Positions 1-64,000 of a stretch of DNA of 64,000 bases are shown in pieces. The notes beneath the pieces are model-generated. The model searched no databases. It worked only from the letters and a program-made list of their open reading frames with translations, and was not told where the DNA came from. The DNA is taken from NCBI RefSeq assembly GCF_041346945.1, contig NZ_CP166850.1, forward strand, positions 3,410,001-3,474,000. The letters are read 5' to 3'. Both the position numbers and the translations under genes were made by a program. The DNA is from Amycolatopsis sp. cg9. GTDB taxonomy: Bacteria > Actinomycetota > Actinomycetes > Mycobacteriales > Pseudonocardiaceae. The number at the start of each line of letters is the position of its first letter. The stretch's first letter is position 1.

Positions 1-644
1 CAGAAGTGGGTCAACAGTAAGCGGCGTGCTCCGGCGCGCTCCGCCCAGTGGCCCGCCTCTGCCGCGGTCATCAAGAACCGGGGCTCTCCCTCCGCCGGTG
101 GGGTGCGGAGGGTGGCGTCGCAGATGAACAGGTCCGCGTCGCGGCCGAGGTCGGCCAACACCGGCGACGGTCCCGTGTCCCCGGTGTACGCCACCGTGAG
201 CCCGGGCGCCGTCAGCCGCACGCCGAAGTTCGGCACGTAGTGCGGCAGCTCGTGCGTCGTGAGGCGGAACGGTCCGAGGTCGGCCGGTGCGCCGAGGTCG
301 TGCACCTCGAACAGCTGCTCCGGGTGCGGCCGCGGCTCCATCGCCGCCAGGCGCCGGACGGTGCCGGGCGTGCAGTGCAGCGGAAGCCGGCGCGTCGAAC
401 CGTGCGGCTCCTGGACCGTGTAGTACCAGGCTCGCCCGAGCGCGCTCACGTCCGCGAGGTGGTCCGGGTGCTCGTGCGTCACCACCACGGCGTCGGGCAG
501 CCCGTGGGCGAACAGGCGCGACGCCGCGCCGTAGCCGAGGTCGAGGACGACGCGGAACCCGTTGTGCGACAACAGGAATCCCGCGCACGCCCGTCCGGGC
601 TCCGGAAACCCGCCGCAGCTGCCGAGAACCGTCAGCTCACCCAT
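1..644 (-). CDS. MBL-fold metallo-hydrolase (3' end outside window)
   Basis: The gene runs leftwards from an ATG at 644 and is cut by the window edge after about 214 residues. The protein opens with MGELTVLGSCGGFPEPGRA, typical of compact metallo-beta-lactamase-fold hydrolases of the RNase Z/PhnP-like group. The zinc motif HEHPDH lies at residues 57-62, and a later GDTGPS segment supplies the bridging aspartate. There is no signal peptide, so it is cytosolic. Substrate cannot be told from sequence; a phosphodiesterase or nuclease-like hydrolase is the family expectation. It is divergent from the exonuclease III gene, with 64 bp between the starts. Confidence 0.85.
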   Translation of the reverse strand, partial: MGELTVLGSCGGFPEPGRACAGFLLSHNGFRVVLDLGYGAASRLFAHGLPDAVVVTHEHPDHLADVSALGRAWYYTVQEPHGSTRRLPLHCTPGTVRRLAAMEPRPHPEQLFEVHDLGAPADLGPFRLTTHELPHYVPNFGVRLTAPGLTVAYTGDTGPSPVLADLGRDADLFICDATLRTPPAEGEPRFLMTAAEAGHWAERAGARRLLLTHF

Positions 645-708
645 GCCCGGCAGTCTGGCAGAGCGGCCACCGGCGGGCACGCGAGTTCCGGCCGGTAGCG
701 TGCAGCAG

Positions 709-1506
709 GTGCTGACCGTCTCCACCGTGAACGTCAACGGCCTCCGCGCCGCCGCCAAAAAGGGCTTCGTCGAATGGCTCGCCGCCACCGAAGCCGACGT
801 CGTCTGCTGCCAAGAGGTGCGCGCCACCGCGGAGCAGCTCCCCGCGTCGGTCGTCGAGCCCGAAGGGTGGTTCACGGCGCACGCACCGTCGGCCGTCAAG
901 GGGCGCAACGGTGTCGCCGTGTACAGCCGCATCGAGCCCGAGGAGGTGCGCGTCGGCTTCGGGGAGCCCGAGTTCGAGGACAGCGGGCGCTACCTCGAGG
1001 TCCACCTGCCGAACGTCGTGGTCGCGAGCCTCTACCTGCCCAGCGGGGACGTCGGCACCGAACGCCAGGACGAGAAGGAGCGCTTCATGGCGGCGTTCCT
1101 GCCCTACCTCGTCGAGCTGCGGGCGAAGGCCGCCGCGGCCGGGCGCGAGGTCGTGGTCGTCGGCGACTGGAACATCGCCTACGACACCGTCGACCTGAAG
1201 AACTGGCGCGGCAACCGCAAGAACTCCGGCTTCCTGCCCGAGGAACGCGAGTGGCTCGGCCGGGTCTACACCGAGGCGGGCTACACCGACGTCCAGCGCC
1301 GGCTCGACCCCGAAGGCCCCGGCCCCTACACCTGGTGGTCCTACCGCGGCCAGGCCTTCGACAACGACTCCGGCTGGCGCATCGACTGCCAGCTCGCGAC
1401 GCCGGGTCTCGCCGAGAAGGTCGTCGAAGTCGTGGTCGAGCGCGCGGCCACGTACGACCAGCGCTGGTCCGACCACGCGCCGGTCACCGCGACCTACGAC
1501 ATCTAG
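709..1506 (+). CDS. xthA: Exodeoxyribonuclease III
   Basis: This is a 265-residue endonuclease/exonuclease/phosphatase-family enzyme that cleaves at abasic sites in base-excision repair. The GTG at 709 is chosen because it places the family start (LTVSTVNVNGLR) at the N terminus; the open frame extends further upstream without homology. Asn8, the Mg-binding Glu36 in CCQEVRA, GDWN at 152-155 and the catalytic SDH at 254-256 are all present. Length is normal for the family. It is probably monocistronic, since a decayed gene on the other strand follows immediately. Confidence 0.93.
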   Translation: MLTVSTVNVNGLRAAAKKGFVEWLAATEADVVCCQEVRATAEQLPASVVEPEGWFTAHAPSAVKGRNGVAVYSRIEPEEVRVGFGEPEFEDSGRYLEVHLPNVVVASLYLPSGDVGTERQDEKERFMAAFLPYLVELRAKAAAAGREVVVVGDWNIAYDTVDLKNWRGNRKNSGFLPEEREWLGRVYTEAGYTDVQRRLDPEGPGPYTWWSYRGQAFDNDSGWRIDCQLATPGLAEKVVEVVVERAATYDQRWSDHAPVTATYDI

Positions 1507-1830
1507 GCCGCGCTGTCCACGAAGTGGTTGTCGAACCGGTCCTGCGACGCCAGGACCTCCGCCGGTGACGCCTCGCCCGCCGGATCCGGTCGATCATCCG
1601 GAAGTACTCGAAGCGCTCGACGCCGGGCGTGAACACTCGCCGGTCCGACGAGGTGTGGGAGTGCGGCGTCGCCCCGTCGCGCCCGCGGCCGAGGGACGCG
1701 CGGTTCGTGCTCAGCCGCCCGCCGGTCTGCGGAGCGTCCGCGAGCAGGGTCATCGTGTCGGGGGTCGAACCGAGTACGCCGTCGACGCGGTCGTGTCGGC
1801 TGGGCACCGTGAACGCCCCGACCTCGACCC
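1506..1830 (-). pseudogene. Decayed cupin-domain protein gene
   Basis: Read leftwards, one frame shows a cupin N-terminal part (DTMTLLADAPQTGGR, then DGATPHSHTSSD). It jumps directly to the family C-terminal helix region (TPGVERFEYFRMIDRI), so the central beta-barrel strands with the remaining metal ligands are missing. About 75 bases before the end the match shifts to another frame (ASPAEVLASQDRFDNHFV). An internal deletion plus a frameshift therefore leaves about half of a small cupin protein. The family call rests on recognising both ends as typical of actinobacterial cupin proteins. No convincing start codon was found. Confidence 0.55.
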
Positions 1831-1950
1831 GACGCCGCGATGACCGAGCACACCGCGAACGTCTCCGAACTGCTGTCCGGACCGGAGCTGGGCCTGCTGG
1901 ACAGTCCTGCGCAAGCTGCGGGGCCACCTCGATCCCCAGGCGTGACCGCG

Positions 1951-1988
1951 AAAAGGGCCTCCCCGGCAGTGCACCGGGAAGGCCCTTC
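1951..1988 (-). terminator. Rho-independent terminator of the chitinase gene
   Basis: A 14-bp stem (1953-1966 with 1974-1987, one mismatch) encloses a 7-base loop. On the minus strand it is followed by a short T run. It lies 15 bp beyond the chitinase stop codon. Confidence 0.75.
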
Positions 1989-2002
1989 TCGCCGCGCCCG
2001 GC

Positions 2003-2731
2003 TCAGCAGGACAGGTTGCCGCCGGTCGGGACCCCGAGGATCCCGGTGATCTGGGTGTACTTGTCGATCCGGCTCTGCACCTGGGCGGGGTTGCCGCCGT
2101 TGCACTCGATCGACCCGTTGATGCTGCGGATGGTCTCGCCGAACCCACGCTGGTTGACCATCGCGTCGTGCGGCGTCATGGTGCCCGGCCCGGTCTGGGT
2201 GTTCCAGTACCAGAGCCCGGTCTTCCACGCGACGGCCGAGTTCTGCTCGACCTGGTACGGGTTGCCGAGCAGGTCGATGCCGAGCGCGTCGCCCGCGGCC
2301 TTGTAGTTGAAGTTCCAGCTGAGCTGAATCGGACCGCGGCCGTAGTAGGCGGCCTGGCCGGCCGGGCAGCCGTAGGGCTGGCTCGCGTCGCAGTAGTGCG
2401 GGTAGTTCGCGGTGTTCTGCTCGACGATGTAGACGAGCCCGCCGGTCTCGTGGTTGACGTTGGCCAGGAACGCGGCGGCTTCCTGCTTCTTGACCGTGTC
2501 GTCGCCGGTGTTGGCGAAGCCGGGGTAGGCCGACAGCGCGTCGGTCAGGCCGCTGTAGGAGTAGAAGCTGTTGCGGTTCGGGAAGATCTGGTTGAACTGG
2601 GCTTCGCTGACGACGAACGAGGCGTCGGCCGCGGCGGACGCGGTCGTGGCCGGGAGCACGACGGCGGCGGCCGCCGCGGCGAGCGCGCTCACCGCCACTG
2701 CGGTGCGCTTCAAGAACCGGGTAATCGGCAT
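2003..2731 (-). CDS. Secreted GH19 chitinase
   Basis: This 242-residue protein hydrolyses beta-1,4-GlcNAc polymers outside the cell. Residues 1-34 are a signal peptide (basic start, Ala/Val-rich core, cleavage near ASA-AAD). The GH19 catalytic domain fills the rest: NHETGG at 93-98 carries the general acid Glu95, Glu104 is the likely general base, and GRGPIQLSWN at 131-140 is the substrate-groove signature. No chitin-binding module is attached, so this is a minimal catalytic form. The upstream region carries a DasR-like palindrome, which fits control by GlcNAc availability. A terminator follows the gene, so it is monocistronic. Confidence 0.93.
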   Translation of the reverse strand: MPITRFLKRTAVAVSALAAAAAAVVLPATTASAAADASFVVSEAQFNQIFPNRNSFYSYSGLTDALSAYPGFANTGDDTVKKQEAAAFLANVNHETGGLVYIVEQNTANYPHYCDASQPYGCPAGQAAYYGRGPIQLSWNFNYKAAGDALGIDLLGNPYQVEQNSAVAWKTGLWYWNTQTGPGTMTPHDAMVNQRGFGETIRSINGSIECNGGNPAQVQSRIDKYTQITGILGVPTGGNLSC

Positions 2732-2793
2732 TCGGGACTCCTCTTGATCACGCCGGTCGTGCGCGGTCCGACCGAGCCGAATGGGCTACTCCA

Positions 2794-2809
2794 AGAGGTA
2801 TAGACCAAT
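2794..2809. promoter_or_regulatory. DasR-responsive element (dre)-like site upstream of chitinase
   Basis: The 16-mer AGAGGTATAGACCAAT matches the published dre consensus AGTGGTCTAGACCACT at 13 of 16 positions. It sits 63 bp upstream of the chitinase start, where DasR represses chitinase genes in Streptomyces. The consensus is quoted from established knowledge; binding here is inferred. Confidence 0.65.
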
Positions 2810-2819
2810 CACTATTGAG

Positions 2820-3161
2820 TGAAAAGTTTTCCGAATAAGACGACGCGATCGGAGCAGCGGACGCTGCGGCGAATGGCACAGCGTGAGCCGTTGTTGAGAC
2901 GAATGGGTGACAGGTCGGTGGACACGAATCAGTCAGGCTCTACTTTGAGTGTGAGCGTTCCGTCTTCCGCAACACCCTCTTGGGCGGTTGGAGTGAACCG
3001 CAGGGGTGCCCGGACCGTGTTCCCGGTTGGGCGCTAGTCTCGGCCCCCGAGCCGATCGGGCCGGCAGGCCTTGACACGCTCGGTAGCTTTTTGACCAGCA
3101 ACACGCAATGTCTCACTCGTATGGGTGAGCGTTTCGCTCGTCAATCGCGGGAGGCACTCCG
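2820..3161. other. Intergenic region between chitinase and a small membrane protein gene
   Basis: No convincing gene is seen in these 340 bp, which are less GC-rich than their surroundings. A TTGACA at 3071-3076 is a possible -35 element for the downstream gene, but no good -10 follows at 17 bp. A weak inverted repeat (CTCAC/GTGAG) lies at about 3112-3129. Confidence 0.4.
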
Positions 3162-3539
3162 GTGCGCAACCCAGGTCATCTCCTGTTGCGGTCCACGCTG
3201 CGCGGCTTCCGCGCGGCCGCGGTGGTCGCGCTGGTCCCGGCCACCCTGCTCATCGCGGGTGGCGGCAGCGCGTTCGCCGACGTCACGACGACCGCACAGG
3301 CCGAAACGACCGCGGAGAGCTTCGGCGTGCTCGGCCCGGTGGGCCTGGTCGCGGTCGCGCTCGGCATCGTCGGCATGACACTGGGTGTGCTGCGCCAGCG
3401 CCGCAAGAACCGCGTCGCCGAGGCCGCCCCGGCCACCCCCGAACCCCCCGGCCCGGTAACGGCCATGGCGGAAGCCGTCCTCGGCGAGCCCGACGCGACG
3501 CCGACCCGCCCGTTCCTCACCCAGCACCCGCAGGCCTGA
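3162..3539 (+). CDS. Small secreted or membrane-anchored protein of unknown function
   Basis: The 125-residue product has a signal-like hydrophobic segment (about residues 17-40, ending at SAFA). A second hydrophobic segment follows at about 55-75 (GPVGLVAVALGIVGMTLGVL), then a basic RQRRKNR stop-transfer stretch and a Pro/Ala-rich cytoplasmic tail. The GTG at 3162 has a GGGAGG-type ribosome site just upstream. I do not recognise a family. The topology suggests a short extracytoplasmic loop with one anchoring helix. It stands alone, followed by a tandem repeat array. Confidence 0.6.
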   Translation: MRNPGHLLLRSTLRGFRAAAVVALVPATLLIAGGGSAFADVTTTAQAETTAESFGVLGPVGLVAVALGIVGMTLGVLRQRRKNRVAEAAPATPEPPGPVTAMAEAVLGEPDATPTRPFLTQHPQA

Positions 3540-3651
3540 CCCGTCGGCTGGGCCCACGCGCTTCCGGCTGCCCGCGCCGCTGAGGTCGCTCACTTGCCCG
3601 CGCTGGCGGGCGCCCGCCGCGGAGTCGGCCTCGTCCGCTGAGCCACTCACC

Positions 3652-4110
3652 GCGCGGACCTGCGGGCCCGAGCCGCCGAGCGCGCCCCGCTGAACCTGCG
3701 CTGCACTGGTCCGCTTGCCCGCCTGCCTCGCTGCGTGGGCCGGCCTGCCGAGCCGCCGAGCCTCGAGCGGGCCGGCCAGTCGCCTGACTGGTCGCGCGGA
3801 TCTGCTCGTCCGAGCTGCCGAGCGCGCCCCGCTGAACCTGCGCTGCACTGGTCCGCTTGCCCGCCTGCCTCGCTGCGTGGGCCGGCCTGCCGAGCCGCCG
3901 AGCCTCGAGCGGGCCGGCCAGTCGCCTGACTGGTCGCGCGGATCTGCTCGTCCGAGCTGCCGAGCGCGCCCCGCTGAACCTGCGCCGCACTGGTGCACCC
4001 GCCCGCCTGCCTCGCTGCGTGGGCCGGCCTGCCGAGCCGCCGAGCCTCGAGCGGGCCGGCCAGTCGCCTGACTGGTCGCGCGGATCTGCTCGTCCGAGCC
4101 GTCGAGCCGC
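3652..4110. repeat. Tandem array of a 142-bp unit (about 3.2 copies)
   Basis: Units begin at 3691, 3833 and 3975. The first two are identical over 142 bp; the third differs near its start and end. Partial, more diverged unit sequence extends left to about 3652 and right to about 4110. Each unit carries an inverted repeat CCAGTC-GCCT-GACTGG and two GGCCGGCC palindromes. Because 142 is not a multiple of three, a protein reading through would change frame in each unit, so the array is not a coding repeat. It fills most of the 704-bp gene-free gap before trpS; the remainder holds no gene I can support. Confidence 0.85.
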
Positions 4111-4231
4111 CCAGCTGTCGAGCCGCCGCCGCGCCAGCCGCCGACCCGCCGGCGCCACCCTCCACGCCCCTGAGCTGCCGCGCCACCCGCCCTCCGAGGG
4201 ACCTCGGCGCCCACCTCCTCGCCCGGCCTGA

Positions 4232-5775
<1,544 letters not shown>

Positions 5776-5820
5776 GCCGCTCGCGTTGCAGGAGTCACCG
5801 GGCGTGGTTAGCGTTTCACA

Positions 5821-6831
5821 GTGGCGAACGAAGAGAAGGAAAAGCTCCTGCCGCGCCTGCGCAGGAAGTACCCGTGGCTCGATCACCTGATCCGCGCCAA
5901 CGACGCCTTCACCGAGCGGTACGGCAACCACTACGCCGCCGCGATCACCTACTTCAGCGTGCTGTCGGTCATCCCGCTGCTGATGGTCGCCTTCGCCGTG
6001 GTCGGGCTGGTCGTCAACAACGACCCGGCGATCATCAAGCAGATCTCCGACAGCATCAACAACTCCGTCCCCGAAGGCCTGCGCAGCCTGGTCAAGGGCA
6101 TCGTGGACGCCGCGCTCAAGTCCGGTGGCGGGGTCGGGATCTTCGGTCTGCTCATCGCCCTCTACTCCGGCATCGGCTGGATGGCGAACCTGCGTGACGC
6201 GCTCACCGCGCAGTGGGGCCAGGAGAAGCAGCCGCAGCCGTTCGTCAAGCAGACCGCCAAGGACCTCGTCGCGCTGGTCGGGCTCGGCGTGGCGCTGGTC
6301 GTTTCGTTCGCGCTGACCGCGGTCGGCGGCGGGGTCGGGCAGTTCCTGCTCGAGCTCGTCGGGCTCGAGCAGCAGACCTGGGCGATCGTCCTGCTCCGCG
6401 GCGCGACCATCGTGCTCGGCCTGGCCGCCAACACCCTCGTCTTCCTCTGGGTGATCGCGCGGCTGCCCCGCGAGCGCGTCGCCCTGCGCAGCGCCGTGAA
6501 GGGCGCCGCGTTCGCCGCCGTCGGGTTCGTCATCCTGCAGCAGGCCGCCACCTTCTACCTCGCCAGCGTGACGAAGTCGCCGGCGTTCGCGCTGTTCGGG
6601 CCGGTCATCGGCCTGCTGGTGTTCGCGAACCTCGTCTCCCGCTTCCTGCTGCTCGTGACGGCGTGGACCGCGACGGCGAAGGAGAACCAGCGCAAGATCG
6701 TCGAGCCCCCGCCGCCGGTGCGGCTCGAGCAGAGCGTCACCGTGCAGCGCGGGCCGGGCCTCGGCGCCGTTGCGGGCGCGTTCGGCGCCGGGGCGCTGCT
6801 CGCGTGGTTCGGGGGCCGCCGCAAGCCTTGA
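5821..6831 (+). CDS. YihY/BrkB-family inner membrane protein
   Basis: This 336-residue integral membrane protein shows the family pattern. A soluble N terminus carries DHLIRANDAFTERYGNHYAAAITYFSVLS, here cited by region (about residues 20-50), and about six hydrophobic segments follow up to residue 285, with FGLLIALYSGIGW in the middle. The tail (from about residue 285) is Arg/Pro-rich and then Gly/Ala-rich. The function of the family is not settled; older virulence and RNase BN labels are not supported. It starts with GTG at 5821, 45 bp after the kinase-like gene. Confidence 0.85.
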   Translation: MANEEKEKLLPRLRRKYPWLDHLIRANDAFTERYGNHYAAAITYFSVLSVIPLLMVAFAVVGLVVNNDPAIIKQISDSINNSVPEGLRSLVKGIVDAALKSGGGVGIFGLLIALYSGIGWMANLRDALTAQWGQEKQPQPFVKQTAKDLVALVGLGVALVVSFALTAVGGGVGQFLLELVGLEQQTWAIVLLRGATIVLGLAANTLVFLWVIARLPRERVALRSAVKGAAFAAVGFVILQQAATFYLASVTKSPAFALFGPVIGLLVFANLVSRFLLLVTAWTATAKENQRKIVEPPPPVRLEQSVTVQRGPGLGAVAGAFGAGALLAWFGGRRKP

Positions 6832-6843
6832 CAGCGGGTGGGT

Positions 6844-6878
6844 CGGTAAAGAAACTGAACCGGTAAGAAATCTGAACC
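6844..6878. promoter_or_regulatory. Tandem direct repeat, candidate HxlR operator
   Basis: Two near-identical 17-base units (CGGTAAAGAAACTGAAC and CGGTAAGAAATCTGAAC) abut each other 10 bp upstream of the flavin monooxygenase gene. The second gene of that operon encodes an HxlR-type regulator, and HxlR proteins often bind tandem sites. A TTGACA at 6828-6833 could be the -35 element. Confidence 0.4.
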
Positions 6879-6888
6879 GGGGGGTTTC

Positions 6889-7995
6889 ATGCTGGACGCC
6901 GCCCGCGAGTGCGCCGCGCTCGCCAAGACGCTCGCGCCGGTCACCGAGCGGGACCGCGCGCTGCCGGCCGAGCTCGTCGCGAAGCTGACCGACGCCCAGC
7001 TCCTGCGCAGCGGCGTCCCCGGCCACCTCGGCGGGCCCGAAGCGCCGCCCGCCGTCAGCCTCGAAACCGCGGAGACGGTCGCGCGCGGCGACGCGTCGGC
7101 CGGCTGGTGCGTCTCGATCGCCGTGACGAGCAGCCTGCTGTCGGCGTACGCCCCGCGGAAGTGCGCCGAAGAGGTCTTCGGCGACCCGCGCACCGTCGCC
7201 GCCGGGGTCTGGGCGCCGCGCGGCACCGGTGAAAAGGTCGACGGCGGGTACACCGTGTCGGGCCGGTGGGCGTTCTGCAGCGGGATCCCGCACTGCGACT
7301 GGCTTTTCGCCGGGTTCGTCCACGAAGGACAGCTCTACGTCGCCGCGCTGCCGAAGACCGGGATCGCCGTGCTCGACACCTGGCACACGAACGGCCTGCG
7401 CGGCACCGGCAGCCACGACTGCGTCGCCGACGCGCTGTTCGTCCCGGACCACCGCGTCTTCTCGGTCATGGGCGGCCCGCCGCCGGAAGCCGGTGCGCTG
7501 CACCGGTTCCCGCTCTTCGGCTTCTTCGCGCTGTCCGTCGCCGCGGCCGCGCTGGGCAACGCGCGCGGCGCGATCGACGACCTCGTCGAGCTGGCCGCCA
7601 CGCGGAAACCGCTCGGCTCCAGCCGGTCGCTGGCCGAACGGTCCCAGACCCAGGCCGCCGTCGCGGAGGCCGAAGCCGCTTTGCGCGCGGCGCGGCTGTT
7701 CTTCTACGCCAGCATCGACGACGCCTGGCAGGCCGCGCAGGGCACCGAACCGGTGCCGGACGCGCTCAAGCTGGGCCTGCGCCTCGCCGCCACGCACGTC
7801 ACGCGCACCGCCGCGAAGGTCGCCGAAAGCATGTACGACCTCGGTGGCGGCGCCGCGATCTACGAGACTTCCCCGCTGCAGCGCCGGTTCCGCGACGCCC
7901 ACACCGCCACCGCCCACTTCCAGGTGAACCCGGCCAGCTTCGAGCTGTCGGGGAAGCTGCTCCTGGGGGTCCCGGCCCGCACGGAGCAGCTGTGA
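6889..7995 (+). CDS. Acyl-CoA dehydrogenase-fold flavin-dependent monooxygenase
   Basis: The 368-residue protein has the acyl-CoA dehydrogenase fold in the variant used by two-component flavin monooxygenases (HsaA/HpaB-like). An N-terminal helical part contains the group's signature GDASAGWCVSIAV (about 65-77). The middle beta domain has GGYTVSGRWAFCSGI, and the C-terminal helical domain ends near GKLLLGVP. There is no obvious catalytic Glu of true acyl-CoA dehydrogenases, so hydroxylation of an aromatic or other substrate with reduced flavin supplied by a partner is likely. No reductase is adjacent. It overlaps the HxlR gene by 4 bp (GTGA). Confidence 0.75.
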   Translation: MLDAARECAALAKTLAPVTERDRALPAELVAKLTDAQLLRSGVPGHLGGPEAPPAVSLETAETVARGDASAGWCVSIAVTSSLLSAYAPRKCAEEVFGDPRTVAAGVWAPRGTGEKVDGGYTVSGRWAFCSGIPHCDWLFAGFVHEGQLYVAALPKTGIAVLDTWHTNGLRGTGSHDCVADALFVPDHRVFSVMGGPPPEAGALHRFPLFGFFALSVAAAALGNARGAIDDLVELAATRKPLGSSRSLAERSQTQAAVAEAEAALRAARLFFYASIDDAWQAAQGTEPVPDALKLGLRLAATHVTRTAAKVAESMYDLGGGAAIYETSPLQRRFRDAHTATAHFQVNPASFELSGKLLLGVPARTEQL

Positions 7996-8429
7996 CCGAC
8001 CTCGGCCACCGGTTCACCGCGGACTCCGTCGGGCGCGCGCTCGACCTGGTCGGCGAGCGGTGGAGCCTGCTCATCCTGCGGGAGGCGTTCTTCGGCGTGC
8101 GCCGCTACGGCGAGTTCGCGCGCACGCTCTCGATCCCGCGCCCGACGTTGTCCGCCCGGCTGAAGACCCTCGTCGACGCCGGTGTGCTCGACCGCGTGGA
8201 CCCGGTGCCCGAATACCGGCTGACCCCGGCCGGGCGCGACCTCTTCGGCGCTGTCGTCACGCTGATGCAGTGGGGCGACCGGCACCTCGCCGGGCCGGAG
8301 GGGCCACCGATCCTGTTGCGGCACAACGACTGCGGCGAGATCGCCGAGACGTTCGTCGCCTGCGGGCACTGCGGCGGCGCGATCGCGACCGACCGGGTGA
8401 CCCCGGAACCCGGGCCCGGGTTCCGCTAG
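7992..8429 (+). CDS. HxlR-family transcriptional regulator
   Basis: A 145-residue winged-helix protein. The HxlR core runs from LDLVGERWSLLILREAFFG through RYGEFARTLSIPRPTLSARLKTL (each cited in part, residues about 15-55), then YRLTPAGRDLF in the wing. The C-terminal extension contains two cysteines (CGHCGG, about 125-130) that could respond to redox or metal; this is inference. The GTG start overlaps the stop of the monooxygenase gene. It probably controls that gene through the direct repeats at 6844-6878. Confidence 0.85.
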   Translation: MTDLGHRFTADSVGRALDLVGERWSLLILREAFFGVRRYGEFARTLSIPRPTLSARLKTLVDAGVLDRVDPVPEYRLTPAGRDLFGAVVTLMQWGDRHLAGPEGPPILLRHNDCGEIAETFVACGHCGGAIATDRVTPEPGPGFR

Positions 8430-9670
8430 TTCGCGGCCTTCTTGCGCTGGTGCCCGACGGCGAACCCGCCGACGATGATCAGGAACACGACCAGCGTGAT
8501 GATCCAGCCGGTGACGCCGAACGGGTCGTCCTCGGCCGAGGCGGCCGTGGACGTTCCGCTGTTGCCGGTGCCGCCGTCGGCCAGCACCGACGGGTCGCTG
8601 CCGGGCGCGTCGGTCGACGGCGCCTGGTAGGTGATCTGCCCGACCTGCTCGGCGCGGTCGTCTTCCAGTGCGAAGCCGTAGTCGAGCAGCTTCGCCGCCT
8701 GGTCGACCACCTTCGTCGGCTTCTGCTCGGCGCGCAGCATCACGACCGCGAGCCGCTTGCCCTTGCGCTGCGCGGCGCCGACGTAGGTGTGGCGGGCGTC
8801 GTCGGTGAAGCCGGTCTTGCCGCCGAGGAAGCCGGGGTAGACGCCCAGCAGCTTGTTGTCGTTGAAGACCGGGATCGCGGGCTTGCCGCCGGCCGGCGGG
8901 ATCTCGAAGTTCTTCGTCGCGACGACCTTCGCGAACTCGGGCTGCTTCATCGCGTAGTGGAAGATCAGGCTGAGGTCGTAGGCCGACGTCGACATGCCCG
9001 GCCCGTCGAGGCCCGACGGCGTCGCGGCCCGCGTGTCCAGCGCGCCGATGCGGGCCGCCAGCGCGTTCATCTTCGCCACCGCGGAGTCGACCCCGCCGAG
9101 CGCGGTCGCCAGCGCGTGCGCGACGTCGTTGCCCGAGTGCATCAGCAGGCCGTGGAGCAGCTGGTCGACCGTGTACTGGCCGCCGGCGACGAGGCCGACG
9201 CAGGTGCACTCCTGCTCGGCGTCCTCCTTCGTCGCGACGAGCACCTGCTGCGGGTTCAGCTGCGTGACGACGACGAGCGCGAGCAGCGTCTTGATGAGCG
9301 ACGCGGGCCGCTGCCGGGCGTGCGGGTCCTTCGCCGCGACGACCGCGCCGCTGTCGAGGTCCTGCACCAGCCAGGACGCCGCGGTGTTGCCGTCCGGCGG
9401 GTTGAGCGCGCCGTCCGGGGTGATCAGGCCGCACTCGGCCATCCGCGGGCCGCCGACCGGGGCGGCGGGCACGGCCAGCGGCGCCGGGGCCTGCTTGCCG
9501 GGCGCGGGCTTCTCCGACGTGTCGACCGGCGGCGGGGGAGCGAGGTGGTTCGCGCACTGGCCCTGCTGCTGCGGCGCCGCGCCCGCGGTGACCGGGGTGC
9601 CCAGGGCCAGGAGGGCGGCGGCGAGCGTCGTCGTGAAGACCTTGAGCGACCGGGAGACAGCGGAGTGCAC
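8426..9670 (-). CDS. D-alanyl-D-alanine carboxypeptidase (peptidase S11)
   Basis: This 414-residue penicillin-binding protein trims peptidoglycan stem peptides. Signal peptide at about 1-31; Pro-rich linker to about 75; catalytic SLIK at 124-127, SGN at 179-181 and KTG at 285-287, all intact. A Ser/Thr-rich stretch precedes a C-terminal hydrophobic helix (about 385-405) and a basic tail, which anchor the enzyme in the membrane facing outward. The start is GTG at 9670. Its TAG stop shares the CTAG palindrome with the convergent HxlR gene. The divergent small membrane gene at 9714 is its usual neighbour in actinomycetes. Confidence 0.93.
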   Translation of the reverse strand: MHSAVSRSLKVFTTTLAAALLALGTPVTAGAAPQQQGQCANHLAPPPPVDTSEKPAPGKQAPAPLAVPAAPVGGPRMAECGLITPDGALNPPDGNTAASWLVQDLDSGAVVAAKDPHARQRPASLIKTLLALVVVTQLNPQQVLVATKEDAEQECTCVGLVAGGQYTVDQLLHGLLMHSGNDVAHALATALGGVDSAVAKMNALAARIGALDTRAATPSGLDGPGMSTSAYDLSLIFHYAMKQPEFAKVVATKNFEIPPAGGKPAIPVFNDNKLLGVYPGFLGGKTGFTDDARHTYVGAAQRKGKRLAVVMLRAEQKPTKVVDQAAKLLDYGFALEDDRAEQVGQITYQAPSTDAPGSDPSVLADGGTGNSGTSTAASAEDDPFGVTGWIITLVVFLIIVGGFAVGHQRKKAAN

Positions 9671-9713
9671 CCACGCAATCTAGCGCCGCGGCCGTCGGCG
9701 CATACTCAGGGGC

Positions 9714-9947
9714 ATGCGCCTTTCCCGACGAACCTCGCTGTTCCTGCTGGCCTTCGGCGTGTGGTCGTGGATCATCTGGATCACGTTCGCCAAGAACCTG
9801 TGGGAGAGCGACCGGGCGTGGGCGCCCGACGGCTCGCCGACCGCGTACTTCGTCGTGCACGCCGTGCTGACCGTCGTCTCGTTCGTGCTGGGCACGATCA
9901 TCGGCGTGCTGGGCTGGCGCGGGGTGCGCACGCGCGCGTCCTCCTGA
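9714..9947 (+). CDS. SCO4848-family small membrane protein
   Basis: A 77-residue protein with two transmembrane segments (about 7-25 and 44-67) separated by a short polar loop containing NLWESDRAWAPDGSP. Length and sequence fit the conserved actinobacterial family named after SCO4848, which is likewise encoded beside a D-Ala-D-Ala carboxypeptidase gene. The function is unknown; the conserved pairing suggests a cell-envelope role. Confidence 0.8.
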   Translation: MRLSRRTSLFLLAFGVWSWIIWITFAKNLWESDRAWAPDGSPTAYFVVHAVLTVVSFVLGTIIGVLGWRGVRTRASS

Positions 9948-10010
9948 CTTTGGTCGGTGGCGCGGTCCCCGGGGCCGGTTTAGGTTGGCGCCACCGACTC
10001 TGGAGGTGGA

Positions 10011-11405
10011 ATGTCCCGTTTACGCCGAATGGCGGCCCCGCTCGTGCTGGCCGTCGGGGGCGGCCTGTTCGCGGCGGCCCCGGCCGCGGAGGCCGCACCG
10101 GTCGCCTGCGACACGACGAGCACGCCGTACACCTACGTGGTGACGTACCAGCCGGGCACGCGCGCGTCGGCCGTCGACAAGGAACTGGCGGCCAAGTGCG
10201 GCACGAAGGTCGCGTACTACGCGGAGATCGGCGTCGCGATCGCCAGCTCGCGCAACGCGGACTTCCAGCAGAAGATCGGCGTCTACCGGGCCTACTCGGG
10301 TGGCAAGGACGTGGCTTCCACTTCGGGTGCCGCGGCCCGTTCACTCGGTGCGGTGAAGACGCTGGAGGACACGCGGTCGGTCGCCGCGGCCGGTGACGTG
10401 TCGGCGCAGCAGTGGGACATGAAGGCGATCCACGCGCCCGAGGCCAACAAGAAGTACCAGGGCAGCTCTTCGGTGACCGTCGGCGTGCTCGACTCGGGCA
10501 TCGACGCGACGCACCCGGCGCTGAAGGCGGCCGTCTCGGCTTCGGCGTCGGCCGGCTGCATCACGGGCGCGCCGGACACCGCCCCGGCGGCGTGGGCCCC
10601 GACGACGTCCGACCACGGAACGCACGTGGCGGGCACGATCGCGGGCAAGGACCAGGCGGCGGGCTTCACGGGCATCGCCCCGGGCGTCAAGCTGGCCTCG
10701 GTGAAGGTCGTGAACGACGAGGGCTACATCTTCCCGGAGTCGGCGGTCTGCGGCTTCGTGTGGGCCGCCAAGCACGGCTTCCCGGTGACGAACAACAGCT
10801 ACTACATCGACCCGGGCATGTTCTTCTGCTCCCGCGAGCCGGGCGACGCGGCGGCGTACGAGGCCGTCCGCCGCGCGATCGAGTTCTCGACCCGCCACGG
10901 CGTCCTGAACGTGTCGGCAGCGGGCAACTCGGGCTTCGACACGACCAAGCAGACGACGGACCCGAACCGCCCCCACCCGGTCGACTCGTCCTGCGGCATC
11001 CTGCCGAAGGCGATCGACGGCGTGGTGAAGGTGTCGTCGGTGGGCTACGCGGGCACGAAGTCGTCGTTCAGCAACTACGGCGAGATCGACGTGACGGCCC
11101 CGGGCGGCGACTTCATCCAGACCCCACCGGCCGGCGAGGGCCCGTCGTGCCCGCTGTCGACGGTGTTCGGCGGCGCGTACGGCGCCAAGTGCGGCACATC
11201 GATGGCATCCCCGCACGCGGCTGGGGTGGCGGCACTGCTGGCTTCCCGGTTCCGCGGGTTGCCGCCTTCGCTGCTGGCCCGCGTGCTGACGGGCGAGGCC
11301 GACGCGGTGAAGTGCGCATCGACGGAGACGGAGTGCACGGGCCCGGCGAAGAACAACTCGTACTACGGCCACGGCCTGGTAAACGCCCTGGACGCGGTGC
11401 GCTGA
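10011..11405 (+). CDS. Secreted subtilisin-like serine protease (S8)
   Basis: This 464-residue secreted protease has a signal peptide at about 1-28 (cleavage near AEA-AP) and an inhibitor-like propeptide region at about 35-125. The catalytic domain has Asp161 in VLDSGID, His202 in SDHGTHVAG, the oxyanion Asn in SAAGNSG (about residue 306) and Ser397 in GTSMASPH. Paired cysteines in the catalytic domain suggest disulfides. There is no C-terminal anchor, so it is probably released. A GGAGG ribosome site precedes the ATG. The gene is followed by a gene-free block of large stem-loops. Confidence 0.93.
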   Translation: MSRLRRMAAPLVLAVGGGLFAAAPAAEAAPVACDTTSTPYTYVVTYQPGTRASAVDKELAAKCGTKVAYYAEIGVAIASSRNADFQQKIGVYRAYSGGKDVASTSGAAARSLGAVKTLEDTRSVAAAGDVSAQQWDMKAIHAPEANKKYQGSSSVTVGVLDSGIDATHPALKAAVSASASAGCITGAPDTAPAAWAPTTSDHGTHVAGTIAGKDQAAGFTGIAPGVKLASVKVVNDEGYIFPESAVCGFVWAAKHGFPVTNNSYYIDPGMFFCSREPGDAAAYEAVRRAIEFSTRHGVLNVSAAGNSGFDTTKQTTDPNRPHPVDSSCGILPKAIDGVVKVSSVGYAGTKSSFSNYGEIDVTAPGGDFIQTPPAGEGPSCPLSTVFGGAYGAKCGTSMASPHAAGVAALLASRFRGLPPSLLARVLTGEADAVKCASTETECTGPAKNNSYYGHGLVNALDAVR

Positions 11406-11429
11406 CGCAACACCCGACAAAGGAGCTGC

Positions 11430-11565
11430 GTGGTCATCCCGTCGCCTGAGGCCGTCAAATCACTTTGAGCCGGGCCCGCAACACAGAGTTCAACGCGAGA
11501 AGACAGCGCAAGCTTGCGGGCCCGGCTCAAAGTGATAGGCCTCGTTCAGGCGACGGGATGACCAC
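11430..11565. repeat. Large imperfect inverted repeat with a symmetric internal loop
   Basis: The outer arms 11430-11449 and 11546-11565 are perfect complements (20 bp). The inner arms 11459-11481 and 11514-11536 are perfect complements (23 bp). Between them, 9 bases on each side (11450-11458 and 11537-11545) do not pair. The apical loop is 32 bases. No T run follows, so it is not a simple terminator. It begins 25 bp after the protease stop codon. Confidence 0.9.
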
Positions 11566-11690
11566 CCAGCGGCCCACCTCGAAAAGGTGAGGGGACAGCG
11601 GGACGGGTGGTCATCCCAGAGCCTGCCCGTCCGGCGAGGACAGTTTTTGTCTTTTCTCCCGCGGCTTCGACCGCGCGGGAGAGCGGGTCC
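11566..11690. other. Short stem-loops between the two large inverted repeats
   Basis: There is no gene here. A small hairpin CACCT/AGGTG lies at 11575-11589. A 7-bp stem GGACGGG (11601-11607) pairs with CCCGTCC (11626-11632). A CTCCCGCG/CGCGGGAG stem lies at about 11656-11682. The 13-mer at 11605-11617 (GGGTGGTCATCCC) is the exact complement of 11555-11567, so it can compete with the large hairpin to the left. Confidence 0.7.
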
Positions 11691-11814
11691 GACCTCCCCC
11701 GCCCCTCCGGTGGGATTCTCAGCCGCCGGTCGGGTTCGTCAAGGCGGGAAAGCGTGCCTTGACAAACCCGACCGCCGACTGAAGAGCGGCTTGGTATGAG
11801 GGGCGGGGGAGGTC
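11691..11814. repeat. Second large imperfect inverted repeat
   Basis: The outer arms 11691-11707 and 11798-11814 are perfect complements (17 bp). The inner arms 11728-11743 and 11758-11773 pair with one mismatch (16 bp). The unpaired middle is 20 bases on the left and 24 on the right; the loop is 14 bases. The outer-stem/internal-loop/inner-stem architecture matches the element at 11430-11565, although the sequences differ. Confidence 0.85.
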
Positions 11815-11877
11815 TGGTGACGTCGTGGTCGGCTTGCGTTGCCGGCCGCCGGTTCGCGAGTGGGACGGCAAGACGAG

Positions 11878-11914
11878 AAGGCCCTCCGGCGGAAGTCGCC
11901 GGAGGGCCTTTTCG
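11878..11914 (-). terminator. Terminator of the sdh operon
   Basis: A perfect 14-bp stem (11878-11891 with 11897-11910) has a 5-base loop. It lies 15 bp past the sdhB stop. T/A runs on both sides suggest it can act in both directions. Confidence 0.8.
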
Positions 11915-11928
11915 GATGTTGCGGAAGC

Positions 11929-12699
11929 TCAGACGCGCTTGAACAGCAGAGCGCGCTTCACTTCCTGGATCGCCTTCGTCACCTGGATCCCGCGGGGGCA
12001 GGCGTCCGTGCAGTTGAACGTCGTCCGGCAGCGCCAAACACCCTCACCATCGTTGAGGATGTCCAACCGCTCCTCCGCCCCCTCGTCCCGGGAGTCGAAG
12101 ATGAACCGGTGCGCGTTCACGATCGCCGCGGGCCCGAAGTAAGACCCGTCGTTCCAGTACACCGGGCACGAAGAAGTGCAGCACGCGCAAAGGATGCACT
12201 TCGTCGTGTCGTCGAACCGGTCGCGGTCCGCCTGGGACTGGATGCGCTCCCGCGTCGGCTCGTTGCCGTACGTGATCAGGTACGGCTTGATCGCGCGGTA
12301 CGCCTCGAAGAACGGGTCCATGTCGACGTACAGGTCCTTCAACGTCGTCAGGCCCTTGATCGGGGCGATCGTGATCGTCGTCGGCTTGCCGGACGCCGAC
12401 AGCAGGTCCTTCATCAGGACCTTGCAGGCCAGCCGGTTGATGCCGTTGATCTGCATCGCGTCCGAGCCGCACACGCCGTGGGCGCACGAGCGGCGGAACG
12501 AGAACGTGCCGTCGATGTAGTCCTTGACGTAGAACAGCAGGTTCAGGAGGCGGTCGGTGCGCTGCGCCGGGACGTCGTAGGACTCCCAGTGCGGCTCCGA
12601 ATCCACCTCCGGGTTGAACCGCAGGATCTTCAGCGTGACGGTGATCGGCGTGTGCTCGTCCGAAGCAGCGGGAGCGTCCTCAGTGGTTGCCGCAGTCAT
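11929..12699 (-). CDS. sdhB: Succinate dehydrogenase iron-sulfur subunit
   Basis: The 256-residue subunit passes electrons from SdhA flavin to the membrane anchors. A [2Fe-2S] ferredoxin-like N-terminal domain carries CAHGVCG (about 93-99). The C-terminal domain carries CILCACCTSSCP and CTDACP for the [4Fe-4S] and [3Fe-4S] centres. The N terminus has an acidic Ala/Thr extension. Its ATG at 12699 overlaps the sdhA stop by one base (TGATG), so the two are translationally coupled. It is the last gene of sdhCDAB and is followed by a terminator. Confidence 0.97.
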   Translation of the reverse strand: MTAATTEDAPAASDEHTPITVTLKILRFNPEVDSEPHWESYDVPAQRTDRLLNLLFYVKDYIDGTFSFRRSCAHGVCGSDAMQINGINRLACKVLMKDLLSASGKPTTITIAPIKGLTTLKDLYVDMDPFFEAYRAIKPYLITYGNEPTRERIQSQADRDRFDDTTKCILCACCTSSCPVYWNDGSYFGPAAIVNAHRFIFDSRDEGAEERLDILNDGEGVWRCRTTFNCTDACPRGIQVTKAIQEVKRALLFKRV

Positions 12700-14453
12700 C
12701 AGTACTTCCGCTCCATCGGCTCGTAGCGGGTGAAGGTGACCGGCTTGTAGTCGAGCCGGATGTCGGACGACAGACCCGAGCCCTGCTTGTAGGCCATGGT
12801 GTGCCGCATGAAGTTCGTGTCGTCGCGGGTCGGGTAGTCCTCGCGGGCGTGGCCGCCGCGGGACTCCTTGCGCGCCAGGGCGCCGACCACCAGGACCTCG
12901 GCCAGCTCCAGCAGGAAGCCCAGCTCGACGGCCTCGAGGAGGTCGGTGTTGTAGCGCTTGCCCTTGTCCGACACGGTGATCCGCTGGTACCGCTCCTTCA
13001 GCGCCTGGATGTCGGTCAGCGCCTGCTTCAGCGTGTCCTCGGTCCGGTACACCGACGCGTGCGAGTCCATGGTCTGCTGCATTTCCTTGCGGATGTCGGC
13101 GACGCGCTCGTCACCGTGCTCCGACAGCAGGCCCGCCAGCTGGTCCTCGACCAGCTTGGTGGGGTCCGAAGGCAGCTCGACGTGCTCGTGCGCCAGCGCG
13201 TACTCCGCGGCCGCGATGCCGGCGCGGCGGCCGAACACGTTGATGTCCAGCAGCGAGTTCGTGCCCAGGCGGTTCGAGCCGTGCACGGACACGCACGCGA
13301 CCTCGCCCGCCGCGTACAGGCCGGGGATGACGTTCTCGTTGTCCCGCAGCGCTTCGCCGTGGACGTTGGTCGGGATGCCGCCCATCACGTAGTGGCAGGT
13401 CGGGAACACCGGCACCGGCTCCTTGACCGGGTCGACGCCCAGGTAGGTGCGGGAGAACTCGGTGATGTCCGGCAGCTTGGTCTCCAGGACCTCGACCGGC
13501 AGGTGCGTGACGTCGAGGACGACGTAGTCCTTGTTCGGCCCGCAGCCGCGGCCCTGCAGCACTTCCTGCACCATCGAGCGCGCCACGATGTCGCGCGGCG
13601 CGAGGTCCTTGATGGTGGGGGCGTAGCGCTCCATGAACCGCTCGCCGGACGCGTTGCGCAGGATCCCGCCCTCGCCGCGGACGGCTTCCGAGATCAGGAT
13701 GCCCAGGCCCGCGAGGCCGGTCGGGTGGAACTGGAAGAACTCCATGTCCTCCAGCGGCAGGCCCTTGCGGAAGATGATGCCGAGGCCGTCACCGGTGAGG
13801 GTGTGCGCGTTCGACGTCGTCTTGAAGATCTTGCCCGCGCCGCCGGTGGCGAACACGACCGACTTCGCCTGGAAGACGTGCAGCTCGCCGGTGGCCAGCT
13901 CGTAGGCGACGACGCCGGAGGCGACCGGGTTGCCGTTCTCGTCTTCCGACGTGATCAGGTCGAGCACGTAGAACTCGTTGAAGAACTCCGTGCCGTACTT
14001 GACGCAGTTTTGGTACAGCGTCTGCAGGATCATGTGGCCGGTGCGGTCCGCGGCGTAGCAGGCGCGGCGCACCGCGGCCTTGCCGTGGTCACGCGTGTGC
14101 CCGCCGAAGCGGCGCTGGTCGATCTTGCCCTCGGGCGTGCGGTTGAACGGCAGGCCCATCTTCTCCAGGTCGAGGACGGCGTCGATGGCCTCCTTGGCCA
14201 TGATCTCCGCGGCGTCCTGGTCGACGAGGTAGTCGCCGCCCTTGACCGTGTCGAAGGTGTGCCACTCCCAGTTGTCCTCTTCGACGTTCGCCAGCGCGGC
14301 GCACATGCCGCCCTGGGCCGCGCCGGTGTGGGACCGGGTCGGGTAGAGCTTGGTGAGGACCGCGGTGCGGGCGCGCTGGCCGGACTCGATGGCCGCGCGC
14401 ATCCCGGCGCCGCCGGCGCCGACGATCACCACGTCGTACTTGTGGAACTGCAT
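12699..14453 (-). CDS. sdhA: Succinate dehydrogenase flavoprotein subunit
   Basis: The 584-residue catalytic subunit oxidises succinate to fumarate at the cytoplasmic face of the membrane. The FAD-binding GAGGAGMRAA is at 12-21, His42 in RSHTGAAQGG is the covalent flavin attachment site, and the active-site region GGHTRDHGKAAVRR follows. GSNRLGTNSLLD in the capping/flavin region is intact. Length and motifs match the standard respiratory enzyme. It lies 19 bp downstream of sdhD and overlaps sdhB. Confidence 0.97.
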   Translation of the reverse strand: MQFHKYDVVIVGAGGAGMRAAIESGQRARTAVLTKLYPTRSHTGAAQGGMCAALANVEEDNWEWHTFDTVKGGDYLVDQDAAEIMAKEAIDAVLDLEKMGLPFNRTPEGKIDQRRFGGHTRDHGKAAVRRACYAADRTGHMILQTLYQNCVKYGTEFFNEFYVLDLITSEDENGNPVASGVVAYELATGELHVFQAKSVVFATGGAGKIFKTTSNAHTLTGDGLGIIFRKGLPLEDMEFFQFHPTGLAGLGILISEAVRGEGGILRNASGERFMERYAPTIKDLAPRDIVARSMVQEVLQGRGCGPNKDYVVLDVTHLPVEVLETKLPDITEFSRTYLGVDPVKEPVPVFPTCHYVMGGIPTNVHGEALRDNENVIPGLYAAGEVACVSVHGSNRLGTNSLLDINVFGRRAGIAAAEYALAHEHVELPSDPTKLVEDQLAGLLSEHGDERVADIRKEMQQTMDSHASVYRTEDTLKQALTDIQALKERYQRITVSDKGKRYNTDLLEAVELGFLLELAEVLVVGALARKESRGGHAREDYPTRDDTNFMRHTMAYKQGSGLSSDIRLDYKPVTFTRYEPMERKY

Positions 14454-14472
14454 GGTGGGAGGTCTCCGGGGG

Positions 14473-14886
14473 TCAGTTCGCGGGCATGTTCGGGTCGAAG
14501 GTGAAGATCACCATCGTGCCGACGGCCAGGATCAGCACCATCGAGACGTACAGCACGATCTTCAGCCAGAACCGCGTGCTGTCCTTGCGCGCGTAGTCGT
14601 CGATGATGGTGCGCAGGCCGTTGCCGCCGTGGATCTCGGCCAGCCAGAGCATGGCCAGGTCCCAGAACTGCCAGAACGGCGAAGCCCAGCGGCCGGCGAC
14701 GAAGCCCCAGTTGATCCGGTGCACACCGCCGTCGAGGATGTTCATGATCAGCAGGTGGCCGAGCACCAGGATGACCAGCGCCAGGCCGGAGATCCGCATG
14801 AACAGCCAGCTGTAGAGCTCGAAGTTGCTCCGGCGGGCGGCGGGCCGCTTCGGCGCGCGGGGGTTCGCGAGGGCGAGGTCGGCCAT
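14473..14886 (-). CDS. sdhD: Succinate dehydrogenase membrane anchor subunit
   Basis: A 137-residue protein with three hydrophobic segments (about 30-52, 72-85 and 105-130). The pattern LFMRISGLALVILVLGHLL includes a conserved Arg and a His that is a candidate haem b ligand. It anchors SdhAB and contributes to the quinone site together with SdhC. One base separates it from sdhC upstream. The ATG at 14886 is supported by comparison with actinobacterial SdhD proteins, which start with a similar basic, Pro/Ala-rich leader. Confidence 0.9.
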   Translation of the reverse strand: MADLALANPRAPKRPAARRSNFELYSWLFMRISGLALVILVLGHLLIMNILDGGVHRINWGFVAGRWASPFWQFWDLAMLWLAEIHGGNGLRTIIDDYARKDSTRFWLKIVLYVSMVLILAVGTMVIFTFDPNMPAN

Positions 14887-14887
14887 G

Positions 14888-15331
14888 TCAGTTACCCCCG
14901 AAGAGCGTTTCGGCGGTGCGCTTCAGCATGAAGAAGGCACCGGGGACCATCACGACGACCCAGACCACGCCGATGACCCAGAGCATCGCCTTCTGCAGCT
15001 TCGGGCCCTTCGACCAGAAGTCGACCAGCATGACGCGGATCCCGTTGAGCGCGTGGAAGAGGACCGCGCCGACGAGGCCGACCTCGAGGAGGTTGACGAT
15101 CGGGGTCTTGTAGGTCTCGATGACCTGGTCGTAGGTGTTCGGCGACACGCGCACGAGCGCGGTGTCGAGCACGTGCACGAACAGGAAGAAGAATGTGAGC
15201 ACGCCGGTGATGCGGTGCAGCACCCAGGACCACATGCCGGGGTCGCCCCGGTAGAAGGTTCCCTGCCGGCGTGAGGCACCCGCCCGATCGCTCGCCCCTG
15301 CCTCGGTGGCAGTGCTCGCCGTGGTGGACAT
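14888..15331 (-). CDS. sdhC: Succinate dehydrogenase cytochrome b556 subunit
   Basis: A 147-residue membrane subunit and the first gene of the operon. After a Ser/Ala-rich leader the cytochrome b family signature MWSWVLHRITGVL appears at about 33-45, followed by three transmembrane helices. Histidines in FLFVHVLD and ALNGIR-associated LFHALNG are candidate haem ligands. It binds quinone with SdhD. The promoter must lie in the gap shared with the divergent lipoprotein gene. Confidence 0.92.
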   Translation of the reverse strand: MSTTASTATEAGASDRAGASRRQGTFYRGDPGMWSWVLHRITGVLTFFFLFVHVLDTALVRVSPNTYDQVIETYKTPIVNLLEVGLVGAVLFHALNGIRVMLVDFWSKGPKLQKAMLWVIGVVWVVVMVPGAFFMLKRTAETLFGGN

Positions 15332-15990
15332 CGGTGAACGGCCTCCAACGTCTGACTATGTGCCCGGGTGACCGGTGAGGTCCGCACTGATCGTCGTCGT
15401 CCACCTGGGACGACTACGGCGGCAATGCCGAGATCAAGGGTCATCGAGCGTGGATGAAAAGGATGCTAGACCCGACCCGGACGGACGGCTCACCTCCGGG
15501 TTCCTCTCTGTGATGGACCAGACACCTGGGCGCACACCGGTTGTGGGCGCCGTCACAGCACACGGGGTCCACTGTGGACGCATCGCGGTCGTGGGAGGCC
15601 GGCTCGCCCGCTCGGCTGACGCCCGATCGAGTGGCATCGCCCGAACCGGCACTGGAACGATTCGGACGAGCAGCGGTTGGAGCGTCGTCTCACAGAGTGA
15701 TCGGGGTGGTCCACTCCTCGGTCGGCCTGGCACACTGAGTGACAGCAAACGGCATTTCGGCCGTCCCGTAGCCCGGGAGTCCGCCGAAAGAACGCGCCCC
15801 GTGAGCCTTTTGATCACGGTGGGTGCTCGTCCGGTCGCGCGTGCGACTCGTGAGTAAACGTTTGTGTTACGTAGCGTGCCTTTCCTATGGCGCTTTCCTG
15901 TCCGCCGGGTACGGTCTGGCGGTCGACCCGGCAGTAGGGCCGGGTCGTGCCCTTGACCATCCGCTGGATCAGCGGGGAGGGAGAAACACG
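15332..15990. other. Divergent intergenic region, sdhC and nucleoside-binding lipoprotein
   Basis: These 659 bp separate two divergent operons. I see no coding sequence with family similarity and no clear riboswitch. An AT-richer patch at about 15853-15880 contains AAACGTTT within GTAAACGTTTGTGTTAC, a possible LacI-type half-site pair or promoter element. The AGGGAG-type ribosome site for the lipoprotein is at 15976-15983. Confidence 0.4.
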
Positions 15991-17142
15991 TTGCGTCGCA
16001 TGCGTGGAACCGCGCTGGCCGCCGCGGCCATGGCCGGGGTGCTCGCCCTGGCCGGGTGCGCCAAGGACTCCAGCGGTGGTAGCAGCTCGAACAACACCGC
16101 GGCCTCTTCGGGCGGTTCCGACTGCGTCACCGCGCAGAAGCCGCCCGCCGCGCCCGCCGCGGCGAGCAGCTCGACGGCCGCCGGGGAGAAGGTCGACGGC
16201 AGCAAGCTGAAGATCGGCCTGGCGTTCGACGTCGGCGGCCGGGGTGACGCGTCCTTCAACGACGCCGCCGCCGCGGGCACCGACAAGGCGAAGGCCGAGC
16301 TCGGCGTGACCACGGTCAACGAGAGCACCGCGTCCGCCAGCGAGGCCGAGTCGGCCAAGCAGCAGCGCCTCGACCAGATGGCCGCCTCCGGCCTCAACCC
16401 GATCATCGCGGTCGGCTTCGCCTACGCGCCGTCGGTCAAGGTCGTCGCGGCCAAGTACCCGAACACCAAGTTCGCGATCGTCGACGACGACTCGATCACG
16501 CTCCCGAACGTGACGCCGCTGGTCTTCGCCGAGGAGCAGGGCTCGTTCCTGGCCGGCGTCGCCGCCGCGTACAAGAGCAAGAACTGCCACGTCGGCTTCG
16601 TCGGCGGTGTCAACACCCCGCTGATCCAGAAGTTCGAGGCCGGCTTCCTGCAGGGCGCGAAGACGGTTTCGTCCAAGATCAAGATCGAGGACGACTACCT
16701 GACCCCGGCCGGTGACTTCTCCGGGTTCCAGGACCCGGCGAAGGGCAACGTCAAGGCCGCGGCCGAGATCGCCAAGGGCGCGGACGTGATCTACCACGCC
16801 GCCGGCGCCTCCGGCAAGGGTGTGTTCGACGCCGCCAAGGCGGGCAACGCGCTGGCCATCGGTGTCGACTCCGACCAGTACAACCAGAAGACCGTCGCCG
16901 CCGACAAGGACGTCATCATCACGTCCATGCTCAAGCGCGTCGACGTCGCCGTCTTCGACTACGTGCAGGCGCTCGCCAAGGGCGACCTGACCACCCTGCC
17001 GAAGCGGTTCGACCTCAAGGTCGACGGCGTCGGCTACGCCACCTCCGGTGGCAAGGTCGACGACATCAAGGACGTTCTGGACGGCTACAAGGCCCAGATC
17101 ATCTCGGGTGCCATCACCGTCTCGGACAAGCCGCAGAAGTAG
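15991..17142 (+). CDS. BMP-family nucleoside-binding lipoprotein
   Basis: The 383-residue solute-binding lipoprotein of the BmpA/PnrA (Med) family captures nucleosides outside the membrane for the ABC transporter encoded next. The TTG at 15991 is chosen because GGGGAGGGAG lies 7-8 bases upstream; an ATG at 16000 is too far from it. The signal peptide ends in the lipobox LAGC (Cys about 24), followed by a Ser/Gly/Asn linker. The fold shows the family features GRGDASFNDAAAAG, FVGGVNTPLI and YHAAGASGKGVF. A stem-loop between this gene and the ATPase gene probably sets higher expression of the binding protein. Confidence 0.92.
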   Translation: MRRMRGTALAAAAMAGVLALAGCAKDSSGGSSSNNTAASSGGSDCVTAQKPPAAPAAASSSTAAGEKVDGSKLKIGLAFDVGGRGDASFNDAAAAGTDKAKAELGVTTVNESTASASEAESAKQQRLDQMAASGLNPIIAVGFAYAPSVKVVAAKYPNTKFAIVDDDSITLPNVTPLVFAEEQGSFLAGVAAAYKSKNCHVGFVGGVNTPLIQKFEAGFLQGAKTVSSKIKIEDDYLTPAGDFSGFQDPAKGNVKAAAEIAKGADVIYHAAGASGKGVFDAAKAGNALAIGVDSDQYNQKTVAADKDVIITSMLKRVDVAVFDYVQALAKGDLTTLPKRFDLKVDGVGYATSGGKVDDIKDVLDGYKAQIISGAITVSDKPQK

Positions 17143-17155
17143 CTCACTACGCGTC

Positions 17156-17186
17156 GGGGCTCGGAGGATTTTTTCCTCCGGGCCCC
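17156..17186 (+). terminator. Intra-operon stem-loop after the binding-protein gene
   Basis: A 13-bp stem (17156-17168 with 17174-17186, one G-U pair) has a T-rich loop. It lies 14 bp after the lipoprotein stop and 37 bp before the ATPase gene. No T run follows, so it is more likely an attenuator or mRNA-stabilising hairpin than a full terminator. Confidence 0.6.
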
Positions 17187-17222
17187 TCACGCGTTTAGAC
17201 GAGATATGGAATTCTCCCGCCC

Positions 17223-18794
17223 ATGAGCACTGCCGAGGCCCCGGCCGAAGCCGTCCCCGACCGGGGCGCGCCCGCCGTCCAGCTGACCGGGATCACCAAG
17301 CGATTCCCCGGCGTGGTGGCCAACTCCGACGTCAACCTCACCGTCACCGCCGGCGAGGTGCACGCCATCTGTGGCGAGAACGGCGCCGGCAAGTCCACCC
17401 TGATGAAGATCCTGTACGGCATGCAGCCGCCGGACGAGGGCACCATCGCGATCAACGGTGACGAGGTGAAGCTGCGCAACCCGCAGGACGCCATCCGGGC
17501 CGGCATCGGCATGGTGCACCAGCACTTCATGCTGGCCGACAACCTCACCGTCGGCGAGAACGTCTTCCTCGGCGCCGAGGGCCTGCACGGCATCGGCCGC
17601 GCCGCCCGCGCGCGGCTGGCCGAGCTCGCGGAGCGGACCGGCCTGCACGCGAAGCCGGACACGCTGCTGGAGGAGCTCGGCGTCGCCGACCGCCAGCGCG
17701 TCGAGATCGTCAAGGTGCTCTACCGCGGGGCGAAGATCATCATCCTGGACGAGCCGACCGCGGTGCTGGTGCCGCAGGAGGTCGACGCGCTGTTCGCGAC
17801 CGTCCGGGAGATGAAGGCCGACGGCTACACCTTCCTCTTCATCTCGCACAAGCTCGACGAGGTGCGCGCGATCGCCGACACCGTCACGGTGATCCGGCGC
17901 GGCACCACGGTCGGCACCGCCGACCCGAAGACCATCACCTCCCGCGAGCTCGCGGAGATGATGGTCGGGTCCGAGCTGCCCAGCCCGGAGACCCGCGAGT
18001 CCACGGTCACCGACCGGGACGTGCTGCGGCTGACCGGCCTGACGCTCGGCGCCGAGGGCTCCGACCGCAACGCGCTCGACGACGTCACCTTCACCGTGCG
18101 CGCGGGCGAGGTGCTCGGCATCGCCGGCGTCGAGGGCAACGGGCAGACCGAGCTCGTCGAGACCATCATGGGCATGCGCAAGCCGTCCGGCGGCACGATC
18201 GAACTGGTCGACGCCGACGGCAAGGCCCGCGATCTGACGAAGGCGGGCACGCTGGCCCGGCGCGAGGCCGGCATCGGCTACATCGCCGAAGACCGCACGC
18301 GGCACAGCCTGCTGCTCCAGCAACCGTTGTGGGTCAACCGGATCCTGGGTTACCAGACCCGCGAACCGGTCTCGAAAGGACAGTTGCTCGACATCGCCGG
18401 CGCCCGCGCCGACACCGAGCGGATCGTCCGCGACTACGACGTCCGCACGCCGGGCATCGACGTCCCGGCCGCGGCGCTCTCGGGCGGCAACCAGCAGAAG
18501 CTGATCGTCGGGCGCGAGCTGTCCGGCAACCCGGTGCTGCTGGTGGCCTCGCACCCCACGCGCGGCGTCGACGTCGGCGCGCAGGCGCTGATCTGGGAGC
18601 AGATCCGCCAGGCCCGCGCCGCCGGCCTCGCGGTGCTGCTGATCTCCGCCGACCTCGACGAGCTGATCGGCCTGTCCGACACGATCCGGGTCATGCTGCG
18701 CGGGCGCCTCGTCAGCGAGGCCGACCCCGCCACCGTGACCCCGCAGGAACTGGGCTCCGCGATGACCGGCGCGGGGGAGGGTGACCAAGAATGA
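17223..18794 (+). CDS. Nucleoside ABC transporter ATPase (two fused ABC domains)
   Basis: A 523-residue ATPase with two nucleotide-binding domains, as in ribose- and nucleoside-type (NupA/YufO) systems. In domain 1, Walker A GENGAGKST lies at 51-59, and Walker B ILDEPTAVL is conserved. Domain 2 has a degenerate Walker A (GVEGNGQTE), an intact signature LSGGNQQK, and VASHPTRGVDVG in place of a canonical Walker B, which is normal for the family. It energises the two permeases encoded next. Its stop overlaps the first permease start (ATGA). Confidence 0.93.
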   Translation: MSTAEAPAEAVPDRGAPAVQLTGITKRFPGVVANSDVNLTVTAGEVHAICGENGAGKSTLMKILYGMQPPDEGTIAINGDEVKLRNPQDAIRAGIGMVHQHFMLADNLTVGENVFLGAEGLHGIGRAARARLAELAERTGLHAKPDTLLEELGVADRQRVEIVKVLYRGAKIIILDEPTAVLVPQEVDALFATVREMKADGYTFLFISHKLDEVRAIADTVTVIRRGTTVGTADPKTITSRELAEMMVGSELPSPETRESTVTDRDVLRLTGLTLGAEGSDRNALDDVTFTVRAGEVLGIAGVEGNGQTELVETIMGMRKPSGGTIELVDADGKARDLTKAGTLARREAGIGYIAEDRTRHSLLLQQPLWVNRILGYQTREPVSKGQLLDIAGARADTERIVRDYDVRTPGIDVPAAALSGGNQQKLIVGRELSGNPVLLVASHPTRGVDVGAQALIWEQIRQARAAGLAVLLISADLDELIGLSDTIRVMLRGRLVSEADPATVTPQELGSAMTGAGEGDQE

Positions 18795-19882
18795 CGTCCT
18801 GGCGCACGAAACTGCTGCCGCCGCTGCTGGCGATCGTCTTCGCCGTGCTGCTGTCGGCGATCGCGCTGATCATCTCCGGCGCCGACCCGCTCACCGCGTA
18901 CGGCACGATGATCGGCCAGATGTTCAAGGGCTCCACCGCGGTCGACACGGTGAACCTGGCGACGGTCTACTACCTGTCCGGGCTCGCGGTGGCCATCGGC
19001 TTCCAGATGAACCTCTTCAACATCGGCGTCGAGGGTCAGTACCGCTTCGCCGCGGTCGTCGCGGCCATCACCGGCGGCGCCTTGAAACTGCCGCCGGTCA
19101 TCCACACGCTCGTCATCCTCATCGTGGCCGTCGTCGCCGGCGCGGCGTACGCGGCGATCCCGGCGATCCTCAAGGTCACCCGCGGGGTGAGCGAGGTGAT
19201 CGCGACGATCATGCTCAACGCGATCGTCGGCGGCATCATCGCCTTCCTCATCAACGCCGACCAGTTCGGCGTGCAGACCGGCAACAACATCGGCACCCGC
19301 GTGATCGAGCCGTCCGGCCGGATCCCGGGCATCCCGCTCGGCTCGGGCACACTGTTCGGGTTCGTCTTCATCGCCGCGCTGATCGGCGGCGCCTACTGGT
19401 TCATGCTCAACCGCACCCGGTTCGGCTTCGAGCTCAAGGCGTCCGGCGAGTCCACCACCGCGGCCGCCGCGGGCGGCGTCAACGCCAAGAAGATGACGCT
19501 GATCGCGATGCTGCTCTCCGGCGGTGTCGCCGGCCTGGTCGCGATGCCGGAACTGCTCGGCCGCGACTTCAGCTACGGCATCACCTCGACCCAGATGTAC
19601 GGCTTCACCGGCATCGCGGTCGCGCTGCTGGGCCGCAACCACCCCGGCGGCATCGCGCTCGGCGCGCTGCTGTGGGCGTTCCTCGACACCTCCGCGGTGT
19701 CGCTGGAGCAGATCAACGTGTCCAAGGAGATCGCGACGATCATGCAGGGCATCATCGTGCTGTCGGTCGTCGTGGCGTACGAGATCGTGCGGCGCGCCGA
19801 CCTGGCCGCGGAGCAACGCCGGGTCGGGCGGGCACTCGCCGGCCGCAAGGGTTCCACGGTCGCCGAAGGGGGTGCCGTCTGA
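18791..19882 (+). CDS. Nucleoside ABC transporter permease 1
   Basis: A 363-residue integral membrane protein of the BPD_transp_2 (ribose/nucleoside, NupB/YufP-like) family. About eight to ten hydrophobic segments start with LLPPLLAIVFAVLLSAIALI. The core contains the family segment QMNLFNIGVEGQ (about 75-86) and, later, ALLGRNHPGGIALGALLWAF (about 278-297). The ATG at 18791 overlaps the ATPase stop by 4 bp, and the gene's own stop overlaps the second permease start (TGATG). Confidence 0.92.
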   Translation: MTSWRTKLLPPLLAIVFAVLLSAIALIISGADPLTAYGTMIGQMFKGSTAVDTVNLATVYYLSGLAVAIGFQMNLFNIGVEGQYRFAAVVAAITGGALKLPPVIHTLVILIVAVVAGAAYAAIPAILKVTRGVSEVIATIMLNAIVGGIIAFLINADQFGVQTGNNIGTRVIEPSGRIPGIPLGSGTLFGFVFIAALIGGAYWFMLNRTRFGFELKASGESTTAAAAGGVNAKKMTLIAMLLSGGVAGLVAMPELLGRDFSYGITSTQMYGFTGIAVALLGRNHPGGIALGALLWAFLDTSAVSLEQINVSKEIATIMQGIIVLSVVVAYEIVRRADLAAEQRRVGRALAGRKGSTVAEGGAV

Positions 19883-21159
19883 TGGCCGTCACCGACGTTT
19901 CCCGGCCCGACGCGGGCAGCCCCGGCACGATGCCGGTGCGCCGCAAGCGGTCCCGGATCCCGGGCTGGCTGCGCGGGGTCATCTGGGCGGTCATCGCCAT
20001 CGCCGTCCTCTCGACGGCGTCGTACTCCACCGGCGTCTCCGCGCTGACGTCGTCGAACACCGCGCAGACGGCGTTGCGGCTGGCCCTGCCGATCCTGCTC
20101 TGCGCGCTCGGCGGCCTCTGGGCCGAACGCGCGGGCGTGGTCAACATCGGGCTCGAGGGCATGATGATCCTCGGCACGTGGGGCGCCGCCTGGGGCGCGT
20201 ACTACGGCGGGGTGTGGGCCGGGCTGCTGGCCGCGCTCGTCTTCGGCGCGCTCGGCGGCCTGCTGCACGCCGTGGCGACGGTGACGTTCAACGTCAACCA
20301 CATCGTCTCCGGCGTCGCGATCAACCTGCTCGGCCTCGGCGTCACCAAGTACCTGGCGAACCTGATCTTCGAGCCGCTGTCGGGCAACCCGCGGCAGTCG
20401 CCGGTGGTGCCGAAGTTCGACACCTACTCGGCGACGTTCCTCTCGGACTGGCTCGGCGACCTGGAGAAGGAGCAGCGCGTCGGGATCTCCGACGTCGCCG
20501 GCATCCTGCGCGGCCTGGTCACCGAGGTGGCGCCGCTGACGATGATCGCGATCATCCTGGTCCCGGTCAGCTTCTGGGTGCTCTGGCGGACGCGCTTCGG
20601 CCTGCGGCTGCGCTCGTGCGGCGAGAACCCGGTGGCCGCGGAGTCCCTCGGCGTCAACGTCTACCGGCACAAGTACATCGCGATGCTGATCTCCGGCGCC
20701 TTCGCCGGGATGGGCGGCGCGTCCCTGGTGCTGCTGCGCGGCGGCGCGGACTACCTGGAGAACCAGACCAACGGCCGCGGGTACATCGGCCTCGCGGCGA
20801 TGATCTTCGGCAACTGGCGGCCGGGCGGCCTGCTCGGCGGCGCGGCGCTGTTCGGCTACGCGGACGGCCTGCAGCTCTCCGGCGGTGGCGAAGCGGTGCT
20901 CGCGCTGCTGTACGGCGCGGTCATCCTGGTCGGCGTGATCGTCGTCGTGCAGCTGTTCCGGCGGCAGTGGATCGCGGCCGGGCTCGGCGTCGTCGGGGCC
21001 GGCGTGCTGTACGCGATCTACTGGGCGAACGACACGCTGCCGTCGGACCTGATCCCGTACACCGCGCACTTCGTGACGCTGATCGTGCTGGCGGTGGCTT
21101 CGCAGCGGCTGCGGCCGCCGAAGGCCGACGGCCAGCCGTACCGGCGGGGTGAGGACTGA
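19882..21159 (+). CDS. Nucleoside ABC transporter permease 2
   Basis: A 425-residue permease of the same superfamily (NupC/YufQ-like) that forms the translocation channel with permease 1. A polar, basic N terminus of about 35 residues precedes the first helix. The signature GVVNIGLEGMMILG (about 90-103) corresponds to the NIGVEGQ segment of its partner, and FGNWRPGGLLGGAALFGYADG lies near the C-terminal third (cite about 310-330). It overlaps the cytidine deaminase start by one base, linking uptake directly to salvage. Confidence 0.92.
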   Translation: MAVTDVSRPDAGSPGTMPVRRKRSRIPGWLRGVIWAVIAIAVLSTASYSTGVSALTSSNTAQTALRLALPILLCALGGLWAERAGVVNIGLEGMMILGTWGAAWGAYYGGVWAGLLAALVFGALGGLLHAVATVTFNVNHIVSGVAINLLGLGVTKYLANLIFEPLSGNPRQSPVVPKFDTYSATFLSDWLGDLEKEQRVGISDVAGILRGLVTEVAPLTMIAIILVPVSFWVLWRTRFGLRLRSCGENPVAAESLGVNVYRHKYIAMLISGAFAGMGGASLVLLRGGADYLENQTNGRGYIGLAAMIFGNWRPGGLLGGAALFGYADGLQLSGGGEAVLALLYGAVILVGVIVVVQLFRRQWIAAGLGVVGAGVLYAIYWANDTLPSDLIPYTAHFVTLIVLAVASQRLRPPKADGQPYRRGED

Positions 21160-21557
21160 TGCCTGCTGTGTCCTCTGTGGACTGGGACGCGCTGCGCGCT
21201 CGGGCGATCGACGCCGCCTCCCATGCGTATGCGCCTTATTCGGGTCTGCACGTGGGCGTCGCCGGGATCGTCGACGACGGGCGGGTGGTCACCGGGTGCA
21301 ACGTCGAGAACGCGTCCTACGGGCTCGGGCTGTGCGCGGAGTGCACGATGGCCGGGCAGCTGCGGCTGTCCGGCGGCGGCCGCCTGGTCGCCGTCGCGTG
21401 CCGCAGCGGCGCGGGCGACCTGCTGATGCCGTGCGGGCGCTGCCGGCAGATCCTGTTCGAGCTGGGCGGGTCCGCGTGCCTGGTGGACACGCCCAGCGGG
21501 ATCCTGCCGATGTCGGACGTCCTGCCGGACGCGTTCGGCCCGGACGACCTGCCGTGA
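21159..21557 (+). CDS. cdd: Cytidine deaminase
   Basis: A 132-residue zinc enzyme converting (deoxy)cytidine to (deoxy)uridine. The catalytic Glu61 and zinc ligand Cys59 lie in CAEC, and the other two cysteines in PCGRCRQ at 92 and 95. NVENASYGL before them is the substrate-binding signature. The length fits the small tetrameric form. It starts within the permease stop (TGATG) and overlaps deoA (GTGA), so transport, deamination and phosphorolysis are encoded in one coupled operon. Confidence 0.96.
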   Translation: MPAVSSVDWDALRARAIDAASHAYAPYSGLHVGVAGIVDDGRVVTGCNVENASYGLGLCAECTMAGQLRLSGGGRLVAVACRSGAGDLLMPCGRCRQILFELGGSACLVDTPSGILPMSDVLPDAFGPDDLP

Positions 21558-22837
21558 CCGCCTTCGCCGCGGTCGACGTCATCCGCGCCAAGCGGGACGG
21601 CGGCCGGCTCTCGGACGAGCAGATCGACTGGGTCGTCGACGCGTACACGCGCGGTCTGGTGGCCGAAGAACAGATGTCGGCGCTGGCCATGGCGATCTTC
21701 TTGCGGGGCATGGACTCCGGCGAGATCTCGCGCTGGACCGGGGCGATGATCGCGTCGGGGGAGCGGCTGTCGCTTTCCGTTTCCCGGCCGACGGTCGACA
21801 AGCACTCGACCGGCGGGGTCGGCGACAAGATCACGCTGCCGCTGGCGCCGCTCGTGGCCGCGTGCGGGGCGGCGGTGCCGCAGCTGTCCGGGCGCGGGCT
21901 CGGGCACACCGGCGGCACGCTCGACAAGCTGGAGTCGATCCCTGGCTGGCGGGCTTCGCTGACCACCGCGGAGATCGCCCGGCAGCTCGAGGACGTCGGC
22001 GCGGTGGTCTGCGCGGCGACGTCGGGGCTGGCTCCGGCGGACAAGAAGCTGTACGCACTGCGGGACGTCACGTCGACCGTGGAGTCGATCCCGCTGATCG
22101 CCAGCTCGATCATGAGCAAGAAGATCGCCGAGGGCGCGTCCGGGCTGGTCCTGGACGTGAAGTTCGGGTCGGGCGCGTTCATGAAGACGCTTTCCCAGGC
22201 CCGGGAGCTGGCGTCGACGCTGACCTCGATCGGTGTCGACCACGGCGTCCCGACGACGGCGCTGCTGACCGACATGAACGTGCCGCTCGGGCGGGCGGTC
22301 GGCAACGCGGTGGAGGTCGCGGAGTCGGTCGACGTGTTGCAGGGCGGTGGCCCGTCGGACGTCGTCGAGCTGACGCTCGCCTTGGCCCGGGAGATGCTGG
22401 CGCTGGCCGGGATCTCCACGGACCCGGCCGCGGTGCTGGCTTCGGGGGAGGCGTACGAGGTCTGGTGCCGGATGATCGCCGCCCAGGGCGGCGACCCGTC
22501 GGCGCCGTTGCCGACGCCTTCGCACGTCCACACGGTGGTCGCGCCGGCCTCGGGCGTGCTGGCTTCGCTGGACGCGTACGCGGTGGGTGTCGCGGCGTGG
22601 CGGCTGGGCGCGGGCCGGGCCCGCAAGGAGGACCCGGTCCAGGCCGCGGCGGGCGTGCTGTGCCTGGCCAAGCCCGGTGCGTCCGTCACCGAGGGTGAGC
22701 CGCTGCTGGAGCTGCACACGGACACCCCGGACGCGGTCCCGGCCGCCTTGGCGGCGCTGGAGGGCGGCTTCACGATCGCTTCGTCAGCACCGGCTCCGAC
22801 CCCGATCGTGCACGAGACGATCCGCGGCCAGCTGTGA
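21554..22837 (+). CDS. deoA: Thymidine phosphorylase
   Basis: A 427-residue pyrimidine-nucleoside phosphorylase that releases deoxyribose-1-phosphate from thymidine or deoxyuridine. The family signature SGRGLGHTGGTLDKLESIPG is cited in part: GHTGGTLDKLE at about 118-128. KHSTGGVGDK (phosphate site) and DVKFGSGAFMK are intact. The start is GTG at 21554, overlapping the cdd stop. It is the last gene of the nucleoside operon; two palindromes and a terminator follow. Confidence 0.95.
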   Translation: MTAFAAVDVIRAKRDGGRLSDEQIDWVVDAYTRGLVAEEQMSALAMAIFLRGMDSGEISRWTGAMIASGERLSLSVSRPTVDKHSTGGVGDKITLPLAPLVAACGAAVPQLSGRGLGHTGGTLDKLESIPGWRASLTTAEIARQLEDVGAVVCAATSGLAPADKKLYALRDVTSTVESIPLIASSIMSKKIAEGASGLVLDVKFGSGAFMKTLSQARELASTLTSIGVDHGVPTTALLTDMNVPLGRAVGNAVEVAESVDVLQGGGPSDVVELTLALAREMLALAGISTDPAAVLASGEAYEVWCRMIAAQGGDPSAPLPTPSHVHTVVAPASGVLASLDAYAVGVAAWRLGAGRARKEDPVQAAAGVLCLAKPGASVTEGEPLLELHTDTPDAVPAALAALEGGFTIASSAPAPTPIVHETIRGQL

Positions 22838-22884
22838 CGATCATCGCGAAGATGATCACCCACCCGAGTGACCCCCGGGCTGGC

Positions 22885-22933
22885 ACTTTCACGTGAAAGT
22901 TCCCACCTGGGGGCCGCACTTTCACGTGAAAGT
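22885..22933. repeat. Two copies of the palindrome ACTTTCACGTGAAAGT
   Basis: Perfect 16-bp palindromes lie at 22885-22900 and 22918-22933, 33 bp apart, downstream of deoA. A third copy of the same palindrome occurs 37 kb away at 59783-59798. All are intergenic. This suggests a dispersed repeat family or a protein-binding site rather than a local terminator. Confidence 0.85.
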
Positions 22934-22960
22934 GAGCCGGAGGGGTTACTCCGGAACGTG

Positions 22961-22996
22961 AAAAGGCCCCCATCGGCGAACCGGTGGGGGCCTTTT
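22961..22996. terminator. Bidirectional terminator between deoA and the coiled-coil gene
   Basis: A hairpin with an AAAAGGCCCCC / GGGGGCCTTTT stem and an ATCGGCGAACCGGT loop region lies between two convergent genes. A/T runs on both sides let it serve both. Confidence 0.85.
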
Positions 22997-23007
22997 CGTG
23001 GGGCTGG

Positions 23008-24132
23008 TTACTCCGTGGGCTCTTCCGAGCCTTCGCCCGACTTGGCCTTGGCGTCGGCCGGCTTCGGCGCGCGGCCGTTGCGGGAGCTGCGACGCGGCTG
23101 GCGCGGGGCCGGCGGGGGCGGGGCGATCTGCTGGACGGCCGGGCCGCCGCCGAGCATCAGCTCCGCGAACGTCGCCATCGCCTCGTCGAGCTGGCCGCCG
23201 ATGCGGCGGACGCTCTCGTCGTTGCTCTTGCGGACCAGCGTGTCCACCGAGTCGGTGTCCGGCTGCTTGGACAGCGTGCCCTCGACCTTGGACAGCCCGG
23301 CCTTGAGCGCGCCGTCGAGGTCGCCGATGCCGGAAAGGAAGCCGTCCTCCACCTTGTCGAGGCGGCCGGCGAGGTCGTCGAGGCGGGTGGTGACCGTTTC
23401 GAGGCGGTTGCCGAGGTTCTCCAGGCGGTCCGAGGCGTCGATCATCTCGCCGGTCTCGGTCAGCGCCACCTTGAGCGCTTCGGTGTTCGCGTCGATCCGC
23501 TCGTGCGTGGTGCGGCCCAGCTCGCCGACGCGCTCCTGCGTGACGCGGCTGAGCTCGTCGACCTTGCCGCGCAGCTCGTGGTCGGTGCTGTCGACGCGCT
23601 CGCGCAGCGTGCCCTCGGCCTGCTCGATCCGCTCGCGGACCGGGCCGGTGACCGACTGCGGGATCGAGTCGAGCTTCGCGTCCTGCTTGTCGAGGTGGCC
23701 GCCCAGCTCGTCGAGCCGGCGGTGGATGTTCTGCAGCTTGTCCTCGAGCCCGTCCATCCGCCCGGCGACACCCTCGAAGCGCGCGGCGACGCCGTCGAGG
23801 CGGCCGTCCAGCTGCGCGAAGGGCTTGGCGAGCTTGTCCGGGAGGCTCTCGATCGCGCGGGTCAGCGCCGCGATGGCGTTGTCCTGCGCTTCGAGGCGGG
23901 ACATCGCCTCGTCGAGGCGCTCGGCCAGCACGCCGACCTCGGTGCGGTCGGGGAGCTCGGACAGCCGCTTGCGGACCGCGCCCAGCGAGTCCACCGGCGC
24001 GAGGCGGGCGTAGATGTCGTCGAGCGCGTCGAAGATCTGCTGCTGCTCGCTCTCACGCACTTCGGCCGCGCGCACCAGCATGTTGCGCATCCGGTCGAAG
24101 GACGGGGCGGCAATGTGGTTGTCAGTGGTCAC
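23008..24132 (-). CDS. Long coiled-coil protein of unknown function
   Basis: The 374-residue cytosolic protein is almost entirely helical. Heptad-like repeats fill residues about 10-300, with recurring segments such as RLDGVAARFEGVAGRMDGLEDKL, cited in part as GRMDGLEDKLQNI, and ERVGELGRTTHERIDANTEAL. The C terminus is Pro-rich, then Arg/Lys/Glu-rich. The GTG at 24132 is chosen for its AAGGA ribosome site; the open frame continues upstream without coding character. No enzymatic motif is visible. The pattern resembles apolipoprotein-like or tape-measure-like coiled coils; a structural role is a guess. Confidence 0.7.
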   Translation of the reverse strand: MTTDNHIAAPSFDRMRNMLVRAAEVRESEQQQIFDALDDIYARLAPVDSLGAVRKRLSELPDRTEVGVLAERLDEAMSRLEAQDNAIAALTRAIESLPDKLAKPFAQLDGRLDGVAARFEGVAGRMDGLEDKLQNIHRRLDELGGHLDKQDAKLDSIPQSVTGPVRERIEQAEGTLRERVDSTDHELRGKVDELSRVTQERVGELGRTTHERIDANTEALKVALTETGEMIDASDRLENLGNRLETVTTRLDDLAGRLDKVEDGFLSGIGDLDGALKAGLSKVEGTLSKQPDTDSVDTLVRKSNDESVRRIGGQLDEAMATFAELMLGGGPAVQQIAPPPPAPRQPRRSSRNGRAPKPADAKAKSGEGSEEPTE

Positions 24133-24345
24133 TGCTGTGTGTCCTTCGTCGGCGGGGAAATGGAGGGACGTGCCACGAAGCTTATCGATTGCAAAAATTG
24201 CTGTCTGTATGGCCCCCGTGAAGAGCCTATTGCGGAGGCTGCCCCCGGATGGCCGATTCGTCGCATGATCGTCAACGCTGAGGGTTAGCCCGAGCCTGAG
24301 AGTTACGGCCATGTAGGGGAATGACAACGAGGTTACCGTTGGGAG

Positions 24346-25440
24346 ATGCCTGACGAAAGCCCTGTTCTGCCCACCGAGACGCTCCGCCGCGCGCCCAAGG
24401 TGCTCCTGCACGACCACCTGGACGGCGGCCTCCGCCCGGCGACCGTCGCCGAACTCGCCGACGAGACCGGTTATGCCGGCCTGCCCACCAGCGACCCGGC
24501 CGAGCTGGGCAGCTGGTTCCGCCGGGCGGCCGACTCCGGCTCGCTCGTGTCCTACCTGGAGACCTTCGCGCACACCTGCGGGGTGATGCAGACGGAGGAT
24601 GCGCTGGTCAGGGTCGCCGCGGAAGCGGTCGAAGACCTGGCCGCCGACGGCGTCGTCTACGCCGAGGTGCGCTACGCACCGGAGTTGTTCGTCGAACGCG
24701 GTCTGTCACTCGATGCGGTGGTCGAGGCTGTCCAGGCGGGGTTCACGGAGGGCACTCGCCGCGTGGCCGCGAACGGCGGCAGCATCCGCATCGGGACGTT
24801 GCTCTGCGCGATGCGCCAGCACGCCCGCGCCCTCGAGATCGCCGACCTGGCCGTCCGGTACCGCGACGCCGGGGTCGCCGGGTTCGACATCGCGGGCCCG
24901 GAAGACGGATTCCCGCCGACCCGCAATCTCGACGCGTTCGAATATCTGCGCCAGAACAACGCGCATTTCACCATTCACGCGGGCGAAGCGTTCGGTTTGC
25001 CGTCCATTTGGGAAGCGATTCAGCACTGCGGCGCCGAGCGGCTCGGGCACGGCGTGCGCATCATCGAGGACATCAAGACGGACGCGGACGGCACGGTCCA
25101 CCTTGGACGGTTGGCCGCGTATGTCCGCGACCGCCGCATCCCGCTGGAGATCTGCCCGACGTCGAACGTCCAAACAGGCACGGTCCGCTCGATCGCCGAG
25201 CACCCGATCGGCCTGCTCGCCAAGCTGCGCTTCCGGGTGACCGTGAACACGGACAACCGCCTGATGAGCGGATGCACGATGACCAGCGAATTCGCCGCGC
25301 TGCACGAGACCTTCGGGTATGGCCTGGCCGACTTCCGCTGGTTCACCATCAACGCGATGAAATCCGCGTTCATCGATTTCGACGCGCGGATCGCGCTGAT
25401 CGACGACGTGATCAAGCCCGGGTACGCCGCGCTGGCCTGA
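24346..25440 (+). CDS. add: Adenosine deaminase
   Basis: A 364-residue amidohydrolase that deaminates adenosine or deoxyadenosine to inosine. The zinc ligands are in HDHLDG (His22, His24), the catalytic HAGE is at 211-214, and CPTSNVQTG and NTDN supply later active-site residues. The HDHLDG form instead of HxHLDG is normal for this actinobacterial branch. It is monocistronic, follows the divergent coiled-coil gene, and ends before a hairpin at 25455. It adds the purine branch to the salvage genes upstream. Confidence 0.95.
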
Positions 25441-25454
25441 GCCGCCGCTCGCCG

Positions 25455-25486
25455 GGACCGCGGCCGCCGAACGGTGGTTGCGGTCC
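25455..25486 (+). terminator. Terminator of add
   Basis: GGACCGC at 25455-25461 pairs with GCGGTCC, and the inner stem continues with several G-U pairs over GGCCGCC/GGTGGTT around a GAAC-type loop. TT follows. It begins 14 bp after the add stop. Confidence 0.6.
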
Positions 25487-25525
25487 TTAGGCACGCCAAC
25501 TATCGTTCACCATGTAGGAATTGTT

Positions 25526-25540
25526 TCTCAATATTTGAGA
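25526..25540. promoter_or_regulatory. Palindromic candidate operator before the MFS gene
   Basis: TCTCAA-TAT-TTGAGA is a perfect 6-3-6 inverted repeat ending 2 bp before the GTG start of the transporter, in a locally AT-rich stretch. Its position over the ribosome-binding region suggests a repressor site. No regulator gene is adjacent. Confidence 0.45.
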
Positions 25541-25542
25541 CG

Positions 25543-26760
25543 GTGACGACGATGGCGCAGGTCGCGGACGGCTCGGTGGAGCGGGTGCAGGCGAGTTCAC
25601 GGCGGTGGCTCATCCTCGCGCTCGGCCTCGCCGCGCAGACCGCGAGCTGCTCGTTCCTCTACGGCCTCCCGTTCCTCGTCCCCGCCATGCGCGCCGCGGA
25701 CGGGCTCACCCTCGCCCAGGCCGGCACGGTCGTCGCGGCCCCGAGCATCGGCCTGTTGTTCACCCTGATCGTGTGGGGTGCGGCTGCGGACCGTTACGGA
25801 GAGCGCCTGATCATGGCCCTCGGACTGGGGGCCTCGGGGTTACTCCTGGTGTACGCCGGCGTCGGCGATCACTCGGTCGGGCTCCTCTTTGGGGTGTTCC
25901 TGGCGGCCGGTGCCTGCACGGCTTCGGTGAACGCGGCGAGCGGCCGCGTGGTGATGGGCTGGTTCGCGAAGTCCGAGCGCGGCGTCGCGATGGGGATCCG
26001 CCAGACGGCCCAGCCGCTCGGCGTCGGCGTCGCCGCGCTGGGGCTGCCGCCGCTGGCCGCGCACTTCGGGTTCCGCGCGGCGGTGCTGCTGCCGGCCGGG
26101 CTGGCGATCGCCGTGGCGCTGCTGGTCGCGTGGCTGGTGACGGACCCGCCGCGGCCCCCGCGGGCGTCTACGGGTGAGAAGCCGCCTTCGCCGTACCGGC
26201 ACTCGGCGCTGTGGCGGGTGCACGGGGCGAGCGCGCTGCTGGTGGTGCCGCAGTTCGCGGTGTCGGCGTTCGCGCCGGTGTACATGGTGTCGGTGCAGCA
26301 CTGGAGCCCGCTGTCGGCGGGCTGGTACCTGGCGGTGGTCCAGGTGCTGGGCGCGCTGGGCCGCCTCGGCTCGGGCTGGTGGTCCGACCGCGCCGGCAGC
26401 CGGCTGCGCCCGATGCGGCTGCTGGCGGTGCTCAGCTGCTTCGTGATGCTGCTGGTGGCGCTGGGGGACGTGTCGTGGCCCTGGCTGGTGCTGCTGGCCC
26501 TGGCGCTGGCGGGCGTCATCACGGTGGCCGACAACGGCCTCGGCTTCACGGCGTCGGCCGAGCTGGCCGGCCTGGCCTGGTCGGGCCGCGCGATGGGCAC
26601 GCAGAACACCGGCCAGAATATCGCGGCCTCGCTGACCCCGCCCCTGCTGGGCCTGGTGATCGGCGACAGCCGCTACGCACTGGCGTTCTGCGTGGCGGCG
26701 ATCTTCCCGGCCCTGGCGGTGGCGGTGGTCCCGGTCCGCGCGGAACACGAGCGCGACTGA
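25543..26760 (+). CDS. MFS transporter
   Basis: A 405-residue major facilitator protein with about twelve hydrophobic segments. The loop 2-3 signature appears as GAAADRYGERLIMALG (about 68-83). A second copy-like loop, GSGWWSDRAGSRLRPMRL, follows in the C-terminal half, with a charged central loop (PPRPPRASTGEKPPSP) between halves. The first supported start is the GTG at 25543, with ATG 25552 as an alternative. The substrate is unknown; the family resembles cyanate/nitrate or oxalate-type exchangers only loosely. Confidence 0.8.
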   Translation: MTTMAQVADGSVERVQASSRRWLILALGLAAQTASCSFLYGLPFLVPAMRAADGLTLAQAGTVVAAPSIGLLFTLIVWGAAADRYGERLIMALGLGASGLLLVYAGVGDHSVGLLFGVFLAAGACTASVNAASGRVVMGWFAKSERGVAMGIRQTAQPLGVGVAALGLPPLAAHFGFRAAVLLPAGLAIAVALLVAWLVTDPPRPPRASTGEKPPSPYRHSALWRVHGASALLVVPQFAVSAFAPVYMVSVQHWSPLSAGWYLAVVQVLGALGRLGSGWWSDRAGSRLRPMRLLAVLSCFVMLLVALGDVSWPWLVLLALALAGVITVADNGLGFTASAELAGLAWSGRAMGTQNTGQNIAASLTPPLLGLVIGDSRYALAFCVAAIFPALAVAVVPVRAEHERD

Positions 26761-27063
26761 CCACCCGCCCGCGGGGGCGCCCCCCGTCTCCAGCGTATCG
26801 GCGGCCACTGACGGAAACCGGCCGCCGGAGCCGCCCCGGACCCGAGTTGTCCACAACCGGCGGGGCCTGTGGACAGCTGCGTTGCGCCAAAGCCAGGGCC
26901 CGAGCGGCGGCGACCGCCGGAGGTCGCGAATGACTCATTCGGGACTTCCCAGGTCCCCAATGACTCATTCGCGACGTCCGAAGCCTCGGCGATCGAGCCA
27001 CCGCGACCCCGGACACGACGAAGGCCGCCACCCCGACCAGCGGGGCAGCGGCCTCCGGAAAAC
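26761..27063. repeat. Convergent intergenic region with paired GAATGACTCATTC palindromes
   Basis: The 303-bp gap between convergent genes holds no gene. A 13-bp palindrome GAATGACTCATTC lies at 26928-26940, and a near copy (first base C) at 26958-26970, 30 bp apart. The hairpin at 27023-27053 closes the region. The arrangement (two palindromes about 30 bp apart beside a terminator) resembles that downstream of deoA. Confidence 0.7.
27023..27053 (-). terminator. Hairpin downstream of the acidic-protein gene
   Basis: GGCCGC pairs with GCGGCC around an inner CCCCG/CGGGG stem. It lies 11 bp past the minus-strand stop, without a strong T run. Confidence 0.5.
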
Positions 27064-28329
27064 TCAAGCCACCGTCAGGCGGTTCTCGAACGTCTCCACC
27101 AGCTTCCGCCAAGCGCTCTGCTCGGCGTCGAACGGCGCGCTCGGCTCGAGGCGCGTCGGGTCCGGGCGGAGCACGAACGACACCAGCCAGCCCAGGCTTT
27201 CGTTCGACGCCAGCGCCGTTTCCACGCTCTCGTCGCCCGCCCAGTCGGCCGCGTCCGTGATCAGCTCGACCGCCAGCTCGAGCTGCGTCGGGTCGATCGC
27301 CTCCGGGCCCTCCGCGATGTCCGCGTCGAGGCCGGTCAGGACGTACGTGTTCTCCGCGTCGACCTCGATCTCGAGCTCGCCCGCCGTGGCCTTCGCCAGC
27401 ACCTCGTCCCACGTGGACACGTCGGCGAGGTCGGTCTCGGCCAGGTCCTTGCCGTCGGCCAGGGCCCGCGCCAGCGCCTTCTCCGACGTGAACACGTCGA
27501 TCTCGCCCTCGCTGCCGAGGAAGACCGGGGTGTCGTCGAGGTAGCAGCGCAGCGTGTAGTACTCCGCGCCGGACGTGATGATCTTGATCGGGTCGATGCC
27601 GACCTCGGCCCAGAAGCCGACCGGGCCCTCTTCTTCTTCTTCTTCGTCCTCGTCGTCCGAGTCCGCGGAATCGATCGCCTCGAGGTCCTCTTCGCCCTCC
27701 GCGCCGGCCTCGGCCTCGGCGGACTCCTCGTGGAACGCCGCCAGCTCCTCGGCGGTCTGCTCCAGGACCTTCTCGTCGACGTCCGGCACCGTCACCAGGC
27801 CGTCGATCGCGTCCAGCACGGTGTCCCACTTCGTCGACACCGTCTCGGACAGGTCGTTCCACACCTGCACGCCGACGCTCCCGGTGAACGGGAGGGTGCC
27901 CTGGTCGAGCAGCGAGAAGCCCTCGGTCGAGTCGAGGATCTCGTGGACCTCTTCGAGGTCGCAGACGTCGGCGAGCGAGCGCACGATGCCGACGATCTCG
28001 GCCAGCTCGGCGATGTGCCAGACGTCCGGCTCCTCGGCGACGAGCTCCGGCACGCCGACGAGGTCGTACGTGTGGTCTTCGTCCGGGATCAGCTCGGGCA
28101 CGTTCAGCGACGGCACCGCGTCCCACGCCGGGTGGTCGATCAGGTCGTGCCGCTCCGACGTGCGGACGAAGGCGGCCAGGTGCGCGGCGTCCGGGAAGGC
28201 GTACAGGTCGTCCTCGTCGCCGAGGAACGCTTCCCACTCCTCGCCGTCTTCCCGCCAGCGCGGGGCCCACAGGGTGACGACGTCGCCCTGCGGCAGCCCG
28301 AGTTCGATCGGGATGATGTCCTGTGCCAT
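27064..28329 (-). CDS. Conserved acidic protein of unknown function
   Basis: A 421-residue, strongly acidic cytosolic protein starting at ATG 28329 (MAQDIIPIELGLPQGDVVTL). The N-terminal half contains YAFPDAAHLAAFVR-type alpha/beta repeats. A Glu/Asp tract at about 205-220 separates it from a C-terminal half starting GPVGFWAEVGIDPIKI and repeating similar features (LGSEGEIDVFTSEKALARAL). The two halves look like related modules joined by an acidic linker. I do not recognise a function. It is divergent from the helicase gene, with a 147-bp shared promoter region. Confidence 0.75.
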   Translation of the reverse strand: MAQDIIPIELGLPQGDVVTLWAPRWREDGEEWEAFLGDEDDLYAFPDAAHLAAFVRTSERHDLIDHPAWDAVPSLNVPELIPDEDHTYDLVGVPELVAEEPDVWHIAELAEIVGIVRSLADVCDLEEVHEILDSTEGFSLLDQGTLPFTGSVGVQVWNDLSETVSTKWDTVLDAIDGLVTVPDVDEKVLEQTAEELAAFHEESAEAEAGAEGEEDLEAIDSADSDDEDEEEEEEGPVGFWAEVGIDPIKIITSGAEYYTLRCYLDDTPVFLGSEGEIDVFTSEKALARALADGKDLAETDLADVSTWDEVLAKATAGELEIEVDAENTYVLTGLDADIAEGPEAIDPTQLELAVELITDAADWAGDESVETALASNESLGWLVSFVLRPDPTRLEPSAPFDAEQSAWRKLVETFENRLTVA

Positions 28330-28476
28330 TCCTAAGCCCTCCGGTGTACCGCCCGTGTGCGCGCGACACCGTATCTCCCGGTCGAAGCGCGGTAACGCGA
28401 AGCCTACGGGTTTACCACGCGCGATGCGATCGCCCCTGCCGACTTTGCGACGAGCGGATGGCACGATGGACGCCTG

Positions 28477-30981
28477 ATGACTCTCACAGACCTCCTGCCT
28501 GCGGATCCCGACCCCGACGCCCTCTTCGAAGCGTTCACGACCTGGACGGCCGATCGGGGCATCGAGCTGTACCCGGCGCAGGAGGAGGCGGTGATGGAGG
28601 TCGTCTCCGGATCGAACGTCATCCTCTCGACGCCGACCGGCTCCGGGAAGAGCCTCGTCGCCGTCGGCGCGCACTTCACCGCGCTCGCCCAGGGCCGCCG
28701 CAGCTACTACACCGCGCCCATCAAGGCCCTCGTCTCGGAGAAGTTCTTCCAGCTCATCGAGATCTTCGGCGCCGACAACGTCGGGATGATGACCGGTGAC
28801 TCCAGCGTCAACCCGGACGCCCCGATCATCTGCTGCACGGCCGAAATCCTGGCGAACATCGCGTTGCGGTTCGGCGCCGAGGCGCCGGTCGGGCAGGTCG
28901 TGGCCGACGAGTTCCACTTCTACTCCGAGCCCGACCGCGGCTGGGCGTGGCAGGTGCCGCTGCTGGAGCTGCCGAAGGCCCAGTTCGTCCTGATGTCGGC
29001 GACCCTGGGCGACGTGTCCTTCTTCGAGAAGGACCTCACCCGCCGCACCGGCAAGCCGACCGCCGTCGTCACGTCGGCGCAGCGCCCGGTGCCGCTGACC
29101 TTCCGCTACGCGCTGACGCCGTTGCACGAGACCATGTCCGAGCTGCTCAACGGTGGTCAGGCGCCGGTCTACGTCGTGCACTTCTCGCAGGCCGCGGCGA
29201 TCGAGCGGGCGCAGACGCTGATGAGCATCAACGTCACGACCAAGGCCGAAAAGGAGGCCATCGCCGAGCTGATCGGCGACTTCCGGTTCTCCGCCGGCTT
29301 CGGCAAGACGCTCTCGCGGCTGGTCCGCCACGGCATCGGGGTGCACCACGCCGGCATGCTGCCGAAGTACCGCCGATTGGTCGAGACCTTGGCCCAGTCC
29401 GGGCTGCTCAAGGTGATCTGCGGGACCGACACCCTCGGCGTCGGCATCAACGTGCCGATCCGGACGGTGGTCTTCTCCGCACTGACCAAGTACGACGGCG
29501 TCCGCCAGCGCCACCTCAAGGCGCGCGAGTTCCACCAGATCGCCGGCCGCGCCGGGCGCGCGGGCTACGACACCGACGGCTACGTCGTCGTGCAGGCGCC
29601 CGACCACGTCGTCGAGAACGCCAAGGCCCTGGAGAAGGCGGGCGACGACCCGAAGAAGAAAAAGAAGATCGTCCGGAAGAAGGCCCCGGAGGGGTTCGTC
29701 AACTGGACCGAGAGCACCTTCGACCGGCTCATCGCGGCCGAGCCCGAGCCGCTGACGTCCAGCTTCAAGGTCACGCACTCGATGCTGCTCAACGTGATCT
29801 CGCGGCCGGGCAACGCCTTCGACTCGATGCGCCACCTCCTGGAGGACAACCACGAGGACCGCGCGTCGCAGCGCAAGCTGATCCTGCGCGCCATCGCGAT
29901 CTACCGCGCGCTGCTCGCCGCCGGCGTCGTCGAACGGCTGTCCGAACCGGACGAGCAGGGCCGGATCATCCGGCTCACCGTCGACCTGCAGTTCGACTTC
30001 GCGCTCAACCAGCCGCTGTCGCCGTTCGCGCTGGCCGCGATCGACCTGTTCGACCTCGAGTCGCCGAGCTACCCGCTCGACGTCGTGTCCACTGTGGAAT
30101 CCACTGTGGACAACCCGCGGCCGGTGCTGTCGCAGCAGCAGTTCAAGGCGCGCGGCGAGGCCGTGAACGCGATGAAGGCCGAGGGCATCGAGTACGACGA
30201 GCGGATGGAGCTGCTCGAGAACGTCACCTACCCGAAGCCGCTGGAAGAGCTGCTGCAGGGCGCGTTCCACAGCTACCGGCAGGGCCACCCGTGGGTCGAC
30301 GACTACGAGCTTTCGCCGAAGTCCGTGGTGCGCGACATGTACGAGCGCGCGATGAACTTCGTCGAGTACATCGGCTTCTACCAGCTCGCCCGGTCCGAAG
30401 GGCTGGTGCTGCGTTACCTCGCCGACGTCTACGACGCGCTGCGCCACACGGTGCCGGACGAGGCGAAGACCGAACCGCTGCAGGACCTCATCGAGTGGCT
30501 CGGCGAGCTGGTCCGGCAGGTCGACTCCAGCCTCCTGGACGAGTGGGAAGCGCTGCGGCACCCGTCGGAAGAAGGGCCGGTGTCGCACCGGCCGCCGGAG
30601 CTGCCGCCGGCCGTCACGCGCAACGAGCGCGCGTTCCGCGTTCTGGTGCGCAACGAGCTGTTCCGCCGGGTCGAGCTGTTCGCGCGGCGGGCGTGGAACG
30701 TGCTCGGCGAGCTGGACGCGGCGTCCGGCTGGGACGCCGAGGCGTGGGAAGACGCGATCGAGGACTACTTCGAGGAGTACGAGACGCTCGGCACCGGCCC
30801 GGACGCGCGCGGTCCGGCGCTGCTGATGATCGAGCAGCAGCCGGACGTCTGGAAGGTGCGGCAGATCTTCGACGACCCGGCGGGCGACCACGACTGGGGC
30901 ATCAGCGCCGAAGTGGACCTGGCGGCGTCGGACGAGGCCGGGTCCGCGGTCATCCGGGTGACCGCGGTCGGCGCGCACTGA
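28477..30981 (+). CDS. DEAD/DEAH-box helicase with DUF3516 C-terminal domain
   Basis: An 834-residue superfamily 2 helicase. Residues about 45-200 form RecA domain 1, with Walker A TPTGSGKS (about 52-59), the motif II variant DEFHFY in place of DEAD or DEVH, and motif III MSATLG. RecA domain 2 follows, with CGTDTLGVGINVP and HQIAGRAGRAGYDTDGY (motif VI QIAGRAGR). A Lys-rich insert (KKKKKIVRKK) is near residue 390. The remainder corresponds to the actinobacterial DUF3516 extension. RNA or DNA unwinding is the family expectation, related to HelY/Ski2-type enzymes; the exact role is unknown. Confidence 0.9.
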   Translation: MTLTDLLPADPDPDALFEAFTTWTADRGIELYPAQEEAVMEVVSGSNVILSTPTGSGKSLVAVGAHFTALAQGRRSYYTAPIKALVSEKFFQLIEIFGADNVGMMTGDSSVNPDAPIICCTAEILANIALRFGAEAPVGQVVADEFHFYSEPDRGWAWQVPLLELPKAQFVLMSATLGDVSFFEKDLTRRTGKPTAVVTSAQRPVPLTFRYALTPLHETMSELLNGGQAPVYVVHFSQAAAIERAQTLMSINVTTKAEKEAIAELIGDFRFSAGFGKTLSRLVRHGIGVHHAGMLPKYRRLVETLAQSGLLKVICGTDTLGVGINVPIRTVVFSALTKYDGVRQRHLKAREFHQIAGRAGRAGYDTDGYVVVQAPDHVVENAKALEKAGDDPKKKKKIVRKKAPEGFVNWTESTFDRLIAAEPEPLTSSFKVTHSMLLNVISRPGNAFDSMRHLLEDNHEDRASQRKLILRAIAIYRALLAAGVVERLSEPDEQGRIIRLTVDLQFDFALNQPLSPFALAAIDLFDLESPSYPLDVVSTVESTVDNPRPVLSQQQFKARGEAVNAMKAEGIEYDERMELLENVTYPKPLEELLQGAFHSYRQGHPWVDDYELSPKSVVRDMYERAMNFVEYIGFYQLARSEGLVLRYLADVYDALRHTVPDEAKTEPLQDLIEWLGELVRQVDSSLLDEWEALRHPSEEGPVSHRPPELPPAVTRNERAFRVLVRNELFRRVELFARRAWNVLGELDAASGWDAEAWEDAIEDYFEEYETLGTGPDARGPALLMIEQQPDVWKVRQIFDDPAGDHDWGISAEVDLAASDEAGSAVIRVTAVGAH

Positions 30982-31082
30982 CTCTTTCCGGGGGTTCCGG
31001 GTGGCGGAGCCCCCGGCCCGGGGCGAAGACCCGGATGGCGCCGCCCGTTGCGGATTCCTGACCGCTCAGTCATCGTGATCAC

Positions 31083-32126
31083 ATGGTGGCGACAGTGCGG
31101 GAGCACCGGATCGGCGACGTGCGCTGGACGATCGTCCGGGGGCCCCGGGAAGCCGCTTTCCGCGAGCTGGGGGCGTACGCCGCCGCCGACATCGGGACCG
31201 TCCTGGCGGGGCTGCCGTCGTGGCCGGTCACCGCGCGGGCCCGGCACTCGCCGGTGCGGTTCCGGGCGGTCGAATCGGCGTCGCAGGTCGAGCACCCGGA
31301 CGCCTACGCCGAGCTGACGGCGCTGGCCGAGGGCGCCGGCGTCCCGTTCGACGACCTGCTGCTGGCCAACCTGCGCGGCGACCTCGGCGCGGGCGACGGC
31401 ACCGGCTGCACGGACCTCGCGTGGGCCGGCGAGCCGTCGCTGCTCGGCCACAACGAAGACGGCGCCCCGGTGTTCGACGGCATCGGCCGGCTGCTGACGC
31501 TGCTGATCGACGGCGAGCCGGGCGTGTGCGTCTGGTGGTACCCGGGCTTCCTGCCGTCGAACACGTTCACGCTGACCACGCACGGGCTGGTGTGGGGGAT
31601 CGACAGCGTGAGCGTGGCGGCCCCGTCGCCGTGCGCCGGCCGGCACTTCGTGGCGCGCACGGCCCAGCGCGCGACGTCCGTGGCGGAAGCGGTGTCCCTA
31701 CTGCGTTCCCACGCTTCGGCGGGCGGGTTCGCGTACACGATGGGCGCCCTCGGCGCCCCGGCGGTGACGGTGGTCGAAAAGGCGGGCCACGACACCGCGG
31801 TGACCACTGTGGCCAGTGGGCTTTCCTGGCACACCAACCACTTCCGCCAGCTGCCCCCGCACCTGGACGTCGCCGCGGAGGAGAGCCTGGACCGCGCGGA
31901 GGTGTGCGCGCACCTGGCGCCCACGTCCCCGGACGCGAAGTGGCTGCTTTCGGCGTTGACGAACGACGTCCACCGCAACGCGACCGGCGGCGACGAGCTG
32001 ATGACGTTGAGCACCCTGGTGACGGACCTGGGTTCGGGCGAAGTGACCCTGGTGGCCCGCGGCGGGGAGCCGGTGCGGGCGCGGGCGGTGGACCTGGCCG
32101 CGGGGAACGTCGACGAGGTGGGCTGA
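31083..32126 (+). CDS. C45-family autoproteolytic acyltransferase/hydrolase
   Basis: A 347-residue protein with the N-terminal nucleophile fold of acyl-CoA:6-aminopenicillanate acyltransferases (peptidase C45). Cys109 in GTGCTDLAW is the predicted autocleavage nucleophile, followed by GHNEDG (about 122-127), the typical second-strand motif. Autoprocessing would give fragments of about 108 and 239 residues. There is no signal peptide. Family members hydrolyse or transfer acyl groups on small amides; the substrate is unknown and no beta-lactam biosynthesis genes are nearby. Confidence 0.8.
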   Translation: MVATVREHRIGDVRWTIVRGPREAAFRELGAYAAADIGTVLAGLPSWPVTARARHSPVRFRAVESASQVEHPDAYAELTALAEGAGVPFDDLLLANLRGDLGAGDGTGCTDLAWAGEPSLLGHNEDGAPVFDGIGRLLTLLIDGEPGVCVWWYPGFLPSNTFTLTTHGLVWGIDSVSVAAPSPCAGRHFVARTAQRATSVAEAVSLLRSHASAGGFAYTMGALGAPAVTVVEKAGHDTAVTTVASGLSWHTNHFRQLPPHLDVAAEESLDRAEVCAHLAPTSPDAKWLLSALTNDVHRNATGGDELMTLSTLVTDLGSGEVTLVARGGEPVRARAVDLAAGNVDEVG

Positions 32127-32331
32127 ATCGGCCTGCACGAGCTGTCCACATGGGGTCTGGTTGTCCACAGATTTGGGTCGTCACCCTTTCGTGCAGGTCG
32201 GGGCCGGTAGGCTGGAATCGGGACGCGCCCCCCAGTGGAGGGCGGGGGTGCGCTCAGCCCGCGTCGGCCGCATCGACGGTGGAGTACGCGCTGCTGGCGG
32301 GCACCAACGCCACCGCCATCGAATACGGCCT

Positions 32332-32356
32332 CTGACGCTCAGCCCGCCGGGGTCAG
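32332..32356. repeat. Left copy of the cassette-flanking direct repeat
   Basis: This 25-bp sequence (beginning CTGACGCTCAGCCCG, ending GGGGTCAG) is identical to 34693-34717; the bases on either side differ. It contains the stop codon of the last cassette gene. Confidence 0.9.
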
Positions 32357-32970
32357 TCCTGGCGTCGACCCACGGCGAGGGACTCCACCGCCTTGACCAG
32401 GTCTTCCGGCAGGTCGACCACAGCGTCCGCTGCTGCCGCGGACAACTCCTCCGCCACCGCCGCGGCGTCCAGCGTGTAGACGACGACGGGGATGGTGTTT
32501 CCGGCTGCTCTCGTCTCCCGGATGAAGTCCAACCCGGCCCGGGGGTCTCCGGAGCGGGTGAGGTCGGTGATGACGACGGCGAATTCCAGCTGGGACAGGT
32601 AGACGCGCGCGGCTTCCGTCGACGTCGCGACGGTGACCAGCTTGCCGAGGCGTTCGAGGGCGAGCGTTTCGTACACGTTGTTGTCCGGGACGTCGTCCAC
32701 CCAGAGGATGCGGGCGAGCACGCTGTTCGTGCCGATCGACGTCAGATCGGGCCGGGCGGTTCCCCGCCCCTTGTCCTTGGTGGCCTCCAGCGCCGCTTCT
32801 TCGGCCTTCGCCGTGTTCAGGGGCGAAAGACTGAGGTCCATCTCGAAAACTTCCCCCAATGAGAACTTGAGGGTGCTGTGCCCGGAACCGTGCTGCCCGC
32901 GCCAGAGGAGGATCAGGACGCCGATCACCAGTACCAAGCCGACAACCAGCAAAATGATGTTCGTATCCAC
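32353..32970 (-). CDS. Membrane-anchored receiver-like protein
   Basis: A 205-residue protein with one N-terminal transmembrane helix (about 5-23), a polar linker (24-85), and a CheY-like domain at about 86-200. The domain starts ILWVDD with the acidic pair Asp92-Asp93, has a phospho-acceptor-like Asp136 in VITDL, and a YT pair in VVVYTLD. The usual conserved lysine is not where expected, so phosphorylation is uncertain and it may be a pseudo-receiver. There is no output domain or kinase nearby. The GTG at 32970 has a strong GAGGGGG ribosome site, and only 2 bp separate it from the preceding cassette gene. Confidence 0.65.
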   Translation of the reverse strand: MDTNIILLVVGLVLVIGVLILLWRGQHGSGHSTLKFSLGEVFEMDLSLSPLNTAKAEEAALEATKDKGRGTARPDLTSIGTNSVLARILWVDDVPDNNVYETLALERLGKLVTVATSTEAARVYLSQLEFAVVITDLTRSGDPRAGLDFIRETRAAGNTIPVVVYTLDAAAVAEELSAAAADAVVDLPEDLVKAVESLAVGRRQD

Positions 32971-32972
32971 CG

Positions 32973-33938
32973 CTACCCCCTCTCGAAACGGTCATCGGAT
33001 CCACCTGCCAGGGCTGCGCCCAGTTCGATCGGCATGCGTCCGATGGGGCTGAGGTCGCGGCCGCCAGGTACCTCGGCCAACGCGTTCAGCAGGGTGTCCT
33101 GGCCGAAGGCCCTCGTCGTCAGTGCGGCGATCCCGCAGATGTCCAGATCCGCGACGTCCACCGGAGCCGCTCCGTTCCGCCACAGGTAGGTGTTGGTCCG
33201 GGCGAGACTGATCGTCTCTTCGTACGAGCGGCACATGGCGACGACGTGCTGGGCGATGCGGTGGGCATCTCTGCGGCGCCCCCGGAGCAGGTGTTGAGCC
33301 ACGGACCAGAACCGGTGGATGGGGGTGCCCAGGCTTCCCACGGGCAGTACGCCGGAGCGGTGCGGAGAGGAGTCCAGCATGTTCGACAGCGCCTCGGTGA
33401 GAGGATCGAACTCGCGTACGTGCTCTCCGGAGAAACGTGCCCTGCTGGCTACGCCACTCGCGGTCAAGACCAGGTAGGCCTGCTGCTGCTGCTGCTGGTG
33501 CAACTGGATGTCGGGCAAGGGGGCCGGAGCCGGTGCGGAAGTGGCACGGTCCGGCGGCAGTCCTGAGGCTTGTCGAACAGCTTGAGCGAGAACGCTGTAG
33601 TCCTCGTCGTGCTCCCGTCCGGTGGTGACGACCTCGAGGTACATCCCGAAGGCATGACCCAGCGCGCGGAAGAGTGCTCCCGCGCGCTGGAGGAGCTCAC
33701 CTGCCCGTACCGGATCCAGGAGCAGCGCCCATTGCCCGGCTTCGCGCAACGCGCTGGCCGTATCGGCGATCAGCGTGAACGTCAGGTCGTCTGCGCCTGG
33801 GCGAATTACCGCCTGCTTCACGGTGGAAATGGACTCGAGTTCGAGCGCTGCGGTCGTCGCGTAGGCTTCGTGGAACTGTGCTGTCGCGCGGACCTGTTCC
33901 GGGTCGAGCCCGAGGTGTTCGAGGTGTTCGACGGTCAC
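32973..33938 (-). CDS. Cassette protein of unknown family
   Basis: The 321-residue, mostly helical protein starts at GTG 33938, directly after the stop of the upstream gene. It shows no transmembrane helix or enzyme motif that I recognise. A helix-rich N-terminal half (about 10-125) resembles TPR-like packing (TASALREAGQWALLLDP, ELLQRAGALFRALG). A Pro/Ala linker then leads to a glutamine run at 148-153 encoded by CAG repeats, followed by a second helical half ending GSDDRFERG. An adaptor or scaffold between the other two cassette products is a guess. Confidence 0.55.
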   Translation of the reverse strand: MTVEHLEHLGLDPEQVRATAQFHEAYATTAALELESISTVKQAVIRPGADDLTFTLIADTASALREAGQWALLLDPVRAGELLQRAGALFRALGHAFGMYLEVVTTGREHDEDYSVLAQAVRQASGLPPDRATSAPAPAPLPDIQLHQQQQQQAYLVLTASGVASRARFSGEHVREFDPLTEALSNMLDSSPHRSGVLPVGSLGTPIHRFWSVAQHLLRGRRRDAHRIAQHVVAMCRSYEETISLARTNTYLWRNGAAPVDVADLDICGIAALTTRAFGQDTLLNALAEVPGGRDLSPIGRMPIELGAALAGGSDDRFERG

Positions 33939-34568
33939 TCAGATCAGCTCCCGGACGTTCGTCAAGATCTCCGGTGGGGTGAACCGCGGGTTGTGCTGGG
34001 TCCAGACCTTGACGAATTTCTTCCGATTGCCGCCGCGGAGCTCCCATTTTTCGCAGTGGCTGATCTGGTTGTCGGGAACGATGATCTTGGCCGCGACTTC
34101 GCCCTCGGTCTGGTAGGCCGAGTACCGTCGGTAGGCGTTGAGATCGCGCACCTCCTCGGCCACTCCTTCGATGCCGACCGCGGTGCGCGGCGCTAGGATG
34201 ACCCAACACGTGTAGAGGTACGCGACGTCACGTCGGCCGAACTGGGTACCGAACCACAGTGCCGTCTTCCTGGCGCGGTGCACCAGGTTCGTCGCCGCCA
34301 GGACGTCACGCTCCACCGTGCCGGCCGAGAGGGAGATGAACGGGCTGTTCTCGGAGAAAGGAATTCCGGTCGTGGGGTCGTTTTCCTCGAAATGATTGAC
34401 GTGCCGATCGATGTTCGCCGGCGTGAGCTTGTCCCTGACCTCGACTGGTCTGATCTGGTGGACCTTTCGCCACCAGTTGCAGTGCAGACCGTCTCCGTCT
34501 GCGATCAACTGCCGTGCTTCGTCGTCGCCGGGCAGGTGGATGCCCTTGACGCACCACTGAATGATCAT
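33939..34568 (-). CDS. Cassette protein with possible ADP-ribosyltransferase-like features
   Basis: The 209-residue protein starts at ATG 34568 and is first in the cassette. It has no signal peptide. FISLSAG at 77-83 sits where ADP-ribosyltransferases carry their STS-like strand, and YQTEGEVAAK at 152-161 has an E-x-E pair (Glu155, Glu157) followed by a hydrophobic strand, as in the catalytic loop of that fold. An N-terminal Arg (Arg19) could be the NAD-binding arginine. A block TNLVHRARKTALWFGTQFGRR (about 93-113, cited in part) lies between. These matches are by eye and weak; an unrelated conserved fold is quite possible. Confidence 0.45.
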   Translation of the reverse strand: MIIQWCVKGIHLPGDDEARQLIADGDGLHCNWWRKVHQIRPVEVRDKLTPANIDRHVNHFEENDPTTGIPFSENSPFISLSAGTVERDVLAATNLVHRARKTALWFGTQFGRRDVAYLYTCWVILAPRTAVGIEGVAEEVRDLNAYRRYSAYQTEGEVAAKIIVPDNQISHCEKWELRGGNRKKFVKVWTQHNPRFTPPEILTNVRELI

Positions 34569-34692
34569 TTGCCCTGCTGCCCCTCGGCGAACGTGGCATC
34601 GGCGATTTTCGGCCGATTTGTCGAGTCCTAAGTCGCGTCCGGGATCGAAAACGTTTCGCTCACTTTCGCCGGCTCTGAGGACCGGCTATTTC

Positions 34693-34717
34693 CTGACGCT
34701 CAGCCCGCCGGGGTCAG
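34693..34717. repeat. Right copy of the cassette-flanking direct repeat
   Basis: Identical over 25 bp to 32332-32356. It overlaps the last codons (Leu-Thr-Pro-Ala-Gly-stop) of the reductase gene, so integration here would leave that gene intact. Confidence 0.9.
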
Positions 34718-35281
34718 GATCGCCTGGGCGTCCTCGCCCGCGAACCACAGCCCGATGACGAACGCCGCCGTGGCCTCCAAGAGGGCCGCGCGGTCCAGGC
34801 CGCCCGCAGGCACCGGCTTCGCGCCGATGTCGTGGACCAGCGTGCTCACCGCTTCGAGCGCCGCCGGGTCGTCGCCGCACAGGGGGACCGACAGCGGGCG
34901 GCCACCGAACACCGGGGGTGTCATCCGCCAGACGTCGACGTGCGCGAGGTTGAACGCCTTGACCACGTGGGCGTCCGTGGCGATCCGCGAAGCCACCGGC
35001 GCGCCGGTCAGTGCCGGGTCGTTGGTGCAGTCCACCAGGACCTTCCCCGCGAGCGGGCCCGCCGCCGCGACGACCTCGGCGATCGCGGAAACCGGGACGG
35101 CCAGGAGCAGGACGTCCGCGAATTCCGCCGTGGAACGCCAAGACCCGTGAGAAGCGCCGAGTCGTGCGGCCAGAGCTGCCGGGTCGGACCGGCCGCTCAC
35201 CCTCAGCTCGTGCCCCGCTCGCGCCCACTGCGTGCCGAGCGCGTCCGCCATCCCGCCCGTGCCGAAGATCCCGATCCGCAT
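34700..35281 (-). CDS. NADPH-dependent F420 reductase-like protein
   Basis: A 193-residue Rossmann protein starting MRIGIFGTGGMADALG, the GxGxxA nucleotide-binding loop. SGRSD after strand 2 suggests NADP preference. ADVLLLAVPVSAIAEVV and VDCTNDP match the F420:NADPH oxidoreductase/YrpG-like family. It might reduce coenzyme F420 or act as a related NAD(P)-binding oxidoreductase. It is divergent from an HxlR regulator gene, which probably controls it. The last five codons form one end of the cassette-flanking repeat. Confidence 0.8.
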   Translation of the reverse strand: MRIGIFGTGGMADALGTQWARAGHELRVSGRSDPAALAARLGASHGSWRSTAEFADVLLLAVPVSAIAEVVAAAGPLAGKVLVDCTNDPALTGAPVASRIATDAHVVKAFNLAHVDVWRMTPPVFGGRPLSVPLCGDDPAALEAVSTLVHDIGAKPVPAGGLDRAALLEATAAFVIGLWFAGEDAQAILTPAG

Positions 35282-35299
35282 GCGTCCTCCTTGTGCTTG

Positions 35300-35311
35300 G
35301 CTGGTACCAGC
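35300..35311. promoter_or_regulatory. Palindrome between reductase and HxlR genes
   Basis: GCTGGTACCAGC is a perfect 12-bp palindrome in the 68-bp divergent gap between the two starts. It is a candidate operator for the HxlR protein encoded at 35350. Confidence 0.4.
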
Positions 35312-35349
35312 ACGACGGTAGGAACCCGGGAAGGAACCGAACGGTAACC

Positions 35350-35673
35350 ATGGACTTCCTCGCCGACTGCCGGACGCGGCTCGCGTTCGACCTGGTCGCC
35401 AACACCTGGAACCCGGTGGTGCTCTGGGCGCTGCGCCACGGGCCGCGGCGGCACGTCGACCTGCGGCGCGAGATCGGCGGGATCAGCGCCAAGGCGCTCA
35501 CGGAAACCGTGCGGCGCCTGGAGTCCGACGGTCTCGTCGAGCGTCGCGAAGGCGCGTACGCGCTCACGTCGTTGGGCTCAAGCTTCCTGGAGCCGATCGA
35601 GGGCTTCGGGCGCTGGGCCGCTGAGCACGGCGACGCCGTCGTCGCCGCTCAAAGCCGAGCACGACCAGCGTGA
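35350..35673 (+). CDS. HxlR-family transcriptional regulator
   Basis: A 107-residue winged-helix protein starting at ATG 35350 (MDFLADCRTRLAFDLVANTW). The family pattern is clear: NPVVLWALRHGPRRHVDLRR (about 21-40), then ISAKALTETVRRLESDGLV, then YALTSLG in the wing. Cys7 near the N terminus is a possible redox sensor, as in HypR/YodB members. It is divergent from the reductase gene, its likely target. Its 3' end overlaps the convergent membrane protein gene by 110 bp. Confidence 0.82.
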   Translation: MDFLADCRTRLAFDLVANTWNPVVLWALRHGPRRHVDLRREIGGISAKALTETVRRLESDGLVERREGAYALTSLGSSFLEPIEGFGRWAAEHGDAVVAAQSRARPA

Positions 35674-36244
35674 CCAGGGACAACGCGGGCAACGGGTAGC
35701 CGATCAGGAGCCCGGCGGTGACGTCGAAAACCGGTGCGGCGACCCCGGCCACGAACACCCACGTCGGCGCGGTCGGCGGTTTCGCGGCCGGGGACCACGG
35801 CGTCTTGCGGCCCGGCTTCGCGACCGAAAGCCACGCCTGGAACGCCAGCGCGCTCGCCATCGACGCCGCCCCCGCGATCTGCGGCCAGGCGACGGTGCCG
35901 GTGTCCGCGGATTCGTGCAGCGCGGGGGAGAGCAGGAAGATCCCGGCGTAGAGCTGCACCAGTGTCAGGGCGAACTTCGTGAGCACCCACCAGTGCCGGA
36001 AGTAGCCCCACGCGGTCGCGCCGGCGAGCAGGAGGCCGGTGAACGCGGAGGCGTTCGCCATCGGCGCGAGCAGCACGGTGTCGAGCCGCTCGGCCATCGC
36101 GGGCGCGCCCGTGGCGGTCAGCACGACCAAGGCGAGGGCCTGGCTCATCCAGGCGACGGACGACACGACGTGCAGCCAGACGACGGCCTGGCGCCAGCGG
36201 GGAGAAGTCTTCACGCCGTTCAGGCTCGCCGAACCGACGACCAC
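35564..36244 (-). CDS. Small integral membrane protein
   Basis: A 226-residue protein with about five hydrophobic segments (first AVVWLHVVSSVAWMSQALALVV, about 20-41, then TGLLLAG, LTLVQLYAGIFLLS, MASALAFQAWLS and FVAGVAAPVFDVTAGLLIG). The topology and the His in WLHV recall DUF2269-like or cytochrome-b-like four-helix proteins, but no family is certain. The Arg-rich C terminus is read from the strand opposite the HxlR gene's end. The GTG at 36244 lacks a clear ribosome site; GTG 36215 is an alternative. Confidence 0.6.
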   Translation of the reverse strand: MVVGSASLNGVKTSPRWRQAVVWLHVVSSVAWMSQALALVVLTATGAPAMAERLDTVLLAPMANASAFTGLLLAGATAWGYFRHWWVLTKFALTLVQLYAGIFLLSPALHESADTGTVAWPQIAGAASMASALAFQAWLSVAKPGRKTPWSPAAKPPTAPTWVFVAGVAAPVFDVTAGLLIGYPLPALSLVTLVVLGFERRRRRRRAQRPSARSPRSAPGSLSPTT

Positions 36245-36334
36245 GGCACATCGGGCGCGACCCGGGTTTCGCCCCGGAGCCCGGGAGGCCGCGCGTACTC
36301 CCGGCGGAGTACGAACCCGCGGCGGCCGTACGCC

Positions 36335-37321
36335 TCAGGTGGTCGTGACCGGGTTTTTCGCGGCCAGGGCCAGGAGGGGGACCGCGGCCGCCGCGTCGGT
36401 GATGAGCGTCGAGACCATGCCCGACCGCAGGACCGCGTCCACCGCCGCCGCCTTCGGCTTGCTGTAGCCCAGCGCGATCACCTCCGGCACCGCCGTCAGC
36501 TCCTCGTGGCTGATCGCCAGCACGTGGTGCGCCAGCCCGGTCGACAACGCGTTCCCGGCCGCGTCGAACAGCCGCGCGGCCACCTCCGCGGTCGCCCCGC
36601 GGGCCGCGATCGCCGCCCGCTCGGCCTCGTCCAGCGCGTCGTACACCGTCGATTCGCCGGGCTGCCACGCGCCGATGCTGACCACCGCCTTGGTCAGGTT
36701 CCGGAACTGCCCGAACGTCTCCGCGATCCCCGGCTGCCGCCGCAGCGTCTCGGTCGTGCGGCGGTCGGGCAGCACCAGCGGGCCGAAGATCGGGTAGGGG
36801 TCGCCGCCGGACACCGCCGTCACGCGGCTGACCGTCTCCACCGAGCGGCCGCGCATGTCCATCCCCGCCTGCACCCCGCACAGCTGGACGACCGGGCAGC
36901 GCGGCAGCGTCCGGATGGCCTCGGTCATCGCGTTGACCGAGCGCGCCCACGACAGCCCGATGACGTCCGACGGGGTCGCGATCTCCTCCAGCAGCCGGGC
37001 GGCCAGCGCCCCGATCTTCGCCCGGACGACCTCCTTCGGCTCCCGCTCGGTTGAGCGCTCGAGCACGAGGGCCCGCTGCAGGCCGTACGCCGAGCGCACC
37101 TCGTCCGACAGCGCCAGGTCCACCGGTGCCGGCAGGGCGAACTCCACCCGGACCAGCCCGGACTCCATGGCCGTGTCGAGCATCCGCGCGACCTTGAACC
37201 GGCTGACCCCGAACTCGTCGGCGATCTCCAGCTTGGAGCGTCCCTGCACGTAGAAGCGCCGGGCGACGGTCGCCAGCAGCATAGCTTCGGTGAGCGACGA
37301 CTGCTTCCTAGTGGTGCTCAT
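36335..37321 (-). CDS. SorC/DeoR-type sugar-binding transcriptional regulator
   Basis: A 328-residue regulator. The N-terminal helix-turn-helix (ARRFYVQGRSKLEIADEFGVSRFKVARML, about 19-48, cited by region) is followed by the SorC effector domain, with GLSWARSVNAM and VVSIGAWQPGESTVYD. It most likely senses a phosphorylated sugar or polyol and controls the divergent polyol operon. The ATG at 37321 lies inside a 16-bp palindrome, so the protein probably represses its own gene. A second matching palindrome lies in front of the dehydrogenase gene. Confidence 0.88.
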   Translation of the reverse strand: MSTTRKQSSLTEAMLLATVARRFYVQGRSKLEIADEFGVSRFKVARMLDTAMESGLVRVEFALPAPVDLALSDEVRSAYGLQRALVLERSTEREPKEVVRAKIGALAARLLEEIATPSDVIGLSWARSVNAMTEAIRTLPRCPVVQLCGVQAGMDMRGRSVETVSRVTAVSGGDPYPIFGPLVLPDRRTTETLRRQPGIAETFGQFRNLTKAVVSIGAWQPGESTVYDALDEAERAAIAARGATAEVAARLFDAAGNALSTGLAHHVLAISHEELTAVPEVIALGYSKPKAAAVDAVLRSGMVSTLITDAAAAVPLLALAAKNPVTTT

Positions 37322-37329
37322 ATGAGCAC
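37314..37329. promoter_or_regulatory. SorC-type operator 1, overlapping the regulator's start codon
   Basis: GTGCTCATATGAGCAC is a perfect 16-bp palindrome that includes the regulator's ATG. It shares the 12-bp core GCTCATATGAGC with the site at 37419-37432. Confidence 0.7.
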
Positions 37330-37418
37330 TATAGCCAGAAATATTCCCGAAAGGTTGACGTAACACACATGTCAGACCTGTAATGCCTTCACATGTTCTC
37401 GACGCCATAGGTCAATGC

Positions 37419-37432
37419 CGCTCATATGAGCG
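37419..37432. promoter_or_regulatory. SorC-type operator 2, in front of the polyol operon
   Basis: CGCTCATATGAGCG is a perfect 14-bp palindrome ending 18 bp before the dehydrogenase ATG. The core is identical to operator 1, about 104 bp away, and a looped dimer-of-dimers complex is possible. Confidence 0.7.
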
Positions 37433-37450
37433 CGAGGAAAGGGGCTTGGC

Positions 37451-38455
37451 ATGCGTGCCGCCATCATCGACCGGCCCGGCGAGATCAGGGTCGGTGAGGT
37501 GCCCGATCCGAAGCCGCGGGAACGCGAGGTGGTCGTCAAGGTCGGGGCCTGCGGGATCTGCGGGACCGATCTGCACATCGCGGACGGGCACTTCCCGCCC
37601 ACCCCGTACCCGATCATCCCCGGCCACGAGTTCTCCGGGGAGATCGTCGAGCTCGGCTCGGACGTGCCGGGCGGCTGGCAGGTCGGTGACCGCGTCGCTG
37701 TCGACCCGTCGCTGTTCTGCGGCTACTGCGGCCCGTGCCGCTCCGGCCACGGCAACCTGTGCGCCAACTGGAACGCCACCGGCGACACCGTCGACGGCGC
37801 CTTCGCCGAGTACGTCGCCGTCCCGTCGGCGAACTGCTACCGCATGCCCGACACGATGACCTGGGAACAGGGCGCGCTGGTCGAGCCGGTCTCCTGCGCG
37901 GTGCACGGCGTGCGCCGCGTCGGCGTCGAAGCCGGCGAACGCTTCCTGGTCGTCGGCGCCGGCACGATGGGCCTGATCATGCAGCAGCTGCTGCAGCGGG
38001 CCGGCGCGCACGTCACGGTGGTCGACCGCAACGCCGACCGGCTGCCGCGCGCGTCCCGGCTCGGCGCCGTCGCCACCGCGGCGGACGTCGGCGAGCTGAA
38101 CGACGAGAAGTTCGACGTCGCCGTCGACTGCACCGGCGCCGCGCCCGCCATCGAAGCGGCCTTCGACGCCACCCGCCGCGGTGGCCGGCTGCTCGTCTTC
38201 GGCGTCGCGCCGGCCGAAGCCCGCGTCGCGCTCTCGCCGTTCCGCATCTACAACGACGAGATCACCATCGTCGGCTCGATGGCCGTGCTGAACAGCTACG
38301 GCGCCGCGCTCGACCTCGTCGGAGGCGGCGCGATCGACACCGAAGAGCTGCTCACCGACCGGCTGCCGCTCGAGCGGTACCCGGACGCGCTGGCCAAGAT
38401 GCGCAGCGGCGCGGGCCTCAAGGTGCAGGTGCTCCCGGGAGGTGGCCGTGCGTAA
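37451..38455 (+). CDS. Zinc-dependent polyol dehydrogenase
   Basis: A 334-residue medium-chain dehydrogenase/reductase. The catalytic zinc ligands are in GICGTD (Cys about 37), the GHE motif (PGHEFSG, about 58-64) and EPVSCAVHG. The structural zinc is bound by four cysteines in CGYCGPCRSGHGNLC. The NAD-binding GAGTMGLIM follows at about 175. It probably oxidises a polyol (sorbitol, mannitol, xylitol or similar) brought in by the ABC transporter encoded downstream. A GAGGAAAGG ribosome site precedes the ATG. It overlaps the binding-protein gene. Confidence 0.87.
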   Translation: MRAAIIDRPGEIRVGEVPDPKPREREVVVKVGACGICGTDLHIADGHFPPTPYPIIPGHEFSGEIVELGSDVPGGWQVGDRVAVDPSLFCGYCGPCRSGHGNLCANWNATGDTVDGAFAEYVAVPSANCYRMPDTMTWEQGALVEPVSCAVHGVRRVGVEAGERFLVVGAGTMGLIMQQLLQRAGAHVTVVDRNADRLPRASRLGAVATAADVGELNDEKFDVAVDCTGAAPAIEAAFDATRRGGRLLVFGVAPAEARVALSPFRIYNDEITIVGSMAVLNSYGAALDLVGGGAIDTEELLTDRLPLERYPDALAKMRSGAGLKVQVLPGGGRA

Positions 38456-39782
38456 GCTGCTCACCCTCCTCGCCGCGACGTCGCTGGTGGCCACCGGGTG
38501 CGCGGGCGCCGGTTCGGTCGGCCAGGGCAACTCGACACTCGTCATCGCGATCGTGTCCAACCCGCAGATGAAGGACGCGATCTCGCTCGCGCCCGAGTTC
38601 GAGAAGGTCACCGGCATCAACCTGAAGTTCGTGTCGCTGCCGGAAAACCAGGCCCGCGCGAAGATCACCGCGTCGACCGCCACCGAGGGCGGCGAGTTCG
38701 ACGTCGTCATGATCAGCAACTACGAGGCCCCGCAGTGGGCGGCCAACGGCTGGCTCGAGAACCTCGAACCGCACATGGCGGCCACCCAGGGCTACGACGA
38801 AGGCGACTTCATCCCCAGCATCAAGCAGTCGCTGTCGTACCAGAACCAGATGTACGCGGTGCCGTTCTACGGCGAGTCGTCGTTCCTGGCCTACCGCAAG
38901 GACCTCTTCGAGAAGGCCGGGCTCACCATGCCGGCCAAGCCGACGTGGCAGCAGATCGCCGGCTTCGCCGCGAAGCTCGACGACAAGGCCAACGGCGTCG
39001 CCGGCATCTGCCTGCGCGGCAAGCCCGGCTGGGGCGAGAGCCTCGCGCCGTTCACCACGGTGGCCAACACCTTCGGCGCCCAGTGGTTCGACAAGGACTG
39101 GAACGCCAAGCTGACGTCGCCGGAGTTCGAGGAAGCCGCGAACTTCTACGTGAACCTGATCCGCGAGCACGGCGAGGTCGGCGCCTCCAGCGCCGGGTTC
39201 TCCGAGTGCGGCACGCGCTACACCCAGGGCAACGCGGCGATGTGGTACGACGCGACGGTCATGGCGGGCACCAACGAGGACCCGTCGAGCAGCAAGATCG
39301 TCGGCAAGTCCGGGTACACGGCGGCGCCGGTCGTCAAGACGCAGGCCAGCGGCTGGCTCTACACCTGGGCGCTGGGCATCCCGAAGGTCGCCAAGGACAA
39401 GGACGCGGCCTGGAAGTTCATGGCCTGGATGACCGACAAGGCGTACGTGCAGAAGGTCGGCCAGACCTACGGCTGGAACCGCGTCCCGCCGGGCGTGCGT
39501 CAGTCCACTTACGACATTCCCGACTACGCCAAGGCCGCCGCGGCCTACGCGAAGCCCACTTTGGACGGGATCGCGGACGCGAACCAGCAGAAGGTCATGG
39601 CGAACCCGGTGCCCTACCCGGGCATCCAGTTCGTCGGCATCCCCGAGTTCCAGGACCTCGGCACCCGGGTGAGCCAGCAGCTGTCGGCGGCGATCGCCGG
39701 GCGCCAGTCCGTCGACGACGCGCTGAAGCAGTCCCAGGACTACGCCCAGACCGTGGGCGACTCCTACAAGGCGGTGCAGTGA
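38448..39782 (+). CDS. Polyol/sugar-binding lipoprotein (ABC transporter)
   Basis: A family 1 extracellular solute-binding protein of 444 residues. GTG 38448 is preferred over GTG 38442 because the GGGAGG ribosome site covers the latter. The lipobox ATGC lies at about residues 14-17, followed by a Gly/Ser linker. The rest is the MalE-like fold, with typical FYGESSFLAYRKDLFEKAG and GNAAMWYDATVMAG segments (cited in part). It delivers the substrate to the permeases that follow. Its start lies within the dehydrogenase gene, and its stop is adjacent to the permease ATG (TGATG). Confidence 0.9.
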   Translation: MRKLLTLLAATSLVATGCAGAGSVGQGNSTLVIAIVSNPQMKDAISLAPEFEKVTGINLKFVSLPENQARAKITASTATEGGEFDVVMISNYEAPQWAANGWLENLEPHMAATQGYDEGDFIPSIKQSLSYQNQMYAVPFYGESSFLAYRKDLFEKAGLTMPAKPTWQQIAGFAAKLDDKANGVAGICLRGKPGWGESLAPFTTVANTFGAQWFDKDWNAKLTSPEFEEAANFYVNLIREHGEVGASSAGFSECGTRYTQGNAAMWYDATVMAGTNEDPSSSKIVGKSGYTAAPVVKTQASGWLYTWALGIPKVAKDKDAAWKFMAWMTDKAYVQKVGQTYGWNRVPPGVRQSTYDIPDYAKAAAAYAKPTLDGIADANQQKVMANPVPYPGIQFVGIPEFQDLGTRVSQQLSAAIAGRQSVDDALKQSQDYAQTVGDSYKAVQ

Positions 39783-40714
39783 TGTCCACGCTCTCGGTAG
39801 ATACGCCCAAGCCCCAGGCACACGCCAAGACCGCGGAGAAACGCGGCCTGAGCACCGCGGCCAAGCGGCGGCTGCCGCTGCTGCCCGCGCTGGTCTTCGT
39901 CATCGCGGTGACGCAGCTGCCGTTCCTGCTCACCGTGTTCTACTCGTTCCAGTCGTGGAACCTGGTCCGCCCGGGTTCGCGGCACTTCGTCGGCCTGGAC
40001 AACTACATCGACGTCTTCAGCGATACGACGTTCCTGGTCGCGCTGCTCAACACCGTGGTGCTGACCGTGGTGTGCGTGCTGGTCGCGCTGCTGCTGGGCC
40101 TCGGCCTGGCGATCCTGCTCGACCGGAAGTTCTTCGGCCGCGGCGTCGTCCGGACGCTGCTGATCACGCCGTTCCTCATCCTGCCGGCGGCCGGCGCGCT
40201 GCTGTGGAAGACGACGATGTTCGACCCGACCTACGGGCTGCTGCACTTCGTCTTCGGCACCGACGTCGACTGGCTTTCGGAGTTCCCGCTGGCCTCGGTG
40301 ATGGCGCAGATCGTGTGGCAGTGGACGCCGTTCATGATGCTGCTCATCCTGGCCGGCCTGCAGAGCCAGTCCAAAGAGGTCCTGGAAGCGGCCGCTGTGG
40401 ACGGTGCGAGCCGGTGGCGGACGTTCGTGTCCATCACGCTGCCGCACCTGTCCCGGTTCCTGCAGCTGGCGACGCTGCTGGGCGCGATCTACATCGTGAA
40501 CAGCTTCGACGCGATCTTCCTGATGACCCAGGGCGGCCCGGGCACGGCGAGCACGAACCTGCCGTACTACATCTACCAGCGCGCGTTCGAAGGCTTCGAC
40601 GTCGGCCAGTCGTCCGCGATGGGCGTGGTCGTCGTGATCCTGACGATGATCGTCGCGACCTTCGCGCTGCGCTTGATGTTCCGCACGTTCTCCGTGAGCG
40701 GAGGGATCAAATGA
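39782..40714 (+). CDS. Polyol ABC transporter permease 1 (MalF type)
   Basis: A 310-residue permease with six predicted helices after a polar, basic N terminus of about 32 residues. The EAA loop appears as EAAAVDGASRWRTFVSITLPH (about 200-220, cited in part), the contact site for the ATPase. It sits between the binding protein and the second permease, overlapping both (TGATG before, ATGA after). The MtlF/SmoF-type polyol group is the closest family. Confidence 0.92.
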   Translation: MSTLSVDTPKPQAHAKTAEKRGLSTAAKRRLPLLPALVFVIAVTQLPFLLTVFYSFQSWNLVRPGSRHFVGLDNYIDVFSDTTFLVALLNTVVLTVVCVLVALLLGLGLAILLDRKFFGRGVVRTLLITPFLILPAAGALLWKTTMFDPTYGLLHFVFGTDVDWLSEFPLASVMAQIVWQWTPFMMLLILAGLQSQSKEVLEAAAVDGASRWRTFVSITLPHLSRFLQLATLLGAIYIVNSFDAIFLMTQGGPGTASTNLPYYIYQRAFEGFDVGQSSAMGVVVVILTMIVATFALRLMFRTFSVSGGIK

Positions 40715-41547
40715 CCACGACCGCCGCACCCCGCAAGCGGGCCTACGGCAAGGGGTCGCTGACCCTGGCGACCTGGGTGATCGCGATCCTGTTCGTCTTC
40801 CCGCTGCTGTGGATGATCCTCACGGCGTTCAAGCAGGAGGCGGACGCCTACACCGACCCGCCCAAACTGCTGTTCACCCCGACGTTCGACCAGATCGGCA
40901 ACGTCCTGAGCGGCGGGTTCCTGCCGTACGTGTCCAACTCGGCGTTCGTCACGATCCTTTCGACGGCGCTGGTGCTGCTCTTCGGCGTCCCGGCGGCGTA
41001 CGCGCTGTCGCTGGCGCCGGTCAAGGGCACGTCGAACGCGCTCGGGTTCTTCCTCTCGACGAAGATGCTGCCGATCGTGGCGGCGATCATCCCGCTGTAC
41101 ATCATTTCCCAGAACACCGAGCTGCTCGACACGGTGTGGGCGCTGGTCATCCTCTACACGTCGATGAACCTGCCGCTGGCGATCTGGATGATGCGGTCGT
41201 TCTTCCTCGAGGTGCCGCACGAGATGATCGAGGCGGGCCGGATCGACGGCGCGAACCTGCCGACGCTGCTGCGCAAGATCATCATGCCGGTGGTCGCGCC
41301 CGGGATCGCGGCGACGGCGCTGATCTGCGTCATCTTCTCCTGGACCGAGTTCTTCTACGCGGTCAACCTGACGGCGGCGCGGGCCGGCACGGTGCCGGTG
41401 TTCCTCGTCGGGTTCATCACCAGTGAGGGCCTGTACTGGGCCCAGCTTTCCGCCGCCGCGCTGCTGGCTTCGCTGCCGGTGATGATCGTCGGCTGGATCG
41501 CCCAGAACCACCTCGTCCGGGGGCTGTCGATGGGAGCGGTGAAGTAG
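40711..41547 (+). CDS. Polyol ABC transporter permease 2 (MalG type)
   Basis: A 278-residue permease with six predicted helices. The EAA loop reads EAGRIDGANLPTLLRKIIMP (about 172-191). FPLLWMILTAFK near the first helix and FFLSTKMLPIVAAIIPLY are typical of the MtlG/SmoG-like polyol branch. The ATG overlaps the previous stop by 4 bp. It partners permease 1 and the ATPase encoded 3 bp downstream. Confidence 0.92.
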   Translation: MTTTAAPRKRAYGKGSLTLATWVIAILFVFPLLWMILTAFKQEADAYTDPPKLLFTPTFDQIGNVLSGGFLPYVSNSAFVTILSTALVLLFGVPAAYALSLAPVKGTSNALGFFLSTKMLPIVAAIIPLYIISQNTELLDTVWALVILYTSMNLPLAIWMMRSFFLEVPHEMIEAGRIDGANLPTLLRKIIMPVVAPGIAATALICVIFSWTEFFYAVNLTAARAGTVPVFLVGFITSEGLYWAQLSAAALLASLPVMIVGWIAQNHLVRGLSMGAVK

Positions 41548-41549
41548 TC

Positions 41550-42623
<1,074 letters not shown>

Positions 42624-42634
42624 AAGAACAGGCC

Positions 42635-42675
42635 ACGGCCACCTCGCGGGAACCCCTTACCCGCGAGGTGGCCGT
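42635..42675 (+). terminator. Terminator of the polyol operon
   Basis: A perfect 16-bp stem (42635-42650 with 42660-42675) has a 9-base loop and is followed by a short T run. It lies 11 bp after the ATPase stop and also serves the convergent ferredoxin gene. Confidence 0.85.
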
Positions 42676-42683
42676 TTCCCTCG

Positions 42684-42878
42684 CTACTCCTGCAGGGAGA
42701 GGGCCTGGCTGGGACAGACGTGCACCGCTTCGCGGGCCTTCTCGACCAGCTCGCCCTCCGGCGTCTCGTTCAGCACGATGACCGTGCCGTCGTCCTCGCT
42801 CTGGTCGAACAGCGCGGGCTCGGTGAGCACGCACTGACCGGCGCCGACGCACTTGCCGGTATCCGCGATGATCTTCAT
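42684..42878 (-). CDS. Small [3Fe-4S] ferredoxin
   Basis: A 64-residue ferredoxin of the type that feeds actinomycete P450s. CVGAGQC (Cys10, Cys16) and the distal CPSQAL supply three cysteines. The position where a [4Fe-4S] ferredoxin has its extra cysteine is occupied by Gly/Ala in VGAG, so a [3Fe-4S] cluster is expected. The ATG at 42878 follows AGGAAAGAAGG. It lies 38 bp downstream of a P450 gene on the same strand; no ferredoxin reductase gene is nearby. Confidence 0.9.
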   Translation of the reverse strand: MKIIADTGKCVGAGQCVLTEPALFDQSEDDGTVIVLNETPEGELVEKAREAVHVCPSQALSLQE

Positions 42879-42916
42879 GGTCCTTCTTTCCTGTGGTGGG
42901 ATGGCAGGTTCGATCT

Positions 42917-44110
42917 CTACCAGGTCACCGGCAGCCGGTACAGGCCGTAGATGTTCGCGTCGTCCTTGAACGGCAGGTCGTCCACCGGAGCGCCCAGTGC
43001 CAGCGAAGGCACGCGGCGGAACAGCGTGTCGAACACGATCTGCAGCTCCATGCGGGCCAGGTTCTGGCCGAGGCACTGGTGCGGGCCGAAGCCGAACGCG
43101 ACGTGGTGGCGGGCGCCGCGTTCGATGTCCAGCTCGTCGGCGTTTTCGAACGCCCGCGGGTCGCGGTTGGCGGCGTAACCCAGCGCCAGCACGCCTTCGC
43201 CGGCCCGGATCAGCCGGCCGCCGACCTCGATGTCCTCGACGCACAGGCGCGCCGTGGCCGCGTCCACGATCGTCCAGTAACGCAGCATCTCCTCGACCGC
43301 GTCGAGCGTCTTGCCCGGGTCGGCCTTGATCGCCGCGAGCTGCTCCGGGTTGCGCAGGAACGCCACGGTGGACAGCGAGATCATGTTCGCCGTCGTCTCG
43401 TGCCCGGCCACCAGCAGCAGGAACCCGGTCGCGGCCAGCTGCTCCCGCCGGTAGGTGCCGTCTTCGCGGAGCTTGACGATCTGCCGCCCGAGCAGGTCGT
43501 CCGGCGGGTTCGCCTCCTTCGTGGCGATGAGGTCGGCCATGTAACCGCGGATGGTGTCGAACGCCGCCCGCCGGTCTTCCGCCGACGTCGAGCGCTTGAT
43601 CAGCTTCGCCGTGTGGGTCTGGAAGAAGTCGTGGTCGGTGTACGGGACGCCGAGCATCTCGCAGATCACCAGCGACGGCACCGGCAGCGACAGCGCCTCG
43701 ACCAGGTCACCGGGATTCGGGCCGGCCAGCAGTGCGTCGATCCGCTCGTCGACGATCTCCTGGATCCGTGGCCGCAGCGCCTCCATCCGGCGGACGGTGA
43801 ACTCGCCGAGCACGGCCTTGCGGGCCGGCCCGTGCTCGGGCGCGTCCATGGTGATCATGGTGCGCTCGTCGCCCTGCCGCCGGAACCCGCCCTTGACCAG
43901 CTGCGGGAAGTCCGGGTGCTGGCGGTCGGCGCTGAAGCGCCGGTCGTTCAGCACCGTGCGGACGTCCTCGAGGCGGGTGACCGCCCAGGCCTGGCCGCCG
44001 TCGGGCAGCCGCACCCGCGAGACCGGCTGCTCCTCGCGGATCTCCTCGTACGCCGGCGGCGGCGCGAACGGGCACGTGCGGGTCATCGGGAACTCGTGGA
44101 CCGCGGTCAT
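42917..44110 (-). CDS. Cytochrome P450 (first of a tandem pair, nearer the ferredoxin)
   Basis: A 397-residue bacterial class I P450. The I-helix oxygen motif AGHETTANM (about residue 238), the K-helix EMLR and the haem loop FGFGPHQCLGQ are intact. The N terminus TCPFAPPPAYEEIREEQPVSR is typical of CYP105-like actinomycete enzymes. It is closely similar to the P450 encoded just upstream (shared TANMISL, RGARHHVAFGFGPHQC, FDTLFRR), so the pair looks like a tandem duplication. It is 11 bp downstream of its twin. The substrate is unknown. Confidence 0.95.
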   Translation of the reverse strand: MTAVHEFPMTRTCPFAPPPAYEEIREEQPVSRVRLPDGGQAWAVTRLEDVRTVLNDRRFSADRQHPDFPQLVKGGFRRQGDERTMITMDAPEHGPARKAVLGEFTVRRMEALRPRIQEIVDERIDALLAGPNPGDLVEALSLPVPSLVICEMLGVPYTDHDFFQTHTAKLIKRSTSAEDRRAAFDTIRGYMADLIATKEANPPDDLLGRQIVKLREDGTYRREQLAATGFLLLVAGHETTANMISLSTVAFLRNPEQLAAIKADPGKTLDAVEEMLRYWTIVDAATARLCVEDIEVGGRLIRAGEGVLALGYAANRDPRAFENADELDIERGARHHVAFGFGPHQCLGQNLARMELQIVFDTLFRRVPSLALGAPVDDLPFKDDANIYGLYRLPVTW

Positions 44111-44121
44111 GGCGTCCCCCT

Positions 44122-45345
44122 TCACCAGGTCACGGGCAGGCAGTAGAGACCGAAGATGGACGAGTCGTGCTTGAACGGCAGCCGGTCGACGGGCGCGGCC
44201 AGCTTGAGCTCCGGGATCCGGCGGAAGAGCGTGTCGAAGACGATCTGCAGCTCCATCCGGGCCAGGTTCTGGCCGAGGCACTGGTGCGGCCCGAAGCCGA
44301 AGGCGACGTGGTGGCGCGCGCCGCGCTCGAGGTCGAGCTCGTCCGGGTTGTCGAAGGCCTCCGGGTCGCGGTTGCCGGAGTAGCTCAGCCCGAGCACGCC
44401 CTCGCCCTCGCGGATCAGCTGCCCGCCGATCTCGAGGTCCTCGGTGGCGACGCGCGAGGTCGCGAACTCCGCGATGGTGAAGTACCGCAGCAGCTCCTCG
44501 ACGGCGTCGAGCGTCTTGCCGGGGTCGTTCTTGATGATGGCGAGCTGGTCCGGGTTCTCCAGCAGCGCGACCGTGCCCAGCGAGATCATGTTCGCCGTGG
44601 TCTCGTGGCCGGCGATGAGCAGCAGGAAGGCCAGCGAAACCAGCGAGTCGTGGTCGGCGTCGCCGTGCTCTTCGCGCTGCTTGAGGATCTGGCGGCCGAG
44701 CAGGTCGTCGGTCGGGTCGGCTTCCTTCTTCGCGACCAGCTGGTCGAGGTAGCCCTGCAGCTCGTCGACGGCCTTGACCCGGACTTCCTGGTCGACGTCC
44801 CGGTTGAGCAGCGTCGAGCTGCGGACCTGGAAGAACTCGTGGTCGTCGTAGGGCACGCCGAGCAGCTCGCAGATGACCAGCGACGGCACCGGCAGCGACA
44901 GCGCCGTGACCAGGTCGGCGGGCTTCGGCCCGGCCAGGATCGCGTCGATGTGCTCGTCGACGATCTGCTGGATGCGCGGCTCGAGGGCCTTCATCCGGCG
45001 GACGGTGAATTCGCCGACGACCTCGCGGCGGGCCGCGCCGTGCTCCGGCGGGTCCATGTTGATCAGCGACGCGGTGAAGTTGTTCCGCCGGACCGGCCGG
45101 CCCTGCTTGGTCAGGAACGGGAAGCCGGGGTTGAACCGGTCGGAGCTGAACCGCGGGTCGGTGAGCATCTGCCGGACGTCCTCGAGCCGGGTGATCGCCC
45201 ACGCTTCCTGGCCGGACTGCAGCTCGACGCGGTGCACCGGGCCCGCCTCGCGGAGCTTCCCGTAGGCCGGCGGTGGGGCGAACGGACAGCTGCGCTCCAT
45301 CGGGAACACGTCGCCCTGGGTGGTGGGTTCGGCGACTTCGGTCAT
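44122..45345 (-). CDS. Cytochrome P450 (second of the tandem pair)
   Basis: A 407-residue P450 with AGHETTANM, ELLRYF (ExxR) and FGFGPHQCLGQ all intact. The ATG at 45345 is chosen because the protein then starts MTEVAEPTTQGDVFPMERSC, like its homologues; the frame is open further upstream. It is first of the three-gene unit P450-P450-ferredoxin and is divergent from a TetR-family regulator, which probably controls the unit. The strong resemblance of the two P450s suggests related substrates or successive oxidations. Confidence 0.95.
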   Translation of the reverse strand: MTEVAEPTTQGDVFPMERSCPFAPPPAYGKLREAGPVHRVELQSGQEAWAITRLEDVRQMLTDPRFSSDRFNPGFPFLTKQGRPVRRNNFTASLINMDPPEHGAARREVVGEFTVRRMKALEPRIQQIVDEHIDAILAGPKPADLVTALSLPVPSLVICELLGVPYDDHEFFQVRSSTLLNRDVDQEVRVKAVDELQGYLDQLVAKKEADPTDDLLGRQILKQREEHGDADHDSLVSLAFLLLIAGHETTANMISLGTVALLENPDQLAIIKNDPGKTLDAVEELLRYFTIAEFATSRVATEDLEIGGQLIREGEGVLGLSYSGNRDPEAFDNPDELDLERGARHHVAFGFGPHQCLGQNLARMELQIVFDTLFRRIPELKLAAPVDRLPFKHDSSIFGLYCLPVTW

Positions 45346-45524
45346 TTCGGGCCCCCTAAATCGGACGTACAGTATGCGGAGGATTACATTCCGGTTCCTC
45401 AACCCAAGGTACCGAAGCGGAAGGAAGTCGTCCACTAGCTAACGGGTGACTCGATGCGGATCCATTGTGTGGCCGTCTGACCATGCGAGAATCAGCCCGC
45501 GCGATTCAGCGAGGAGCGAACGGC

Positions 45525-46163
45525 ATGACGGCAGACCCCGAGACCACCCTGCGAGCGGACGCGCGGCGCAACCGCGACCAGATCCTCGCGGCGGCGAAGA
45601 CCATCTTCGCCACGTCCGGTGCCGAGGTGCCGATGGAGGAGATCGCCCGGGCGGCCGGCGTCGGCGTCGGCACGCTCTACCGCCGCTTCCCGGACCGCGA
45701 CGCGCTGATCCGCGCCGTCGCGATGGACAACTTCGAGCGCGTGCTGATCGACGCCAAGGTGATCGCGGCCGAGGAGACGTCGTCGTGGCGCGCGCTGGAG
45801 CGCCTGCTGCGGCAGTCGGTGGAGCTGCAGCTGAGCGTCCAGCTGGCGATGGTGTCGCCGCGGGCGCTGGTGATCCTGAAGAGCGACCCGGAGGTCCGCC
45901 GCCTGCGCGACGAGATCCTGGCGGTCCTGGACGACTTCGTCGACGGCGCGCAGGCCGAGGGCAAGCTCCGCCAGGACGTCGCCGCCGGCGACATCGCGAT
46001 CCTGTTCGCGACGCTGCTGCGCCAGATGCGCGCGAAGTCCCCGGACGTCGCGGAAATGGCGGCGCGCCGCTGCGTCGGCATCATGATCGACGGCCTCAGC
46101 GCCGACCCGGGAACCGAACTCCCGGGGCGGCCGATCACATCCCGTGACCTGGACCCCAGCTGA
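45525..46163 (+). CDS. TetR-family transcriptional regulator
   Basis: A 212-residue regulator. The N-terminal helix-turn-helix (RNRDQILAAAKTIFATSG and MEEIARAAGVGVGTLYRRFP, about 15-55) is well conserved. The ligand domain lacks recognisable specificity. The ATG at 45525 follows a GAGGAGCG ribosome site. It is divergent from the P450 pair across 179 bp, the likely target. I could not pick out a convincing palindromic operator in that gap. Confidence 0.88.
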   Translation: MTADPETTLRADARRNRDQILAAAKTIFATSGAEVPMEEIARAAGVGVGTLYRRFPDRDALIRAVAMDNFERVLIDAKVIAAEETSSWRALERLLRQSVELQLSVQLAMVSPRALVILKSDPEVRRLRDEILAVLDDFVDGAQAEGKLRQDVAAGDIAILFATLLRQMRAKSPDVAEMAARRCVGIMIDGLSADPGTELPGRPITSRDLDPS

Positions 46164-46227
46164 TTCCTGCGATTTCCGTGTTAATGTTCCGCCTCGTTCT
46201 GCCTGATTCTGGCCGTGGGGCGGGAAA

Positions 46228-47088
46228 ATGCGACGAAGATCCGCGTTGTTGGTCATTCCCCTGCTGTTGCTCGTGAGCTGCGGTCAGGAGGGCGGCACGC
46301 CGGTCGCCGGGTCGGCTCCACCGGCGCCGACGACGTCCAGCGCGTCGCTCGCCCCGGCGACCTCGGTGCCGCCGAGCACGTCCCGATCCGTGCCGTCACC
46401 TGCGCCGACGCCGACCGCGCCGTCGGTGACACCGGCCCGGAACTGCGGCAGCCCGGAGTTCACCACGAGCGACCCGGACGGCGGCTGGTCCGACGGCGGG
46501 TACTACGTGCACAACAACATGTGGAACGCGGGTGAAGCGGGTCCGGAAACGCTGCGCGCGTGCGCGTACGACAACTGGTTCGTCGATTCCGTCCAACCCG
46601 ATTCCACGTCGGTGAAAACCTATCCGAACGTGCACAAGGACATCAATGACCAGAACGGGAAACCGGTCAACGACTTTTCGGTGATCAGGTCGACCTTCGC
46701 GGGCCGCGGCCCGGGCGTCGGCATCTACGACGTGGCGTACGACCTGTGGCTGAACGGCGTGGGCAACGGCAACGGCGTCAGCGAGCTGATGGTCTGGACG
46801 GAGAACCGCAAACAGGTCCCGGCGGGCGACAAGCTGACGACGTACACCGCGGGCGGCTTCACCTACGACGTCTGGGCGGAGGACGAGGGCTACGTGGCGT
46901 TCGTTTCGCGGACGACGCAGTACTCGGGAACGGTGGACCTGAAGGCGATGATCGCGTGGGCGATCGGGAAGGGCCTGATCCCGCCGAACCCGACGGTGAA
47001 CCAGATCGGGTACGGCATCGAGTTCTGCTCGACGGGCGGGGGCAAGGCGCGGTTCACGTTGACGGACTTCTCGGTGACGATGAGCTAG
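46228..47088 (+). CDS. GH12-like endoglucanase, lipoprotein form
   Basis: The 286-residue protein has a lipobox LLVSC (Cys18), so it is probably tethered to the outer membrane face, followed by a Pro/Ser/Thr-rich linker (about 25-70). The GH12 domain shows YYVHNNMWN (91-100), the nucleophile Glu186 in SELMVWTE and the acid/base Glu265 in GYGIEFCSTG. Family enzymes cut beta-1,4-glucan or xyloglucan. Secreted GH12 enzymes are common in actinomycetes; the lipoprotein anchor is less so. It is convergent with the next gene, and the stop codons share CTAG. Confidence 0.85.
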   Translation: MRRRSALLVIPLLLLVSCGQEGGTPVAGSAPPAPTTSSASLAPATSVPPSTSRSVPSPAPTPTAPSVTPARNCGSPEFTTSDPDGGWSDGGYYVHNNMWNAGEAGPETLRACAYDNWFVDSVQPDSTSVKTYPNVHKDINDQNGKPVNDFSVIRSTFAGRGPGVGIYDVAYDLWLNGVGNGNGVSELMVWTENRKQVPAGDKLTTYTAGGFTYDVWAEDEGYVAFVSRTTQYSGTVDLKAMIAWAIGKGLIPPNPTVNQIGYGIEFCSTGGGKARFTLTDFSVTMS

Positions 47089-47651
47089 CGGGCGTAGCGC
47101 TCGATGGTCCGCTGGGAGGGGCGGAAGAGGGGCCAGGCGACCAGGACGTTGACCACGCACAGCGCGACCGCGACGGCCGGGAGCGTCAGGTAGGCCGCGA
47201 CTCCCGGGGTCACGAGGTGGAGGGTGCGGGTCACGTTCTCGGCAGACCAAGTGAAGCGGCCGAGGAAGGTCACGTAGAAGAAGAGCGACGTGAAGAGGCC
47301 GGCGCCGACCGGTACGCCGAGCGGGTAAAGCGCCATGCCCGACTTTCGCCGGTCCAGGACGTCGCCCTGCGGGATCGTTGTCACCCACTGCCGGGCCAAG
47401 GTCATCGTCGCGCCGGAGACCAGCAGGAACAGGCCGAGGAAGACACCCGTGGCGGCCGTCATCGCGAACATCGGGCCGGAGCCGCCCGGCAGCAGGACGC
47501 CGCCGATCGGGAGTCCGAGCCCGATCAGCACGCCCGCGGCAACCGTGACCGCGCCCAGCGTCAGGCACGGGCCGCGGAGACGCGCGGCCATCCGCGGTGG
47601 GATCAGGATGGGTCCGTTCACAAGCTCCCCCGAAATACTCTGCGTATCCAT
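47085..47651 (-). CDS. Integral membrane protein of unknown function
   Basis: A 188-residue protein with four hydrophobic segments (about 31-52, 63-82, 108-128 and 150-175) and a short basic C terminus (RTIERYAR). I recognise no family. It starts at ATG 47651 (MDTQSISGELVNG). The stop overlaps the convergent GH12 gene at CTAG. Confidence 0.6.
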   Translation of the reverse strand: MDTQSISGELVNGPILIPPRMAARLRGPCLTLGAVTVAAGVLIGLGLPIGGVLLPGGSGPMFAMTAATGVFLGLFLLVSGATMTLARQWVTTIPQGDVLDRRKSGMALYPLGVPVGAGLFTSLFFYVTFLGRFTWSAENVTRTLHLVTPGVAAYLTLPAVAVALCVVNVLVAWPLFRPSQRTIERYAR

Positions 47652-47677
47652 TCGGGAGCATAGTGTCGTCGGATGTC

Positions 47678-47714
47678 ACGGAGGCCACCACCCGGACCGG
47701 GTGGTGGCCTCCGT
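47678..47714. terminator. Strong hairpin between membrane-protein and aldehyde dehydrogenase genes
   Basis: An 18-bp perfect stem (47678-47695 with 47697-47714) is centred on ACCACCCGGACCGGGTGGT. It lies 9 bp past the minus-strand stop at 47723 and terminates the deoC operon. Confidence 0.8.
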
Positions 47715-47722
47715 TCGTGAAC

Positions 47723-48589
47723 TCAGACGCCCAGCGGGTGCCAGACCGTCTTCGCCTCCAGGTACCGCCGCAGCCGGGTCAGGTCCGGGGCTGTCGTCCA
47801 GTCCGGCTCCGCCTCCGGGACCCTCAGGACCCGCTTCACCGTGTTCGCCGCTTCGCGGGCCAGGTCCGGGCGGTCGGCCGGGGTGGCTCCCGTCGGGTCC
47901 AGCGCGTTGACGTCGCCGTGCGAAGCCAGCCACGAGCCCAGCTCCGAGGCGTGGCCCGTCAGGATGTTCGCCACGCCGCCCGGGACGTCCGACGTCGCCA
48001 GGACCTCGGACAGCGTGATCGCCGGGAGGGGGCGCTCCGCGCTCGAGACCACCACCGCCGTCGAGCCGGTGGCCAGGACCGGGGCCAGGACCTCGACCAG
48101 GCCCAGCAGGGACGAGCCCTGCGGCGCCAGCACCCCGACCACGCCGGTCGGCTCCGGGACGGTGAACGAGAAGTACGGGCCCGCCACCGGGTTCGCCGCG
48201 CCGAGGACCGTGGCGATCTTGTCCGTCCAGCCCGCGTACCAGACCCAGCGGTCGATCGCCGCGTCCACAATGGACTCGGCCTTCTTCGGTGCCAGTCCCT
48301 CCGAAGCGGACACTTCCGCGACGAACTGGTCGCGGCGGCCCTCCAGCACCTCGGCCACCCGGTAGAGCACTTGGCCGCGGTTGTAGGCCGTGGCGGAAGA
48401 CCAGCCGGGGAACGCCTTCCGGGCCGCCACCACCGCGTCGCGGACGTCCTTGCGGGACGCGTGCGCCGCGTTGGCCAGGAACTTGCCCTTCGCGTCCGTC
48501 ACCGGGTACACCCGGCCGGACTCCGAACGCGGGAATTTGCCGCCGATGTACAGCTTGTACGTCTTGGCGACGGAGATCCGATCAGACAT
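47723..48589 (-). CDS. Half-length aldehyde dehydrogenase-like protein
   Basis: This 288-residue protein covers only the N-terminal, NAD-binding part of the aldehyde dehydrogenase fold (LYIGGKFPRSESGRVYPV at the start, then AFPGWSSATAYNRGQVLYRVAEVLEGR, cited in part). The region with the catalytic Cys and most of the Cys-domain is absent, and the remainder is a short divergent tail. It is probably not an active dehydrogenase alone, and may be a partner of the full enzyme encoded just upstream, which it overlaps by 8 bp. It does not look like recent decay: the frame is intact. Confidence 0.75.
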   Translation of the reverse strand: MSDRISVAKTYKLYIGGKFPRSESGRVYPVTDAKGKFLANAAHASRKDVRDAVVAARKAFPGWSSATAYNRGQVLYRVAEVLEGRRDQFVAEVSASEGLAPKKAESIVDAAIDRWVWYAGWTDKIATVLGAANPVAGPYFSFTVPEPTGVVGVLAPQGSSLLGLVEVLAPVLATGSTAVVVSSAERPLPAITLSEVLATSDVPGGVANILTGHASELGSWLASHGDVNALDPTGATPADRPDLAREAANTVKRVLRVPEAEPDWTTAPDLTRLRRYLEAKTVWHPLGV

Positions 48590-50015
48590 CGAGGTAAGCC
48601 TCCAGCCCGGTGCGGCCGCCTTCGCGCCCGAAGCCGGATTCCTGGTAGCCGCCGAACGGGGCGGCGGGGTCGAAGCGGTTGAAGGTGTTGGCCCAGACCA
48701 CGCCGGCGCGCAGCTGGTTCGCCATCCACAGGATCCGGGAGCCCTTTTCGGTCCAGATGCCCGCCGAAAGCCCGTACGGCGTGTTGTTCGCCTTCGCCAC
48801 GGCCTCGTCCGGCGTGCGGAACGTCAGCACCGACAGCACCGGGCCGAAGATCTCCTCGCGGGCGATCCGCATCGACTGGTGCACGTTCGCGAACACCGTC
48901 GGGGCGAAGAAGAACCCGCGGTCCGGCACCGGGCACGGGCTGGTCCAGCGCTCCGCGCCTTCGGCGTCGCCGGACTCGACGAGCCCGCGGATCTTCGCCA
49001 GCTGCTCGGCGGAGTTGATCGCGCCGATGTCGGTGTTCTTGTCCAGCGGGTCGCCGATGCGCAGGGTCGAGACCCGGTAGCGCAGCTTCTCCAGCACCTC
49101 TTCGGCGACGGACTCCTGCACCAGCAGCCGCGAGCCCGCGCAGCAGACGTGGCCCTGGTTGAAGAAGATGCCGTTGACGATGCCCTCGATCGCCTGGTCC
49201 AGCGGGGCGTCCTCGAACACGATGTTCGCGGCCTTGCCGCCCAGCTCCAGCGTCAGCTTCTTCGGCGTGCCCGCGACCTGGCGCTGGATCGCCTTGCCGA
49301 CCTCGGTCGAGCCGGTGAAGGCGATCTTGTCGATGTCGCCGTGCTCCACGATGGACGCGCCGATGTCGCCCGCGCCCGGGAGGATGTTGACGACGCCCGG
49401 CGGCAGCTCGGCCTGCTGGCAGATCTCCGCGAAGACCAGCGCGGTCAACGGCGTCGTCTCCGCGGGCTTGAGGACGACGGTGTTGCCCGTGGCCAGCGCC
49501 GGCGCGATCTTCCAGGCCAGCATCAGCAGCGGGAAGTTCCACGGGATGATCTGGCCCGCGACACCCAGCGGCTTCGGCGACGGCCCGTACCCCGCGTACT
49601 CGAGCTTGTCCGCCCAGCCGGCGTGGTAGAAGAAGTGCGCCGCCGCGGTCGGGACGTCGGAGTCGCGCGACTCCTTGATCGGCTTGCCGTTGTCGAGGCT
49701 CTCCAGCACCGCCAGCTCGCGCGAGCGCTCCTGGATCAGCCGGGCGATGCGGAAGAGGTACTTCGCGCGCTCGGTGCCCGGCATCTTCGACCAGACGCCG
49801 GTGTACGCCTTGCGCGCGGCCTTGACCGCGGTGTCCACATCGGACTTCGACGCGGTGCCGACCTCGGCCAGCACCTCTTCGGTGGCCGGGTTGACCGTCT
49901 TGAGCGGCTCACCCGAGCCGTCGACGAACTCGCCGTTGATAAACGGCTTGTAGTGGTCCTTGAGGTTCGCGATGGCGCGCGACTCCGGCGCCGGTGCGTA
50001 CTCGAAAACGGGCAT
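48582..50015 (-). CDS. Aldehyde dehydrogenase
   Basis: A 477-residue NAD(P)-dependent aldehyde dehydrogenase. PWNFPLLMLAWKIAPALATG (about 148-167) and the nucleotide-site GSTEVGK are present, the catalytic Glu lies in LELGGKAANIV, and the catalytic Cys in FNQGHVCCAGSR. The ATG at 50015 follows the deoC stop by overlap (TGATG). As DeoC releases acetaldehyde from deoxyribose-5-phosphate, oxidation of acetaldehyde to acetate is a reasonable inferred role. Confidence 0.93.
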   Translation of the reverse strand: MPVFEYAPAPESRAIANLKDHYKPFINGEFVDGSGEPLKTVNPATEEVLAEVGTASKSDVDTAVKAARKAYTGVWSKMPGTERAKYLFRIARLIQERSRELAVLESLDNGKPIKESRDSDVPTAAAHFFYHAGWADKLEYAGYGPSPKPLGVAGQIIPWNFPLLMLAWKIAPALATGNTVVLKPAETTPLTALVFAEICQQAELPPGVVNILPGAGDIGASIVEHGDIDKIAFTGSTEVGKAIQRQVAGTPKKLTLELGGKAANIVFEDAPLDQAIEGIVNGIFFNQGHVCCAGSRLLVQESVAEEVLEKLRYRVSTLRIGDPLDKNTDIGAINSAEQLAKIRGLVESGDAEGAERWTSPCPVPDRGFFFAPTVFANVHQSMRIAREEIFGPVLSVLTFRTPDEAVAKANNTPYGLSAGIWTEKGSRILWMANQLRAGVVWANTFNRFDPAAPFGGYQESGFGREGGRTGLEAYLDV

Positions 50016-50989
50016 CAGTCCACCGTCACGTAGTCGGGGCCGCTGTAGTGGCCGTCCACCTGGGTGCGGCGCTGCAGCAGCAGGTCGTTGAGCAGGCTGG
50101 ACGCGCCGAACCGGAACAGGTCCGGCACCAGCCACCGCTCGCCGGCGACCTCGTGCACGGCGACGAGGTACTTGATCGCGTCCTTCGTGGTCCGGATCCC
50201 GCCGGCGGGCTTGACGCCGCGCAGCTCGCCGGTCTGGACGTGCCAGTCGTGGACGGCCTGCAGCATGATGTGCGTGACCGGCAGCGTCGCGGCGGGGGAG
50301 ACCTTGCCGGTGGAGGTCTTGATGAAGTCGCCGCCGGCCAGCAGCGCCAGCCACGACGCGCGCCGGACGTTGTCGTAGGTCGCCAGCTCGCCGGTCTCGA
50401 GGATGACCTTGAGGTGGGCGTCGCCGCACGCGGCCTTGATGGCCTGGATCTCCTCGAAGACGTCCATGTAGCGGCCCTCGAGGAAGGCGCCGCGGTCGAT
50501 CACCATGTCGACTTCGTGCGCGCCGGCGTCGACGGCGATCTTGGTGTCGGCCAGCTTGATCTCCCGGCTGGTGCGCCCGGCGGGGAAGCCGGTCGCGACG
50601 CTCGCGACGTGGACGCCGCTGCCCTCGAGCGCTTCGACGGCGGTGGCGACCATGTCCGGGTACACGCAGACGGCGGCGACGCGCGGGGTGTCCTGGCGCT
50701 CGGGGTCGGGGCGGACGGCCTTCGCGGCCAGCGCCCGGACCTTGCCGCGGGTGTCGGCGCCCTCCAGGGTGGTCAGGTCGACCATGGAGATGGCGGTGTC
50801 GATGGCCCACCGCTTGGCGTCCTTCTTGATGCTGCGCGTGCCGAGGCCCGCCGCGCGCTGCTCGACGCCGACCTGGTCGACACCGGGCAGCCCGAGCAGG
50901 AAGCGGCGCAGGCTCGCGTCGTCGCGAGTCGCGTCCGCCAGCGGTGCCGGGGTGGCCGGCGCCGCTGACGTGCTGGTCGTGGCTGTCAT
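50015..50989 (-). CDS. deoC: Deoxyribose-phosphate aldolase
   Basis: A 324-residue class I aldolase that cleaves deoxyribose-5-phosphate to glyceraldehyde-3-phosphate and acetaldehyde. The Schiff-base lysine lies in FIKTSTGK, the proton-relay lysine in GVKPAGGIR, and VDMVID carries the conserved Asp. The 324-residue length and N-terminal extension mark the long (DeoC2-like) form. It is the first gene of deoC-aldh-aldh', and overlaps the next by one base. It completes the pathway begun by deoA. Confidence 0.95.
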   Translation of the reverse strand: MTATTSTSAAPATPAPLADATRDDASLRRFLLGLPGVDQVGVEQRAAGLGTRSIKKDAKRWAIDTAISMVDLTTLEGADTRGKVRALAAKAVRPDPERQDTPRVAAVCVYPDMVATAVEALEGSGVHVASVATGFPAGRTSREIKLADTKIAVDAGAHEVDMVIDRGAFLEGRYMDVFEEIQAIKAACGDAHLKVILETGELATYDNVRRASWLALLAGGDFIKTSTGKVSPAATLPVTHIMLQAVHDWHVQTGELRGVKPAGGIRTTKDAIKYLVAVHEVAGERWLVPDLFRFGASSLLNDLLLQRRTQVDGHYSGPDYVTVD

Positions 50990-51162
50990 GCGCCTGAGTC
51001 TAGGCGGCGGGTACGACAGTGCGCGGCGTCCGGAGGTGGGTCACCCGGTGTGACGTTCTCGACGGTCTGTGTCACGTCGACCATCTCCGGTCGGGGCAAT
51101 TCGCCACAACTGTGGTTCTATTTCTGTGACGGTATGAAAGGTACGGGTTGGGAGTTGGGGTC

Positions 51163-51735
51163 ATGACCGCTCTGCCTGACTGGATGGATCTTCCGGTCAC
51201 TGGCTTGAGTGCGAACGATTACGATGCGTTGCCGGAAGAAGTCTGCCGTCGCATCGAGATCGTTGATGGAGCCATCCTCGTGAACCCGTCACCACGCCGT
51301 TCGCACCAGAACTTCGCGCGGCGCTTGGCCCATGCCTTCGAGGATGCTTGCGGCCCGCAGTTCGAGGTCTCAACCGGTGTTGACCTGCGGCTACGAGATG
51401 TCCCGCTGCTGAACCGGCGGCCGGACATCGTCGTCTACGACGCGTCGCTGCCCGACGAGGTCGTCCTCAGGCCGGAGTACTGCGTGCTCGTGGTCGAGGT
51501 CATGTCCCCGGGCTCGGTCACCGCTGACCAGATCGACAAGCCCGGCGAGTACGCGGCCGGCGGGATCCAGCACTTCTGGCGGGTCGAGAACACCGACGAT
51601 CCCGAGAAGCTCCGCGTGTTCCGCTACCTCCTCGACCCCACCACCAGGACCTACGCACCCGCGGCCGTGCACGACGGGCCGTTCACCGTGACCGATCCCT
51701 TCACGGTGAACGTCGACCTCGCCAAGCTGCTCTGA
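51163..51735 (+). CDS. Uma2-family (DUF820) restriction-like nuclease
   Basis: A 190-residue PDDEXK-fold protein. RIEIVDGAILVNPSPRRSHQ near the start (about 31-50) and RPDIVVYDASLPDEV with VEVMSPGS (the Asp and Glu-x-Val pair of the active site) are the family signature. Uma2 proteins occur in multiple copies in actinomycetes and cyanobacteria; their function is unknown. The coding region and its upstream 170 bp are less GC-rich than the neighbours, which hints at transfer. No partner gene is adjacent. Confidence 0.85.
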   Translation: MTALPDWMDLPVTGLSANDYDALPEEVCRRIEIVDGAILVNPSPRRSHQNFARRLAHAFEDACGPQFEVSTGVDLRLRDVPLLNRRPDIVVYDASLPDEVVLRPEYCVLVVEVMSPGSVTADQIDKPGEYAAGGIQHFWRVENTDDPEKLRVFRYLLDPTTRTYAPAAVHDGPFTVTDPFTVNVDLAKLL

Positions 51736-51738
51736 AGG

Positions 51739-52377
51739 TCAGCCCTTCTCGATCCGCGGCGGGTCCACCCGCTGGGCCGGCCGCCGGTACACGACCACCC
51801 CGCCCCAGAAGCCGAGGCCGTTGATCTTCACCGTCGGTGCCGTCGGGGGCGCGGGCGGCGCTCCCGACTTGTCCTCCAGCACGAAGCCGCCCATGAAGCC
51901 GATGCCCGTCACGTCGACGTTGATGTCGTCCGGGACCGTGATCTGGATGCCGCCCATGATCGCGATCGCCGTGATCGTGCAGTGCTTGTCCGCGAACCGG
52001 GCTTGGCGCAGGTCGATCTCCGCGCCGCCCCAGAAGGCGATGCTCGTGTGCTGCGGGGGCAGCACCCAGCTGCCCTTGCGGACCGCGCCCGACATGACGC
52101 CGATCGACACCGGGGAGCCCGCGTAGCCGCCGATGCGCTGGTCGGGGAAGCCCAAAGCACGGGATGTCGCCGGCTCGACGACGCCCGACGACGCCGGCAG
52201 GTCCACCGTCACCGGTTTGAGGTCACCGATGGTCTTCGCCGCGTAGACCGTCGACAGGCGCTCTTCGAGCTCGTTCACCGTGATCCGCCCTTCCGCGAGG
52301 GCGTTGTGCAGCACCTGGGCGACGCGCTCGCGGTCGGCGTCGGAGGCCCGCATCTGGTCGGGCGTCAGTTCGCTCAC
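51739..52377 (-). CDS. DUF1707 SHOCT-like domain protein
   Basis: A 212-residue protein. The N-terminal DUF1707 domain (MRASDADRERVAQVLHNALAEGRI, about 7-30, then LEERLSTVYAAKT) is followed by a linker and a LiaF-like beta-rich C-terminal half with repeated GG-turn strands (SIAFWGGAEIDL, TAIAIMGGIQITVP, GLGFWGGVVVYRR). It starts with GTG at 52377 (VSELTPDQMRASDADRERV). No membrane helix is visible. The function of these actinobacterial proteins is unknown, with envelope-stress sensing suggested by the LiaF relation. It is convergent with the Uma2 gene. Confidence 0.82.
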   Translation of the reverse strand: MSELTPDQMRASDADRERVAQVLHNALAEGRITVNELEERLSTVYAAKTIGDLKPVTVDLPASSGVVEPATSRALGFPDQRIGGYAGSPVSIGVMSGAVRKGSWVLPPQHTSIAFWGGAEIDLRQARFADKHCTITAIAIMGGIQITVPDDINVDVTGIGFMGGFVLEDKSGAPPAPPTAPTVKINGLGFWGGVVVYRRPAQRVDPPRIEKG

Positions 52378-52438
52378 CCGGGGCAGCCTATCGGCGAAAA
52401 CCACCCTCCGTGTCCACCTTCTGGAGGACACTGCTCCG

Positions 52439-52861
52439 ATGGTGCGATTCCCTGACGGCGTCGAGGTCCGCGGCCGCGGTCTCGGCCGCCCGCGACCCGA
52501 CGAACCCGAGCCGGATTTCGGGCTCTACCTCGGCACGAGCCGGCTGCGGCGCAAGCACGGCGGGGGTATCACCTGGCCGCACGAATGGGTCACCTGGCCG
52601 GACTTCCTGCTGCCGGTGAACAGCGCGGACGCGACAGCCAAGATCAAGGCCCTCCACGAACGAGCCAAGACCGAAACCGTCGAGGTCGCCTGCTACGGCG
52701 GTGCGGGCCGCACCGGCACCGTCATGGCCTGCCTGGCCGTCCTCTCCGGCGTCCCGGCCGGCGAAGCCGTCGCCTGGGTGCGAAAGCACTACAACGAACG
52801 AGCCGTCGAAACGCCCTGGCAGCGCAGCTGGGTGAAGCGCTTCGCCAAACGGCTAGATTGA
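52439..52861 (+). CDS. Small protein-tyrosine phosphatase-like protein
   Basis: A 140-residue protein with the Cys-x5-Arg phosphatase loop CYGGAGRTG (Cys85, Arg91) after strand VEVA, as in dual-specificity phosphatases. TWPDFLLP upstream resembles the region where the general-acid Asp is found. It probably dephosphorylates proteins, phosphoinositides or small molecules. The ATG at 52439 lies 62 bp from the divergent DUF1707 start, and upp follows 5 bp downstream. Confidence 0.78.
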
Positions 52862-52866
52862 CCCGC

Positions 52867-53490
52867 ATGGATGTGCACGTCGTCGACCACCCCCTCGCGA
52901 AGGCCCGGCTCTCCACGATGCGCGACGCGCGCACCGACAGCGCCGCGTTCCGGGCCGCGCTGCACGAGCTGACCGTCATGCTGGTCTACGAAGCCACGCG
53001 CGACGTCCCGGTGAAGACCGAGCGGATCCACACGCCGGTCGCCCGCACCGACGGCTTCAAGCTGGCGAAGCCGCCGCTGCTGGTGCCCGTGCTGCGGGCC
53101 GGGCTCGGCATGGCCGACCAGGCGCACAAGCTGATCCCGGACGCGCAGATGGGCTTCGTCGGCCTCGCGCGCGACGAGGAGACGCTCAAGCCGACGCCGT
53201 ACCTCGAATCGCTGCCGGAGTCGCTCGCCGACCGGCCGGTGCTGGTGCTCGACCCGATGCTCGCCACCGGCGGCTCGATGGAGTACACGATCCGGCTGCT
53301 CACCGGCCGCGGCGCCGACGACGTCACGGCCATCTGCGCGCTCGCCGCGCCGGAAGGCCTGGCGCACCTGGAGAAGACCGGCCTGCCGGTCCGCGTGGTC
53401 ACCGCCAGCGTCGACGAGCGCCTCAACGACTCGGGCTTCATCGTGCCGGGCCTCGGCGACGCCGGTGACCGCCAGTACGGCGCCGTCTGA
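52867..53490 (+). CDS. upp: Uracil phosphoribosyltransferase
   Basis: A 207-residue enzyme converting uracil and PRPP to UMP. The PRPP-binding loop [10 protein letters not shown] (about 129-138) and the C-terminal uracil-binding GDAGDRQYG are intact, as is PVLRAGLGM. The length is typical. The ATG is 5 bp after the phosphatase stop. It salvages uracil released by the nucleoside pathway encoded elsewhere in the window. Confidence 0.97.
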
Positions 53491-54439
53491 GCCCTTGCCG
53501 ATCCTGAAGCGGCGGTGGGTCGCCGCGGCCGGCGCCGCGGTCGCGGCCGTCACCGCCGGGCTGCTGTGGCTGCTGCTGGGCTGGTCCGGGTCGCCGGACG
53601 CGCCGGTGCGCATCGACGCGGTCAAGACGGCGTTCGGCGTCGGCGCCGGCGCGGGCGGCGTGTTCGCGCTGTGGCTCGCGACGCGCCGCCAGCGCACCCT
53701 CGAACTCCAGCTGGCCGAGACCACCCGCGTGGCCGGCGTGACCGAGCGGGACCTCGAGGAGCGGCGGGTCACCGAGCTGTACACGAAGGCCGTCGAGCAG
53801 CTCGGCAGCGACAAGGCGCCGATGCGGTTCGGCGGGCTCTACGCGCTGGAGCGGCTCGGGCAGGACAACCCGAAGCAGCGCCAGACGATCGTGAACGTGC
53901 TGTGCGCCTACCTCCGGATGCCGTTCGCGGCCCCGGCCACGGGCCTGCGCGGGCGGACCGGCGAGGAGCTCGGCGAGGACACCGATCCCGAACTGCTGGT
54001 TCGCCTGGCCGTGCAGGAGCTGCTCAAGACGCACCTGAGCCACGACGAACCGGGCTACTGGCCGGGGATGTCGGTCGATCTGCAGCGGGCCGTCCTGGTC
54101 GACTTCCGGCTGAGCGGCTGCACCCTGGCCGCCGCGGACTTCAGCCGCGCCCGGTTCGTCGGCGCGGTCCACATCCGCGGCACGACCTTCACGCGCCGGG
54201 CGGGGTTCTACGGCACGGAGTTCACCGACATCGCGAACTTCGACCGGTCGGTCTTCGCGGAGGGCGCGTTCTTCTCCTGGGCGCACTTCGCCCGGGACGT
54301 CCGCTTCACCCGGATCCGCTCGGGCGGCCCGTTCGAGTGCTCCCACACGCGGTTCGACGGGGGAGCCGACTTCGAGGGCGGCGAACACCAGGAGCTCGAC
54401 CTCGCGGACGCGCGGTTCCCTCAGGACGGCACCAGGTAG
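53465..54439 (+). CDS. Pentapeptide-repeat membrane protein
   Basis: A 324-residue protein with two hydrophobic segments near the N terminus (about 19-40 and 55-72). A helical middle ([21 protein letters not shown] with GGLYALERL) is typical of actinomycete pentapeptide proteins, followed by a C-terminal right-handed beta-helix of A(D/N)LxX-like repeats ([19 protein letters not shown] and onwards, about 220-315). The GTG at 53465 lies 26 bp inside upp; a later start cannot be excluded. The function is unknown. Confidence 0.72.
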
Positions 54440-55821
54440 AGCTCCTGCGGCCCGAGCGTCGGCGCGTCGAGCGTCCAGTGGGCCAGCGCGTCCGGCGGTG
54501 GTGCCGGCAACCGGCGCAGCACCAGGTCGGGCCGCCGCGGCCGGACGTCGAAGTCGAAGAACGCGTAGTCCACGCGCAGTGCCGCGCGGAGCCAGCGGTT
54601 GCCGGCCCCGCGGGCTTCGATCGCCGCCGGCAGCAGGCCGCGGTCGGCGAAGACGTCGACGATCGCGCACTCGCAGGTGTAGGCCAGCACGCCGATCTCG
54701 CCGGCGCTGCCGATCACGCGGCCACCGGCCAGCGCGCGGAGGTCGCGGCCGATCTCGGTGTACTTCGCCGTCGAGGCGTAGTTCGACGTCAGCGGGGCGA
54801 ACTCGCGCGGCAGTCCCGGCGCCGCGTACGCGACCGCGGAGGCGACGACCACCGCGAGGACGGCACCGGTCGCGACGCGGTGCGAAGCCGCCCAGGCGCA
54901 GGCGAACAGCGTCGCCGCGGTGATCCCCGGGCCGTAGTACCAGTGGTACGGCGGAACGGTCAGCAGCACGTACACCCCGTGGTACAGCGCACCGCCCAGC
55001 GCCAGGAGCGCGAACGGCCGCGGCGCGCGTCGCCGCACCGCGAGCGGCACCACCGCCAGCGGCAGGAACGACAGCACGGTCGTCCACAGCGCGGTCCGGG
55101 CGTAGAAGAGCGGACCGTCGGCGAAGTCCCAGCCACCCCACGCCCGCTGCGCGCCCTGCAGCGTCTTGATCACGAACGTGTCGGGCACCGCTGCGCCCAG
55201 CACGACCCAGCTGAAGGCGAACCACGGCACCGCGACCGCCGCCGCCCCGAGCAGGGCCCGGCCGGAGCGCAGCGAGAAACCCAGGACGACGGCGAAGACC
55301 AGCAGGTCGAGCCGCACGAGCACGAGCACCCCGGCCGCCGTCCCGAAGGCGAGCGGCCGCCGCGCGGTGGCGAACACCGTCAGCCACGCGAGCACCGCGG
55401 CGCCCAGCGCGACCTCCAGGCCGAGGGACGAAAGCAGCAGCGGGTTCACCGTCAGCGCCGCGAACGCGAGCGCCGGGAACCACCGCGGCAGCGCCGTGCC
55501 GAGCCGGCGCAGGGCCAGGACGAGCGCGACCTGACACAGCACGTACAGCACTCCGGCCGCGAAGACGGCATCGCGCAGCACGAACGTCAGCGCGGCCAGT
55601 GCGAGGACGTTCGCCGGGGACGTCGCCGAGTTCGACGTCGCGTCGGCCAGCAGTCCCCAGTGCCCGTGGAACGCGAGGTTCCGCGCGTAGGCGAGGGTGA
55701 TGAAGGTGTCGTCGACGAGGTGCGGCCGAGCCAGCGCGAACACCACCGCCGACACGCAGGCCGCCGTCACGGGCAGCCGCCGGCCGCGGGTCTGGTGGTC
55801 CGTGGTCCGGACCTGGTGCAT
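54421..55821 (-). CDS. GT-C fold membrane glycosyltransferase
   Basis: A 466-residue polytopic protein with about ten to eleven hydrophobic segments. DDTFITLAYARNLAFHG (about 37-53) after the first helix is the acidic motif of polyprenyl-phosphate-sugar-dependent GT-C enzymes such as the mycobacterial AftB group. A soluble C-terminal part ends ELYLVPS. It likely transfers a sugar from a decaprenyl-type donor on the outer face; donor and acceptor are unknown. The 3' end overlaps the pentapeptide gene by 19 bp. The ATG at 55821 is preferred; GTG 55827 is possible. Confidence 0.75.
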   Translation of the reverse strand: MHQVRTTDHQTRGRRLPVTAACVSAVVFALARPHLVDDTFITLAYARNLAFHGHWGLLADATSNSATSPANVLALAALTFVLRDAVFAAGVLYVLCQVALVLALRRLGTALPRWFPALAFAALTVNPLLLSSLGLEVALGAAVLAWLTVFATARRPLAFGTAAGVLVLVRLDLLVFAVVLGFSLRSGRALLGAAAVAVPWFAFSWVVLGAAVPDTFVIKTLQGAQRAWGGWDFADGPLFYARTALWTTVLSFLPLAVVPLAVRRRAPRPFALLALGGALYHGVYVLLTVPPYHWYYGPGITAATLFACAWAASHRVATGAVLAVVVASAVAYAAPGLPREFAPLTSNYASTAKYTEIGRDLRALAGGRVIGSAGEIGVLAYTCECAIVDVFADRGLLPAAIEARGAGNRWLRAALRVDYAFFDFDVRPRRPDLVLRRLPAPPPDALAHWTLDAPTLGPQELYLVPS

Positions 55822-55897
55822 GATCACGACCGGAAGTGGCCGCCCGGTGCGCGGAAGTTGCGCGCAACGTTCCCGCCGCGGCCGGCCACTGAAGGGT

Positions 55898-56473
55898 GTG
55901 ACCAGCCATGCGACGGGGGTGCCGGTGGGCGACCGTGCCCTGTGGGACCGGGCGGCCGACGGCGACGAAGCGGCCTTCGGCGAGCTCTTCGAGCGGCACG
56001 TCGAAGCCGTCTGGAACCACGCCTACCGGCTGACCGGCTCGTGGGCCGCCGCCGAAGACCTCACCTCGAGCACCTTCCTCACCGCCTGGCGCCGCCGCGC
56101 CGACGTGACGCTGGTGCGGGACAGCGCCCTGCCCTGGCTCTACACCGTGGCCGGAAACGCCGCCCGCGACGAACACCGCGGCGCGAGACGGCGGCTGCGG
56201 CTGCTCCGGAAGATCCCCGACCCGCCGGTGGTGTCCGACCACGCCGACGCGGTGGCCGAGCAGCTGGACGGCGAGCGGCGGCTGCGCGAGGTCGTCGAAG
56301 CCGTGCGGACGCTGCCGAAGGCGCAGCGCGCGGTCGTCGAGCTGTGCCTGCTCGGGGACCTGAGCACCGCCGACGCGGCCGCGTTGCTGGCCGTCGCCGA
56401 GGTCACCGTCCGCGCCCACCTGTCCCGGGCCCGCGCACGACTGCGCTCGCTGCTGAAGGAGACGGAGAAATGA
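55898..56473 (+). CDS. ECF-type RNA polymerase sigma factor
   Basis: A 191-residue sigma factor. Region 2 (FGELFERHVEAVWNHAYRLTGSWAAAEDLTSSTFL, cited in part, about 25-60) and region 4 (LPKAQRAVVELCLLGDLSTADAAALLAVAEVTVRAHLSRARARL, about 135-180) are clear; there is no extra C-terminal domain. The GTG at 55898 is favoured; the frame is open upstream. It overlaps the next gene by ATGA, which encodes its probable membrane partner. It is divergent from the glycosyltransferase gene. Confidence 0.9.
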   Translation: MTSHATGVPVGDRALWDRAADGDEAAFGELFERHVEAVWNHAYRLTGSWAAAEDLTSSTFLTAWRRRADVTLVRDSALPWLYTVAGNAARDEHRGARRRLRLLRKIPDPPVVSDHADAVAEQLDGERRLREVVEAVRTLPKAQRAVVELCLLGDLSTADAAALLAVAEVTVRAHLSRARARLRSLLKETEK

Positions 56474-57708
56474 GCGACGACCTCGGCCTCCCGCCCCGGC
56501 GCGCGCTGCCCGACGGCGTCCGGGCCCGGCTGCGGGCGGAAGTCCGTGCGGGAGCGGGGAAACCGCGGCGGTCGAAGCACGCCTGGTACGCCGCCGCGGC
56601 CGCGGTGCTCGTCCTGGCCGCGGGTGCGGTCGTCGTGACGCGGCAGCTGCGGCAGCCCGCCGAGGTGGTCCCCGCGGCGCCCGGTGGGCTGGCCCTCGAC
56701 GGCGAGCTCGCGACGGCGTCGCTGGACCGCTGCTGGGCCGCGGTCCGGGCGGCGGGCAAGACCGACCGGGTCCCGCCGCGCGCGGACTGGGTCCCGCTGT
56801 TCACCGAGGAGCTGAACGGCGACGCGGTGGTCGCGGCCACCGCGGCGGGCAAGCCGATGTTCTGCGAGACGACCGTGACGACGGTGACGCTGTCGGATCC
56901 GGGCGCCACCCCCGCCTACGCGCCGGGCACCGGGTCCGGGCTGCTGCTGCACAGCGCGACCGGGCTGGTCGGCGGGGTGATCGACCCGAAGTGGGCGAAG
57001 GCGGTCTTCTCGACGAAGACGGCGGGCGGTACCTCGGGGGCGAGCGACGTCGGCTTTTCGCCGGTCAGCCGCCAGTTCGCGGTGTTCACCCGCACGGTCC
57101 CCGCGCGGACGGAACTGGCCGTGGGGGACGGCCTGGACGGCCGGCCGCGGCCCACGCTGCCCGCCGCGCCGGCACCGCTGCTTTCGGTCACCGACCGGCC
57201 GGCCGGCGCCGAACGCGGCTCGGCCGCGGGCGAGGCGCTGGGCGACTGCCTGGCCGGCGCGGAAGAGGTCATCCCGGACGCCGCCGCCTACCGGGCCGGC
57301 CCGCTGCTGGCCGAGGCCGGGTACGAAGTGGTGCTCGGCCGCCTGGGCGACCGGGTCGCGGGCTGCACGATCGAGCCGGGGCCCTCGGGGCAGCGCGTGC
57401 GCGCCTACCCGGACTTCTACGGTCCGCGCCAGCCGGTGCGCACGCTGGTGTTCGACTCGCTGGGCGCGACCGAAGCCGGTGGCGGGCCGAACCGGCCGCG
57501 GACGCCCTTCGCGGCGGTCGTCCCCGGCGCGGCGAGCACCGTGTCGGTCGACTTCGGCGGCGGTGCCACGGCGGACGCGGCCGTGACCGACGGGATGTTC
57601 GCCGTCTGGCTGCCGGCGGGCCAGTACGAGGCGGACGCGAAAGCGCACGTCGTCGCCCGGGACGCCGCGGGCACCCTCGTCTACGACGGATCGCTGCCGG
57701 TGTTCTGA
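56470..57708 (+). CDS. Membrane-anchored partner of the ECF sigma factor
   Basis: A 412-residue protein with a cytoplasmic N terminus of about 36 residues (LPPRRALPDGVRARLRAEV), one transmembrane helix (about 39-58), and a large extracytoplasmic domain with several cysteines. There is no zinc-type anti-sigma motif (HxxxCxxC) in the N terminus, so it is not a classical ZAS anti-sigma factor, but the position and topology fit one. The external domain is not recognised. Its 3' end overlaps a convergent TetR gene by 28 bp. Confidence 0.7.
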   Translation: MSDDLGLPPRRALPDGVRARLRAEVRAGAGKPRRSKHAWYAAAAAVLVLAAGAVVVTRQLRQPAEVVPAAPGGLALDGELATASLDRCWAAVRAAGKTDRVPPRADWVPLFTEELNGDAVVAATAAGKPMFCETTVTTVTLSDPGATPAYAPGTGSGLLLHSATGLVGGVIDPKWAKAVFSTKTAGGTSGASDVGFSPVSRQFAVFTRTVPARTELAVGDGLDGRPRPTLPAAPAPLLSVTDRPAGAERGSAAGEALGDCLAGAEEVIPDAAAYRAGPLLAEAGYEVVLGRLGDRVAGCTIEPGPSGQRVRAYPDFYGPRQPVRTLVFDSLGATEAGGGPNRPRTPFAAVVPGAASTVSVDFGGGATADAAVTDGMFAVWLPAGQYEADAKAHVVARDAAGTLVYDGSLPVF

Positions 57709-58298
57709 GGCCGCAGCCAGCCGGACGCGTTCGCGCGCAGCGCCCGCTCGTACGAGCCGGTGACGTCGAACCCGTCCGGCAGGTTGCCGGTCAGCTCCAG
57801 CGAGACGAGGCCGTGCACGATGGCCCAGCAGCCGACCGCGACGGTCTCCGGCGGGACGTCGGAGAAGACGCCGTCGGCGATGGCCCGGCGGATGACCGCC
57901 TCGAGGGGCTCCAGCGTCTTGCGGGCGAGCTTTTCGGCGTCTTCGTTCGGCTCGAACCCGGGGACGGACCGGCTGAACATGATCCCGTACAGGTGCGGGT
58001 CGGCGAGCGCGCTCGCGCGGTAGGCGCTGCCGAGCGCGACCAGGTCGTCGACGGCGTCGCCGGTCAGCGCGGTGCCCGCCATCCGGGCGCCGAACCGGCG
58101 GAAGCCCTCGGTGTAGAGGGCGTTCACCAGATCGGGTTTGCTGCCGAAGAGGGAGTACACGGCGGTGGTCGACGTCCCCGCGTCGGCGGCCAGCTTCCGC
58201 AGGGAAAGCGCCTTCGGCCCGTCGGCGGCGATGAGCTCACCGGCGCGGTCGAGGAGCTTCAGCCGGAGCGCTTCGTCGTGCGTGCGGGGTCGAGCCAT
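57681..58298 (-). CDS. TetR-family transcriptional regulator
   Basis: A 205-residue regulator starting MARPRTHDEALRLKLLDRAGE. The HTH (LSLRKLAADAGTSTTAVYSLFGSK, about 31-54, cited in part) and the TetR_C_33/WHG-type C-terminal domain (LVALGSAYRASALADPHLYGIMF) are recognisable. It is divergent from the MerR gene; a palindrome just upstream of its start suggests autoregulation. The target is unknown. Confidence 0.87.
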   Translation of the reverse strand: MARPRTHDEALRLKLLDRAGELIAADGPKALSLRKLAADAGTSTTAVYSLFGSKPDLVNALYTEGFRRFGARMAGTALTGDAVDDLVALGSAYRASALADPHLYGIMFSRSVPGFEPNEDAEKLARKTLEPLEAVIRRAIADGVFSDVPPETVAVGCWAIVHGLVSLELTGNLPDGFDVTGSYERALRANASGWLRPQNTGSDPS

Positions 58299-58303
58299 GC
58301 ACG

Positions 58304-58321
58304 CAGCGTATCGCAACGCTG
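58304..58321. promoter_or_regulatory. Candidate TetR operator
   Basis: CAGCGT-ATCGCA-ACGCTG is a perfect 6-bp inverted repeat with a 6-base spacer, 5 bp upstream of the TetR gene's ATG, in the divergent gap with the MerR gene. Confidence 0.45.
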
Positions 58322-58343
58322 TTATGAATGGCCAGACGAGCAG

Positions 58344-58374
58344 TTGACCTGGAGTGCACTCCAGGTCGTAGTGT
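58344..58374 (+). promoter_or_regulatory. MerR-type promoter with embedded 22-bp palindrome
   Basis: A -35 TTGACC (58344-58349) and a -10 TAGTGT (58369-58374) are separated by 19 bp. A perfect 22-bp palindrome (GACCTGGAGTG and its complement, 58346-58367) lies between them. The overlong spacer with a centred palindrome is the hallmark of MerR-activated promoters. The MerR gene starts 8 bp downstream. Confidence 0.75.
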
Positions 58375-58381
58375 CGAGCTC

Positions 58382-58783
58382 ATGAGCTACTCGATAGCGG
58401 AAGCCGCTCGACGTAGCGGACTGTCCATCGACACCCTCCGGTACTACGAGCGCATCAAACTGCTCGACCCGCCCGCGCGGGACACCGCGGGCCGCCGGGC
58501 CTACTCGGACGACGACCTGAACTGGCTCGGTTTCCTGACCAAGCTGCGCACCACGGGGATGCCCATCAAGAGCATGCGCGAGTACGCGTCGCTGCGCCGC
58601 CACGGCGTCGCCAGCGCGGGCCGCCGCAAGGCCTTGCTGGTGGAGCAGCGGCGGTCGGTGGCCGAACGGATCGCCGAGCTGCAGGGCTGCCTCGACATCC
58701 TCGACTACAAGATCGACAACTACGCACAGGTCGAGCGCAACGTGCTCGGCGTGGAACCCGGCAGGGAGGAAATTTCCGCGTGA
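58382..58783 (+). CDS. MerR-family transcriptional regulator
   Basis: A 133-residue regulator starting [23 protein letters not shown], the MerR HTH. The wing ([23 protein letters not shown]) and a dimerisation helix lead to a short C terminus without metal-binding cysteines (one Cys in LQGCLDIL). It resembles the AdhR/NmlR-like group, which responds to aldehydes or electrophiles. It overlaps the aldo/keto reductase gene by 4 bp (GTGA), and both are probably driven by the promoter at 58344-58374. Confidence 0.9.
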
Positions 58784-59757
58784 AGACCAGGAAGCTCGGC
58801 GGACTGGAAGTGGGTGCCCAGGGGCTGGGCTGCATGGGGATGAGCCAGGCGTACGGCGTCCGCGACAACGACGACGAGTCGATCGCGACGATCCACCGGG
58901 CGCTCGACCTCGGCGTGACGCTGCTGGACACCGCGAACGTCTACGGCGGTGGCGTCAACGAAGAACTGGTCGGGCGCGCGATCGCCGGCCGCCGCGACGA
59001 GGTCGTGCTGGCGACGAAGTTCGGCATCGTGTGGACCGACGGCTCGATGGGCGCCCGCGGCGACGCGGCGTACGTCAAGCAGAGCTGCGACGAGTCCCTG
59101 CGGCGGCTCGGCGTCGACCACATCGACCTCTACTACCAGCACCGCGTCGACCCGGACACCCTGATCGAGGAGACCTGGGGCGCGCTGGGTGAGCTGGCCG
59201 AGGCCGGGAAGATCCGGTACGCCGGGATTTCCGAGGCGAGCGCCGCGACGATCCGCGCCGCCCACGCCGTGCACCCGGTGACGGCGCTGCAGAGCGAGTG
59301 GTCGCTGTGGACCCGGGGGATCGAGGGCGAGATCCTGGACACGTGCCGGGAGCTCGGCATCGGCGTGGTGCCGTTCTCGCCGCTGGGCCGGGGCTTCCTC
59401 ACCGGCGCGGTGACGTCGGTGGCGGACCTGCCCGAGGACGACATGCGCCGCGGCCTGCCGCGCTTCGCCGAGGGCAACTTCGAGCGCAACACGGCGATCG
59501 TCGACGCGCTGCGGAAGCTGGCGGAGGAGAAGGGCGTCACGGCGGGGCAGCTCGCGCTCGCCTGGGTGCAGTCCCACGGCGAGGACGTCGTGCCGATCCC
59601 GGGCACCAAACGCCGCAAGTACCTCGAGGAGAACGTGGCGGCGGCTTCGCTGGAGCTGACGGCCGGCGACCTGGCCGCGATCGAGGCCGCCGCCCCCGCC
59701 GACGCGATCGCCGGCGAGCGCTACCCCGAACGCCTCGCCCGCGCCGCCGGCCGGTAA
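58780..59757 (+). CDS. Aldo/keto reductase
   Basis: A 325-residue NADPH-dependent reductase of the (beta/alpha)8 AKR superfamily. [12 protein letters not shown] near the N terminus, the catalytic Asp in [11 protein letters not shown], the Tyr of the tetrad in NVYGG, Lys in ATKFG and His in YQHRVDP are all present; [15 protein letters not shown] is the coenzyme-binding signature. It likely detoxifies aldehydes or quinones under MerR control. The start is GTG at 58780. Confidence 0.93.
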
Positions 59758-59780
59758 CGCCGCACTTCCACCAGGGGCTC

Positions 59781-59800
59781 GCACTTTCACGTGAAAGTGC
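59781..59800. repeat. Third copy of the ACTTTCACGTGAAAGT palindrome
   Basis: A 20-bp perfect palindrome (GC flanks added to the 16-bp core at 59783-59798) lies between the aldo/keto reductase gene and the FAD monooxygenase operon. The core is identical to the copies at 22885 and 22918. Confidence 0.85.
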
Positions 59801-59879
59801 GGCTCTGAGGCTTTTCTGAGATCTCCGGAGCAGGCTCGGCGCCGATCAAGCGGTCGGTGCCGAGCCTCAGGAGGTCGTC

Positions 59880-61421
59880 GTGGCGGAGGAAGTGCTCGAT
59901 TATCTGGTGGTCGGCGCCGGGCCGGCCGGGCTGCAGCTGGGGCAGTTCCTCGGCCACGCCGGGCACCGGTACCTGGTGCTGGAGGGCGGTTCCGCGCCCG
60001 GGCACTTCTTCGAGACCTTCCCGCGGCACCGGACCCTCATCTCCATCAACAAGAAGCACACCGGCTACACCGACCCGGAGCTCAACCTCCGGATGGACTG
60101 GAACTCGATCCTCGCCGACGGCGACGCCGACCCGGTCCTGTTCACCGACTACAGCGAAAAGCTCTTCCCGGACGCCCCGGACCTGCTGCGCTACTTGGCC
60201 GATTACGCCGAGAAGTACCAGGTGAACGTCCGTTACGACACCCGGGTGACGCGCATCCGCCGCGATCCGGAAAGCGCTCTCTTCGTTCTCACCGCCGGTG
60301 ACGAAGAGTTCAAAGCCAGGCGGCTCATCATGGCCACCGGCGTCACCAAGCCGTACCTCCCGCGGTTCCCCGGCGTCGAGCTGATCGACCAGTACGTCGA
60401 CGTCGGCGTCGACCCGGCCGAGTTCACCGACCAGCGCGTCCTGGTGCTCGGCAAGGGGAACTCCGCGTTCGAGACCGCGGACAACCTCATCGAGCAGGCC
60501 GCTGTCGTGCACGTCGGCGGCCCGCGGCCGGTGAAGCTGGCCTGGCGCACCCACTTCGTCGGCCACCTGCGTGCCTACAACGCGGGCATCCTCGACATGT
60601 ACCAGCTGAAGCTGCAGCACGCGATCCTCGACGGCGACGTGCGCGAGGTCCGCAAGGACGCCGACGGCTACCACGTCAAGTTCGCCTTCGCCCGCACCGA
60701 CGAGGTGATCAAGGAGATCCGCTACGACCGCGTGATCGGCTGCACCGGCTTCCGCTTCGACGCGGAACTGTTCGACGAGGACTGCCGCCCCGAACTCACG
60801 ATCGACGACCGCTTCCCGGCGCAGACGCCGAGCTGGGAGTCGGTGAACGTGCCGGACCTGTACTTCGCCGGCACGATCACGCAGGTCCGCGACTTCAAGA
60901 AGGCCACCAGCGCGTTCATCCACGGCTTCCGCTACGGCGCCCGCGCGCTGGTCAAGGTGCTGAACGAGCGCTACCACGGCACGCCGTGGCCGAACACCGA
61001 GCTCCCCGCCAAACCGGACGCGCTGACCGACGCCGTGATCACCCGGATCAACCGGACTTCCGCGCTGTACCAGCAGTTCGGCTTCCTCGGCGACGTCGTG
61101 GTCGTCGACGGCGACACCGCCCGCTACCTCGAAGAGGTGCCCGTGGACCGGGTGCTCGACGACCCGCCGGAGGACGCCTACGTCGTCACCCTCGACTACG
61201 GCCCGGACCACGACAAGATCGACCCGTTCGACTTCGTCGCGCGCGCCGCGCAGGACAAGGCGAACGACCACGGCGAGGGCCACTACCTGCACCCGATCGT
61301 CCGGCACTACCGCCGTGGCGAGCTGGTCGCCACCCACCACGTCACCGAGAACCTCGAGAACGAGTGGGACAAAGAGGTGCACGTCGAACCGCTGACCGCG
61401 TTCTTCTCGCGGGAGCTCTGA
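59880..61421 (+). CDS. FAD-dependent monooxygenase/oxidoreductase
   Basis: A 513-residue flavoprotein. FAD is bound by VVGAGPAGLQLG (about 10-21), NADPH by VLGKGNSAFETADN (about 196-209), and a conserved ATG lies at about 158-160 (IMATGVTKPYLPRFPG). FPRHRTLISINKKHTGYTD (about 48-66) is typical of a poorly known group related to FOXRED2-like oxidoreductases rather than canonical Baeyer-Villiger enzymes. The start is GTG at 59880. It is first of a coupled four-gene operon and overlaps the next gene (TGATG). Confidence 0.83.
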   Translation: MAEEVLDYLVVGAGPAGLQLGQFLGHAGHRYLVLEGGSAPGHFFETFPRHRTLISINKKHTGYTDPELNLRMDWNSILADGDADPVLFTDYSEKLFPDAPDLLRYLADYAEKYQVNVRYDTRVTRIRRDPESALFVLTAGDEEFKARRLIMATGVTKPYLPRFPGVELIDQYVDVGVDPAEFTDQRVLVLGKGNSAFETADNLIEQAAVVHVGGPRPVKLAWRTHFVGHLRAYNAGILDMYQLKLQHAILDGDVREVRKDADGYHVKFAFARTDEVIKEIRYDRVIGCTGFRFDAELFDEDCRPELTIDDRFPAQTPSWESVNVPDLYFAGTITQVRDFKKATSAFIHGFRYGARALVKVLNERYHGTPWPNTELPAKPDALTDAVITRINRTSALYQQFGFLGDVVVVDGDTARYLEEVPVDRVLDDPPEDAYVVTLDYGPDHDKIDPFDFVARAAQDKANDHGEGHYLHPIVRHYRRGELVATHHVTENLENEWDKEVHVEPLTAFFSREL

Positions 61422-62491
61422 TGCGCACCATCGCGGAGTTCGAGGCGGCCGCCCGCGAGCGCCTCGACCCGGCGCACTACGACTACTTCGCGGGCGGCGC
61501 GCAGGACGAGATCACCGTGGCGGAGAACGAGGCCGCGTTCCGGAAGCTGCGGCTGCTCCCGCGGGTGCTGCGCGGCAGAGACAAACGGGACCTGAGCGTC
61601 GAGCTGCTCGGGACGTCGTCGTCGATGCCGATCCTGGTCGCCCCCACGGCGTTCCACCGGCTCGCGCACGCCGACGGCGAACTCGCCACGGCCCGGGCGG
61701 CGGCGCGGGCGGGCACGATCATGGTCGTCAGCATGGCCGCCACCACGGCGATCGAGGACGTCGCCGCGGCGGCCCGCGAGGTCGCGCCGGACCCGGGCCT
61801 GTGGTTCCAGCTCTACCTGCAGCCGGACCTGGAGTTCACCGAGGCGATCGTGCGCCGCGCGGAAGCGGCCGGGGTCAAGGCGTTCGTCGTCACCGTCGAC
61901 TCGCCGGTGCTCGGCCGCCGCGAGCGCGACGACCGCAACGACTTCCACGACCTGCCGTCGGGGCTGGTCGTGGAAAACCTCCGCAACATCGGCGAGAACC
62001 GCAGCGGCGGCAACGCCAGTCATGTCCGCGACATCGTCATGTCGGCCGGGCTGAACTGGGACCACATCGCGTGGTTGCGCGGCAAGACCAAGCTCCCGGT
62101 GCTGATCAAGGGCGTGCTGCACGCCGAGGACGCGCGGCTGGCCGTGCACCACGGCGTCGCCGGGATCTTCGTGTCCAACCACGGCGGCCGCCAGCTCGAC
62201 ACCGTGCCCGCCACCGTCGACGTCCTGCCCGACATCGCCACCGCGGTCGGGGGTGCCGTCCCGGTGCTGGTGGACGGCGGGATCCGCCGCGGCACGGACG
62301 TCGTCAAGGCGCTGGCGCTCGGTGCGGACGCGGTCGCGGTCGGCCGTCCGATCGTGTGGGGCCTGGCCGCGGGCGGGCGCGAAGGCGTCACGCAGGTCTT
62401 GGAGCTGCTGCGGGAGGACTTCGACCAGGCCCTCGCCCTCTGCGGCGGGCGGCACCCGGCCGACCTGACCCCGGACCAGGTGCGGCGATGA
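61421..62491 (+). CDS. FMN-dependent alpha-hydroxy-acid oxidase
   Basis: A 356-residue TIM-barrel flavoenzyme of the glycolate/lactate oxidase family. YDYFAGGAQDE (about 21-31) is the N-terminal active-site segment. VSNHGGRQLD (His about 250) carries the catalytic His and substrate-binding Arg, and KGVLHAEDA holds the FMN Lys. DGGIRRGTDVVKALALGADAV (phosphate site, cited by region) is intact. It oxidises a 2-hydroxy acid to the 2-oxo acid. It is coupled on both sides (TGATG and ATGA). Confidence 0.93.
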   Translation: MRTIAEFEAAARERLDPAHYDYFAGGAQDEITVAENEAAFRKLRLLPRVLRGRDKRDLSVELLGTSSSMPILVAPTAFHRLAHADGELATARAAARAGTIMVVSMAATTAIEDVAAAAREVAPDPGLWFQLYLQPDLEFTEAIVRRAEAAGVKAFVVTVDSPVLGRRERDDRNDFHDLPSGLVVENLRNIGENRSGGNASHVRDIVMSAGLNWDHIAWLRGKTKLPVLIKGVLHAEDARLAVHHGVAGIFVSNHGGRQLDTVPATVDVLPDIATAVGGAVPVLVDGGIRRGTDVVKALALGADAVAVGRPIVWGLAAGGREGVTQVLELLREDFDQALALCGGRHPADLTPDQVRR

Positions 62492-63753
62492 TCGGCAAGG
62501 TGCTGGCGGCGGCCGCCGCGCTGACCGCGCCCGCGTGGCTGCCGAGCCGGGTCGTGGCGCTGCGGATGAAGATCTTCTCGCTGGTCAACGGCCAGGAGAC
62601 GGTGACCATCCCCGGCGAACGGGTCGGCGTCGAGGACTTCCGGCGCGTCTACGCCGACCCGGCGGCGAACGGCCGGAGCCGCGGCGCCGCGCTGTCCGAC
62701 CTGTTCTGGTACTGGCTCGCGCCCGGCCCCGAGGTGCACCAGGAGCACCTCGAACCCGGGCCGCGCTACGACGAGGTCGCCAAGTGCACCCGGCACATCC
62801 TGGTCCGGTCCAAAAAGGACTCCGAGGACCTGGCCCGGCGGGTGGCGGCGCACGTCCTCGACGGCGTCCGGCCGGGGCTCGTCCGGCTGCGCGACGAAAT
62901 GATGCCGATCTGGGCCGAGCTGTACTACGAGCTGGTCTTCGAGGAGCCGTGCCCGCCGGAGGCACGGGACCTGATCGTCGCGCACGCCGACGACGTCGTC
63001 TCGGCGCTGAAGTGCGTGCGGCCGCGGAACATGCGCCGCCGGGCCCGGCTGACGAAGTACCTGCGGCGGCGCCTCGGCGACGTCCCGCACCCGCTGCCGC
63101 AGTCCCTGACCCCCGAGGAGCAGGCCTACTACCTGCAGGGCACGTTCTTCAACACGGCCGTGGTGCAGATGTCCGAGGCGATGGCGCACCTGCTGATGAT
63201 CATCGCCAAGTCGCCGGACACCCAGCGGCGGCTCGCCGAGCACCCGGACGACGACGCCCACCTCGACCGCGTCATCGACGACGGCCTGCGCCGGTACCCG
63301 CTGTTCGGCATCGCGCACCGGATCTCCACCGCCGACATCGAGCTCGCGGACCTGACCATCCCGGCGGGCACGGTGCTGTGCTTCAGCTACCCGGAGTTCG
63401 CGGCCCAGTCCGAAAAGGACGCGTTCATCCCCTTCGGCGTCGCGCAGAACCGGGCCTGCCCGGCCCGCGGGCTCGCGCCGCCGACCATGCGCGTGGTGAC
63501 GCGCGAAGTGCTGCGCCGGTTCAGCCTCGCCTCCACGGCCGGCCACACGCGGTCGATCCCCAACCGCGGCCCGGCGCTGCTCACCCCGCGCGGCGCCCGG
63601 CGAAAGCGCTTGCCGCTGCTCCGGCTGGCGGTGCGCGACCGCTGGGAAGACGTCTGGCGCAGCTTCGCCCAGCTCGTGTTCGGCACGTACATGGTTCTCG
63701 ACGCCCGTCGCCAAGCCTTGTGCACCACCTACTTCGCCGGAGGTAACCGATGA
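62488..63753 (+). CDS. Divergent cytochrome P450-like protein
   Basis: A 421-residue protein whose C-terminal half follows the P450 plan. The haem loop reads FIPFGVAQNRACPARGLAP with Cys324, where the usual FGxGxHxCxG is altered: the second Gly is replaced and Pro-Ala-Arg follows the Cys. The K-helix shows DGLR (Asp265, Arg268) instead of ExxR. The I-helix lacks AGxxT, having FFNTAVVQMSEAM. The N terminus has a hydrophobic stretch (about 5-17) that may bind membrane. A haem protein with altered chemistry, or a non-oxygenase, is likely. It overlaps both neighbours by ATGA. Confidence 0.72.
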   Translation: MIGKVLAAAAALTAPAWLPSRVVALRMKIFSLVNGQETVTIPGERVGVEDFRRVYADPAANGRSRGAALSDLFWYWLAPGPEVHQEHLEPGPRYDEVAKCTRHILVRSKKDSEDLARRVAAHVLDGVRPGLVRLRDEMMPIWAELYYELVFEEPCPPEARDLIVAHADDVVSALKCVRPRNMRRRARLTKYLRRRLGDVPHPLPQSLTPEEQAYYLQGTFFNTAVVQMSEAMAHLLMIIAKSPDTQRRLAEHPDDDAHLDRVIDDGLRRYPLFGIAHRISTADIELADLTIPAGTVLCFSYPEFAAQSEKDAFIPFGVAQNRACPARGLAPPTMRVVTREVLRRFSLASTAGHTRSIPNRGPALLTPRGARRKRLPLLRLAVRDRWEDVWRSFAQLVFGTYMVLDARRQALCTTYFAGGNR

Positions 63754-64000
63754 GCCCGTCCGAGGCGGCACCCACGTTCTTCCTCGCCGTCGTGGCGATC
63801 CTCGTCGTGGTCCGGCTGGTCTGCCTGGTCGCGGTCAAGCTCGGCCAGCCGCCGGTGGTCGGGGAGATGATCGCCGGCGTGCTCCTCGGTCCCTCGCTGT
63901 TCGGGCTGGTGCTGCCGGACGTCCAGGCGGCGCTGTTCCCGGACGCGATCCGGTCGCTGCTCTACGTCGGCGGCCAGATCGGCCTGGTCATCTACATGTT
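63750..64000 (+). CDS. Cation:proton antiporter (3' end outside window)
   Basis: The first 83 residues are visible: a hydrophobic helix (FFLAVVAILVVVRLVCLVAV), then KLGQPPVVGEMIAGVLLGPSLFG (cited in part), the signature of KefB/CPA2-type monovalent cation:proton antiporters. It overlaps the P450-like gene by 4 bp and continues beyond the window, so the operon's end is not seen. Confidence 0.85.
   Translation, partial: MSPSEAAPTFFLAVVAILVVVRLVCLVAVKLGQPPVVGEMIAGVLLGPSLFGLVLPDVQAALFPDAIRSLLYVGGQIGLVIYM

Follow-up and report, generated by a model that had tools for sequence, protein, structure and literature searches.

How did three genes come to lie between two identical copies of a 25-bp sequence, one of which is the end of a host gene, and what might such genes do? 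These questions are raised by a locus of Amycolatopsis sp. cg9 (genome G000), within a window (the whole stretch of DNA that was analyzed) of 64,000 nucleotides. Our best explanation, to which we give a probability of roughly 0.45 as a whole, combines the import of an operon into the G000 lineage with a role of its products as a conflict system built on an effector resembling ADP-ribosyltransferases (ARTs).

The cassette and its direct repeat

The initial annotation had described a perfect 25-bp direct repeat enclosing three co-oriented, tightly spaced genes, with a GC content below that of the flanks, no recombinase inside, and a right repeat copy made of the last codons and stop of an F420-reductase-like gene, and each of these observations held. 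The 25-mer CTGACGCTCAGCCCGCCGGGGTCAG is found at 32332-32356 and 34693-34717 in copies that are 100% identical, and the whole genome (10,637,084 bases) contains exactly these two, both at the cassette borders. With up to 3 mismatches allowed, the window gave two matches and 100 shuffles gave none. The features of the locus, in window positions, are the following.

32332-32356, no strand: left copy of the 25-bp direct repeat, containing the TGA stop of gene C
32353-32970, minus strand: gene C, 205 aa, with an N-terminal hydrophobic (membrane) stretch and a receiver-like domain without the conserved lysine
32357-34692, minus strand: inserted segment, 2336 bp, GC 0.649, missing from G025 and other near relatives
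32973-33938, minus strand: gene B, 321 aa, partner adjoining A in 18/18 loci, with a helical, TPR-like look
33939-34568, minus strand: gene A, 209 aa, ADP-ribosyltransferase-like, with QWCxKG ... PFISLS ... SAYQTEGE
34569-34692, minus strand: operon upstream region inside the insert, with GAAACGTTTTC and CGACTTAGGA (by eye)
34693-34717, no strand: right copy of the 25-bp direct repeat, made up of the end of the F420_oxidored gene (five codons and the stop) and a further 7 bp
34700-35281, minus strand: host F420-dependent oxidoreductase-like gene (target, intact), by Pfam

Genes A, B, and C all lie on the minus strand between the repeat copies, with 0 and 2 bp between them, and none matched a recombinase family, Pfam and NCBIfam searches included. 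On the right, the repeat encodes the last five residues (LTPAG) of the F420_oxidored protein (Pfam, E value of 1.9e-14) and includes its stop codon, followed by 7 bp. On the left, it supplies the TGA stop of gene C (32353-32355), a role that had been missed in the initial annotation. When insert-length stretches were compared across the window in 100-bp steps, the insert (2336 bp, GC of 0.6485) was the lowest-GC stretch among those sampled, by a tiny margin (next lowest, 0.6494; median, 0.70). The neighborhood of the cassette in G000 is metabolic, with no defense island, and the upstream motifs GAAACGTTTTC and CGACTTAGGA resemble, by eye, the region upstream of the Kutzneria copy, those of G023 and G077 being less close.

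The ends of the 25-mer form a 5-bp inverted pair (CTGAC/GTCAG), noticed post hoc, as do those of 154 of the 63,975 25-mers in the window (0.24%). A 12-bp third piece of the repeat (32251-32262) might have belonged to the event but was rejected, since other perfect 12- to 13-mers nearby (families D14, D16, and D17) show such a match to be at chance level. A transposon with terminal inverted repeats, as expected of a DDE element, was also rejected: no inverted pair joins the insert ends among 25 of the 27 pairs listed. Nor is the 25-mer a dispersed repeat, an objection that the initial annotation had itself named, since it has two copies in this genome and, at up to 3 mismatches, none of the remaining genomes in the 80-genome genus set has two.

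Empty sites, other carriers, and the route of entry

The search for an empty site in relatives, proposed in the initial annotation, succeeded in G025, where the end of the F420 gene leads through a single exact copy of the 25-mer into the small gene found left of the cassette in G000. Identities between the two genomes are 97% for the F420 protein, 95% for the AAT-acyltransferase (AAT), and 98% for the helicase. The same empty junction is present in G048, G052, and G029, with 4, 2, and 3 mismatches to the 25-mer, respectively, while G017 and G042 are also empty, but with the F420 gene running directly into AAT. Altogether, the cassette is present in 5 and absent from 23 of the 28 flank loci compared. 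In a quick tree built from four flanking proteins, in which 9 of 25 inner forks are weak, G000 groups with G025, G017, G042, and G048, all empty (SH-aLRT of 98). Four changes suffice to explain the distribution on this tree (3 of them forced by the starred branches), versus 9 by loss alone counted from the ancestor of the five carriers, and 8 of these 9 losses fall inside the 21-tip clade of G000, G023, and G077, where some forks are weak. Clustering of the carriers on the tree does not exceed chance (the value was as low in 127 of 500 shuffles). We read the distribution as a gain of the cassette in the G000 lineage. The insertion is well supported; the direction and mechanism of its entry are what we infer below.

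Gene A occurs in 6 of the 80 genus genomes, so it is far from being carried by all relatives, a pattern that would have spoken for vertical inheritance in the initial annotation. In five of the six carriers, A lies inside the interval between the F420 and helicase genes. In G000, G023 (A. kentuckyensis, L054), and G077 (A. vancoresmycina, L053), it immediately follows F420; in G071 and G016 (A. dendrobii, L058), another gene, an FAD-monooxygenase on our reading, comes between the two. The sixth, G029, has a distant copy of A (42%) at a different locus. The 25-mer is missing at the locus in the four other carriers there (G023, G077, G071, and G016); G016 does have a match with 3 mismatches, but on another contig. 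Among the five largest repeat families listed for each, no perfect border repeat pair was found in L039, L040, L041, L042, L050, and L059. Imperfect pairs spanning all or nearly all of the cassette were seen in L039 (G077; the best pair, agreeing at 17 of 18 nt, with copies inside the F420 gene and close to where C ends), L041 (80% over 20 nt), and L042 (71% over 31 nt). Pairs of this kind also commonly arise by chance in repeat scans.

The interval itself is variable across the genus, with AAT and a small peptide gene coming and going, and in G023 the cassette precedes the same end of the peptide gene as in G000. In the gene A tree, the G016/G071 copies stand apart from those of G000/G023/G077, with Kutzneria and further copies branching between the two Amycolatopsis groups (support of 86 to 92), so that movement between genera is likely. 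A shared place with different junctions speaks for homologous exchange or old residence as much as for a site-specific island, and recombination between congeners fits it better than a conserved attachment site does.

The sequence of events that we propose starts from a recipient allele that would have been empty, like that of G025. In the G000 lineage, the operon would have inserted with the F420_oxidored gene on one side and the AAT-acyltransferase and helicase genes on the other, leaving behind a 25-bp target duplication that kept the host gene whole and gave gene C a stop codon. The likeliest route would be homologous import from a congener with the module at the equivalent locus; the F420 gene would have served as the anchor, and the join at the other end would have been inexact. 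We favor this recombination with an inexact join tentatively, at somewhat less than even odds. If it is correct, the one 25-mer of G025 and the two of G000 would be a clean natural case of a bare operon entering an actinobacterial chromosome with no recombinase of its own.

Site-specific integration, in the manner of a cis-mobilizable element (CIME), is unlikely. Here, the 25-mer would be the core of an attB where the F420 gene ends (3'), used by a tyrosine recombinase acting in trans, or the cassette would be what remains of an element that has lost its integrase. The 25 bp fall within the 8 to 60 bp of such elements, which likewise sit at gene 3' ends and keep the gene, according to PMC5704250, and the rare inverted pair at the ends of the 25-mer would also suit a recombinase core. 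Against this, the cassette has no integrase, six other carrier loci lack a perfect border repeat (among the five largest families listed for each), and no other genome of the 80 has the 25-mer twice at up to 3 mismatches. The trans-mobilized island with an attachment site that the initial annotation had suggested is not shown by these facts: the cassette has no recombinase, and in four congeners the module occupies this interval without the 25-mer. Its interpretation is supported as regards the empty site, the gain, the presence at unrelated loci, and the signaling- or defense-like makeup, and finds no support as regards an attachment site used by a trans-acting recombinase.

We regard as improbable an old resident operon, inherited vertically and lost many times, with G025 and others having lost the cassette by recombination between the repeats. 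The shared interval of 5/6 genus carriers, the common peptide-gene end in G023 and G000, and the separation of G016/G071 from the other copies in the A tree would all be in keeping with it, and between G000 and G077 divergence is similar for A, AAT, and F420 (protein identities of 83, 84, and 78%), which is compatible with old residence and losses. Yet it requires the 9 losses, the 25-mer is missing in G023 and G077 but is the same, letter for letter, in both G000 copies and in G025, and the Kutzneria and further copies fall between the two Amycolatopsis groups. Equally doubtful is fragment capture, in which a break with staggered ends of 25 nt would have been filled in and sealed around the incoming DNA with no recombinase, the repeat length being accidental. 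This would suit a repeat unique to this locus and insert ends without an inverted pair (among 25 of the 27 pairs listed) but leaves unexplained the same module in the same interval of four other congeners.

The three proteins and the distribution of the module

Gene A is probably an ART, an identity that rests on sequence motifs. PMC11281641 gives the ARTC motif as X-X-phi-X-X-Glu/Gln-X-Glu. The signature phi-x-x-[EQ]-x-E, with an aromatic residue at phi, is present in 151 of 153 aligned homologues of A, with E-x-E in 151 and Q-x-E in 2; these 153 rows comprise 149 from the best 120 of 326 and best 120 of 733 matches, plus 4 distant loci. Ser79 of PFISLS and Gly156-Glu157 are invariant (153/153 each), and position 81 is S in 121, T in 27, and A in 5; on our reading, the Ser79 strand would correspond to the S-T-S strand of ARTC. 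Lys8, conserved in 151/151 rows with letters there, occupies the place of the first-strand Arg of the R-S-E class (strand assigned by eye), and the layout of strand-serine, helix, strand, and ExE-strand appears to us to fit that of ARTs.

Profile searches with A gave no significant match in Pfam, NCBIfam, or PADLOC, and the PDB sequences gave nothing below an E value of 0.23. One homologue reaches DUF7587, which we take to be an ART-like Pfam family, at an E value of 0.0059 across most of the profile; a DUF7587 search gave 0 matches in 296 class genomes and likewise 0 in 14 control genomes. The A profile gave no signal against DarT or KptA, in a comparison in which these two control families likewise went undetected by one another and reversed profiles reached similar scores, and family tests on divergent members gave nothing firm. 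If the assignment is right, A represents an ART-like effector family that the Pfam, NCBIfam, PADLOC, and PDB sequence searches done here leave unnamed.

Protein B had no firm family match in Pfam, PADLOC, or further family tests; inspected by eye, its conserved blocks (ADAASALREAGQWALLLDP, for example) have a helical, TPR-like appearance. Protein C has a 19-residue hydrophobic stretch (mean of 3.36) at residue 5 in G000, and across 12 C proteins this mean ranges from 1.5 to 3.4, the stretch being near the N terminus in 11 and at residue 68 in L062. Its receiver-like domain scored 27.9 bits against the Pfam receiver PF00072 (E value of 2.8e-6; cutoff of 30.2) and, judged by its residues, falls below a canonical receiver: the acidic pair (DD, 12/12) and the phospho-Asp (11/12) are kept, as is T in 10/12, and the Lys is missing at the aligned place in all 12. 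There is no histidine kinase in the cassette, from which we would guess that C is gated without phosphorylation.

To follow the genes elsewhere, as the initial annotation had proposed, we scanned one genome per species (84,980 species) with two peptide patterns and obtained 15 loci, from Amycolatopsis, Kutzneria, Streptomyces, Planotetraspora, Lentzea, Paractinoplanes, Actinokineospora, and two bins (Kiloniellaceae and Phenylobacterium) that we take to be Alphaproteobacteria; in the other genera the genes are at unrelated loci. Genes were first grouped by all-against-all BLASTP of the called open reading frames. With G000, G071, and G029 added and loci fetched twice counted once, there were 18 loci, and profile searches placed B next to A in 18/18 and found C in 13/18. 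Many of the loci tested had themselves contributed rows to the profiles, which applies to 12 of the 13 C matches and to several B matches, so that part of this agreement is built in; the matches independent of profile rows are B in L066 (E value of 3.5e-13), B in L067 (6e-6), and C in L064 (1.1e-48). Within the family, 9 of 390 genomes carry A, with B found in 9/9, whereas 1 of 394 class genomes does, the sole one being G000. Three weak family matches to B occurred without A (G262, G302, and G185; E values of 1.3e-6 to 6.2e-4), the one in G262 falling on a regulator-like open reading frame by reading.

Gene order varies, C preceding A in L062 and L065. L043 and L066 have no C; a different protein with an N-terminal hydrophobic stretch (by eye) lies directly upstream of A in both, the two being weakly alike (E value of 0.003), and that of L066 (Kiloniellaceae) matches PADLOC RTasTM at an E value of 1.2e-7 over about 30 to 100 residues of its C-terminal part. 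C or another membrane-type protein stands beside A and B on the same strand in 15/18 loci. As for the others, the gene that follows B in L061, read from the opposite strand, encodes an unrelated membrane-type protein (by eye), A and B were observed alone in L067, and the sequence of L056 ends soon after B, where C cannot be judged.

No match to A was found in phages and plasmids by tblastn, and a pattern scan of IMG/VR gave 41 stretches matching a pattern, none a relative of A. Pfam searches on 19 hand-picked neighbor proteins, a set in which no enrichment was measured, returned 4 recombinase- or transposase-like proteins (L051, L052, L065, and L067), 2 helicase or type I restriction proteins at ca. 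5 kb (L062) and 8 kb (L067) from A, with which PADLOC agrees, and 13 neither mobile nor defense-like. A, B, and C are one rare module, patchily spread, and no description of the trio was found in the literature searched.

Possible function and comparison with known systems

Its rarity, its patchiness, the coupling of A and B, the swappable membrane partner, and the one defense-type partner suggest that the module is a conflict system. By architecture and context, A would be an ART-like effector that uses NAD+ for modifying either a phage target or a cellular one. B would be a helical adaptor made beside A, which silences it or presents its target, and C may tether the complex to the membrane, its degenerate receiver relaying a trigger such as perturbation of the envelope by a phage. 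We consider defense about an even bet. Among known antiphage components in PADLOC, A and C had no match at an E value of 1, and the best for B was PD-Lambda-3_A at 0.034. The lack of phage, plasmid, and IMG/VR copies and the metabolic neighborhood in G000 were counted against defense.

A function other than defense is rather unlikely: a toxin-antitoxin pair (A as toxin and B as antitoxin) or a developmental signaling operon with C as sensor. The constant A-B core in 18/18 loci is what a pair would give, and a receiver-like C suggests signaling, but C or another membrane-type protein adjoins the core in 15/18 loci, and the patchy presence and the defense-type partner in L066 fit conflict better than development. 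Returning to the conflict system, a bolder version, possible though we would expect it to fail sooner than to hold, is that soil actinobacteria and some alphaproteobacteria possess an undescribed immune system, in which a lysine-variant ART-like effector and its obligate helical adaptor would be gated by exchangeable membrane-anchored sensors and spread as a bare operon. The exchangeable sensors would be a pseudo-receiver in most cases and an RTasTM-like protein in others. If true, the constant A-B core with its swappable membrane partner would link membrane sensing to NAD-dependent killing.

Compared with known systems, the locus resembles CIMEs and integrase-less remnants in its short direct repeats, one of them a gene 3' end, and in its empty site, both of which were found here; it differs in that the cassette is tiny (2.3 kb) and integrase-free and that the other genus carriers lack the repeat, with neither the same core in those carriers nor a recombinase using it among the cassette genes. 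Homology-facilitated illegitimate recombination could account for a small insert, with the F420 gene as a possible place for its single homologous anchor. Its products, formed with 3 to 10 bp of microhomology at the illegitimate joint, usually carry a deletion, as stated in PMC3240628, while here there is no deletion and a 25-bp duplication.

On the protein side, A shares with the R-S-E class of ARTC and with DarT-type ARTs a serine in the PFISxS segment followed by phi-x-x-E-x-E. It differs in having Lys at the expected first-strand Arg (by eye), no significant HMM match, and B and C as partners, unlike DarT, whose antitoxin is a macrodomain or NADAR protein. NTP-dependent conflict systems also pair modular effectors with regulators, and PMC7159879 mentions receiver domains among those found now and then on the effector side, but A, B, and C match no NTPase, vWA, or AP-ATPase family. 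RTasTM, finally, is matched by the protein upstream of A in L066; the match is partial and lies on a 5-kb contig, and in G000 the receiver-like C is found instead.

Remnant gene and adjoining stretch left of the cassette

Two features lie next to the cassette, which carries genes A (ADP-ribosyltransferase-like), B (its partner) and C (membrane-anchored, receiver-like).

32263-32335, plus strand: remnant of a small secreted-peptide gene (comparison with G025, G048, G052 and G029)
32127-32262: 136-bp stretch without a counterpart in G025 (by eye)

The whole peptide gene, with a signal peptide recognized by eye, is present in these four genomes of the genus; in Amycolatopsis sp. cg9 its start is absent and unrelated sequence occupies the place, and 32263-32335 is a remnant of this gene. 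Pieces of the 136-bp stretch match two further places in the cg9 genome (85% and 91%), and TTGTCCACA-like words occur within it.

Variability of the F420-to-helicase interval

Within the genus, this interval (31083-35281 in the window, and its counterparts in relatives) is a variable spot. The AAT-acyltransferase gene, the peptide gene, a monooxygenase-like gene and the cassette are each present in some members of the genus and missing from others. In G078 (C16:168721-168970), the best match to the F420 gene spans residues 1-63 only, and is shortly followed by a copy of the 25-mer with 3 mismatches.

Upstream motif and other carriers

Within 34569-34692, minus strand: motif GAAACGTTTTC, upstream of gene A (by eye)
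L039:4743-4760 and 7311-7328 (G077): imperfect direct repeat, 17/18 nt
L066:2437-3420 (Kiloniellaceae bin): protein with N-terminal hydrophobic stretch, immediately upstream of gene A
L043:6395-6961 (another carrier locus): the same

A form of GAAACGTTTTC upstream of the operon is common, by eye, to the Kutzneria, G023 and G077 copies, and the motif is a possible operator or promoter part. The G077 repeat, perhaps due to chance, has one copy in the F420 gene and one near the end of gene C, and its copies enclose A, B and most of C. The L066 and L043 proteins are dissimilar to C and are candidate alternative sensors.
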